Below, piece by piece: positions 1 to 35,379 of a stretch of DNA of 35,379 nt. Every line of letters starts with the position of its first letter. Within the stretch, counting starts at the first letter, position 1. The position numbers and the translations under genes are program-made. Source of the DNA: a virus; the IMG/VR virus record IMGVR_UViG_3300025853_000295, positions 1 to 35,379 of that record, one strand, 5' to 3'. Under the pieces are notes generated by a model that had not been told where the DNA came from, made no database searches, and was given only the letters and a program-made list of their open reading frames with translations.

Positions 1-714
1 GCAGGATTTGCATCTATTTCTGTAAACAGGGGCGGTAATAATACTTCTGCTCATGATGGTTTGAAATTTAATGTTAGTCCTTCTTGGTCTACTTCTGCTC
101 CTGTTGAAGTTATGCGCATCGACTCCAATGGCAATAGTTTTTTTGGTACGACATCTGGGGTCAGCCCGGAAGGATACGCAAAAATTAGCGGAAAAGCTAC
201 TACAAATAATGTTGTATTAGCTCTTGAAGGCTATACTGGAAATGGTGCGTGGGTTCAAAAGCTTGGAGTGACAACCGGAACCGGAACCCGCAATATGATT
301 GGTTTTTGTGACACATCCTCTGCTACGGTCGGAGGTATCACTCACAATGGCTCATCAGTATCTTATTCAACAACATCAGACTACCGCCTCAAAGAAAATG
401 TAGTCGATATGACAGGTGCAATTACCCGTGTTAAATCTTTGTCGCCCAAGCGTTTTAATTTTATTGCTGACGATGACGATACAACGGTTGACGGGTTCCT
501 AGCACATGAAGCACAGACAGTAGTTCCTGAGTCTGTCAATGGAACACACAATGAAGTAGACGATGATGGCAACCCAGTCTACCAAGGCATTGACCAAAGT
601 AAACTTGTGCCATTGCTGACAGGTGCATTGCAGGAAGCCATTGCAAAGATTGAAACACTTGAAACAACTGTCGCAGACTTGCAGACACGAGTCACAGCAC
701 TGGAGACTCCATAA
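1..714 (+). CDS. Tail fibre/spike C-terminal part with peptidase S74 self-cleaving chaperone (5' partial)
   Basis: The frame is open to base 1, so the N-terminal, virion-attaching part lies outside the window; the in-frame TTG at 61 is not a convincing start. The first ~125 visible residues are rich in Ser, Thr, Gly and Asn, as in beta-structured fibre shafts. At 376-399 the frame reads S-D-Y-R-L-K-E-N, the signature of the S74 intramolecular chaperone (endosialidase CIMCD type). In known members the chaperone drives trimer folding and then cuts itself off before this serine, helped by the lysine five residues later; both residues are present. The last ~30 residues (L-E-T-T-V-A-D-L-Q-T-R-V-T-A-L-E) look like a terminal coiled coil. 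The gene overlaps the next by one base (TAATG). Receptor binding is inferred from family; the host receptor is unknown. Confidence 0.88.
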   Translation, partial: AGFASISVNRGGNNTSAHDGLKFNVSPSWSTSAPVEVMRIDSNGNSFFGTTSGVSPEGYAKISGKATTNNVVLALEGYTGNGAWVQKLGVTTGTGTRNMIGFCDTSSATVGGITHNGSSVSYSTTSDYRLKENVVDMTGAITRVKSLSPKRFNFIADDDDTTVDGFLAHEAQTVVPESVNGTHNEVDDDGNPVYQGIDQSKLVPLLTGALQEAIAKIETLETTVADLQTRVTALETP

Positions 715-1166
715 TGTCAGGTTACATCGGAAACATCCCAGTACCACAGGCTACGCAGACTCGTGACAACTTCACAGCCACTGCAAGCCAGACTACCTTT
801 ACTACCTCTGGGTACACTCCGGGTTACCTTGACGTATACCTCAACGGTGTACACCTAGACCCTACAGACTACACAGCCACTAACGGCACTGATGTGGTGT
901 TGGCTACTGGAGCTACTGCAGGTGACGTTGTTTCTGTTGTGGCGTTCACTACCTTTGAACTAGCAGGGCCTGCAGGTGCAGGATACTTCCTTGGTGAGAA
1001 TGGTGCTACAGGCGACACTACGAATGGCCTAGGTGACATCTTCAGGGTGCATGAGAATGCCCTTGATACTGCAGTGACCATTGCCGCTAACACGAACGCA
1101 TCAGCCACTGGCCCACTGACATTGAATGCGACAGTGACGGTCAACGGCACACTGACGATTGTATAA
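714..1166 (+). CDS. Small tail-fibre-like structural protein
   Basis: A 150-residue protein whose ATG overlaps the stop of the S74 fibre (TAATG), so translation is probably coupled. The first ~80 residues (M-S-G-Y-I-G-N-I-P-V-P-Q ... G-Y-L-D-V-Y-L-N-G-V-H-L ... D-Y-T-A-T-N-G) are a beta-rich module I recognise as common in fibres of marine phages. The remainder is Ala/Thr/Gly-rich and ends in short beta-like repeats (T-L-N-A-T-V-T-V-N-G-T-L). There is no catalytic motif, signal peptide or membrane segment. Position among fibres supports a role as a fibre segment or a connector between fibre and tail. The precise structural role is inferred. Confidence 0.75.
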   Translation: MSGYIGNIPVPQATQTRDNFTATASQTTFTTSGYTPGYLDVYLNGVHLDPTDYTATNGTDVVLATGATAGDVVSVVAFTTFELAGPAGAGYFLGENGATGDTTNGLGDIFRVHENALDTAVTIAANTNASATGPLTLNATVTVNGTLTIV

Positions 1167-1175
1167 GGAACTGAG

Positions 1176-1709
1176 ATGGCTTCAGAGCTAATCGTACAAA
1201 CACTCAAGGGGCCAACTAGCGGGGCCAATGCGAACAAGGTGATTATCCCGTCTGGGCAGACGTTGGATGCGAGTGCGGGTGGGATGACATTGCCTGCGGG
1301 TGTTGGTGGTAAACTTTTAAATGTATATCAAGACTTAAACCAAGCAACAGGAAACACTGTTACTACAAGCACATCCTTTATTGCTACAAATTTATCTGTA
1401 ACTTTAACCCCAGTTTCTGCAAGTAGTAAATTTTTATTAACCACAAGTTTAACCGCAGGTGCAGGATCAGAGGCTGTGCTTGTTACGTTTTATAGGGGTG
1501 GTACTAATTTAGGAGATTCTACTAACGGATTTGGTGGTACTGGATATACAGGGGGTCGGGATAATGTGGCTATCAGTTATTTAGATTCTCCTGCTACAAC
1601 AGCTTCAATAACGTATTCAGTATATTGGCGTTCAAGAGGCGGTGGCTCAATTGAGCTTCCTCCGTGGCCGGAATATCAAACACTTATTGTAACGGAGATC
1701 GCAGGATGA
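1176..1709 (+). CDS. Fibre-like protein, member 1 of a tandem paralogous trio
   Basis: A 177-residue beta-rich protein, preceded by AAGGAACTGAG before ATG 1176. It opens with M-A-S-E-L-I-V-Q-T-L-K-G and a proline/glycine segment, then has a V-T-L-T-P-V-S-A-S-S-K-F-L-L-T core, a Y-L-D-S-P motif and the ending V-T-E-I-A-G. The two following genes have the same order of segments and the same ending, so the three are paralogues. The first ~130 bases are balanced to GC-rich while the body from about 1310 is AT-rich, suggesting a conserved head joined to an exchangeable body. It is likely a minor fibre or receptor-binding subunit. No enzyme motif is visible. The stop overlaps the next ATG (ATGA at 1706). 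Confidence 0.72.
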   Translation: MASELIVQTLKGPTSGANANKVIIPSGQTLDASAGGMTLPAGVGGKLLNVYQDLNQATGNTVTTSTSFIATNLSVTLTPVSASSKFLLTTSLTAGAGSEAVLVTFYRGGTNLGDSTNGFGGTGYTGGRDNVAISYLDSPATTASITYSVYWRSRGGGSIELPPWPEYQTLIVTEIAG

Positions 1710-2251
1710 CAACACTCTATGTAGACAACATCGCCCCGAATCTCCAGAGTAAGATCAGTGCGCCTAATCTGACGTTGCCTAGTGGGTCTGTGGTGCAGGT
1801 TGTAAGCTCAACTAAGACTGACACGTTCTCAACGTCAAACACTGCATATACTGCAACAGGACTTTCAGCATCAATTACGCCAAGTTCAACAAGCTCAAAA
1901 GTGTTAGTAGTTATTAACGCACAAGTAGGCTTTACTTCAAACGGATACGGAGCTTTGCAATTGTTTCGTGACGGTTCAGTCGTAACCGGATCAATCGGAG
2001 ATGCCGCAGGATCAAGATTAAGGTCTAGTTCTGGTAACACTATCTATAGTAACGGGACTCTCAATGTAGACTCAATGACTATTACTTATTTAGATTCTCC
2101 ATCATCAAGCTCCTCCATAACTTATGAGTTATATATGAGGCGTGGTGGTGAATCCGCAACATTATATTTAAATAGATCAGGTAGTGATGCTGATAATGAA
2201 AACCATGTTCGTGGAGCATCCTCAATCACACTCATGGAGATCGCAGGATGA
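1706..2251 (+). CDS. Fibre-like protein, member 2 of a tandem paralogous trio
   Basis: A 181-residue protein. I start it at ATG 1706, which overlaps the previous stop as ATGA; an upstream in-frame ATG at 1664 would push 42 bases into the preceding gene and break the pattern of the neighbours. It opens with M-T-T-L-Y-V-D-N-I-A-P-N. Shared landmarks with its neighbours are L-T-L-P-S-G, I-T-P-S-S-T-S-S-K-V-L-V, Y-L-D-S-P-S-S-S-S-S-I-T-Y-E-L-Y and the terminal M-E-I-A-G. The body is AT-rich and Ser/Thr-rich. It probably forms part of the fibre apparatus; a receptor role is inferred from context only. Gene-end bases 2236-2251 are identical to bases 1694-1709 of the previous gene. Confidence 0.72.
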   Translation: MTTLYVDNIAPNLQSKISAPNLTLPSGSVVQVVSSTKTDTFSTSNTAYTATGLSASITPSSTSSKVLVVINAQVGFTSNGYGALQLFRDGSVVTGSIGDAAGSRLRSSSGNTIYSNGTLNVDSMTITYLDSPSSSSSITYELYMRRGGESATLYLNRSGSDADNENHVRGASSITLMEIAG

Positions 2252-2814
2252 GCAGTATAATCAAAGTCGATCAAATCCAACTGGCTGATGGCTCGACACC
2301 AACTGCGGCTGATCTTGGGTTGAATGTTACTGGTGGTGTGTTGCAGACAATTATGGTTAACCCTGCAACATCAACAACTGACGTAACATCCAAAACGTGG
2401 GTAGAGATATCTTCTAATTTACGAGCTACGATAACCCCTATTAACGCCTCTAATACATTGTTACTTACTTGTACATTTCAGTTTAGTGGGCGAAACACTA
2501 ATAATATTCAAGCTTTTAAATTTTATAACATTACAGACTCAGCCGAAGTAAACCTGCATACAGGTGACGGGTCGAGGACTCCTGCTCACGGAGGAATAAG
2601 GCAAAAGGATTATGATGTAAATGACACTGATGTTGTCACAATCACTACAACTGTTAGTGCAGGATCAACTTCTGCAAGAACATATGGTGTTTACTCGCAA
2701 TCAGAACGCTCAGCCGCATCGGCAATTACTAAGACTTTTTTTGGTAACCCTAGTAATGATCCAGCTTTAGTAATTGTTAGACCGTTATTTACTATTCAAG
2801 AAATCGCAGGCTAA
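2248..2814 (+). CDS. Fibre-like protein, member 3 of a tandem paralogous trio
   Basis: A 188-residue protein whose ATG overlaps the preceding stop (ATGA at 2248). The opening I-I-K-V-D-Q-I-Q-L-A-D-G-S-T-P is a typical start for marine phage fibre proteins. A core (I-T-P-I-N-A-S-N-T-L-L-L-T), a Ser/Thr strand pair (V-S-A-G-S-T-S-A-R-T-Y-G-V-Y) and the ending I-Q-E-I-A-G align by eye with the two upstream paralogues, though it is more diverged and lacks Y-L-D-S-P. Beta-rich, with no enzyme signature or membrane segment. A fibre or tail-tip role is inferred from paralogy and position. Its end is followed by the strong ribosome-binding site of the next gene. Confidence 0.7.
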   Translation: MSSIIKVDQIQLADGSTPTAADLGLNVTGGVLQTIMVNPATSTTDVTSKTWVEISSNLRATITPINASNTLLLTCTFQFSGRNTNNIQAFKFYNITDSAEVNLHTGDGSRTPAHGGIRQKDYDVNDTDVVTITTTVSAGSTSARTYGVYSQSERSAASAITKTFFGNPSNDPALVIVRPLFTIQEIAG

Positions 2815-2825
2815 AGGAGAAACAC

Positions 2826-3212
2826 ATGGCAAGCGTATCACAGGCTTTATCAGAGCTTAATATTACAGAATGGGTTCTCCGTGGAGAGCCTACAACAGAA
2901 GCAGAGTTCAACGAAATGTTCCGCAAGGTCACTGGAGCAGACGCTAATGGTAGTGCCATTGAGTCAGCTAACTCAGCAGACTGGGGCGTAACGTGGACTC
3001 AGGTATCAGCCAAGCAAGCAGAACTCACAGCGGCAGAGCCTATGAAGGCATTGCGTGAAGAGCGTAACCGCCGTATTGCCGCTACTGACTGGTGGGCATC
3101 ATCTGATCTCACAATGACTGCTGAACAGACTGCATACCGTCAGGCACTGCGTGACATTACAGACAGCGCAACTTCTTTAGATGACGTAACTTGGCCTACA
3201 AAGCCGGAGTAA
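2826..3212 (+). CDS. Tail fibre assembly / tail assembly chaperone-like protein
   Basis: A 128-residue soluble protein with a strong Shine-Dalgarno (AAAGGAG, 2814-2820) ahead of ATG 2826. The C-terminal half reads L-R-E-E-R-N-R-R-I-A-A-T-D-W-W, then M-T-A-E-Q-T-A-Y-R-Q-A-L-R-D-I, then V-T-W-P-T-K-P. This is the layout of the phage tail assembly chaperone / fibre assembly family, in which an R-D-x-x-L-x-x-x-D-W helix is followed by a Y-R-Q-x-L-R helix and a W-P ending. The N-terminal half (E-W-V-L-R-G-E-P-T-T-E-A-E-F-N) is less diagnostic. It sits directly between fibre genes, consistent with helping fibre folding or attachment. It may not be part of the mature virion. Confidence 0.68.
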   Translation: MASVSQALSELNITEWVLRGEPTTEAEFNEMFRKVTGADANGSAIESANSADWGVTWTQVSAKQAELTAAEPMKALREERNRRIAATDWWASSDLTMTAEQTAYRQALRDITDSATSLDDVTWPTKPE

Positions 3213-3215
3213 GAG

Positions 3216-4322
3216 ATGACTCGTGCAAGAGACTTAGCCAACGTAGCAGATGACGTATCAACCGGTACGGTGGTGACCACTGCATCTCCATCGTTGGGGC
3301 GCAGGAATCTCATCATCAACGGTGCGATGCAGGTGGCACAGCGTGGGACGAGTGCAATTACAGCAAGTGGAACCACACAATTTCCTGTGGATAGATTTGG
3401 TATCCAACAAGTAGATGTTGGTGGAAGTTTTACAGCACAACAAAGTTCTACTGCTCCAGAAGGCCACTCAAAATCTGTCGTTATTACGGTAACGGGGACT
3501 GGCACACCATCAGGAGGTGATCGGGCGATATTATCTCAACACGTTGAAGGCTTAAATTCTGCTCATTTAAATTGGGGTACAGCTAACGCAAAAACTGTGA
3601 CTCTTTCTTTTTGGGTCAGATCTAGTCTTACTGGAACTTTTGGTGGTGCATTAAGCAACAGCAGTGTCAATAGGGCATATCCTTTTACTTATTCTATATC
3701 CTCCGCAGACACTTGGGAGCAGAAGACCGTAACGATTTCTGGGGATACTTCTGGTACATGGCTAACAACAAATGGTGTTGGAGTTAGGGTGTACTTTGGT
3801 TTAAGTGTTGGCCCAGACAAGAGTGGAACTGCCGGAACATGGGCTAGCGCAGACTATCGTTCTGCAACTGGAGCGACAAATTTACTGGGTACTAATGGAG
3901 CAACCTTCTACATCACCGGAGTCCAACTCGAAGTCGGCTCTGTTGCGACACCTTTCGAGCATCGCTCATACGGGGAGGAGCTTGCGTTGTGTCAGCGGTA
4001 CTTTTGTAAAGTAAAACATGATGGTTCTTACCGTAACAACATTTGTTTAGTTTGTAATCACAATGATATTACTCACTATGGTGTTTACCATTTTCCTGTA
4101 ACAATGCGATCTGCGCCGACAGGGACTGTACTAACAGGAACTTACAGAGCTTACCCCGGTGGGGCTAGTACTAATTTTTCAGAAAGTGCTGTTAGTATGA
4201 ATATCTTTTCTCCAGAAAGCGTGCGCGTAGGTCTCGCAAGTTCTGGGGGAGAAGTCGGTGACGCTCATTGGCTAGAATGTTATCTATCTGGTTCGGGTTT
4301 ACTTTTTGATGCGGAGCTATAA
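3216..4322 (+). CDS. Mosaic tail fibre with carbohydrate-binding-like domain
   Basis: A 368-residue fibre. Residues 1-45 (T-R-A-R-D-L-A-N-V-A-D ... R-R-N-L-I-I-N-G-A-M-Q-V-A-Q-R-G-T-S) and ~229-262 (F-Y-I-T-G-V-Q-L-E-V-G-S-V-A-T-P-F-E-H-R) are conserved blocks seen in many marine phage fibres. The beta-rich region between them resembles a lectin-like carbohydrate-binding jelly roll, with L-S-F-W-V-R-S as a typical core strand. The region after residue ~265 is a variable C-terminal tip. Base composition alternates: the conserved blocks are balanced to GC-rich and the variable parts AT-rich, as expected if the tip and middle are exchanged between phages. It likely binds a surface sugar; the ligand is not deducible. 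The next gene starts immediately after its stop. Confidence 0.78.
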   Translation: MTRARDLANVADDVSTGTVVTTASPSLGRRNLIINGAMQVAQRGTSAITASGTTQFPVDRFGIQQVDVGGSFTAQQSSTAPEGHSKSVVITVTGTGTPSGGDRAILSQHVEGLNSAHLNWGTANAKTVTLSFWVRSSLTGTFGGALSNSSVNRAYPFTYSISSADTWEQKTVTISGDTSGTWLTTNGVGVRVYFGLSVGPDKSGTAGTWASADYRSATGATNLLGTNGATFYITGVQLEVGSVATPFEHRSYGEELALCQRYFCKVKHDGSYRNNICLVCNHNDITHYGVYHFPVTMRSAPTGTVLTGTYRAYPGGASTNFSESAVSMNIFSPESVRVGLASSGGEVGDAHWLECYLSGSGLLFDAEL

Positions 4323-4508
4323 ATGGAACAGATGAATATTACTTCAGCGCAGTACATTCAAGACATAGATGGTGTTAATACATTAGTCCAAGCAACCATT
4401 GACGGCATCACCATGTCAGTCCCACTAGACCCTGCCAACCGCCACTACGCAGAAATCATGCGTCAGGTTGAGGCGGGTGAGCTAACCATACAGGATGCGG
4501 ATGACTGA
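4323..4508 (+). CDS. Small acidic fibre-associated protein, unknown function
   Basis: A 61-residue protein whose ATG directly follows the mosaic fibre's stop. It has two visible parts: a beta-like half (A-Q-Y-I-Q-D-I-D-G-V-N-T-L-V-Q-A-T-I-D-G) and a helical half (N-R-H-Y-A-E-I-M-R-Q-V-E-A-G-E-L-T-I-Q-D-A-D). Small proteins with an R-H-Y-x-E-I-M-x-Q-V-x-x-G-x-L-x-I motif often follow fibre genes in marine phages, so I judge it real despite its size. It could be an assembly factor or a small tail-tip subunit. Its stop overlaps the next start (TGATG at 4506-4510), which implies coupled translation. Confidence 0.65.
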   Translation: MEQMNITSAQYIQDIDGVNTLVQATIDGITMSVPLDPANRHYAEIMRQVEAGELTIQDADD

Positions 4509-5464
4509 TGTTCGGTAATACCCCGTTTGCTTCAAGTGCGTTTTCGCATGCTCCTATAGGCGTTGAGGTAGAAGTAACGGGGTTAAGTGCTGTTTCCACT
4601 GTAGGAACAGTATCTGTAGTCGCAAAAGCATCTGTTAACGTAACTGGTATTTTTGTTAATGCTAATACTGGCGACGAAGGCATTGATGCACAAGCTAACA
4701 TAACAGGCACGGGTGTCTCAGCTACTGTTAGCGCTGCTAGTGTAACTATTGATGGGCAAGCCAGTGTAGATGAAACGGGGCTTCAATTAACTTCTACTGT
4801 CGATGTCGTAACCGTTTCCGCCAACTCTGTATTAAATGTTACCGGAGTATCCGCTACCACCGCTGTTGGTATAGAAGACACTGATGCTGATGCAAACGCA
4901 GACGTAACTGGAGTCGATGCTACAGGTTCGGTTGGCTCTGTAGAAATTACCACTGGTAGACGGGTTGAAGTAACTGGCGTAGAGGCCAGCACAGCGATAG
5001 GCGACGAAACCGTTGGTATTGGTATCAATGTACGTCCTACGGGTGTTTCTGCTACTACCACCACAGCCAGCGTAACTATTGAAGCAGACGCGATTATAGA
5101 CATTACGGGTGTTCAGGGCTCGGCCACGGTTGCTGATGTAACTATTACTGCGGATGCGTCACTAGATGTCACAGGTGTAGCTGCTAATACCGCTGTAGGG
5201 GACGAAGGCGTCGATGCGGAAGCCATAGTTACTGAGACTGGGCTTGGAGCTACTACAGCAATTGGTAGCATTACAGTTACTGCAGATGCTACGATAACCC
5301 CAACTGGTGTGGTGGCCGCAGGCGAACTCGGCGTAGCGTTTGTTTGGGGCGAAATCGATGACGCCCAGACTCCGAGCTGGGTAGACGTAGATGATTCACA
5401 AAGCACCACGTGGACGCTCGTGGATGATGGCAACACGGTAACGTGGGTTGAGATAGAAACGTAG
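4508..5464 (+). CDS. 22-residue-repeat structural protein with C-terminal Trp/Asp repeats
   Basis: A 318-residue low-complexity structural protein. From residue 23 to 264 it consists of eleven consecutive repeats starting with (V/I/E/P)-T-G, nine exactly 22 residues long and the others 20 and 24, plus a partial twelfth. Consensus is roughly V-T-G-V-x-A-x-T-x-V-G-x-V-x-V-x-A-x-A-x-V. The alternating small and beta-branched residues suggest a regular beta-solenoid or stack of strands. Residues ~280-318 hold three 11-residue repeats starting with Trp and containing V/I-D-D. There is no signal peptide or enzyme motif. Set among fibres, it is probably an elongated fibre shaft or tail spike; this is inferred from repeat architecture. 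Repeat number may vary between relatives. Confidence 0.75.
   Translation: MFGNTPFASSAFSHAPIGVEVEVTGLSAVSTVGTVSVVAKASVNVTGIFVNANTGDEGIDAQANITGTGVSATVSAASVTIDGQASVDETGLQLTSTVDVVTVSANSVLNVTGVSATTAVGIEDTDADANADVTGVDATGSVGSVEITTGRRVEVTGVEASTAIGDETVGIGINVRPTGVSATTTTASVTIEADAIIDITGVQGSATVADVTITADASLDVTGVAANTAVGDEGVDAEAIVTETGLGATTAIGSITVTADATITPTGVVAAGELGVAFVWGEIDDAQTPSWVDVDDSQSTTWTLVDDGNTVTWVEIET
4574..5299 (+). repeat. Eleven tandem 22-residue coding repeats (about 66 bases each)
   Basis: Each unit begins with codons for V/I/E/P-T-G. Units are 22, 20, 24 and then eight times 22 residues. The repeats are conserved in protein rather than exactly in DNA, so they are old or selected for codon diversity. 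Confidence 0.85.
5345..5461 (+). repeat. Three 11-residue Trp/Asp-Asp coding repeats plus a partial fourth
   Basis: The units read W-G-E-I-D-D-A-Q-T-P-S, W-V-D-V-D-D-S-Q-S-T-T and W-T-L-V-D-D-G-N-T-V-T, with a closing W-V-E-I-E-T. Spacing is exactly 33 bases from Trp codon to Trp codon (5345, 5378, 5411, 5444). This probably forms a compact beta cap or oligomerisation tip. Confidence 0.85.
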
Positions 5465-5471
5465 GTGAAGT

Positions 5472-6311
5472 ATGGCGAGTACATATAGTAACAATCTGAA
5501 ACTTGAGCTGATTACCACAGGTGAGAAAGCAACCACTTGGGGTTCGATCACGAACACAAACCTAGGTACGACGCTAGAAGAAGCAATTGTTGGGTCTGCT
5601 GATGTGACGTTTTCTAGCTCAGATCTCTCTATAACTCTTACCAACTCCAATGCGACACAGGCCGCACGTAACGTACGTCTCAACTTGACGGGTACTACTG
5701 GCGGAACAGCGCGTACGCTGACCGTGCCTGACATCGAGAAAACCTACATTGTTAACAACGGCTGTGCTGATGCCGTTGCTATCTCTAACTCGACTGGCTC
5801 TACGGTATCTGTCCCTGCTGGTAAGACTATGTGGGTCTATTCGACTGGGTCTAACGTAGTAGATGTAACTACACACCTTACGTCTCTTACAATAGGTGCA
5901 ACAGTAGATCCGGTTGTAACGGAAGCTGCGACCCAGACGCTGACTAACAAGACTTTGACATCACCAGCGGTCACAGGGCTTACAGGTAGCTTAGCTAGTT
6001 CAGTAACCGCAACGACACAGTCTGCTTCTGATAACTCAACTAAAGTCGCTACAACTGCTTATGTCGATGCGGCCACAGGTTCTTTAGGCACTATTGCTAC
6101 TCAAGACGCGAACAACGTTAGTATCACAGGTGGCGCGATAAGCGGTGTAACTCTTGCGGGCACAGGCGATAACATCACCCAACTTAGCGGTTCAAACATC
6201 TCACAGGGCACTGTAGCAGGTGCGCGGCTTCCGTATGCTACATCAAGTGTACGCGGTGCAATACGTGTAGAAGTGAGTGGTAGCACCGTCAACATCTATA
6301 CGAGCGACTAA
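5472..6311 (+). CDS. Tail fibre protein
   Basis: A 279-residue beta-rich protein with GTGAAG ahead of ATG 5472. The N-terminus M-A-S-T-Y-S-N-N-L-K-L-E-L-I-T-T-G-E-K-A, followed by T-T-W-G-S-I-T-N-T-N-L, is a fibre-attachment segment I recognise from many uncultured marine phages. The middle (L-T-G-T-T-G-G-T-A-R-T-L-T-V-P) and a tail-fibre repeat-like part (T-Q-T-L-T-N-K-T-L-T-S-P, then S-T-K-V-A-T-T-A-Y-V-D-A) are common phage fibre motifs; K-V-A-T-T-A-Y-V-D is the classic fibre shaft element. The C-terminus (G-A-I-R-V-E-V-S-G-S-T-V-N-I-Y) is short and lacks a large receptor domain. Probably a proximal fibre or adaptor. Confidence is high for fibre, low for its exact position in the tail. Confidence 0.8.
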   Translation: MASTYSNNLKLELITTGEKATTWGSITNTNLGTTLEEAIVGSADVTFSSSDLSITLTNSNATQAARNVRLNLTGTTGGTARTLTVPDIEKTYIVNNGCADAVAISNSTGSTVSVPAGKTMWVYSTGSNVVDVTTHLTSLTIGATVDPVVTEAATQTLTNKTLTSPAVTGLTGSLASSVTATTQSASDNSTKVATTAYVDAATGSLGTIATQDANNVSITGGAISGVTLAGTGDNITQLSGSNISQGTVAGARLPYATSSVRGAIRVEVSGSTVNIYTSD

Positions 6312-6313
6312 TT

Positions 6314-6760
6314 ATGGCTTTAGTTATCGACGGAGATACTAAGCGCTGGTACGAGGACACTATAAATGTCAACGGCACTACTATATCTAGCCCGAACTCT
6401 CCGGGCACCATAAACGTTAATGGTACAAAAATACATGGCCTGACTGGGTTTAGCTCTGAAACAACAATAATGACTGGTGGACTAGCCCCTGACTCTGCTG
6501 ATATTGAAAACATGCTATCTACGTTTCAATCCTTAGACGCATTTCATTCTCAAGGATATACGCAAGGGCCGGGTACAGACACAACCTATACTGTCTACGT
6601 TAAAGAAGGTTACAGGGTGGTGTCATCCGATGGCACTTTCACTGGCACAGCATCTCCGGGGACTCAGGTTAGATTTTATTCGGGTCGAACAGTGACAGGG
6701 ATCAACACATCTCACAATGGCGGTACAAGTTTCACTGTGCGCCGCGACGATGGAGCCTAG
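6314..6760 (+). CDS. Fibre-region protein of unknown function
   Basis: A 148-residue protein starting two bases after the fibre stop. It begins A-L-V-I-D-G-D-T-K-R-W-Y-E-D-T-I-N-V-N-G-T and contains two similar N-V-N-G-T segments at the N-terminus (I-N-V-N-G-T-T-I, I-N-V-N-G-T-K-I). The C-terminal half is beta-rich with a glycine/threonine ending (H-N-G-G-T-S-F-T-V-R-R-D-D-G-A). I see no enzyme motif, membrane segment or signal peptide. The position as last gene of the fibre block, before the membrane/lysis cassette, suggests a small structural or fibre-tip component. I do not recognise a family. Confidence 0.6.
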   Translation: MALVIDGDTKRWYEDTINVNGTTISSPNSPGTINVNGTKIHGLTGFSSETTIMTGGLAPDSADIENMLSTFQSLDAFHSQGYTQGPGTDTTYTVYVKEGYRVVSSDGTFTGTASPGTQVRFYSGRTVTGINTSHNGGTSFTVRRDDGA

Positions 6761-6762
6761 AT

Positions 6763-7212
6763 ATGATTTTTGAAGCCATAGCAGCGATCAAGATAGCGAA
6801 CGAGGCTATTGGCGCAATTAAAGAGTTTGCAGGGCATGTTCAGTCCGTCGGTGAAATGGGCAAGGATCTAACTAAGCTAGCCGACGCAAAAGACCAGTTA
6901 GAGAAAGATGCTAAAGATGGTGACATGCAGGCTTTTTGGGCTCTAGAGGACATCAAGCGTCATGAGGCTGAAGTCAAGCAAATGTTTATCTACAACGGTC
7001 GGGCGGGACTGTGGGATGACTACCAAAAGTTCATAGCCAACCGTAAGCAAATGCGGGAGAACGAGCGTAAGCGTGCAGAAGCTAAAAAACTGGCTAGAAA
7101 AAAAGCCATACAGAATGGATTTTTGTATGGTGCTGTTGGCATTGCTGTTCTCGGTGCTGTGGGCGGGGCCGTGGCCTTACTACTGTGGGTTATTAGTCTT
7201 AAAGGTAAGTAG
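6763..7212 (+). CDS. Helical protein with C-terminal membrane anchor, lysis region
   Basis: A 149-residue protein, mostly charged helix (residues ~25-115, rich in Glu, Lys and Arg), followed by one hydrophobic segment at ~120-145 (L-Y-G-A-V-G-I-A-V-L-G-A-V-G-G-A-V-A-L-L-L-W-V) and a short basic tail. The Gly-rich membrane segment resembles a glycine zipper. The N-terminal 25 residues (I-A-A-I-K-I-A-N-E-A-I-G-A-I-K) form an amphipathic helix. It is the first of five consecutive membrane-associated genes leading to the holin and lysozyme, so a role in lysis (accessory holin, spanin-like or anchor) is plausible. No lipobox or signal peptide identifies a classical spanin. Function is inferred from context only. 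Confidence 0.6.
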   Translation: MIFEAIAAIKIANEAIGAIKEFAGHVQSVGEMGKDLTKLADAKDQLEKDAKDGDMQAFWALEDIKRHEAEVKQMFIYNGRAGLWDDYQKFIANRKQMRENERKRAEAKKLARKKAIQNGFLYGAVGIAVLGAVGGAVALLLWVISLKGK

Positions 7213-7742
7213 TGGATGAGCGACTTATTCATAAGTCCTTTTCATCCCGTTTACAGGAAGCCCGACGCATGGTGTCCGGTTACGGAGTACCAGCAGAAGT
7301 CAAAGGAACTTCCATATATAAACTGGCAGAGGCTCTCGAATCAATACACAGTAGAATCAATAACATACGGAAAGAATGCCCAAGTCATAGAAACGAAGAA
7401 CAATGTGTTGGAGATATTGATATGACAGAAGAAATGCAAAAGTACGACCTCAATGGCGACGGTGTGCTGGATGAACAAGAACGCAGAATCATGTTGGAAG
7501 ACATGCGCCGCAAGATGGAAGACGAGGACGCCCAGCGTGACTCGATCCGTAAGATGGCTTGGTTTGCTCTTATTGGTCTTCTACTGTATCCATTTGGGAT
7601 TTTTCTTGCTGATGCCTTCGCTATGGGTACTGCCGCGCAACTAATCGCTGACATCGCTCCTACTTACTTTGCGTCTATTGCCGTATTAGTAAGCGCATTC
7701 TTTGGGGCGTCAGCAATCGCAGGGAAGAAAAAGGACAGTTAA
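7212..7742 (+). CDS. EF-hand two-helix membrane protein with alternative internal starts
   Basis: The full frame gives 176 residues from a GTG at 7212 that overlaps the previous stop. In-frame ATGs at 7269 and 7422 are alternatives; the latter has GGAG at 7410-7413, eight bases upstream, and would give 106 residues. At residues 79-90 lies a textbook EF-hand loop, D-L-N-G-D-G-V-L-D-E-Q-E, with acidic or Asn ligands at loop positions 1, 3, 5, 9 and 12. A charged helix follows, then two membrane segments at ~115-137 and ~150-171 and a K-K-K tail. It is placed among membrane proteins just before the holin. Ca2+ binding is well supported by motif; a role in lysis timing or membrane sensing is inference. 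A different frame at 7216-7425 ends on the same ATGA as the 7422 start (see findings). Confidence 0.65.
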   Translation: MDERLIHKSFSSRLQEARRMVSGYGVPAEVKGTSIYKLAEALESIHSRINNIRKECPSHRNEEQCVGDIDMTEEMQKYDLNGDGVLDEQERRIMLEDMRRKMEDEDAQRDSIRKMAWFALIGLLLYPFGIFLADAFAMGTAAQLIADIAPTYFASIAVLVSAFFGASAIAGKKKDS

Positions 7743-7743
7743 T

Positions 7744-7815
7744 ATGGAGTTTGTATCTGGATTAATTGTTTGTCTATTTGCCATTTGGCTATTAGTGGGT
7801 GATAAAAATGCTTAG
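7744..7815 (+). CDS. 23-residue single-pass membrane mini-protein
   Basis: Encodes M-E-F-V-S-G-L-I-V-C-L-F-A-I-W-L-L-V-G-D, then K-N-A. AAGGA at 7731-7735 sits eight bases before ATG 7744, a good ribosome-binding site. Nearly the whole chain is one hydrophobic helix with a short polar tail. It starts one base after the upstream stop and its end overlaps the next mini-gene by eight bases, as real genes do here. It is probably an accessory membrane or lysis peptide; function unknown. Confidence 0.55.
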   Translation: MEFVSGLIVCLFAIWLLVGDKNA

Positions 7816-7885
7816 TCTAAGCGATGTCCAATTCGTCGCAGTTATTTCTTCAATTTCTTTTTTAACGGCTTTAATAGCGGGGTAA
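7808..7885 (+). CDS. 25-residue single-pass membrane mini-protein
   Basis: Encodes M-L-S-L-S-D-V-Q-F-V-A-V-I-S-S-I-S-F-L-T, then A-L-I-A-G. It overlaps the 23-residue gene by eight bases and stops four bases before the holin ATG. The peptide is amphipathic to hydrophobic and long enough for one membrane pass. The ribosome-binding site is weak (GGGTGA), so translation probably depends on coupling. Function unknown; the lysis context suggests a holin accessory peptide. Confidence 0.45.
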   Translation: MLSLSDVQFVAVISSISFLTALIAG

Positions 7886-7889
7886 CGTT

Positions 7890-8270
7890 ATGCTTAACAT
7901 GCTACTAGGCCCAGCACTTGAGCTAGGCAAAGACTTTATCAAAGGGAAGGCTGAAGAGAAGAAAGCAATTCAGCAAGCCAAGATCCATAAGATAAACAAT
8001 GATGCTAACTGGGAAGCATCTATGGCTGATGCAACCAAGTCATCTTGGAAGGATGAATGGTTCAGCTTGATCCTCAGTGCGCCCCTGATCGCTGTTGCCT
8101 ACAGCGTGGCGATGGACGACCAAGCCATTATTGCTCGTATGGACGAGGCGTTTAGCGCACTCAATTCCTTGCCGGAATGGTATCAATACTTACTATTTAT
8201 TGCGGTCAGCGCGTCATTTGGCGTTAAGGGCGCAGACAAACTCATGGCTATGAAGAAGGGTAAGCAATGA
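7890..8270 (+). CDS. Holin, 3TM/GTA-holin-like
   Basis: A 126-residue membrane protein. The first ~50 residues are charged helix (G-K-D-F-I-K-G-K-A-E-E-K-K). The motif W-K-D-E-W-F-S-L-I-L-S-A-P-L-I leads into a membrane segment at ~58-76. P-E-W-Y-Q-Y-L-L-F-I-A-V-S-A-S-F-G-V-K forms another at ~97-115, followed by a lysine-rich end. This is the layout of the small 3TM / gene-transfer-agent holin family, where K-D-E-W and W-Y-x-x-x-x-x-x-x-x-x-F-G are recurrent. The gene overlaps the lysozyme start (8267), the usual holin-endolysin pairing. Role: permeabilises the inner membrane to let the lysozyme reach the cell wall. The alternative is an uncharacterised membrane protein, which the pairing makes less likely. 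Confidence 0.82.
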   Translation: MLNMLLGPALELGKDFIKGKAEEKKAIQQAKIHKINNDANWEASMADATKSSWKDEWFSLILSAPLIAVAYSVAMDDQAIIARMDEAFSALNSLPEWYQYLLFIAVSASFGVKGADKLMAMKKGKQ

Positions 8271-8713
8271 TGAATATCGACCAACTACGCATGGAGCTGG
8301 AGTACGACGAAGGCTGCAAGTATGAAATTTACCTAGATCACCTTGGACTGCCTACGTTTGGTATTGGGCATTTAGTTACTGAAGATGATCCAGAGAACGG
8401 GCAAGAAGTCGGTACTCCTGTAGACGAGGCCCGTGTAGTAGAAGTGTTTGAGCAGGATGTGCAGATCACTATCGGTGAGTGCAAGAAGCTCTATGATGAC
8501 TGGGATGACCTACCAGAAGAAGTACAGCTAATTATCGCCAACATGATGTTTAACATGGGCCGTCCACGTTTGAGTCAGTTTAAGATGATGAAGACAGCGG
8601 TAGACGCACGCGATTGGGCAGAAGCTGCTATCCAGATGGCGGATAGCAAGTGGTACAATCAAGTACCTAACCGAGCGGGCCGCCTGTGTGAGCGCATGAA
8701 GAACGTTGCATAA
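8267..8713 (+). CDS. Endolysin, T4-type lysozyme (GH24 muramidase)
   Basis: A 148-residue lysozyme that hydrolyses the beta-1,4 bond between N-acetylmuramic acid and N-acetylglucosamine in peptidoglycan. The T4 lysozyme active site is visible: Glu in E-Y-D-E-G (E15), Asp in Y-L-D-H-L-G (D24) and Thr in P-T-F-G-I-G-H (T30), with the diagnostic G-I-G-H-L-V. The later part (M-M-F-N-M-G, W-Y-N-Q-V-P-N-R-A-G-R-L) matches the GH24 helical lobe with its N-R-A-x-R-L signature. Length is close to T4 lysozyme. There is no signal peptide or SAR segment, so release through the upstream holin is expected. The start is ATG 8267 or the adjacent ATG 8270; the second gives the familiar M-N-I opening. Confidence 0.93.
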   Translation: MMNIDQLRMELEYDEGCKYEIYLDHLGLPTFGIGHLVTEDDPENGQEVGTPVDEARVVEVFEQDVQITIGECKKLYDDWDDLPEEVQLIIANMMFNMGRPRLSQFKMMKTAVDARDWAEAAIQMADSKWYNQVPNRAGRLCERMKNVA

Positions 8714-8724
8714 GGAATACTCAG

Positions 8725-10638
8725 ATGCCTCTTATCAAGTTACAGTTCAAACCGGGTATTAACCGCGATCAGGCTAACTACACGAACGAAGGTGGGTGGT
8801 ATGACTGTGACAAGATACGCTTTCGAGCGGGCTTTCCAGAGAAAATTGGTGGCTGGATCAAGGCAACATCTGAGTCTTACTTAGGAGTAGCACGTAGTCT
8901 GCTCAACTGGATTACTTCGTACTCGGATAACTTACTAGCTATAGGTACGCATAAAAAAGTCTATATTGAAGCTGGTGGTAACTTGTACGACATCACTCCT
9001 TTACGGGCTACGTTTACATCTACGGACACCGATAACTGTTTTGCGACTACAAATACTTCTACAGATGTAACGGTAACTATCACTGGTCATGGGGCTAGCG
9101 ATGGCGACTACGTTACTTTTTCTGGTTCTACTGCTGTCGGAGGTGTACCTGCTGACGAACTCAATGCAGAGCATGTGGTGCAATATGTTGATGCTAATAG
9201 CTTTATTATTAGTGTTACTACAGCAGCTACATCTACTGTAGCCGCCGGGGGCGGAACAGGTATCACCGCAGAGTTCCAAGTAGAAGTCGGTAACCCTGAC
9301 ACTACTCTAGGCTATGGCTGGGGAGTGGTCACGTGGGGAACGGGCAGTTGGGGCCTTGGTGCCCCCGCTACGTTTGAACCTGTAAACTTACCGCAACGTG
9401 ATTGGTTCTTTGACAACTTTGATAATGACCTCATTCTGAATATCCGTAACGGCAAACCCTATTACTGGGCGCGGGGCACTATTTCTGTGCCTGACACTGC
9501 GTTAAGTGCGCGGGCTGTAACACTACAGTCTGTAGCTACTGCGGATGGATATGACGCTAACGATGTGCCGGTTAAGGTCGGACAGTTGCTTGTGTCTCAG
9601 CAGGACAAGCATTTACTAGCGTTTGGCGCTGTTCCTTATGGCTCTACATCTGCGGCTGACTTTGATCCGCTACTTATCCGCTGGGCTAGTCAGGATGCAC
9701 CGGGGCAGTGGGAGCCACAAGTTACTAATTCTGCTGGCTTTATCCGTGTATCACGTGGGTCGAAGATTGTACGGGCGTTACCAACTCGTCAGGAAGTCTT
9801 GGTTTGGACTGACACACACCTGTATGCATTGCAGTTCTTAGGAACAACTGATGTGTTTGGTTTGCAGGAATACGCTGACGGTATTTCCATCGCTAGTCCA
9901 CGTGCTGTGGCTACTGCGGCAAACGCAACGTTCTGGATGGGCCGAGATAAGTTCTATGTATACACCGGTCGTGTAGACACCCTGCCTTGTTCCGTACGTA
10001 ATTACGTATTTTCTGACATCGACTTTACTCAAGCTGACCAGATTGTGTGTGGTACTAACGAGGAATGGAGCGAAGTCTGGTGGTTCTACCCAAGCGAAAG
10101 TAGTGGTAATAACTGGAATGACCGCTACGTCATTTATAACTACCTCGATAGGATCTGGTATTTCGGCACTATTGAGCGTACCGCTTGGCTGGATGCACCT
10201 AACCGTGAGTTCCCAATCGCTGCTGGTTCTAGCCGCACTGATTCTGTTGGTTACCTCTACGACCATGAGAATGGCATCGAGGATGATACTGGGCCAATGA
10301 CATCGTTTATTGAGTCTTCCGACTTTGATCTTGGTGATGGCGAGTCTTTTGCGCTTACACGCCGTATTATTCCTGACATAGAGTTTATTGAGTCCACTTC
10401 CCTGACTCCTGAGATTGACATGGAGATCAAGACTCGTAACTTCCCGGGCGGCGCACTGTCTTCAGATAGCGCAGATAGACGCCGTATTGTTAGAACTTCT
10501 GTAGGCACATACACCGACCAAGTATTTATTCGCGCCCGTGCTAGGCAGATGGCGCTAAGGGTGGAGTCAGACACAGCCGGAGTTCAGTGGCAGCTTGGCT
10601 CTCCACGCTTAGATGCAAGAACGGATGGCAAACGCTAA
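8725..10638 (+). CDS. P22 gp10-like tail/packaged-DNA stabilisation protein
   Basis: A 637-residue structural protein. The opening K-L-Q-F-K-P-G-I-N-R-D-Q-A-N-Y, then G-G-W-Y-D-C-D-K-I-R-F-R-A-G-F-P-E-K-I-G-G-W, is a strongly recurrent start in podovirus tail proteins. The body has many W and aromatic beta-strands with N-x-W/W-F-Y patterns (for example W-S-E-V-W-W-F-Y-P-S-E), consistent with a beta-propeller-like fold. The C-terminal R-A-R-A-R-Q-M-A-L-R-V-E-S resembles the end of P22 gp10. In P22, gp10 is a tail hub piece that seals the packaged DNA; T7 gp12 (nozzle) is a functional counterpart. Residues ~90-175 are an inserted Ig-like, Thr-rich segment. Assignment to the hub/nozzle is by layout and eye, not alignment. 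The stop overlaps the next start. Confidence 0.72.
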   Translation: MPLIKLQFKPGINRDQANYTNEGGWYDCDKIRFRAGFPEKIGGWIKATSESYLGVARSLLNWITSYSDNLLAIGTHKKVYIEAGGNLYDITPLRATFTSTDTDNCFATTNTSTDVTVTITGHGASDGDYVTFSGSTAVGGVPADELNAEHVVQYVDANSFIISVTTAATSTVAAGGGTGITAEFQVEVGNPDTTLGYGWGVVTWGTGSWGLGAPATFEPVNLPQRDWFFDNFDNDLILNIRNGKPYYWARGTISVPDTALSARAVTLQSVATADGYDANDVPVKVGQLLVSQQDKHLLAFGAVPYGSTSAADFDPLLIRWASQDAPGQWEPQVTNSAGFIRVSRGSKIVRALPTRQEVLVWTDTHLYALQFLGTTDVFGLQEYADGISIASPRAVATAANATFWMGRDKFYVYTGRVDTLPCSVRNYVFSDIDFTQADQIVCGTNEEWSEVWWFYPSESSGNNWNDRYVIYNYLDRIWYFGTIERTAWLDAPNREFPIAAGSSRTDSVGYLYDHENGIEDDTGPMTSFIESSDFDLGDGESFALTRRIIPDIEFIESTSLTPEIDMEIKTRNFPGGALSSDSADRRRIVRTSVGTYTDQVFIRARARQMALRVESDTAGVQWQLGSPRLDARTDGKR

Positions 10639-11282
10639 TGGCGATGGAGAAGTTTAGGGCGGCACCACTGCCGAACCCTACCATAGAGTACGATGCGGAA
10701 ACACAACGCCAGTTGATCCGTGTGCTTGAGGTCTACTTCAACCAGCTAGACTCACAGACCCCGTTACAGGCTGAATATTTCAAAGGCCGTGGTGATGAGC
10801 TGACTGTCCCATCCGCTTTGTATTACAGCACTCAAGACCAAGCCCCTGTTGTCGTAGACACAGCGTATGACCTGACTTACAACAATGTGTATTTTGAGAA
10901 CGAGCTAACGCTGACTAACAGTAAAGAAATCTATGCGACTCGTACTGGCATCTACAACTTCCAGTTGTCCGCACAGCTATTTAGTGCAAGTTCTAACGCT
11001 AAGACTATGCAGATATGGATTAACCGTGATGGTACAGATATTGGGTTCTCAGCGCATGCCTACACAATCAGCTCAAACAGCGCGTATGAGGAAGTAAACT
11101 GGAACTTTAACATCGACTTAGCTGCTGGTAGTTACATAAAAATACGTTATGCCGCTGATAATTTAGACTTAAAATTTGACTCTACAGCAGCATCTGCGCC
11201 CTATCCGGGTATTGCATCAGCCGTAATGGCGGTAAACTTCGTCTCTAGCACACGTGGGTTTACCATTGCAACACCGCCGTAA
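10638..11282 (+). CDS. Structural protein with C1q/TNF-like jelly-roll domain
   Basis: A 214-residue protein. The start is ATG 10638, which overlaps the preceding stop (TAATG); an upstream in-frame ATG at 10587 would overlap the gp10-like gene by 52 bases. Residues 1-50 form a helical adaptor (T-Q-R-Q-L-I-R-V-L-E-V-Y-F-N-Q-L-D). The rest resembles a C1q-like jelly roll: T-G-I-Y-N-F-Q-L-S-A-Q-L, M-Q-I-W-I-N-R-D-G and D-L-A-A-G-S-Y-I-K-I-R-Y-A-A-D match the typical strands G-x-Y-x-F-x-x-x and L-x-x-G-D-x-V. Such domains trimerise and serve as receptor-binding heads or decorations in phages. It could be a short fibre or a decoration protein attached near the tail hub. Confidence 0.65.
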   Translation: MAMEKFRAAPLPNPTIEYDAETQRQLIRVLEVYFNQLDSQTPLQAEYFKGRGDELTVPSALYYSTQDQAPVVVDTAYDLTYNNVYFENELTLTNSKEIYATRTGIYNFQLSAQLFSASSNAKTMQIWINRDGTDIGFSAHAYTISSNSAYEEVNWNFNIDLAAGSYIKIRYAADNLDLKFDSTAASAPYPGIASAVMAVNFVSSTRGFTIATPP

Positions 11283-11299
11283 ATGAGGATAATTAAGCT

Positions 11300-13063
11300 A
11301 TGAGCCTAGAATACGCAGCAGAAGCAGTCCGAAGTAAGGGACGCGGCGACGACACAATGCTTGTCCACATGACCCCCGGTGAGGTCAAAGGACTACAGCA
11401 GTTGGCGATGGCCTACGGCGGTAGCTTATCCACAAACCCAGAAACGGGTCTACCTGAAGCTGGCTTCCTCAAATCCTTATTACCTACGTTGATTGGTGCT
11501 GGTCTCACTATATTCTCAGGTGGCGCGATCAATCCACTGACTGCTGGCCTGATTGTTGGCGGCGTAGAAGGTGTGCGTACTGGTGATCTTGGTAAAGGTC
11601 TAATGGCTGGTCTTGGTGCATACGGTGGCGCAGGACTAGGTTCAGCAGCGTATGCCGCAGGTAATCAAGCGGGTACGATGGCCGCATCAGAAGCGGGTAG
11701 GCAGACCGCATTACAATCTGCAGCTACTCAAACTCCTAGCTTGGCTACAACACCACTTCAAAGCAGTTTAACAACAGGGGCTAGTTCAGCGTTTAGTCCA
11801 GTAGCAACTCAAGCGGCCCCTTCCGCGCTTCAAACCGCAATGCAAGCGGGGTCTAGTTCAGCAGCTAGTGGTTTAGCTACTCCGATTAGCGCAGCTACTT
11901 ACGCTGCTCCAACAACAGCTATGGGTAATTTAGCTCAAGCAGGATCTGGTATAAGTAATATCCTTGGCACTTCGGGTACGGCAGCTACACAAGAAGCGGC
12001 GCGTAACGCAGCAATGGCCCAACTTGGTGGTGGTACAGGTTTGGCTACAACAGCCGGAGCCGCATTGGCGGGACCACTAAGTCAACCAGCACCAATGCCT
12101 GAAGTAGAAGAATATGAATACAACTACGACGGTCCGTATAAGCCTACAGAGCGCAAGGTGCGTTACCCCGGCCCTGAACGTGATCCTACTGATTCTTCTG
12201 AGTTCCAGTATTTTGACGTTGTAAACCCATCACCGGGTTTTGAGCCTATGGCTTCTAGTACGCCACTCCCAGAGAATACGTACGGCCCAGATGCACCGCG
12301 CTTTGCAGGTATCCCAGTAGAAATAGCGACTGATCCAGAGCGCATGCGGGACTACCAGCAGAATCCAGACCTATATAGTTTTGCAGAAGGTGGTGGGGCT
12401 AAGATAGCGCCAACGAGTTATGTAGCAGGGCGAGACGCCGAGTTTGATTATGGCTTCCAGCCTATGGCTAACGTACCGTCTACCCAGCCAGTACAAGGGC
12501 AAATGCAAACGCAAGGTGTAAGTGGGTTACCGGGGTATAAAACACAAAGCCTCGCTGATCTACAAGCGCAAGGTAAGATTGGGCGTGGTACAGGGTTTGC
12601 CGGTACTAATTTAACAGGGCAACAACATCAAAGTTCTATAATAAATCACTTTTTAAACCACCCACAGATCGGCCCACAACTACGCGCTGATGGTTATTAT
12701 GCAGAAGGTGGCGAAGTAGACATGCACAATAACGGCTTTGTTGTCGATGCACACACTGTGTCTGAAGTCGGTAACGGTAGCTCAAATGCGGGCATGGAGC
12801 GGTTTGCACGGATCGGTGGACAGCCTATTATGGGACCGGGTGACGGCACTAGCGACTCTATCCCAGCGAATATTGACGGTATGCAGCCAGCAATGGTTGC
12901 CCGTGATGAGGTTTATATGCCGCCAGATGCTGTAGCAATGTACGGTGGTGGATCGCTCAAGGTTGGCGAGAAAAAACTATATGCACTTATGGAACAAGCT
13001 CGAAAGTCGCGTAAGAAGAATGGACGCGGGCAGAGCACAGGGCTGAAACAACTGGTGGCTTAA
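11300..13063 (+). CDS. Ala/Gly-rich internal virion or ejection-associated protein
   Basis: A 587-residue protein with TGAGGA upstream of ATG 11300. It opens R-G-D-D-T-M-L-V-H-M-T-P-G-E-V-K-G-L and then has a long Gly/Ala-rich hydrophobic region (residues ~55-125, L-I-G-A-G-L-T-I-F-S-G-G-A-I) that could insert in or cross a membrane. An Ala/Ser/Thr/Gln low-complexity stretch follows to ~265. Near the C-terminus G-P-G-D-G-T-S-D-S-I-P-A-N-I-D-G followed by A-R-D-E recalls the G-x-G-T-S-D-S-I-P-A-x-L-S-D-G-E motif widespread in phage ejection and tail-associated proteins. The last residues are basic. It heads the ejection-protein block and may help form a DNA-ejection conduit. This is inference from motif, hydrophobicity and position. 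Confidence 0.6.
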   Translation: MSLEYAAEAVRSKGRGDDTMLVHMTPGEVKGLQQLAMAYGGSLSTNPETGLPEAGFLKSLLPTLIGAGLTIFSGGAINPLTAGLIVGGVEGVRTGDLGKGLMAGLGAYGGAGLGSAAYAAGNQAGTMAASEAGRQTALQSAATQTPSLATTPLQSSLTTGASSAFSPVATQAAPSALQTAMQAGSSSAASGLATPISAATYAAPTTAMGNLAQAGSGISNILGTSGTAATQEAARNAAMAQLGGGTGLATTAGAALAGPLSQPAPMPEVEEYEYNYDGPYKPTERKVRYPGPERDPTDSSEFQYFDVVNPSPGFEPMASSTPLPENTYGPDAPRFAGIPVEIATDPERMRDYQQNPDLYSFAEGGGAKIAPTSYVAGRDAEFDYGFQPMANVPSTQPVQGQMQTQGVSGLPGYKTQSLADLQAQGKIGRGTGFAGTNLTGQQHQSSIINHFLNHPQIGPQLRADGYYAEGGEVDMHNNGFVVDAHTVSEVGNGSSNAGMERFARIGGQPIMGPGDGTSDSIPANIDGMQPAMVARDEVYMPPDAVAMYGGGSLKVGEKKLYALMEQARKSRKKNGRGQSTGLKQLVA

Positions 13064-13503
13064 TGCAAGTATCTGCTGTACCGGCTGAATACGTCAAACA
13101 GGTTTGGCCGGACGTTACAGAGTATATGCAGGGTGCGGCTGATTACACTTATGGACGCTACGAAGTTAGCGACATTTTGGACTTAATCACCGACTATGAT
13201 TACACATTGTGGATTGCGTTTACTGAAGAAGGTATAAAAGGTGCAGTTGTTACAAATTTTAGCGATTACCCTCGTAAGCGTATGTTATGTATGCAGTTTT
13301 GCGGTGGCGTTGAAGTTAATACTTGGCAAGGACCAATGTTAGAATTATTGCAGCGTTGGTCAAAAGACAACGACTGTGACGGAATAGAATCCACCGGAAG
13401 GGTAGGATGGAGTAAAGTATTCAAGTCTGATGGCTACAAACCGCTATGGCAGACTTACGAACTACCTGTAGACGTACAGGTCGAGGAGCGGAAATATGGG
13501 TAA
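13063..13503 (+). CDS. GNAT-like small protein, T7 gp13-type position
   Basis: A 146-residue protein whose ATG overlaps the upstream stop (TAATG). It has an alpha/beta layout: N-terminal helices (V-W-P-D-V-T-E-Y-M), a strand-helix region (Y-T-L-W-I-A-F-T-E-E-G-I-K-G-A-V-V-T), and an end in which D-G-I-E-S-T-G-R-V-G-W is followed by F-K-S-D-G-Y-K-P-L-W-Q-T-Y-E-L. The last part matches the GNAT pattern in which a final helix gives way to a G-F/Y-x-x-x strand. In T7, gp13 lies just before the internal core genes 14-16 and is a small GNAT-like protein; here the gene has the same place. A canonical R/Q-x-x-G-x-A acetyl-CoA loop is not visible, so it may be catalytically dead. Confidence 0.5.
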   Translation: MQVSAVPAEYVKQVWPDVTEYMQGAADYTYGRYEVSDILDLITDYDYTLWIAFTEEGIKGAVVTNFSDYPRKRMLCMQFCGGVEVNTWQGPMLELLQRWSKDNDCDGIESTGRVGWSKVFKSDGYKPLWQTYELPVDVQVEERKYG

Positions 13504-14446
13504 GGGTAGCGGACCTTCACAACCAAGCAGCCAAACAGTAACGCAGACTAACCTGCCGGAATACGCTCGTCCGTATTTTGAGAATCTTTTGCAACGGACT
13601 CAGGCTGAATCCTACAGGGATTACACGCCATACCAAGGTCAGCGTATTGCTGGGTTCACACCAGAACAGCAAGCCGTACAGGGCGAAGTTGCTGGTATGC
13701 AGACTCCGGGGCAGTTCCAAGGCGCTAATCAGATGACGACAGCCGCAGGGCTAGGTTCGTTAGGCGCGGGCGCACAGGCTATGGGCGCTGGTCAGCAGTA
13801 CGCTCAGATGGCTACCGATCCAAGTCAGATCCAGTCTTATATGTCTCCTTATATGCAGAATGTTGTAGACGTACAAAAGCAATCTGCTATTCGTGATGCA
13901 CAGAAGCAACAACTAGGTGCGAGCCTAGGGGCGGCTAGACAAGGAACGTACGGCGGTGCAAGACAACTCTTGGCACAGACCGAAAGAGAACGTAATCTAG
14001 GGTCACAACTTGCTAATATCCAAGCGGCTGGCTCTCAAAAAGGTTTTGAAGCAGCCCAACAGGCACAACAGTTTGGTTCGCAACTGGGATTACAGGGCAT
14101 CCAGACTGGACTGCAGGGTTTAGGGCAAGTCGGCCAAATGGGCGCCCAGCTTGGTCAATTAGGTACACAAGAACAGGCCGCAAACCTACAACGGTTGCAG
14201 GCACAGGCTGCGTCTGCCGGTGAGCAACGTGCGCTTGACCAACAGCGTATGGATATGTCGTATTCTGACTTCTTACGCCAGCGTGATTATCCGCAAGAAC
14301 AGCTTGGCTTCTACAGCTCGATTCTTCGTGGCTTGCCAGTACAAATGGGTTCTACGCAGACTGCGTATGCCCAGCCTCCATCAATGCTACAGCAGGTAGG
14401 TGGTCTCGGACTGTCTGCTCTTGGTCTGTATAACTTGGGACGATAA
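13496..14446 (+). CDS. Gln/Ala/Gly-rich internal virion protein, T7 gp14-like position
   Basis: A 316-residue protein starting eight bases inside the previous gene. It opens with G-K-G-S-G-P-S-Q-P-S-S-Q-T-V-T-Q-T, then P-E-Y-A-R-P-Y-F-E-N-L-L. The middle is long helix rich in Gln, Ala and Gly (L-G-L-Q-G-I-Q-T-G-L-Q-G-L-G-Q), containing L-G-A-S-L-G-A-A-R-Q-G-T-Y-G-G-A-R-Q-L-L, a motif typical of phage inner-core proteins. A hydrophobic, Gly-rich C-terminus (V-G-G-L-G-L-S-A-L-G-L-Y-N-L-G-R) ends the chain. T7 gp14 is ejected first and forms the outer-membrane part of the DNA channel; size and position fit but homology is not demonstrated. It probably sits inside the capsid above the portal and is ejected with the DNA. 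Confidence 0.6.
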   Translation: MGKGSGPSQPSSQTVTQTNLPEYARPYFENLLQRTQAESYRDYTPYQGQRIAGFTPEQQAVQGEVAGMQTPGQFQGANQMTTAAGLGSLGAGAQAMGAGQQYAQMATDPSQIQSYMSPYMQNVVDVQKQSAIRDAQKQQLGASLGAARQGTYGGARQLLAQTERERNLGSQLANIQAAGSQKGFEAAQQAQQFGSQLGLQGIQTGLQGLGQVGQMGAQLGQLGTQEQAANLQRLQAQAASAGEQRALDQQRMDMSYSDFLRQRDYPQEQLGFYSSILRGLPVQMGSTQTAYAQPPSMLQQVGGLGLSALGLYNLGR

Positions 14447-14449
14447 GAG

Positions 14450-16798
14450 ATGAACGTATACAGCATCACAGCTCCTGAAGAAATCGCCAAGAAGTACGGT
14501 GGTAACAAGAAGAAAATTCAACAAGCTGCAGCACAGGGGTTAATTGCTCCTACTGAAGCAGTTATGGCAGGTATGTTTATCGACCGCATGCGTAACGCAG
14601 CGGCGCAAGAGCAAGCTCAACAGCCTACCGTCGCTGAACAGGTTATGAACCCACAGCCACAGATGCCACCACAGGGTATGGCGGCTACGCCACAGGCGCA
14701 GCAGATGGCTCAGCGTCCACCTCAGATGGGCATGCCACAACAGATGCCTCGTATGGCTATGGGCGGCGGTGTTAATTCTATTGACTACGTTGAAGGTAAT
14801 TATGCACCGGGTGGTATTGTTAGCTTTAGCAAAGGAGCCGTACTAAGTAAAGAACAGCTACTAGCTCAGCTTGGGCAAGCATATATGGCTGCTGGCAGTG
14901 CTCAAGAACGGGCTGAGATTAACGCTCAGATAGAAAACATTAAAAAAATGGGCGCCGTGACTAGCCCCGGCGGACAGGCTGTAACTGACTCTCGTCTAAA
15001 CCAAGACGCTAGCTTCACCGGCGCAGCGCCTCTTACTGAAACGAACCTGTTTGACCAACTCAAAAACGCTGAGCCAGCGGCAGTTCCCGGAGAGGCAGCA
15101 AGGCAAGCACGTATCGCTGCCGCTAATCCTGTGGATACTGCTCCAGTCGAAGAATCTTCTGGATTTACCCTTCCCGGATTCGATGCATACCTTAATAACA
15201 TGCGGGCGGACACACAGGACGCTAAAAGGCTACAGCGTCAAGTTTCTAGCACGGACGATGCTGGGCTTCTAGGCGCGGTGGAACAGGGCAAAAAGATAGC
15301 TTCTAATGTACCTGCAGGTATAGGTTCATTTGGGTTAGGGGATGAGGGCACCATCGCTCGTGCAGAAGCTATCCTAGGAAAAACTCGTGCAATGACTCCT
15401 AAACAAACAGAGGCTCCAGCGGGGCTAGCAAGCACGCAAGAGGCTAGAGATTTTGGGGTGGATGCTGTACCGCTAACTGCTGCTCAACAAGAAATGCAAG
15501 ACAACGTAATGCGGATGTCTGAAAGACGAGCTAATGTAGGTCTTATACCAGATTGGTTAAAAGGTCGTAGATTCCAAGACCAAGATACTGATCGGATGCC
15601 TACCCGTGACGACGTTAGAGCTAAATTTGAAGCTGAACAAGCAGCTAAAGCAGCGGAAGCGGAAAGCACGTTTGTACCTAAAGAAGGCACAATGCTTAAA
15701 GGCGATGAGGCTCTAGCAAAAGTAGCGGAACTAGAGAAGAAAGAAGCGGAATTGAGAGCCGCTGCACAGACTGAATCAGGATCAGAATCAGTTTCAGATC
15801 AAATAAATAATGTTCAGGAGGTGGTTGAGAAAGTTAATGCTCCGAAGGTTGAAGCCACTGATCCTACAGCAGCGTCTGCGGCGCTTACCGCTATTCAAGA
15901 ACAAAGCAAAGCAATTACCGACAAATTTGATTCTTTACTTACAGAGGCTGACGGCGACTTTAATAAGAAGATTGAAGAAATTATGAAGCCCGCGGCCAAG
16001 GGCGAGTTCCGTAAAGAAATGGAAGCATTGGTTAAGGACCGTGACGCACGCTTCAAGTCAGCTAAGAAAGAAGCGTTTAGCATGGCGTTATTGCAAGCGG
16101 GGCTTGGCATGCTCGGCCAAGGTGGCGGACAAACAGCGTTGCAAGCGCTTGGTAAAGCCGCACTTCCAGCTACTAAGCAATACGCAGATTCAATTACAGC
16201 CGCTAAGAAAGAAGATCGTGAACTCTTACAGCTCGGTCTTAGCCTTGAGCAAATGGATGCTAAAGAGAAGGCAGCTACAGATAGGCTTCTTGCTCAAGTG
16301 TACGGGCAACGTGCTAACTCTATACGTCAAACCGCGACTCAGTTGGCTACTAATGCCAATTCAGTTGCAGCGAGTTTGTATAGCGCTGATGTTACAGAAC
16401 GTGTTGGTATGAAAAAGGCCGCTGCTACTCAAGCCATTGCGGAAGGACAGGCTGAAGCTAATCTACTTACTAGACTCAGCTCTACGCGATCAAGCAGTCT
16501 AGAGGGTATAAGAAAAATACAAACTGATATTAACGACGTTGCCGATGACGTAAGAAATTCACAACAATTTTTGAAACTACCAAAATTAGAAATGCAAGCC
16601 AGTGCTCCTGACGCGAGTGACAAAGTAGTTGCGGAGTACCAAGCGCTGAAAGCAAAACTAGATGAAGAAATTGAGAGAAGAACGTCGGGGCTAAATAGAT
16701 TATTGAGACAACGAGAAAATGAACTCGCTGGAATACAGAGGCAGTTATTACCAAATACTGTTGCTCCGGGCGACATAGCAAGCTCACGAGTTAAGTAG
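14450..16798 (+). CDS. Large helical internal virion protein, T7 gp15-like position
   Basis: A 782-residue protein beginning three bases after the previous stop, with AAGAG as a modest ribosome-binding site. Residues 1-45 (E-E-I-A-K-K-Y-G-G-N-K-K-K-I-Q-Q-A-A-A-Q-G) read as a helical adaptor. A Gln/Pro/Met-rich linker follows at ~55-105. A short segment G-N-Y-A-P-G-G-I-V-S-F-S-K-G resembles the glycine motif found in many marine phage ejection proteins. From ~330 onward it is mostly charged helix and coiled coil (E-L-E-K-K-E-A-E-L-R), with one Gly-rich helix (A-L-L-Q-A-G-L-G-M-L-G-Q-G-G-G). T7 gp15 is a large tubular helical core protein, and gene order matches. I see no enzyme motif. Confidence 0.6.
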   Translation: MNVYSITAPEEIAKKYGGNKKKIQQAAAQGLIAPTEAVMAGMFIDRMRNAAAQEQAQQPTVAEQVMNPQPQMPPQGMAATPQAQQMAQRPPQMGMPQQMPRMAMGGGVNSIDYVEGNYAPGGIVSFSKGAVLSKEQLLAQLGQAYMAAGSAQERAEINAQIENIKKMGAVTSPGGQAVTDSRLNQDASFTGAAPLTETNLFDQLKNAEPAAVPGEAARQARIAAANPVDTAPVEESSGFTLPGFDAYLNNMRADTQDAKRLQRQVSSTDDAGLLGAVEQGKKIASNVPAGIGSFGLGDEGTIARAEAILGKTRAMTPKQTEAPAGLASTQEARDFGVDAVPLTAAQQEMQDNVMRMSERRANVGLIPDWLKGRRFQDQDTDRMPTRDDVRAKFEAEQAAKAAEAESTFVPKEGTMLKGDEALAKVAELEKKEAELRAAAQTESGSESVSDQINNVQEVVEKVNAPKVEATDPTAASAALTAIQEQSKAITDKFDSLLTEADGDFNKKIEEIMKPAAKGEFRKEMEALVKDRDARFKSAKKEAFSMALLQAGLGMLGQGGGQTALQALGKAALPATKQYADSITAAKKEDRELLQLGLSLEQMDAKEKAATDRLLAQVYGQRANSIRQTATQLATNANSVAASLYSADVTERVGMKKAAATQAIAEGQAEANLLTRLSSTRSSSLEGIRKIQTDINDVADDVRNSQQFLKLPKLEMQASAPDASDKVVAEYQALKAKLDEEIERRTSGLNRLLRQRENELAGIQRQLLPNTVAPGDIASSRVK

Positions 16799-16813
16799 GC
16801 ATAGGGAGAACGT

Positions 16814-19800
16814 ATGCCAATCTACGAATTAGCGTTAAAAGACGGACGTAAGTTTGATGTAGAAGGCCCCGAAGGTGCTACTGATGCTCAGTTAGCTGCT
16901 TTACTTAATCAACAATTGTCTGCGCCCGCAACTGATTCTGTAGATCCCATAGATCAGCAGATGCAGGAAAACCTAGCCGCTGCTGAAGCAAGAACTAAAG
17001 CCGCGCAGGATGAATTTAGACGGGTACAAGAGTCCGATGCTTCTTTTGGTGAATCATTAGCGGATATTGGTATAGGAGTTCAGCGGGGAACTTTAACCAT
17101 AGTTGACGCAGCTATTGACGCATTTGGTGGTGCTAGTAGCGACGCATCTAAATTTATGAAGCGAGCGGATAAGCATTTAGCCGCTTTACTATCCGCCGAA
17201 GGGCAAGCTGACGCCGAACGCGCCGCACAGATCATCGCGGATGCAGAAGGTAAAGGGATTAAAGAAGAGCTTATCGCGGGTTTACAAGCGGTAGCCGCAG
17301 ATCCTAGTGGAATTATTTCGCAAGCTGGCGGTAGCGCCATACCTTTTATTGCAACTAGCTTACTAGGGACACCCGCGCTTGTTGGGCTCGGTGCTGTAAC
17401 TGGAGCAGGTATTGTAAAAGGTGGCGTGTATGACGCTGTAGAAAGTGAGTTATTAAAAGAAGGGGTGGACCCTGAACGCGCTGCCGCCGCAGCAGAACAA
17501 GCACAGGCTTATGGTGGCGAAAACATAGACCAAATTCTTTTGGGTACGCTCCTTGGCGCAGGTGCCGCAGTAGGGCCGCTCGAAAGAATTTTAGTAAAAA
17601 AACTGTCCGGTAACATAGCAGCACGCCTAGCAAAAGGCACGGTCGCAGAAGCAATTCCTGAATCTATTCAGGCTGGGCAAGAAAAATTTGCACAGAATCT
17701 TGCATTGCAACGTGAAGGGTTTGATGTTGATTTAGGTGCAGGTGTAGCGGCTCAAGCCTCTATGGAAGGTTTCGCTGCCGCGCCGCTTGGTGGTATAGCC
17801 GGTATACCTCGTGGCCCCGAAACTCCTACTACACCCCCGCCATCCACACCACCTGCAGAACCAGCTCCTGTAGTTGATGATCGTGGCCCCGGAGAGGTTG
17901 CGGCAGAAGAGCTACTAGCTAGACTTCGCCCTGAAGGAGCTACCACAACTGAAGCTGAACCAGAGGCACCGCCAGCGGGGCAAACGACAGCAGAAGAAAT
18001 GCTTGCAAAACTCCGCCCTGAGTCCACCGTGGCCGATGCAGAAGTGGGAGCCGCTAAACAAGACGCGGATAGTGCGGATGCTTTACTAGATGCTACCCAA
18101 GCAGAGTATAACGCTCGCATAAGTGAGTTAGTTGTTGACCAAAATTTGTCTCCTGAAGAAGCGGAGCTACAGGTAGCTGAAGCGCAGCCTGAGTTAAAGG
18201 CAAAACTTGACAACGCTATCGCGGGCGTAGAAGAAGCGAGAGTGCGAACAAAAGAAGCTGAGAAAAAAATAACAGCAGAAAAGACAGCGGAAGAAGCAGC
18301 GAGGGTTTCCGATTTAGAAGCGTTGCTTGAGCAAGAGCGTTCACAACAGGAACAAGACGCTGAAGCACAGCGAGAGCAACCAAAAACTACTGAAACTACA
18401 ATTGAGCGGACTACGCCAGAAGGTGAGACTACGGTAGAAACGACTCGTACTCAAACTGCTCGTGGAGTGTTAGCTGAGCAGCAGAGTGTAAAAGAAGAGC
18501 AAGACAAACGCCGCGAACTGCTAAACGATCCTAAAAAACTTGCTGAATATGCAGAAGAAACTGGCCAAACTGTTGAAGAAGCGCAGGCACTGCTAGAACA
18601 GAATGTGGTTGATAATCTAGCGCGGGAAGGCGAGCTGGATGACGTTGTTAACAGTCCTGAGTTTAAAGAACTGCAAGCAGAAGAAAAAGCTAAAGCGTCT
18701 AAAATTAAGTTTAAAGACACTACTGACCCAAACGCGGAAAAAGCCGCATTAGGTCTAGCGCCGGAAGAAGAGACTACTCCGGAAAATCAACGTATAGCCA
18801 ACATTGAGGGGCTTGTTAGCTACGCTCGTCAGAAAAAACAAGTGGCGGCGAGTAAATACAACACCGCTGCCAGAGAAGCCAGACGTTTAATACAAAGACT
18901 ACAACCCAGCCTTACTCCTGAACAACTAGATAGTGAAGCGGCTAGCTATTTACAAGAGTCCGCAGAAAAAGTTGCGCTTGATAACGCTACGCAAGATTTA
19001 GATGTTTTACAAACTGAAGCTAGAGAAGGGCAACAAGAAAGGCTTTCTCAAAGCGGCGCTAGCTTAAAACGTACTAACGAAATAGCGAATCGGCTACGCG
19101 CCGAACAAAAAGCGTTAGGCAAAGATAAATCTGAACAGCTAGAAAACGCAAATGTAGTCCCCGATGCCCTATCAGAAGCAGACACAGAAGTAATAGACAA
19201 CGCAAGAAACGGCGGTTACCCAGACGCTAACGATGCTAAGTTAAATCCTTACAATGCTCTGCGTATCTATGCGTCTAAGTCAGATCGTCCTGAAGATGTA
19301 ATTAACTACATCGCATACGACATAGTTTATCCGTTAAGTAAGAAAGTAAAATATGAAGAAGGTAAAGCTCCTGCTCCCGTATACACCGATCAGGTAGCCC
19401 AACCAACAATTAGCTTAGCGCAGGTAAGGGAGCACCTTGGAAAACCTGAAGGTAAAATATCTCAAAAATTACAGGATCAAGCGCGTAGAGAATTAGGCGA
19501 AAGTGAACAGTATTTTGAAGCGCGAGAAATTAACAGAGGGCTATACCATCGGCCCACAGCACTCGCCGCTGCTAAGTATTTACGCCAATACGGAAGTAAA
19601 GAAGTTAGGAACCTACTTTCTGAGCGTTTAGCGGCATGGCGTCGCAGCCGCCTAACTATTCTCGCTGCTTACAACAACATGAATATGGACCCTGATGCGT
19701 TTATTAAGCCTAACGCAGCAGCAGAAGCTGTAGATCATGTGGAACAGCGTCGTATAGAAGACGCTAGGCTAGCAGCAGAAGAAGTAGTTGAGCTTAATAA

Positions 19801-22800
19801 AGAAACTGAAAACTTACGTAAGCAACTAGGCGCTAAAACTCCAGTAGCTAGCAAGAACGAACGTAAAAACTTGCTTACTAGCCAGCTAGCTCGTGGTGGC
19901 TTCTTGGAAGGACTCAATGATTTGGCTGTAGCTATCGTGCTTAACGACACCGTTAAGCTAGCAGGGGAGCCTTCTTTTGCTGATGTGGTTACTATATACG
20001 GCGGCGACTTAGCTATTACCCGCGCTTTTGAGACTGATGAAATACGAGACGTAATAAGAGAGCAACGTGCACTGGGGCGGTATAAAAAAGTAGAGGCTAA
20101 AGACGGCCAACCTCTAAGCCGAGCCGAGCGTGTAGAAGCCTCAGAGATTGATTTAATAAAAGAAGAAGATGTCATAAAAGAGCTAGAGCAACAGAAGAGA
20201 GATGGCGAAATTGACGTAGCTGCGTTTTCCGATGAACAAACGGACCAGCTAATTAAAGAGGCTAGAGATACGTTTGGCCCTATTGATGATGACTTTGAAG
20301 CTATTGAAGACGTATTAGCAGACAACGGAATTGAAGTGTATTTGGAATACAACGCTTTGATGGCATCTGAGGCGCTTGTGCCCCCAAGCGTGTATCAAGC
20401 ATTGAAAGCTGGAGATCTAAGGCTTACGTTAGATTTGTTGCAACAAAGCACACCAAATAAAATGCTTGCCCGCACAATCCGTAAATTTATGGAGAATGTA
20501 GGGACTACAAAAATACAATTAACTCCGGGGCTAGTTGACGCTAAAGGCAAGCCTGTACCGGGTAAATTTGATCCTACCACCAATACTATTAGCATTAACC
20601 CAGATGAGGGTGTTACCGCTCATGCAATCATGCATGAGATGGGCCATGCTATTACCTTAGACACCATACGTAATAAGCCCGGTAGTATTCATGTTAAGCG
20701 GCTACGGACTATATATGACAGCTTGAAAAACCGTCTAAGCACCGCTTATGGCGCACAATCTTTAGAAGAGTTTGTGGCTGAGTTCAAATCCAACGTTGAG
20801 TTTAGAAAAGAAGTAGCGCGACTTACAGCTAAAGGACAGCGGGTTTCTGCGGCTAGAGAAATAATACGAGCTATACGTAATCTATTACGTAGAGTTATGG
20901 GGCTGGAACCTAAAGGATCAGAAGCCACAGTAGCGGAAATAGACACCTTAATTGACTCAATAATTGACCCCGCTCCGTATTCTGCAAGCGGTGCTCCAGC
21001 GTACTTAAACAGTGATCGTGGTGGCGTTAAAAAAATCTTTAAACACATGGCGATTAACCAGCGCAGGAAAGCATCTGAGAAAGACCGTGCGTCCTTACTT
21101 GATAAAATACTTAGTTTCTTGGGCTCGCCTTTTAGACTGTTTGCTCAACGCACACTACTTGGTGCCGCTGATTTACTTACAGTTAGTCAAATATACGAAG
21201 CGCTTGGTATGGGTAGGACCGGGTTTAAAGTACAGCGCTCCATTGAAACTCAACGCGCTAGGCTTGTTAAATCAGATCAAGCAGTTCAGGACGAAGTAGA
21301 TAATCTTGCTGAGTGGTTTGATTCTGTAGGCCCACAGGCGGAAGCTAGATTTAACGCTGTTGTTTACAGCAGCGAATTTGGCGCAACTATCTTCCAAATA
21401 GACCCCAATAAACCTAGGTCTGAATATGCTGGGAAACTGGCAAAGGATGACGTAACAGATTTAGGCGATGTATGGGATGACTTGCAACGAGTATGGAATC
21501 AAATAGGCAGAGATGTAGGTAAAGGCGGTGTAAACGGACAACAGATGTTTAACCGGTTACGCAAGTTTTATTCTGACCAACGCAAATCAATGTTGGAAAT
21601 AATACAAGCCACTTTCAAAGACATAATGCCCGGTGACCAAGATGCTAGCGTACGGCAGACGCTCATAAGTAGGTTACTAGCCGAGCAAGACACGTTAGAA
21701 GTTTACTTTCCATTAGAACGTGTAGGTAAGTTCATGCTTTCCTACAATCTAGACCCTAATTCAGTCGAAAGAGGTGTGGAACCCTATGTTGTAAGGTTTT
21801 TTGAAACTGACAAACAACGTGAACGAGCTATATTAGAGCTTTCAAACGACCCAACGGTGATTAACGAGTCCTTTAGTACCGATGATTCTGGGTCTATGGA
21901 GCAAGTAGCTAAAGAGTCCCCACCATCTTCTTTTGTTAACGCCTTGCTTACAGCGTTAAATAACAACCCAGAGACCAGCGGTGAGGCTGGTAGAGCTTTG
22001 CGCGAACAGGTATTGCGTACATTTGTAAATGCTCTACCGCAAACAGCTATTGCGCGGTCCTTACAAAAACGTAAGGGAACACTAGGTTATGAAGCAAATT
22101 CACTGCTAGCGCTTAAAAATCGCGCCTTTGAGTTCGGGCGCCAAGTCGTGCGTATGCAAGCGGTTAAAGAGCTAAATGCTTATCAAAATACTATAAACAA
22201 TTTTGCGCTACCTACTTATCAACAAGTGCAAGCCTTAATAGAAAGAAACCCTAATTCTACGTTGTACGACATAGCTCGGGCTAATAATCTTACCGTAGAG
22301 TATATGCAGCGCATGATCGAAATAGCGGGGTCACGTAACCCTAGAAGAGCGCAAAGAAAGTATCACGATTCTATACGGGTTGTAACCCGAGAGCTTAATG
22401 ATCGTATTAACTTTGCTAGAGAAGGCGCAAGATTTAAGGGCGCAGAAGAAATAGCTAAGACTCTTAACCAGTCCGCTTTCTTATTCACTATCGGGTTTAA
22501 CGTGTCTTCTTATTTGGTGAATATGTCACAAGTGCCGTTGTTTGCATTCCCTTATCTGGGGGCAGACTACGGATACACTAATGCATATGGTGCTATACGT
22601 AAGGCTATGAACCAAGTAGGGGTGTTCAAAAACAATATAGAAAGCTACTACACCCTAGATGAGCAAGGTAACTTTGCAGTAATGGATACTGTAACCGATG
22701 CTAGGCAGAGAGCGCTGTTAGAGGAACTAGCGCCTGTAGTTCAAGAAGCCTCCGGGCGTGGTTTGTTAAACCAGACTTACATAGCAGACGTTATAGCACT

Positions 22801-24049
22801 GGGGGAGCAGAAGAACCTACTGGATACGATTACCGGACTCAGTGCGTTTATGTTCAACCACGGCGAAAGATTTAACCGTCAAGTTACGCTGATGGCTATT
22901 TATCAAATGGCTATTGAACGCCAGAAGAAATTAAACGACGCTCGTCCCGCAGATCGTAAACTGGCTGACTCTGTAGTGAAAAAACGAGCTATTGAAGAAG
23001 CTATCGAAAAAACTCAAATGGTTAACGGTGGAACTGTCATCGAAACCGGCATGCGTTATACAAATCAAAACGTGGGGCGTGTAGCGGGTATGTACAAAGG
23101 CTTCGGCGTGCGTATGTATACCACGATGTTTATGGCCTTACGCGACCTACTGAAAGGCATGTATCCGGGTTCCGATGCGGAAACTAAACGAAAACGTAAC
23201 GTGGCGTTTAAGCAATTGGTAGGTTTGCATGGATCGGCAGCTTTGTTTGCAGGGGTATACGGTATCCCTATATACGGAGCCATAGCACTTGCGTACAACA
23301 CATTTGCTGACGAAGACGAAGATGATTTTGACACCGTAGTGCGTAAAGCTATAGGTGAATTTTATTTCAAAGGCCCACTAAACGAACTTACTGGGCTTGA
23401 TGTAGCTAGTCGCGTACGGCTAACAGGACTTGTTATCCAAGAGAATAGATACAACACTAATGCGTCTCCAGAAGAAAATTTATTGTTCTATCTGGGTGGC
23501 CCTGCTCTAAGTGTGGGTAAGCGGTTCGCACGTGGGGTGGCTGATCTCCAAGAGGGCAATATCGAACGCGGTATAGAAAATATGCTACCCGCTGCTATAT
23601 CAAATGCTTACAAAGCTATGCCCATAGGGCGTTACCAAAAAGATGACGGTATATATACTCGTCGGGGCGACCCCATTTATGCTGACATGACGCACGGTGA
23701 ACTAGCTGCTCAGCTTCTTGGCTTCCCACCTGCTGAATACACAGCGCGGCAAGAACGTAATTTGCGGGATAAGCGCATAGAAAAAGCCGTTACCACAACA
23801 CGTACTAAGCTGTTACGTAAGTATTACATCGCGGCTCGTGCGGGGGATCTAGACGCTATGTCAGATGCTATAGACGAAATACTAGACTACAACGACCGGC
23901 ATCCATACGCAGCGATAGATGGGGAGACCTTAGATAAATCAATGAAGCAGCATATTAAGGCTTCTGCAGAAATGTTTGATGGGGTATCTATTAGTCCAAT
24001 AATGCGGGACGCCATTAACATGAGTCGTATGGACTATTCGTTCTATTAA
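16814..24049 (+). CDS. Giant polyvalent ejection protein with zincin motif, T7 gp16-like position
   Basis: A 2411-residue protein, with GGGAGA at 16804-16809 before ATG 16814. Visible order: a 33-residue beta opening (Y-E-L-A-L-K-D-G-R-K-F-D-V-E-G-P-E-G-A-T) common in phage injection proteins; hydrophobic Gly-rich segments at ~174-260; a Pro linker at ~335-355; two similar E-E-L-L-A-R-L-R-P-E / E-E-M-L-A-K-L-R-P-E segments; a long acidic coiled coil to ~800. A zinc metallopeptidase motif H-E-M-G-H follows at 1274-1278, with S-L-E-E-F-V-A-E at 1316-1323 offering a downstream Glu ligand. A large helical C-terminus, with G-M-Y-K-G-F-G-V-R-M-Y and a hydrophobic pair, resembles the LPD38-type domain of polyvalent proteins. 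Probably ejected with DNA; the peptidase may act on host or virion proteins. A T7 gp16-type transglycosylase motif was not found. Confidence 0.75.
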   Translation: MPIYELALKDGRKFDVEGPEGATDAQLAALLNQQLSAPATDSVDPIDQQMQENLAAAEARTKAAQDEFRRVQESDASFGESLADIGIGVQRGTLTIVDAAIDAFGGASSDASKFMKRADKHLAALLSAEGQADAERAAQIIADAEGKGIKEELIAGLQAVAADPSGIISQAGGSAIPFIATSLLGTPALVGLGAVTGAGIVKGGVYDAVESELLKEGVDPERAAAAAEQAQAYGGENIDQILLGTLLGAGAAVGPLERILVKKLSGNIAARLAKGTVAEAIPESIQAGQEKFAQNLALQREGFDVDLGAGVAAQASMEGFAAAPLGGIAGIPRGPETPTTPPPSTPPAEPAPVVDDRGPGEVAAEELLARLRPEGATTTEAEPEAPPAGQTTAEEMLAKLRPESTVADAEVGAAKQDADSADALLDATQAEYNARISELVVDQNLSPEEAELQVAEAQPELKAKLDNAIAGVEEARVRTKEAEKKITAEKTAEEAARVSDLEALLEQERSQQEQDAEAQREQPKTTETTIERTTPEGETTVETTRTQTARGVLAEQQSVKEEQDKRRELLNDPKKLAEYAEETGQTVEEAQALLEQNVVDNLAREGELDDVVNSPEFKELQAEEKAKASKIKFKDTTDPNAEKAALGLAPEEETTPENQRIANIEGLVSYARQKKQVAASKYNTAAREARRLIQRLQPSLTPEQLDSEAASYLQESAEKVALDNATQDLDVLQTEAREGQQERLSQSGASLKRTNEIANRLRAEQKALGKDKSEQLENANVVPDALSEADTEVIDNARNGGYPDANDAKLNPYNALRIYASKSDRPEDVINYIAYDIVYPLSKKVKYEEGKAPAPVYTDQVAQPTISLAQVREHLGKPEGKISQKLQDQARRELGESEQYFEAREINRGLYHRPTALAAAKYLRQYGSKEVRNLLSERLAAWRRSRLTILAAYNNMNMDPDAFIKPNAAAEAVDHVEQRRIEDARLAAEEVVELNKETENLRKQLGAKTPVASKNERKNLLTSQLARGGFLEGLNDLAVAIVLNDTVKLAGEPSFADVVTIYGGDLAITRAFETDEIRDVIREQRALGRYKKVEAKDGQPLSRAERVEASEIDLIKEEDVIKELEQQKRDGEIDVAAFSDEQTDQLIKEARDTFGPIDDDFEAIEDVLADNGIEVYLEYNALMASEALVPPSVYQALKAGDLRLTLDLLQQSTPNKMLARTIRKFMENVGTTKIQLTPGLVDAKGKPVPGKFDPTTNTISINPDEGVTAHAIMHEMGHAITLDTIRNKPGSIHVKRLRTIYDSLKNRLSTAYGAQSLEEFVAEFKSNVEFRKEVARLTAKGQRVSAAREIIRAIRNLLRRVMGLEPKGSEATVAEIDTLIDSIIDPAPYSASGAPAYLNSDRGGVKKIFKHMAINQRRKASEKDRASLLDKILSFLGSPFRLFAQRTLLGAADLLTVSQIYEALGMGRTGFKVQRSIETQRARLVKSDQAVQDEVDNLAEWFDSVGPQAEARFNAVVYSSEFGATIFQIDPNKPRSEYAGKLAKDDVTDLGDVWDDLQRVWNQIGRDVGKGGVNGQQMFNRLRKFYSDQRKSMLEIIQATFKDIMPGDQDASVRQTLISRLLAEQDTLEVYFPLERVGKFMLSYNLDPNSVERGVEPYVVRFFETDKQRERAILELSNDPTVINESFSTDDSGSMEQVAKESPPSSFVNALLTALNNNPETSGEAGRALREQVLRTFVNALPQTAIARSLQKRKGTLGYEANSLLALKNRAFEFGRQVVRMQAVKELNAYQNTINNFALPTYQQVQALIERNPNSTLYDIARANNLTVEYMQRMIEIAGSRNPRRAQRKYHDSIRVVTRELNDRINFAREGARFKGAEEIAKTLNQSAFLFTIGFNVSSYLVNMSQVPLFAFPYLGADYGYTNAYGAIRKAMNQVGVFKNNIESYYTLDEQGNFAVMDTVTDARQRALLEELAPVVQEASGRGLLNQTYIADVIALGEQKNLLDTITGLSAFMFNHGERFNRQVTLMAIYQMAIERQKKLNDARPADRKLADSVVKKRAIEEAIEKTQMVNGGTVIETGMRYTNQNVGRVAGMYKGFGVRMYTTMFMALRDLLKGMYPGSDAETKRKRNVAFKQLVGLHGSAALFAGVYGIPIYGAIALAYNTFADEDEDDFDTVVRKAIGEFYFKGPLNELTGLDVASRVRLTGLVIQENRYNTNASPEENLLFYLGGPALSVGKRFARGVADLQEGNIERGIENMLPAAISNAYKAMPIGRYQKDDGIYTRRGDPIYADMTHGELAAQLLGFPPAEYTARQERNLRDKRIEKAVTTTRTKLLRKYYIAARAGDLDAMSDAIDEILDYNDRHPYAAIDGETLDKSMKQHIKASAEMFDGVSISPIMRDAINMSRMDYSFY

Positions 24050-24071
24050 AAAAACCCCGCACAAGGCGGGG
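24048..24071 (-). terminator. Rho-independent terminator of the leftward operon
   Basis: Read on the minus strand, a six-pair all-matching stem (CCCCGC / GCGGGG, 24055-24060 with 24066-24071) and five-base loop are followed by a run of seven T (complement of the A-run at 24048-24054). On the plus strand the hairpin lacks a T-run on its 3' side, so it mainly ends leftward transcription coming from 24156. The T-run overlaps the stop codon of the giant rightward gene. Confidence 0.85.
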
Positions 24072-24081
24072 CACAGCTTAG

Positions 24082-24102
24082 GGAGTCAACCCTTAGAGGT
24101 AA
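24082..24102 (-). promoter_or_regulatory. Anti-leader element complementary to the 28744-28763 ribosome-binding region
   Basis: On the plus strand this reads GGAGTCAACC-CTT-AGAGGTAA. The mRNA leader of the 28738 gene reads GGAGTCAACC-AA-AGAGGTAA (minus strand, 28763-28744). A leftward transcript of the present element is therefore complementary to that leader over 10+8 bases, covering the Shine-Dalgarno. The core sits in a small stem-loop: AGGG (24080-24083) and CCCT (24090-24093) flank a six-base loop complementary to AGTCAA in the leader, as a seed loop would. It could instead be an inverted copy of the leader with no RNA role. Confidence 0.45.
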
Positions 24103-24103
24103 C

Positions 24104-24142
24104 CACGAAAAAGCAACAGTGAACACTGCCTCAAGTTTCGTG
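24104..24142. repeat. Nested inverted repeat in the convergent intergenic gap
   Basis: Outer arms CACGAAA (24104-24110) and TTTCGTG (24136-24142) pair perfectly over seven bases. Inside lie CAGTG (24117-24121) and CACTG (24124-24128), forming an inner stem, with unpaired bases between. No long T-run follows in either direction, so it is not a plain terminator; it may protect the mRNA 3' end or form the body of the candidate small RNA. Confidence 0.65.
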
Positions 24143-24155
24143 AGTAAACTGTATA

Positions 24156-24350
24156 CTAAAGCCGCCACACACGTAAACCCCTAACTCCTTCTTCGATAAC
24201 GACTTTTGTTAAAATCTTGTATTTAAAGCGGTTAGTGACCGCTTTTATTTCATCTCGTGCCGACTTTGGGTCTAAACAGGGTATAAAAAACGAATACCCT
24301 CGTTTAAAATTACGCCAGTTAACATCGTAGCTAACTTTCTCCACCAGCAT
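24156..24350 (-). CDS. Small conserved-looking protein, unknown function
   Basis: A 64-residue protein, last gene of the leftward operon. Its ATG (24350) lies 20 bases inside the PrimPol gene, so translation is likely coupled. It begins V-E-K-V-S-Y-D-V-N-W-R-N-F-K-R-G, continues Y-S-F-F-I-P-C-L-D, and ends with I-L-T-K-V-V-I-E-E-G-V-R-G-L-R-V-W-R-L. I recognise the pattern F-F-I-P-C-L-D ... K-V-V-I-E-x-G-x-R-G-x-R-V-W-R as recurring in small proteins of marine phages. The fold looks alpha/beta and basic, perhaps nucleic-acid binding. Position beside the replication primase-helicase suggests a replication accessory, but no direct evidence shows this. Confidence 0.68.
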   Translation of the reverse strand: MLVEKVSYDVNWRNFKRGYSFFIPCLDPKSARDEIKAVTNRFKYKILTKVVIEEGVRGLRVWRL

Positions 24351-27165
24351 TTACCGACTCCTCAAACATGCTCTCTACATCTAAGAACTCGCTATTATCG
24401 CAATCTAGTAGCATTGCTCGCGTAGCCGGAGAAGATACTTTCATGCCTTTAGACATACGCTTGTATATCGTATCTTTCAGTATGCCCTTTTTAGTAAGGT
24501 CTTTAAGGACGCCTTTGTAGTTCAAGCGGTACTTAACACAGTCCTCTTTGAACGCCTTAGCAGATATGTACATCAATTTGGTGTCAGGCTCGTACCGTAT
24601 AAGAAGATTGCCTCTAGGCTCCATGAGAGGCAGGGTCGGCATGTTGGAACGAGAATCCACCTCATCATTCACTACCAAAATGTTTTGCATATGCCGGTTA
24701 ATAAAATCACCAACGGTCGCTACGCTGTCGTCAACTGGTGTGCGTACATCCTCACGTAGTTCTGGAAGCATTACTGAACCGCACCACTGATATATACGTT
24801 GTATATCCCAGTTGATAAGCCCTAACCGCCTAGCAATTATGCCGCCTGTTATGTTTGCTGCGATGATCGCGGACCAAAAACGTTCCTTCTGTGTAATTTT
24901 AAACTGCCTATCCGCACGCATTTGGATTGACCGAACAGCTTCTTTTACTTCTTCTAAGTTATTCACAAGGTATTCGGCGTATATGTCGCCAGCGTGACCG
25001 TAGTTTTCTAGTAGATCTGTATCAAACATAAACTTCAAAGCTACGTCGTTCTTGATCTCTTCGTCGGTCGGTATCTTATATTCTATGATCCGCATCATTT
25101 CCGCTTCCGGGCGGTTCTTAACAGACGCAAGAGATTCGTAGAAAGAGCTATTTGCAGAAGTCGTTACCAAAGTACACCAACTGGTCAGGTTCTTACGTAG
25201 CTCGTTACCTGACTGCTTCATACGCTCCTTACCTTTACCTTGTGATACACCATAAGCTAGGTGCGACACTTCTTGCGGAGCACACTCAGTCATTTCGTCC
25301 ATCGTTACAGGTAGATTGTTATGGATACCTAAGCGCATAAACTTGGCGTTCATTGTGTCTTCTTTGAGCGCAGTTAAAGCCCTTGGGTGCCCCCATACGC
25401 TGTTCTGCATGTACAACACTGTAGATTTACCATCGCCAGAGCCTTCTGCTACTAAGCTAATCAAAGCCCCTTGCTGGCCTGTGTATTTGAAAATCGGCGC
25501 ACCGAAAGCACTAAGTGTGGCGAACGCTTGCGGCTCTAGTCCTTTTCGACTGTATATCGCAAAGATCTCTTTCCATTTGTCAAATGAACCGGCCTTCTGC
25601 ATATTCTCCACAAACGATTCCATTGACGGAGACGGAGGCGTGTGAAACACACCGTCTGGAGTTATCTCCCTATCCCCAATAATAAATTTGCTGTCATTAT
25701 CAGCCCATCCAAACTGTAATCTCATCTTCTCCGCCTTCTCTCGTGTTTGCATCTCGCGTACAGATGCAATGATGTACCAACTCAGTAACTCACTTTTTTT
25801 AGTGTTCCCGCACAGTACGCCTTGTTCCGCCAATAGCTTTCTGACTTCTCTAGGTTCTGTTAGTTGGTAATTTGGAATAATAAATTCAATGATACCGTCA
25901 TGCGGAGTGTGCAGTTTAAACACGGCGACATCTTTCTTAACAGGGTCTTTCATACGTTTGAGCAGATACAAGTCGTGCTCGTACACCAGAGTAGGCTCGA
26001 CTTCATCGCTATCAGACTGATGCCATATACCGCCGCCTTTACCACGGAAAAATGGAAACGGGTATTCTGGTATTTTGTATACTTCCGCTACACCGTCTTC
26101 TTCATAAGAAATTATACTGTCCGCTTCGGAGGCACGTTCTATCTCACGGCCAAGCACGATAGGACTTTTAATCTGGCCTTTGAACGGACAATCGTCGCAC
26201 CCACCGGGGTTATTCGCTTCAAACTTTTCGCAAGTATGTGGCCCAACTATGTGCTGTATCTTGTGTTCTACTTCATTATAGTTGTAACCGGGGTATTCAG
26301 AAGACAGTACGTGTATCGCTTTGGACGAGTCCTTGCAGAACTTAGCTATTGATAACGCATTGAACCATCTAGGTTCCGCTAGCGTTTGCTGTTCTTCGTA
26401 ACAGGCTAGTATCTGCGGGCACCCGTTGCCTTTAGCGCTACGCTCTAAAATCTTTTTGAAGCTGTTAGTTGCTGAATCCGCAAACTGCTGGCCTAGCGCA
26501 GTTAACTCACGTTTTGGTGCGGTCTCAACTTTATCTTCTACACCAAGTATGTCTCGTAACTCATTGAAATCTATAGCATTAGCTTCTTGAATTACAGATA
26601 CTGGCTTAGCTGGATCATCTTTAAAGTTATACGTACCGGGCACCCTAAGTACACGCGCAACTTCAAACACCGCAGAGTCTACATATAGCTCATGCGTAAA
26701 GCACAGCTCACGTAGGCGGTGTGCGACTGGCTCCCACTGCTCTCTGGTTACTTCTTCAGTCAGTGCCCAATAAACGTGGATACCACGGCCAGAGTTAACG
26801 AGTATAGGTTCAGGAAGTCCAACTAACTCACGAAACTCTTCTAACGCCGCTAGCCCAGCATCTTGATCTATATAGCCGTCAGGGCGGCCTGTTTTCTTGT
26901 TAACCTCTGCCTTGGTAGGACCACAATCAATGTCCAACCAGAAGGCTTTTAAAGCCCGTACATTATCTTTTTTCCGGTCTACGTCTGTTTGAAACTTAGC
27001 TACCGCAAAGAAAGCATTATATTTATCAGCCACAAACTGTTCTGATATTTCGTCTAGCTCTTCGCGGGTTTGTACAAGTTTTTGTACAATGCTACTCCCC
27101 TTTATACCGAAAGCGCAGAACCAGCCTTCTTCAGGCTGCACTGAGCGTAGTAGGTCGAATGTCAT
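24331..27165 (-). CDS. PrimPol-type primase fused to DUF927-like helicase
   Basis: A 944-residue replication protein. The N-terminal archaeo-eukaryotic primase domain shows L-D-I-D (catalytic D78 and D80), S-G-R-G-I-H-V-Y-W with H130, and R-V-P-G-T-Y-N-F-K near 174-182. A possible zinc site follows: H310, C312, C323, C326. The second half is a DUF927/AAA-type helicase with Walker A E-G-S-G-D-G-K-S-T (574-582), Walker B M-D-E-M-T (D623, E624) and a sensor-like T-T-S-A-N at ~668-672. A winged-helix-like C-terminus (~850-925) resembles the DNA-binding tail of D5-type helicases. It should prime and unwind phage DNA, serving both roles that T7 gp4 has. It lies downstream of the HTH and SSB-like genes. 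PrimPol DNA-synthesis ability is inferred. Confidence 0.85.
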   Translation of the reverse strand: MTFDLLRSVQPEEGWFCAFGIKGSSIVQKLVQTREELDEISEQFVADKYNAFFAVAKFQTDVDRKKDNVRALKAFWLDIDCGPTKAEVNKKTGRPDGYIDQDAGLAALEEFRELVGLPEPILVNSGRGIHVYWALTEEVTREQWEPVAHRLRELCFTHELYVDSAVFEVARVLRVPGTYNFKDDPAKPVSVIQEANAIDFNELRDILGVEDKVETAPKRELTALGQQFADSATNSFKKILERSAKGNGCPQILACYEEQQTLAEPRWFNALSIAKFCKDSSKAIHVLSSEYPGYNYNEVEHKIQHIVGPHTCEKFEANNPGGCDDCPFKGQIKSPIVLGREIERASEADSIISYEEDGVAEVYKIPEYPFPFFRGKGGGIWHQSDSDEVEPTLVYEHDLYLLKRMKDPVKKDVAVFKLHTPHDGIIEFIIPNYQLTEPREVRKLLAEQGVLCGNTKKSELLSWYIIASVREMQTREKAEKMRLQFGWADNDSKFIIGDREITPDGVFHTPPSPSMESFVENMQKAGSFDKWKEIFAIYSRKGLEPQAFATLSAFGAPIFKYTGQQGALISLVAEGSGDGKSTVLYMQNSVWGHPRALTALKEDTMNAKFMRLGIHNNLPVTMDEMTECAPQEVSHLAYGVSQGKGKERMKQSGNELRKNLTSWCTLVTTSANSSFYESLASVKNRPEAEMMRIIEYKIPTDEEIKNDVALKFMFDTDLLENYGHAGDIYAEYLVNNLEEVKEAVRSIQMRADRQFKITQKERFWSAIIAANITGGIIARRLGLINWDIQRIYQWCGSVMLPELREDVRTPVDDSVATVGDFINRHMQNILVVNDEVDSRSNMPTLPLMEPRGNLLIRYEPDTKLMYISAKAFKEDCVKYRLNYKGVLKDLTKKGILKDTIYKRMSKGMKVSSPATRAMLLDCDNSEFLDVESMFEESVNAGGES

Positions 27166-27189
27166 CCCTAAATCCCTTGCTGTGTAATT

Positions 27190-27426
27190 TTATTTGTCAG
27201 CGGCTAGTGAGCTTATTATTTCTTTTATCTGTAGTAACTTGGCACGTGGAGCGTTAGCCCCACAGAACCAGTTGTATACAGTTTGCCGTGTTACACCTAG
27301 ATGGACTGCTACGTCCGAGACGGGTACATCGCGTTCGATGCAGAGCCGCCCCAGTTGTACGCCCAGCGAGTTGCCATCAGCTTTTTTATTCAGCTCGATA
27401 AGCCTATTGCTGTAGCCATAGCTCAT
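27190..27426 (-). CDS. Cro/XRE-like helix-turn-helix regulator
   Basis: A 78-residue DNA-binding protein. The helix-turn-helix is visible at residues ~35-56: V-S-D-V-A-V-H-L-G (helix 2), V-T (turn) and R-Q-T-V-Y-N-W-F-C-G (recognition helix), followed by N-A-P-R as in Cro/C1-type regulators. It lacks an oligomerisation or protease-cleavage domain, so it is Cro-size. Its ATG overlaps the previous stop (TAATG), so it is in the middle of the operon driven by the 28771-28798 promoter. That promoter carries two palindromes; self-regulation is a natural hypothesis. An alternative is a replication-initiation protein binding an origin. Confidence 0.78.
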   Translation of the reverse strand: MSYGYSNRLIELNKKADGNSLGVQLGRLCIERDVPVSDVAVHLGVTRQTVYNWFCGANAPRAKLLQIKEIISSLAADK

Positions 27427-28331
27427 TAGCCTTCATCGCCCCATGTACTCAATACATCAGCGAGTTTGCTGTTTTCTGGTTTAGGTTCAGCTTTTTTAGC
27501 CTGACGCTTAGCTGGCTTCGCTTCTTCTACTACTGGCTCTTCCTCTGGCTCTTCAACAAATGCGGACTGTTCCGGAGCACTAGGCGGCAAAGCAGTGACT
27601 TGATCTGTCTGCGCTGTAGTGATTTTCGTATACATTTCTGTATCGGGGTTCTTCTGTGCCGCAAGGACTAGCTCGTACTCTTCATCCGATACCTGACGGA
27701 TCGGCTTAAACTTTAGCACGTAGGTCTGCCCCGTATTGTTAGGGTCGTGCAGTATCTGCGTTACAACTGTGTCTGGAGATTCTCCGTTACCAGCAAGAAA
27801 CTTAGTGTAGCTCTCAAACGGGTGTGTGTTACCAGTGCCCTTGCCGAACAAAGAACCACCGGGGATTTTTAGTTGATACACAGTGCCTTTGGGGTCACCC
27901 TCAACCATCACAGCAATCCGGCGTTGGAACTTACATGCACGACGCTCACCGCCGCCTGAGCCTTTTATATTTTGAGGGCAGGAGGCGCAGGAGCTTGCTT
28001 GCGGGTTACTACAGCCATCTTCTGGGGAATCACCTTGATTAGCCCAACAATCTGGTAGTGATGGACTATCCGGATCGAAAGCTGAGCTGTAGTATTCACG
28101 GGATATTTCTTTAAGCGCCCCTACGATGATTACATTTAGCGCGTCGCGCACAGAATCCCCAGCTTGTTGCCCGTTAATATACCGAACAAAGTCACCATTG
28201 TTACGCGCCTGTATACGACGAGTATTAGGGACTGTAGGGGCTGGAGCGAACACATCGCCCAATGCACCCTTACGTGGAGTTGATACTGTTACGCCAGTAT
28301 TGTTTTCAAAAATTGAGACTTGATTGCTCAT
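27426..28331 (-). CDS. Zinc-binding-like, acidic-tailed protein; possible ssDNA-binding protein
   Basis: A 301-residue protein. I take ATG 28331 as start because GAGGT (plus 28337-28341) lies five bases upstream; an in-frame GTG at 28343 is weaker. Residues ~95-133 contain five cysteines (C95, C107, C115, C118, C133), a likely zinc site. Residues ~45-80 are a helical region (V-R-Y-I-N-G-Q-Q-A-G), and a beta-like core follows to ~220 (K-G-T-V-Y-Q-L-K-I-P-G). A Glu/Pro/Lys linker leads to the end L-S-T-W-G-D-E-G, an acidic tip like those by which phage single-stranded DNA-binding proteins contact partners. Operon position beside primase-helicase supports this. The fold is not proven; I do not recognise an OB-fold directly. 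Confidence 0.55.
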   Translation of the reverse strand: MSNQVSIFENNTGVTVSTPRKGALGDVFAPAPTVPNTRRIQARNNGDFVRYINGQQAGDSVRDALNVIIVGALKEISREYYSSAFDPDSPSLPDCWANQGDSPEDGCSNPQASSCASCPQNIKGSGGGERRACKFQRRIAVMVEGDPKGTVYQLKIPGGSLFGKGTGNTHPFESYTKFLAGNGESPDTVVTQILHDPNNTGQTYVLKFKPIRQVSDEEYELVLAAQKNPDTEMYTKITTAQTDQVTALPPSAPEQSAFVEEPEEEPVVEEAKPAKRQAKKAEPKPENSKLADVLSTWGDEG

Positions 28332-28339
28332 TGTGTACC

Positions 28340-28738
28340 TCACTTAGAAGTTGGTTTACGTACTTGCACGGTATATTTGCGGTCAGCTTGCAACCCCGTT
28401 GGGTGAACATCTGGGTGTTCTTCGAGAAATTGCTTCATGTTGCCGTTGTGGATTCTTTGTTCAAGCAAAAAAGGAGCATCGTGTTCCTTAATTGTCTTGT
28501 ACATAGCCTCCCAGTCACTCGTCCAATACCGTGACGTAACTCTACGAGTGACTGTGCCTTCGGGTGTGCGGAAGCCATCCTGCCCATTCTCCTCACATAT
28601 TTCTAGTAAGGCTTGAGCCACAGCTTCCAATTGCTCTTTGAGCGTAGCTATCTCTAGCTTGTGCTTGTCTTCTTTCTCACGAATAGAATCGCGGATCTTA
28701 ATGTACACAGGCACTAATTTATCGGCTGGTGTTGCCAT
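28340..28738 (-). CDS. Coiled-coil replication-operon protein, unknown function
   Basis: A 132-residue protein and the first gene after the 28771-28798 promoter. The start is ATG 28738, seven bases after AGAGGT (plus 28746-28751); an in-frame start further upstream would overlap the promoter's -10. Residues ~8-45 are a charged coiled coil (I-K-I-R-D-S-I-R-E-K-E-D-K-H-K-L). The second half reads T-P-E-G-T-V-T-R-R-V-T-S-R-Y-W, then W-E-A-M-Y, L-L-E-Q-R-I-H-N-G-N-M-K-Q-F-L, and ends K-Y-T-V-Q-V-R-K-P. I recall similar proteins next to SSB-like genes in marine phages, annotated only as hypothetical. Basic strands and coiled coil would suit DNA or SSB binding; function remains unknown. Confidence 0.65.
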   Translation of the reverse strand: MATPADKLVPVYIKIRDSIREKEDKHKLEIATLKEQLEAVAQALLEICEENGQDGFRTPEGTVTRRVTSRYWTSDWEAMYKTIKEHDAPFLLEQRIHNGNMKQFLEEHPDVHPTGLQADRKYTVQVRKPTSK

Positions 28739-28743
28739 AGTTA

Positions 28744-28751
28744 TTACCTCT
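28744..28751 (-). promoter_or_regulatory. Ribosome-binding octamer AGAGGTAA of the 28738 gene
   Basis: Minus-strand AGAGGTAA, five bases before ATG 28738. The same octamer precedes the genes starting at 30994, 32269 and 35067 and is the portion complementary to the anti-leader element at 24095-24102. Confidence 0.75.
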
Positions 28752-28766
28752 TTGGTTGACTCCATT

Positions 28767-28784
28767 AACAACTATAGTGTTGTT
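28767..28784 (-). promoter_or_regulatory. Candidate operator overlapping the -10 element
   Basis: Perfect six-base inverted arms AACAAC (28767-28772) and GTTGTT (28779-28784) flank a six-base centre that covers most of the -10. A bound dimeric regulator would block promoter opening. The Cro-like protein encoded at 27190-27426 in the same operon is the obvious candidate. Confidence 0.5.
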
Positions 28785-28798
28785 TTTGACTTTGTCAA
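28771..28798 (-). promoter_or_regulatory. Sigma70-type promoter for the leftward replication operon
   Basis: On the minus strand a perfect -35 TTGACA (plus 28793-28798) and a -10 TATAGT (plus 28771-28776; five of six match consensus) are 16 bases apart. Transcription should begin about 28763-28765, giving a ~26-base leader with AGAGGT before ATG 28738. The -35 overlaps the stop codon of the helicase gene. It implies use of host RNA polymerase for genes 28738 to 24156. Confidence 0.75.
28786..28798 (-). promoter_or_regulatory. Candidate operator overlapping the -35 element
   Basis: TTGAC (28786-28790), three bases, then GTCAA (28794-28798), a perfect inverted repeat that contains the -35 box. 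A further GTCAA in the leader (minus strand, within 28754-28763) gives another copy of the half-site. Repression or activation cannot be told from sequence. Confidence 0.45.
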
Positions 28799-30351
28799 GA
28801 ACTTAATTCTTGACGGTATAAATCAATGATCTTCTCGTGGTTGCTGATGTTGTTTCTAAGCATGTTGTACAGTTTGTCTTCTACTTCACTGCCCTGTATG
28901 TGCACGATTGTCATCGCGTTCTTCTGTCCGGGACGGTTGATACGCGCATTGGCTTGCAAATAAGTCTCAACACTGGTCACTGGTGCATACCAGATGATTG
29001 TGTTTGCCGCAGTCAGAGTGAGTCCATGCGACGCGGCTTGCGGTTGGATAATAAGAACACGAGGCGTGGGCTGTTCTTGAAAATCTTTAACAATATCGCT
29101 CCGTTTGTTGACAGAAACTTTGCCGTTAATAACAGCGCATGAATGATTTTTATTCTCAAGATGAGCGCGTAGTAACTCAATTGTGTGCGTAAAGGGAACG
29201 AAGACAAGCACCTTGTGTGACGACTCATTGATAACTTCCTCGATTACATTTAGCCTATTAGACACATCAAACTCAATAACTTCACGGGTATCGGTATACA
29301 CACAGCCGCCAGATATTTGCAGTAGTTTGTTTATTTTAGTCGCCGCATTGAACGCGGTTACTTGTTCCCCGTCGGCCTCCATCATCATTTCTTTCTTGAG
29401 GTCTAAGTAATACTTCTTCTGTTGAGTGGTTAACGGGGCTTCTCGCTCTACGTGCGTAACTTCAGGTAGGTCTAAACATTGATCCTTCTCAAACCGGATA
29501 GCGGGCTGTAGCAGTCTGTGTATATAGTCTTGAGACTTTGGCTTTGGCACCCACTTAAATTGAGTCACTTTAAACATCACAGCGTCCCGGAACTGCCCGT
29601 AAAACTTAGGGCAATGGACAGGATTTATTAGCTTAGCTAGACCATATGCGTCTAAAGGTGACTGCGCGGCTGGTGTGCCTGTGAGCATCCACAGCCATTC
29701 AGTTTTAAGCATCACATCGCGTAATACCTTCCAACGATTAGTTTGCGGGTTCTTATAGGCGCTAGCTTCATCAACCACAACCATGTCAAAGCCGCCAGCC
29801 ATAATGGTTTCTTTTACTACTCCGAGGCCATCAAAGTTAATCACTACGAACTCAGCGCCAGCTTCAATAATTTTCTTGCGGGCACGTTTGTCACCATAAG
29901 CAACAGAACAGCTACGGTGCATGGCAAATTTAAACAGATCTTGTTGCCATGCTGACTTCATAATAGATAACGGGCATAGCACTAGCACGCGCTTTATGCG
30001 CCCTTGCTTCATTAGGTAGTCAGCCGCCCAGATTACTGATGCTGTCTTACCTGTACCCTGCTCGTTGAAGCAGAAAGCCTTCTTATGTAGTGATAAGAAT
30101 GAAGCTGTTTCTTTTTGATGGTCGAACGGCGTGAACTTGCCTGTCCACTGGTAGTCGCGTTTAATAGTAGACGGCGGTGTTTTAAAAGGCAGAGAAGCAA
30201 GAGTCTGCATTTCATCCAGCCCCCAGTTCACTGCTACTTTGTATATACCGTCTTCTTGTTCCTCTAGGATCGCGCTCTTTGTAATTGCGTCTGTAATTGC
30301 CTGCGGATTACGTGTTAGCAGGGTTAAGACTTTATTTTCTACGACTTCCAT
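28795..30351 (-). CDS. SNF2-family (SF2) helicase/ATPase
   Basis: A 518-residue DNA-dependent ATPase. Walker A E-Q-G-T-G-K-T lies at 97-103, motif Ia P-L-S-I-M-K-S-A-W at ~127-135, Walker B V-V-V-D-E-A-S at 191-197 (DEAS variant), motif III L-T-G-T-P-A-A-Q, and the second RecA lobe ends with Q-A-N-A-R-I-N-R-P-G-Q-K (motif VI), where R-I-x-R-P-G-Q is typical of SNF2 proteins. The length is minimal: no chromatin-type accessory domains. Phage relatives are thought to help replication, recombination or repair. The gene starts 20 bases inside the HNH gene and its end overlaps the promoter -35. The ribosome-binding site is weak, so expression may depend on coupling. Confidence 0.9.
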   Translation of the reverse strand: MEVVENKVLTLLTRNPQAITDAITKSAILEEQEDGIYKVAVNWGLDEMQTLASLPFKTPPSTIKRDYQWTGKFTPFDHQKETASFLSLHKKAFCFNEQGTGKTASVIWAADYLMKQGRIKRVLVLCPLSIMKSAWQQDLFKFAMHRSCSVAYGDKRARKKIIEAGAEFVVINFDGLGVVKETIMAGGFDMVVVDEASAYKNPQTNRWKVLRDVMLKTEWLWMLTGTPAAQSPLDAYGLAKLINPVHCPKFYGQFRDAVMFKVTQFKWVPKPKSQDYIHRLLQPAIRFEKDQCLDLPEVTHVEREAPLTTQQKKYYLDLKKEMMMEADGEQVTAFNAATKINKLLQISGGCVYTDTREVIEFDVSNRLNVIEEVINESSHKVLVFVPFTHTIELLRAHLENKNHSCAVINGKVSVNKRSDIVKDFQEQPTPRVLIIQPQAASHGLTLTAANTIIWYAPVTSVETYLQANARINRPGQKNAMTIVHIQGSEVEDKLYNMLRNNISNHEKIIDLYRQELSS

Positions 30352-30619
30352 TCTTTTTAACTGACCTATCGCTGTTGCGAGAGAACGAACGGTTTGCCGA
30401 TGCGCTCTTTACTCGCAGGTTACCTTTAGTGTTAGACCCGCCCTTTGAAATAGGTTTCTTGTGGTCTACATCTTTACCGTCGCCCTTTTTGACGCGACCT
30501 TGTTTTTCTAACTCGCGTCTAGCGGCATTGCGCTTGGCGCGGTTTTTCTTCTGTTCTTCTGACCCTTGATACTGCTCATACTCTTTCTTGTATGGGCGCT
30601 TCTTGTTTACGTACGGCAT
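30332..30619 (-). CDS. Small HNH-family endonuclease
   Basis: A 95-residue, strongly basic protein. The HNH-type core is V-D-H-K-K-P-I-S-K-G-G-S-N at ~51-63 (D52, H53), G-N-L-R-V at ~66-70 (N67) and A-N-R-S at ~75-78 (N76), the usual D-H ... N ... N/H layout of phage HNH nucleases; the final position is Asn rather than His, as in HNN variants. A Lys/Arg-rich N-terminus would contact DNA. No zinc cysteines are seen. It is not inserted in another gene, so it is not an obvious homing intron nuclease; roles in packaging, recombination or host DNA breakdown are possible. ATG 30619 has GAGGAG upstream. Confidence 0.8.
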   Translation of the reverse strand: MPYVNKKRPYKKEYEQYQGSEEQKKNRAKRNAARRELEKQGRVKKGDGKDVDHKKPISKGGSNTKGNLRVKSASANRSFSRNSDRSVKKNGSRRK

Positions 30620-30625
30620 GGGGAC

Positions 30626-30994
30626 TTACTCCTCGTGGGGTTCAAAAGGTCCATTCTGTATTTTGCCGTAGGTTGGGATAGTCATCAAACCTATTTTTTG
30701 CAAAGCGGCAATTAAAATGTCCCTTTCGTATGAACCTGTAAACTGTATGGATACCGCATCTACCTCTATTGGTCTTGTGGGCGCGTAGTCTCCTCCCCAC
30801 GTTGGCTGTACTACTATCTTCATGGGGTAGCCGCTGATATTACCAGTGCAAAAAGATACTGTGGATTTGGTACTTTTATCCTTATCCGGTCCAAACTGTA
30901 CGGCTAACTCTAGAGCCATCACGTCGTCGTTAGAATACTCAAACGTAGCATCTTTAACTTCTAGTTCTTCAGCTATTAAAGTGTGTCCATTCAT
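30626..30994 (-). CDS. Uncharacterised beta-rich replication-region protein
   Basis: A 122-residue protein with AGAGGTAA (plus 31001-31008) six bases ahead of ATG 30994. It reads as alternating strands (A-T-F-E-Y-S, V-M-A-L-E-L-A-V-Q-F, S-T-V-S-F-C-T-G, M-K-I-V-V-Q-P-T-W-G-G) and a C-terminal helix (E-R-D-I-L-I-A-A-L-Q-K-I-G), with an acidic tail E-P-H-E-E. No catalytic motif or membrane segment is visible. It sits between the HNH and Cas4-like nucleases, so a recombination or replication accessory role is possible, but I do not recognise the family. Confidence 0.6.
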   Translation of the reverse strand: MNGHTLIAEELEVKDATFEYSNDDVMALELAVQFGPDKDKSTKSTVSFCTGNISGYPMKIVVQPTWGGDYAPTRPIEVDAVSIQFTGSYERDILIAALQKIGLMTIPTYGKIQNGPFEPHEE

Positions 30995-31000
30995 TTCTCG

Positions 31001-31008
31001 TTACCTCT
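31001..31008 (-). promoter_or_regulatory. Ribosome-binding octamer AGAGGTAA of the 30994 gene
   Basis: Lies six bases before ATG 30994 and overlaps the stop of the nuclease gene, so translation of the two genes is likely linked. It is one of four identical copies in the leftward block. Confidence 0.7.
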
Positions 31009-31666
31009 TGCTATTGTGCTCACACGTTACAACCGGACAGAACCTACACAAAGGACCAGTTACCGCGTTCCAAACGTCGTTATCCATTGCACCTTCTAAC
31101 CTACCCAGAAGCGGATTAAACGATGCAAAATATTCGTCACGTTTTTCTCGGTGATGATCCTTCTTAATAAATTCATTACTAACCACAAACGCTAGACCTG
31201 ATTTAATCTTCTGCACCTGTGGGAAATGCACAAAAAGCGCGGCGGCTACAATATCCAACTGTTTAGTATCCGCGTACTTCGCATTTTTACTGGTCTTGTA
31301 GTCAACAGAGTACGCTATATCTCCTTTAATAATCACAAGGTCAGCGATACCCCGCCACCAAACTTCCTTATCAAAGAACCCGCAAGGGCGGTAATCGTCA
31401 TCGGTCAAAGCCAGTCCTAGCTTCATTTCGCAATGACGTTCACCTTCGATCTTGTTAAGAGCCTCAAGAGTTCCTTGTAAGAACTTGAATTTGTTCGGTA
31501 TTTCTACACCATCTCTGATGTATTCTTCCGCCACTTTATGCACTTCTTGACCGTATATCGTAGCCTCACTGCCTGAGTCTTTGACATCTTTCACCACCTT
31601 CAGATGGAAATACTTCTTTGGGCACTGCTCAAATGTCTTGAGACTGCTGTAAGACCACGTTGTCAT
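31001..31666 (-). CDS. Cas4/RecB-like PD-(D/E)XK exonuclease with Fe-S cysteines
   Basis: A 221-residue nuclease. The order of motifs fits the RecB/Cas4 family: F-E-Q-C-P-K-K-Y-F (C15), G-Q-E-V-H-K (H43), G-I-A-D-L-V-I (D109), the catalytic D-Y-K-T-S-K (D122, K124) and K-Q-L-D-I-V-A (Q136). Three C-terminal cysteines in C-R-F-C-P-V-V-T-C (C207, C210, C215) together with C15 make the four ligands of a 4Fe-4S cluster, as in Cas4 and AddB. It likely resects DNA ends for recombination or replication restart; no recombinase is seen in the window. A CRISPR role is not suggested, since no cas genes or repeats occur. Its ATG overlaps the previous stop (ATGA). Confidence 0.88.
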   Translation of the reverse strand: MTTWSYSSLKTFEQCPKKYFHLKVVKDVKDSGSEATIYGQEVHKVAEEYIRDGVEIPNKFKFLQGTLEALNKIEGERHCEMKLGLALTDDDYRPCGFFDKEVWWRGIADLVIIKGDIAYSVDYKTSKNAKYADTKQLDIVAAALFVHFPQVQKIKSGLAFVVSNEFIKKDHHREKRDEYFASFNPLLGRLEGAMDNDVWNAVTGPLCRFCPVVTCEHNSKR

Positions 31667-31842
31667 TTGTCATCCTTTGTCTTTATAAAATTATGCGGGT
31701 CGATCTGATTCCACATCATCTTTTGCAGAGCATCCACGTACGCATTGTACGTGGTCTCTACGAACTCCTGCTGTCTATCACCGGGGACAAACAGCTCTTG
31801 GAACTCATGCGGAGTGCAGTCGATCTCAATCTTTACCTTCAT
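31663..31842 (-). CDS. Small protein with DUF6489-like opening
   Basis: A 59-residue protein easily missed for its size. ATG 31842 lies 17 bases inside the upstream gene and the stop overlaps the nuclease ATG (ATGA at 31663-31666), the coupling pattern of its neighbours. It reads M-K-V-K-I-E-I-D-C-T-P-H-E-F-Q-E-L-F, then Q-Q-E-F-V-E-T-T-Y-N-A-Y, and ends in W-N-Q-I-D-P-H-N-F-I-K. The opening M-K-V-x-I-x-I-D-C-T-P-x-E is what I remember of the DUF6489 family of proteobacteria: one beta strand and then helices. Function unknown. That family memory is not verified here. Confidence 0.7.
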   Translation of the reverse strand: MKVKIEIDCTPHEFQELFVPGDRQQEFVETTYNAYVDALQKMMWNQIDPHNFIKTKDDK

Positions 31843-32269
31843 TCAGTCTCTCCAGACGCTTAATCTCAGCTTCCGCATAGAACTTAATTTTCTTCGCATC
31901 TCGTAGCATCTTGCTGTGCGCCACTTCACCGTAGCGATAGCACGACCGGAATATCTCGCCAATTTGTGCGTTCATATTCTTGTGCGAAATCAGATCTTGC
32001 AATTCTTTTGCGCCATTTGGCAATACATAATAGTCAGCCGAACTACCATCTGATGAGCTTTGAGTACCTTTGTATGAGGTAAGCGATTTCTCTACTACTA
32101 AAGTATTAGGTTTAGTAGCAACAGAATCCTCTACCGCGTCCAAAACTGAGCGCATAACTTTGTATGCATACCCGTAGGTAGTACCTACGGCATTAGCTAC
32201 ACTAGCTGGCTTAGCGTTTGGGTGTTTGCTTATGTACTTGATTACTTTGTTTCGCTTATTTGCTTTCAT
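31826..32269 (-). CDS. Winged-helix + DUF3310-like fusion protein
   Basis: A 147-residue protein with AGAGGTAA five bases before ATG 32269. The N-terminal ~6-44 is a winged-helix/HTH: N-K-V-I-K-Y-I-S-K-H-P-N-A, A-S-V-A-N-A-V-G-T-T-Y and Y-A-Y-K-V-M-R. A polar Ser/Gly linker follows at ~68-78. The C-terminal ~79-142 (Y-Y-V-L-P-N-G-A-K-E-L-Q-D-L-I ... E-I-F-R-S-C-Y-R-Y-G ... R-D-A-K-K-I-K-F-Y-A-E) matches the DUF3310 pattern, in which a Y-R-x-G helix is followed by D-x-x-K-I/A-x-x-Y. DUF3310 proteins are common in phage replication regions, with unclear role. The fusion suggests a DNA-targeted function, which is inference. Confidence 0.68.
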   Translation of the reverse strand: MKANKRNKVIKYISKHPNAKPASVANAVGTTYGYAYKVMRSVLDAVEDSVATKPNTLVVEKSLTSYKGTQSSSDGSSADYYVLPNGAKELQDLISHKNMNAQIGEIFRSCYRYGEVAHSKMLRDAKKIKFYAEAEIKRLERLNEGKD

Positions 32270-32510
32270 TAGACTTACCTCTTTTTGCAGTCCATATTGC
32301 TATTTCCGTCTCCAGTTCTGCATCAGATACAGATCCCTTCATCGGCATTGCGTTTAGGCTTTCGCCCCTTTGACGGTGCGCTTTGGCTTTGTCGCTTTCG
32401 TCTAGCATCTCGTATTCTTCCGCTAGAAAAAGGTGCCACTTAGCCGCGCACTCTATAGTTATTCCGTTCGGCATGATTGGATCACGCTCAACTGGTGGTA
32501 ATTTACCCAT
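32256..32510 (-). CDS. Small uncharacterised helical protein
   Basis: An 84-residue protein between tiny HTH genes and the DUF3310-like gene, overlapping both neighbours (14 and 8 bases). It reads P-P-V-E-R-D-P-I-M-P-N-G-I-T, then a helix A-A-K-W-H-L-F-L-A-E-E-Y-E-M-L and a highly charged helix D-E-S-D-K-A-K-A-H-R-Q-R-G-E-S-L. The last part E-L-E-T-E-I-A-I-W-T-A-K-R-G-K is also helical. No motif I can name is present. Overlaps on both sides argue that it is translated. A regulatory or replication accessory role is possible. Confidence 0.55.
   Translation of the reverse strand: MGKLPPVERDPIMPNGITIECAAKWHLFLAEEYEMLDESDKAKAHRQRGESLNAMPMKGSVSDAELETEIAIWTAKRGKSNESK
32275..32282 (-). promoter_or_regulatory. 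Ribosome-binding octamer AGAGGTAA of the 32269 gene
   Basis: Lies five bases before ATG 32269, inside the 3' part of the 84-residue gene. One of four identical copies in the leftward block. Confidence 0.7.
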
Positions 32511-32685
32511 AATAAATATGCCTCTGACTTGTATCCCACTTCATGCCCGTCCATATTTCGAGCACTTCGTGGGGTTTCAGTTCAAACTTAATACCTATTT
32601 CTCTATATGTAAGATCTGTTTTGCCTTCAGCTTTTTCTTGGCATAAAGCTCTTATTAGTTCTTTGTCTTCTTCAGTCAGTGACAT
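32503..32685 (-). CDS. Small HTH-like protein
   Basis: A 60-residue protein overlapping both neighbours. It is helical (T-E-E-D-K-E-L-I-R-A-L-C-Q-E-K-A) and then reads L-T-Y-R-E-I-G-I-K-F-E-L-K-P-H-E-V-L-E-I-W, compatible with a helix-turn-helix (Y-R-E-I-G-I-K-F-E as helix 2, H-E-V-L-E-I-W as helix 3). The size fits a single DNA-binding domain. It immediately follows another small HTH gene, so the pair may have arisen by duplication or may act together. HTH assignment is by eye and moderate. Confidence 0.55.
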   Translation of the reverse strand: MSLTEEDKELIRALCQEKAEGKTDLTYREIGIKFELKPHEVLEIWTGMKWDTSQRHIYYG

Positions 32686-32866
32686 TTAGGTGCCCCCATG
32701 CTTTTTTATTTACGATTCTCCAGACATGAGTTCTGGAAACTTCAAATTTGTCCGCGATCTCTTGCGATCCTAGTCCTTCTCTGTACAGTTCTTGTATCAA
32801 CAGCACATCTTCAGGGTCGATCTTTCGCGTATTGTGGTTCCTCCAGTACGGGTTATTTAGGTTCAT
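32672..32866 (-). CDS. Small HTH DNA-binding protein
   Basis: A 64-residue protein whose ATG overlaps the previous gene's stop junction: the PolA stop at 32863-32865 and ATG 32866 form ATGA. The fold is clear: D-P-E-D-V-L-L-I-Q-E-L-Y (helix 1), S-Q-E-I-A-D-K-F-E (helix 2), V-S-R-T-H-V-W-R-I-V (recognition helix), close to the HTH seen in resolvase-like and homeodomain-like phage proteins. The preceding N-P-Y-W-R-N-H-N-T-R is a basic arm. It is co-translated with the polymerase and may regulate early genes or bind an origin. Confidence 0.7.
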   Translation of the reverse strand: MNLNNPYWRNHNTRKIDPEDVLLIQELYREGLGSQEIADKFEVSRTHVWRIVNKKAWGHLNVTD

Positions 32867-34689
32867 TTACAGTCTCCATATGAATCACCGACACCTGACT
32901 CGCAGTCCAACGGGAGTTCTGGTGCCCACTCAGGCCGTAACCGCATACACAGCTCTACGTATTCACGAGCCGTATCTGCTTCATCTTCGGGTACTACACA
33001 GCAAACAGCGTCATGTACCGTCATGACGACTTGGTACTTCTTAGCTATACGCAACATCTGCTCACCGATCACGATTCTTGCTAGTGCTTGGCAAACGTTT
33101 TCCACAACTTTTCCACCGTATATACGGTTAGGTACAGTGGTTCGTCCTTTCTTGGTGTCGTAGACCAACTCATCGCGGCCTTCTTCGTTGACTTGGCGTC
33201 GTAAATTTGGATACTTGATATAGAACCCGTTAGGGAGGCGGATACCGTGTTTTCCCTCCACGGTTAAAGCTAACCCCCTCCCTAGCGGGGACGTTGCACC
33301 TTGCTCAATAGCCTTTAGCGCATCGCCTGCGGCACGCCAGAGCAAAGGAATCTGCGGGTATGTCTCTCGATATACTCTAATAATCCGATCACATTCTTCT
33401 TGTGGTAAATCTACGCCAAAGGTTTTTAATTGCGTCCTGAACTTGAACGCACCCATGCCATACCCTGCACCAAGGATTGTTGTCTTGCCGACAAAACGCT
33501 CGTCCTTCGTGATCTCGTCTATATGTTTGCCGTAGATAGCGGAAGCCATAATCTTGTATACGTCTTCGCCCTTGTCGAAAGCGTCTACGAGATCGTCTTG
33601 CTCTGCTAGCCATGCGAGTGTCCTCGCTTCGATTTGAGAAGAGTCCGAGTCGATAATCTTGTAACCGACCGGAGCTTCCATTGCCTGTTTGATTGCGGAT
33701 GTGCGTGGCAGATTTTGGAGGTTAACTTTATCATCCCCGCCCCACCTTCCAGTGTGTGCCGCATAATAGCGTAGCGGGATGGGTAGCGTGCCGCGACTCG
33801 CAATCTCAATAAAGCGCTGAGTACGTGTTTCTTCAATCGTGGATTTGACGCCAAGTCTAGCACTAACGAGGGCTTGGACGGCTTCGTTCTCATGCTCCAA
33901 CAACGCCTTAAAGTCTTCGTCGGCCTTTGCAAATGCGTACGTTTCTTTTCCCGTCGTAGGGCTAATCTTTGTCGGAGGTTCAACTCCTGCAATCCGTAGT
34001 GCATTAGCGAACTTCTCATTGCTCATCAACTCCTCACGGCTTTGAGTAATCAGGCTCATCAGCCGTTCTTTGTTTTCCTTTACGTGTTGTAAGTGTTCAC
34101 CGAGTATGTATTTGTTTAGCTCAATGCAAGGCTTAGTAAACATACGTAAAGTAAGATCAACAAGATTAAGCTCGCTAACAGGAAACCTTGTAATAAGGAT
34201 TTCAAAAAGCGCATATGTTAAGTCCACATCGTTAATACAGTAACCAGAATACGCTTCTAACTGTGCCTTCGGAAAGTCCAAACGTTTGAGTCCAAGCGCG
34301 TTAACTACTTCGGTACCTTTCTTGCCTAACCCATAATACTGGGTCAATGCGGCCAGACTTCCACCTACCTCGATAGTGTGGAGCGCACGTGCCATGCACA
34401 GCGTATCCGCTAACTTCTTTGGGTGAATGTCGAAATGCCACGCCATAATCGCAAAGTCGAACATCCCATTGTGTGCAAGAGCGATGTTATCTTCCCACGG
34501 GAACTGATCTAGCCACCGCTGTGTTTGCACTTTGGTTCCACTGAACCACTGGGTTTCTTCGTCGTTCTTCTTTACAGCTACACCGATAACCTCAAAGCGA
34601 GGGTCACGTATGTACTCTTCTGTTGTAAATTTGTTGAGTCCGTAGTCTTTTGCGTAATACGTCTCAAAATCTATTGTGTAAATGTCCAT
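32863..34689 (-). CDS. Family A DNA polymerase with 3'-5' exonuclease
   Basis: A 608-residue replicative polymerase. The exonuclease domain has Exo I D-F-E-T (D7, E9), Exo II N-G-M-F-D (D78) and Exo III Y-C-I-N-D (D154), so proofreading should be active. Polymerase motif A is D-S-S-Q-I-E-A-R (D349), preceded by G-R-W-G-G-D-D-K-V-N-L-Q-N-L-P-R; motif B is R-F-V-G-K-T-T-I-L-G-A-G-Y-G (R398, K402, L406, Y410); motif C is M-T-V-H-D-A-V (D560). There is no 5' nuclease domain. The residue equivalent to E. coli Phe762 is Leu (L406). The ribosome-binding site is weak (GAGC). It is co-translated with the next HTH gene. Primer supply likely comes from the PrimPol. Confidence 0.95.
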   Translation of the reverse strand: MDIYTIDFETYYAKDYGLNKFTTEEYIRDPRFEVIGVAVKKNDEETQWFSGTKVQTQRWLDQFPWEDNIALAHNGMFDFAIMAWHFDIHPKKLADTLCMARALHTIEVGGSLAALTQYYGLGKKGTEVVNALGLKRLDFPKAQLEAYSGYCINDVDLTYALFEILITRFPVSELNLVDLTLRMFTKPCIELNKYILGEHLQHVKENKERLMSLITQSREELMSNEKFANALRIAGVEPPTKISPTTGKETYAFAKADEDFKALLEHENEAVQALVSARLGVKSTIEETRTQRFIEIASRGTLPIPLRYYAAHTGRWGGDDKVNLQNLPRTSAIKQAMEAPVGYKIIDSDSSQIEARTLAWLAEQDDLVDAFDKGEDVYKIMASAIYGKHIDEITKDERFVGKTTILGAGYGMGAFKFRTQLKTFGVDLPQEECDRIIRVYRETYPQIPLLWRAAGDALKAIEQGATSPLGRGLALTVEGKHGIRLPNGFYIKYPNLRRQVNEEGRDELVYDTKKGRTTVPNRIYGGKVVENVCQALARIVIGEQMLRIAKKYQVVMTVHDAVCCVVPEDEADTAREYVELCMRLRPEWAPELPLDCESGVGDSYGDCK

Positions 34690-34743
34690 AAGCTCAGTGC
34701 GACCCGATGTGAATTTGAGGTAAAAAGCGAGGGGTCGGAACTG

Positions 34744-35067
34744 TCATCGATTACCGCCAAACTTCAACCCACCCTTAGCAACCGGACGGTCTTCATCACG
34801 CAGTAGCTCGTTCATGATACGCTGTGTGGTTACATCACCTTGAACTAGCATTAGCTTTTGGAATACTTGGGACAATTCGTCGTCGGACAGGAAGCCAAGC
34901 ATGAATGATGGCTCGCCACGCACCATTGCTTCAGCGCGTTCCATCAAAGGCTTGACAACGAAATCCCAACGTTTCTCTGGATTAAGCTGAGTAGCTCTAA
35001 ACGTCAGATCAAACTCTTCAGGATGGCTCTCCATACGAGCCATGAGAATTTCCATACTCTTGTGCAT
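34744..35067 (-). CDS. Uncharacterised helical replication-region protein
   Basis: A 107-residue protein with AGAGGTAA (plus 35074-35081) ahead of ATG 35067, starting 50 bases inside the VRR-NUC gene. It is largely helical (M-E-I-L-M-A-R-M-E-S-H-P-E-E-F, W-D-F-V-V-K-P-L-M-E-R-A-E-A-M, D-D-E-L-S-Q-V-F-Q-K-L-M) with a basic, Gly-rich tail K-G-G-L-K-F-G-G-N-R. No catalytic motif is visible. Position between VRR-NUC and PolA suggests a replication accessory or polymerase partner; I do not recognise the family. Confidence 0.65.
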   Translation of the reverse strand: MHKSMEILMARMESHPEEFDLTFRATQLNPEKRWDFVVKPLMERAEAMVRGEPSFMLGFLSDDELSQVFQKLMLVQGDVTTQRIMNELLRDEDRPVAKGGLKFGGNR

Positions 35068-35347
35068 AAGTTATTACCTCTAATACCTCAACGATATTAT
35101 CTTCGTTGATGACTTTTGTTATGCCGCCCGCGTTGCGTATATCTCGCATCTCTTTTTCTTGTAGCGCAGTTGGCTTGTTGACTCCTGCCTTGCACTCGAT
35201 GCCAATAAAGACACCGTTGCAACAGCATATTATATCAGGCACACCACTACGTCCGTACCCGTGCGTAGCGGGGAAGAAGTAGTACACGCCTTGGTCTTTG
35301 AGAACCTTAACGATCTTATCTTTTACTTTCTTCTCAGGTGTAGCCAT
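35018..35347 (-). CDS. VRR-NUC domain nuclease
   Basis: A 109-residue single-domain nuclease of the VRR-NUC (PD-(D/E)XK-like) family. Visible catalytic parts are E5 in the first helix, G-V-P-D-I-I (D38), the E-C-K-A-G motif (E51, K53) and P-T-A-L-Q (Q63), in the family order. Family members act on branched or single-stranded-flap DNA (FAN1 in eukaryotes carries this domain), and phage copies are linked to replication and recombination. It is the most upstream complete leftward gene. Its promoter would lie beyond 35348 or outside the window; the 32 bases left show no clear one. Confidence 0.88.
   Translation of the reverse strand: MATPEKKVKDKIVKVLKDQGVYYFFPATHGYGRSGVPDIICCCNGVFIGIECKAGVNKPTALQEKEMRDIRNAGGITKVINEDNIVEVLEVITYAQEYGNSHGSYGEPS
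35074..35081 (-). promoter_or_regulatory. Ribosome-binding octamer AGAGGTAA of the 35067 gene
   Basis: Minus-strand AGAGGTAATAAC precedes ATG 35067 by six bases after the octamer. The 12-base context is identical to that of the 28738 gene (AGAGGTAATAAC), although the two proteins are unrelated. Confidence 0.75.
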
Positions 35348-35379
35348 AGGCCAACGGTAACTGTCATTTTTGGCAATGT

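Follow-up and report, generated by a model that had tools for sequence, protein, structure and literature searches.

A candidate antisense small RNA gene at the 3' end of a phage replication operon, complementary to the operon's own leader

The 35,379-nucleotide stretch of viral DNA analysed here (the window) likely contains a gene for an antisense small RNA with its own promoter, which would act as negative feedback by keeping a Mu Gam-like gene, and in some lineages a helicase or primase gene, from being translated. Our computations on the window and its relatives revealed complementarity between the element at the 3' end of the leftward operon and the leader at the operon's 5' end, conservation of the element, co-change of its loop with the leader, a stem that is kept across lineages, and a promoter-like constraint on the sequence preceding the element. 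These features suggest that the element is probably a built-in brake on the replication genes of its operon. The features concerned are collected in Table 1.

Table 1. Features of the proposed small RNA gene and its target region in the window, followed by leader and loop sequences of individual lineages.
Feature	Positions	Strand	Basis or remark
64-aa gene, last before the element	24156..24350	-	Open reading frame; end ..RGLRVWR conserved in relatives
-35 TTTACG of proposed small RNA promoter	24172..24177	-	Within the final codons of the 64-aa gene
-10 TATACA of proposed small RNA promoter	24150..24155	-	16 bases past the -35
Proposed small RNA, ~96 nt	24048..24143	-	Start placed from the -10
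5' hairpin CACGAAA...TTTCGTG	24104..24142	-	Predicted fold
Seed 1, GUUACCUCU	24095..24103	-	Mostly unpaired in predicted fold; complementary to Shine-Dalgarno AGAGGUAA
Hairpin AGGG-UUGACU-CCCU, loop is seed 2	24080..24093	-	Antisense to GGAGUCAACC at the 5' terminus of the mRNA
Intrinsic terminator CCCCGCCTTGTGCGGGG plus T run	24048..24072	-	Terminator scan; also in L004, L005, L006, L089
132-aa Mu Gam-like gene behind target leader	28340..28738	-	Profile matches, model, BFVD
Target leader GGAGTCAACC-AA-AGAGGTAA	28744..28763	-	Includes Shine-Dalgarno; starts at expected mRNA start
Operon first-gene promoter TTGACA-16-TATAGT	28771..28798	-	11 of 12 consensus bases; kept in close relatives L003-L008
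SNF2-type helicase gene	28795..30351	-	Pfam; in many relatives its start is a further candidate target, not evidently so in the window
Leader GGAGTCAACC / loop GGTTGACTCC			Window group
Leader GGAGCTAGC / loop GCTAGCTCC			L050
Leader GGAGCAATC / loop GATTGCTCC			L009
Leader GGAGCGAA / loop TTCGCTCC			L091
Leader GGAGCAAAAC / loop GTTTTGCTCC			L116
Leader GGAGCTAA / loop TTAGCTCC			L017 group
Leader GGAGCAAAC / loop GTTTGCTCC			Another lineage pair
Leader GGAGCAACC / loop GGTTGCTCC			Another lineage pair

Direct reading of the plus strand places GGAGTCAACC at 24082-24091, CTT at 24092-24094 and AGAGGTAA at 24095-24102, and the same two segments recur in the minus-strand leader of the gene that starts at 28738, as GGAGTCAACC (28763-28754), AA (28753-28752) and AGAGGTAA (28751-28744), with TAACT and the start codon ATG (28738) coming next. 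The leftward RNA of 24082-24102 is antisense to this leader over 10 + 8 bases with a 2/3-base offset, just as an earlier note on this DNA had described the two segments and their spacers. The predicted fold returns the same small stem that the note had drawn at 24080-24093 (AGGG/CCCT), with a loop complementary to AGTCAA. The note had also placed the 5' end of the mRNA at or near the leader, and this agrees with the match to TTGACA-16-TATAGT, which would put the mRNA start at about 28764-28763, on the initial G of the leader, where the paired stretch also begins. The -35 of this operon promoter is overlain by a palindromic TTGACAAAGTCAA.

RNA interaction prediction, a check that the earlier note had proposed, yielded a duplex of -39.6 kcal/mol between the element (24143-24073) and the leader (28764-28730), against dinucleotide-shuffle means of -17.4 kcal/mol with the element shuffled and -18.4 kcal/mol with the leader shuffled; in neither case did any of 5,000 shuffles equal the observed value. 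Folded jointly, element and leader gain 21.0 kcal/mol over their separate folds. The leader ranks first of 14,038 windows as the duplex partner of the element across the whole 35-kb record (35-base windows at a step of 5, taken from both strands outside the element's own region). The start of the 28738 gene is also the top partner when the window's 38 predicted gene starts are compared (-34.5, runner-up -24.5). The contiguous 10-base match alone is unremarkable, as 11- and 12-base matches occur elsewhere in the window; the argument rests on the match being in two parts, on where it lies and most of all on how it is conserved.

The gene behind the target leader belongs to a family in which PF07352 (Phage_Mu_Gam) matches 24 of 35 members at E <=0.01, with a best value of 7e-7, and in which a Pam3 gp33-like family likewise matches 24/35 at that threshold; the window's own 132-aa copy matches Phage_Mu_Gam weakly (E 0.012). 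The model of the 132-aa protein combines a long helix with a mixed sheet (pLDDT 91.8, pTM 0.61), and BFVD contains phage relatives of it, one of them named as a host-nuclease inhibitor (E 1.9e-3), while a fold search of the PDB with the Gam-like protein returned no significant match. Proteins of the Mu Gam family bind DNA ends and inhibit host nucleases.

In relatives, a small gene ending in ..GLRVWR-stop comes after the primase gene, and one or two hairpins and a terminator come next. Among 232 loci examined (the window plus loci L001-L231, with several contigs included more than once), this cassette was found in at least 180, with at least 125 distinct element sequences, by a filter for the small gene's end, CTCC and a terminator-like end; 73 of the 180 came from protein searches and at least 107 from a DNA pattern designed to detect it. 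The other 52 loci lack the cassette by this filter, many because the contig stops there, and 180/232 is not a prevalence, given the contig ends, the repeated contigs and the pattern-derived loci. The DNA pattern contained GCTCC, which biases its loci to that core, and it had at least 120 matches; the family is larger than our sample. A leader was readable in 130 of the 180 cassette loci and not in the other 50. A homologue of the 64-aa gene is present in 43/43 representatives; no cassette follows the small gene in L010 or L014, and a different 3' element follows it in L011.

Outside this sample, the nearest named relatives by primase are Pseudomonas phage Rollin and the Rhizobium phages RHph_TM, at less than 30% identity, and no cassette was seen by eye in the inspected stretches past the primase of Rollin and RHph_TM3_14A. 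Phage records searched by DNA held no near match to the window, and the plasmids searched gave distant primase matches only. One contig of a MAG carries the cassette (L114), the sole such case in the bacterial genomes searched.

Leaders vary from lineage to lineage, and most loops vary along with them (Table 1). The fit between element and leader is maintained across the group, with at least 9 contiguous complementary bases in 93 of at least 102 distinct leader/element pairs among the matches listed. When the sample is reduced to 35 representatives (<80% identity), 32 match their own leader at 9 or more contiguous bases; scoring here covered 48 bases for the Gam-like leader and 28 for the other genes, and with the Gam-like leader cut to 28 the count was again 32/35. 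The same threshold is reached at the starts of few other genes (305-aa gene 1/34, HTH gene 0/33, exonuclease 0/24, primase 4/34, 64-aa gene 1/34, 95-aa gene 2/25), at the helicase start in 12/24 representatives, and by shuffled elements in 0.8%. In the set found by protein search only, 14/16 reach it.

The hairpin that presents the loop points to RNA as the acting form. All 56 non-redundant hairpins are closed by a G-C pair; pair 2 is either A-U or G-C, and pairs 3 and 4 can also be U-A or C-G, with one G-U. Pairs 1-4 are formed in 56/56 and pair 5 in 53/56; as the hairpins were chosen for at least four pairs, the full pairing at 1-4 is partly selection, and the variety of the pairs is not. 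By this comparison the stem is preserved through changes on both sides. A DNA binding site or a duplicated plus-strand leader, acting without any RNA, would account for an identical sequence standing on opposite strands in two places. That reading is highly improbable, disfavoured by the two-sided changes in the stem, by the differing spacers (2 vs 3) and by the sense-orientation control, in which none of the 35 representatives reached 9 contiguous bases.

A contiguous match of 9 bases is by itself not specific to a lineage. Elements from other lineages reach it on a given leader in half of cases because GGAGC is common to most leaders, and the decisive test therefore lies in the five bases beyond GGAG. 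Over these five seed bases the 35 representatives fit their own loop at 4.26/5 vs 3.64 for the loops of other lineages, a difference reached in 0/20,000 permutations, with 5/5 in 16 representatives, 4 in 13, 3 in 5 and 2 in one (L202); this test left out five of the 130 loci with a leader (L089, L091, L154, L161 and L179). The 16 representatives obtained by protein search only gave 4.44 vs 3.46, again with 0/20,000 permutations as high. These values bear on whether the loop is instead a general anti-Shine-Dalgarno decoy for many host and phage mRNAs, with the Gam-like fit incidental. Most loops do hold GCUCC, which fits any GGAGC, and foreign elements succeed half the time; a single phage may have several matching starts (L103, L109, L111), and the Gam-like start is sometimes outranked, coming first in 9 of 20 loci scanned, second or third in 8 and ninth in L075, and not being called in the other two (L006, L059). 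However, the bases beyond GGAG track each lineage's own leader and most other operon starts do not fit, which makes such a decoy very unlikely.

Contrasts between nearest neighbours mostly favour the matched combinations. Where the leaders differ (27 pairs) the matched combination was better in 20, equal in 6 and worse in 1, and where the loops differ (23 pairs) it was better in 18, equal in 3 and worse in 2; because the contrasts reach across clades, they are only partly independent. In a tree-based comparison of 67 representatives, same-way pairs at positions 1-4 numbered about 1 of 1, 1.9 of 2, 1 of 2 and 2.8 of 7, with opposite changes at no more than 0.1 and the remaining pairs without difference. 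Position 5 after GGAG had 1.4 same and 0.7 opposite of 14 independent pairs and was set aside as a co-varying site, being without tree-controlled association. None of the tree-controlled sign tests on this tree was significant, the independent pairs being few. The co-change thus points the same way, in a strict phylogenetic test that is underpowered.

Individual loci depart from the pattern. L067 and L071 combine GGAGCTAA leaders with a UUUGCUCC loop, and their relative L050 fits perfectly. Fit is poor in L036, L063, L126, L161 and L179, and the seed is worst in L202. Within the window's own group, L006 (GGAGTCAACA) and L089 (TAGAGTCAACT) have lost edge pairs of the first helix without compensation. 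The cross-relative compensation that the earlier note had looked to is borne out in that loop and leader go together (0/20,000); the tree tests point the same way without reaching significance, and L006 and L089 show no compensation.

The complementarity does not appear accidental, because the element is conserved, the stem keeps pairing and loop and leader go together. Chance or shared ancestry alone could draw on the relatedness of the sequences and on the scarcity of tree-independent co-changes. A chance match is disfavoured by the shuffles, the genome ranking and the conservation, and with the 93/102 pairs and the permutation tests added, this explanation retains an almost negligible probability.

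The Gam-like leader is probably not the only start to which the RNA is fitted. Comparing the duplex energy of a lineage's own RNA with that of other RNAs, the own RNA was favoured by -2.54 kcal/mol at the Gam-like start (n=43, p = 1.2e-6), by -2.09 at the primase start (n=43, p = 0.003) and by -1.89 at the helicase start (n=30, p = 0.01), with p values that ignore relatedness. It was not favoured at nine other genes with at least 6 loci, and at the exonuclease, 305-aa, HTH, 95-aa, 64-aa and polymerase genes the own-vs-other energy was no different. The primase signal is due largely to a single clade, where up to 17 bases in a separate part of the RNA are complementary to the start GAGTGATGCAATGC. 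The fit within this clade is uneven (17 bases in L137, 15 in L221, 14 in L203, 9 in L117, L168 and L229, and 8 in L219); L203 has a matched change (GAGTGATGTAATG), and L219 fits poorly. A run of 9 or more complementary bases occurs at the primase start in 14/112 distinct cases, of which ten have a GAGTGATG-type start and another is L060, while L118, L165 and L194 match inside the coding sequence. As a general target the primase was rejected, being restricted to one clade.

In the window group, an early gene (L001:993) and the window's 107-aa gene at 35067 match the GUUACCUCU seed. The 107-aa gene was rejected as a general second target for lack of a group signal (n=13, p = 0.63); good single matches to its start occur in the window, L029 and L109. 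The earlier note had named a single target, and the Gam-like leader stands as such, but the helicase start and, in one clade, the primase start are complementary as well.

The sequence immediately before the element resembles a promoter, and the constraint on it is visible in codon choice. In 27 non-redundant protein-derived loci the Leu codon that forms TTTACG is TTA in 20, vs 2.9 expected from the codon usage of the same phage; on the same expectation the preceding Gly codon is GGT in 23/27 vs 9.8, and the residue before that Gly is encoded by AGG in 11/27 vs 3.0. The detection pattern fixed GG, the T of the Leu codon, CG and TGG and left the tested third positions free. TATA occurs within 9 bases past the stop codon in 16/27 of these loci, always at an offset of 0-2, which places it 16-18 bases after TTTACG. 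The promoter scan of the window did not list this promoter, since it has only 8/12 consensus bases and lacks the final T of the -10. The position of the -10 would place the start at about 24143 and give an RNA of about 96 nt. The fold of 24146-24048 has a z of -2.45, with 5/200 shuffles as good, and by eye the outer stem of its 5' hairpin is kept in L005, L006 and L089, with a differing interior.

These signals suggest that the element is probably a small RNA gene with its own promoter and not a processed piece of the operon's 3'UTR. The earlier note had favoured a small RNA derived from the 3'UTR; its conserved, leader-complementary element stands, and the processed 3'UTR piece gives way to a unit with its own -35 within the 64-aa gene. 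Cleavage by an RNase from the operon mRNA followed by action in trans, in the manner of OppZ and CarZ, would suit an element lying directly after the last gene, which is how those RNAs arise in the accessible part of their description (PMC7398697). Promoter signals in 27 non-redundant loci make that route quite unlikely on its own, and the two routes could combine. An intramolecular arrangement, in which the operon's 3'UTR folds onto its own 5' leader without a separate small RNA, is also less likely: element and leader do lie on one predicted transcript with the same terminator, and icaR is a described precedent as far as the available text of that study goes (PMC3868564), but the ends are about 4.7 kb apart, a promoter-like sequence with a constrained -35 codon stands right before the element, and further targets such as the helicase start and L001:993 need not share that RNA.

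In the model that we favour, a separate antisense RNA gene, the operon promoter would yield an mRNA beginning with the target leader, and a sigma-70-like promoter, whose -35 overlaps the closing codons of the 64-aa gene and whose -10 lies just past the stop, would start the small RNA. The RNA would end at the operon terminator as a molecule of 60-100 nt containing the seed hairpin and the terminator hairpin. Its seed loop, in the window together with the stretch before it, could then pair in trans over the Gam-like Shine-Dalgarno; such pairing would block ribosome binding, and as the RNA builds up it would damp the Gam-like gene and, in some lineages, the helicase or primase. The level of the RNA could rise with replication because its gene is copied along with the phage genome, producing negative feedback. 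We infer from this arrangement separate transcription, action in trans and repression in preference to activation, and a turning down of the replication genes as infection proceeds.

If this model is correct, a small RNA family recognisable by its lineage-specific target fit would be present in a large group of uncultivated phages, and their replication and recombination genes would be under post-transcriptional negative feedback. Phage small RNAs are known chiefly from a few model phages, according to the portion of a review available to us (PMC12197685). More tentatively, and with rather less confidence than we place in the brake itself, the element could represent a widespread, unnamed small RNA family that serves as a modular operon brake, with co-changing loops and targets forming a private small RNA-leader code in each phage; such a code would also separate each phage from co-infecting relatives. 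The differing loop-leader pairs are directly testable by reporters without the phage's own host.

No Rfam family reached its gathering score over the window or over the L018 or L100 cassette. Rfam gave no match at E <=1 over the window; the best result for the window cassette alone was suhB/mmgR (RF00519) at 21.8 bits against a gathering score of 41, and that for the L100 cassette was rli32 at 26.2 bits vs 100. In eight relatives Rfam gave four matches, one of them on a cassette (suhB in L018, 25.1 vs 41), where the match at 5073-5150 overlaps the element at 5047-5138. In the L018 alignment suhB/mmgR, like other bacterial small RNA families of this layout, bears a weak resemblance to the cassette in having a C-rich unpaired stretch followed by a terminator hairpin; the suhB/mmgR score is far below threshold, with much of it from the terminator, and it offers no lineage-specific loop for judging. 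We take the weak Rfam scores as a shared plan of a C-rich stretch plus terminator. A literature search, largely at title level and with subscription papers outside its scope, found no description of the element.

Several described systems share part of this organisation, and the element is not shown to be a member of any of their classes. OppZ and CarZ of Vibrio cholerae are, in the accessible part of the report, autoregulatory small RNAs derived from 3'UTRs and processed by RNase E, with a need for Hfq shown for OppZ (PMC7398697). As with these RNAs, the phage element lies at an operon's 3' end, ends at its terminator and is complementary to a translation start of the same operon, and as that partial account has it, OppZ and CarZ pair with their own transcript and inhibit translation; unlike these bacterial, RNase E-processed RNAs, the phage element has a promoter-like sequence and further gene starts complementary to it. 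In icaR of Staphylococcus aureus, the available text describes a 3'UTR motif that pairs with the gene's own Shine-Dalgarno region (PMC3868564). The likeness is that of a 3' region pairing with a 5' region, and the difference, within what that text covers, is that in icaR these are the ends of one mRNA of a single gene.

Among phages, the consulted portion of the review describes c4 of P1/P7 and sar of P22 as antisense RNAs that block translation of the antirepressor ant, c4 acting around the ribosome-binding site and probably showing its complementary bases in loops (PMC12197685). The present element is similarly phage-encoded and complementary to a phage translation start, with the complementary bases in a predicted loop. 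Its target is Mu Gam-like and neither an antirepressor nor a lysogeny regulator; while c4 and sar target ant in that account, the element would target the Gam-like and replication genes, with loop and leader co-changing group-wide. The same portion of the review lists lambda OOP as a small phage antisense RNA with its own promoter, antisense to cII (PMC12197685). The element would share with OOP, so far as OOP is described there, a promoter of its own, and differs from it in that its target lies 4.7 kb from the RNA gene.

The gene whose leader is the proposed target of the small RNA (window 28340-28738, minus strand) carries the PHROG 13900 label of minor head protein, whereas the Pfam match, together with the position of the gene in the replication operon, suggests that its product is instead a Mu Gam-like protein. 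In three related loci (L100, L111 and L130) a tRNA gene ends only 14-17 bases before the Gam-like start codon, so that the target leader could gain its 5' end through tRNA processing. A tRNA gene in a further related locus, L103 (5432-5509), is likewise placed, but lies ahead of another start, one with AGGAGCAAAC.

At ~2619 in L029 and ~3060 in L048 lies the start of a gene that appears related to the window gene at 35067-34744. Two separate segments of the small RNA pair with this start simultaneously (-34.1 and -25.2 kcal/mol), making it a possible additional target in the AT-rich group. In L060, L015 and the L017 group, the first hairpin of the small RNA bears CGTCTCATCT or CTCGTCT, of which 10, 8 or 7 bases are matched directly upstream of the primase start, a candidate pairing that is suggestive only.

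Features bearing on the proposed small RNA, its target leader and the operon promoter
Feature	Locus	Coordinates	Remark
Terminator-like hairpin for rightward transcripts	window	24225-24245	plus strand
HTH protein gene	window	27426-27190	same operon as operator-like palindrome
tRNA gene before Gam-like start	L100	81-158	
tRNA gene before Gam-like start	L111	6227-6298	called without a type
tRNA gene before Gam-like start	L130	1397-1472	

Were rightward transcription to end at the terminator-like hairpin, the 2411-aa tail gene would have a 3'UTR that spans the small RNA, and this late mRNA would thus be antisense to it. Inspection by eye revealed no intact counterpart of the hairpin in L005 or L006.

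The sole Rfam family near the top for both the window and L018 cassettes was suhB/mmgR, which scored 21.8 bits against window 24107-24040 (minus strand) and 25.1 bits against L018 5073-5150, relative to a threshold of 41. This weak likeness may reflect the C-rich stretch and terminator that the cassette and the family have in common.

At the operon promoter, a TTGAC-NNN-GTCAA palindrome (window 28798-28786) overlaps the -35 element and looks like a candidate operator; it is retained in the leaders of many loci, including distant relatives (e.g. L060, L091 and L098).
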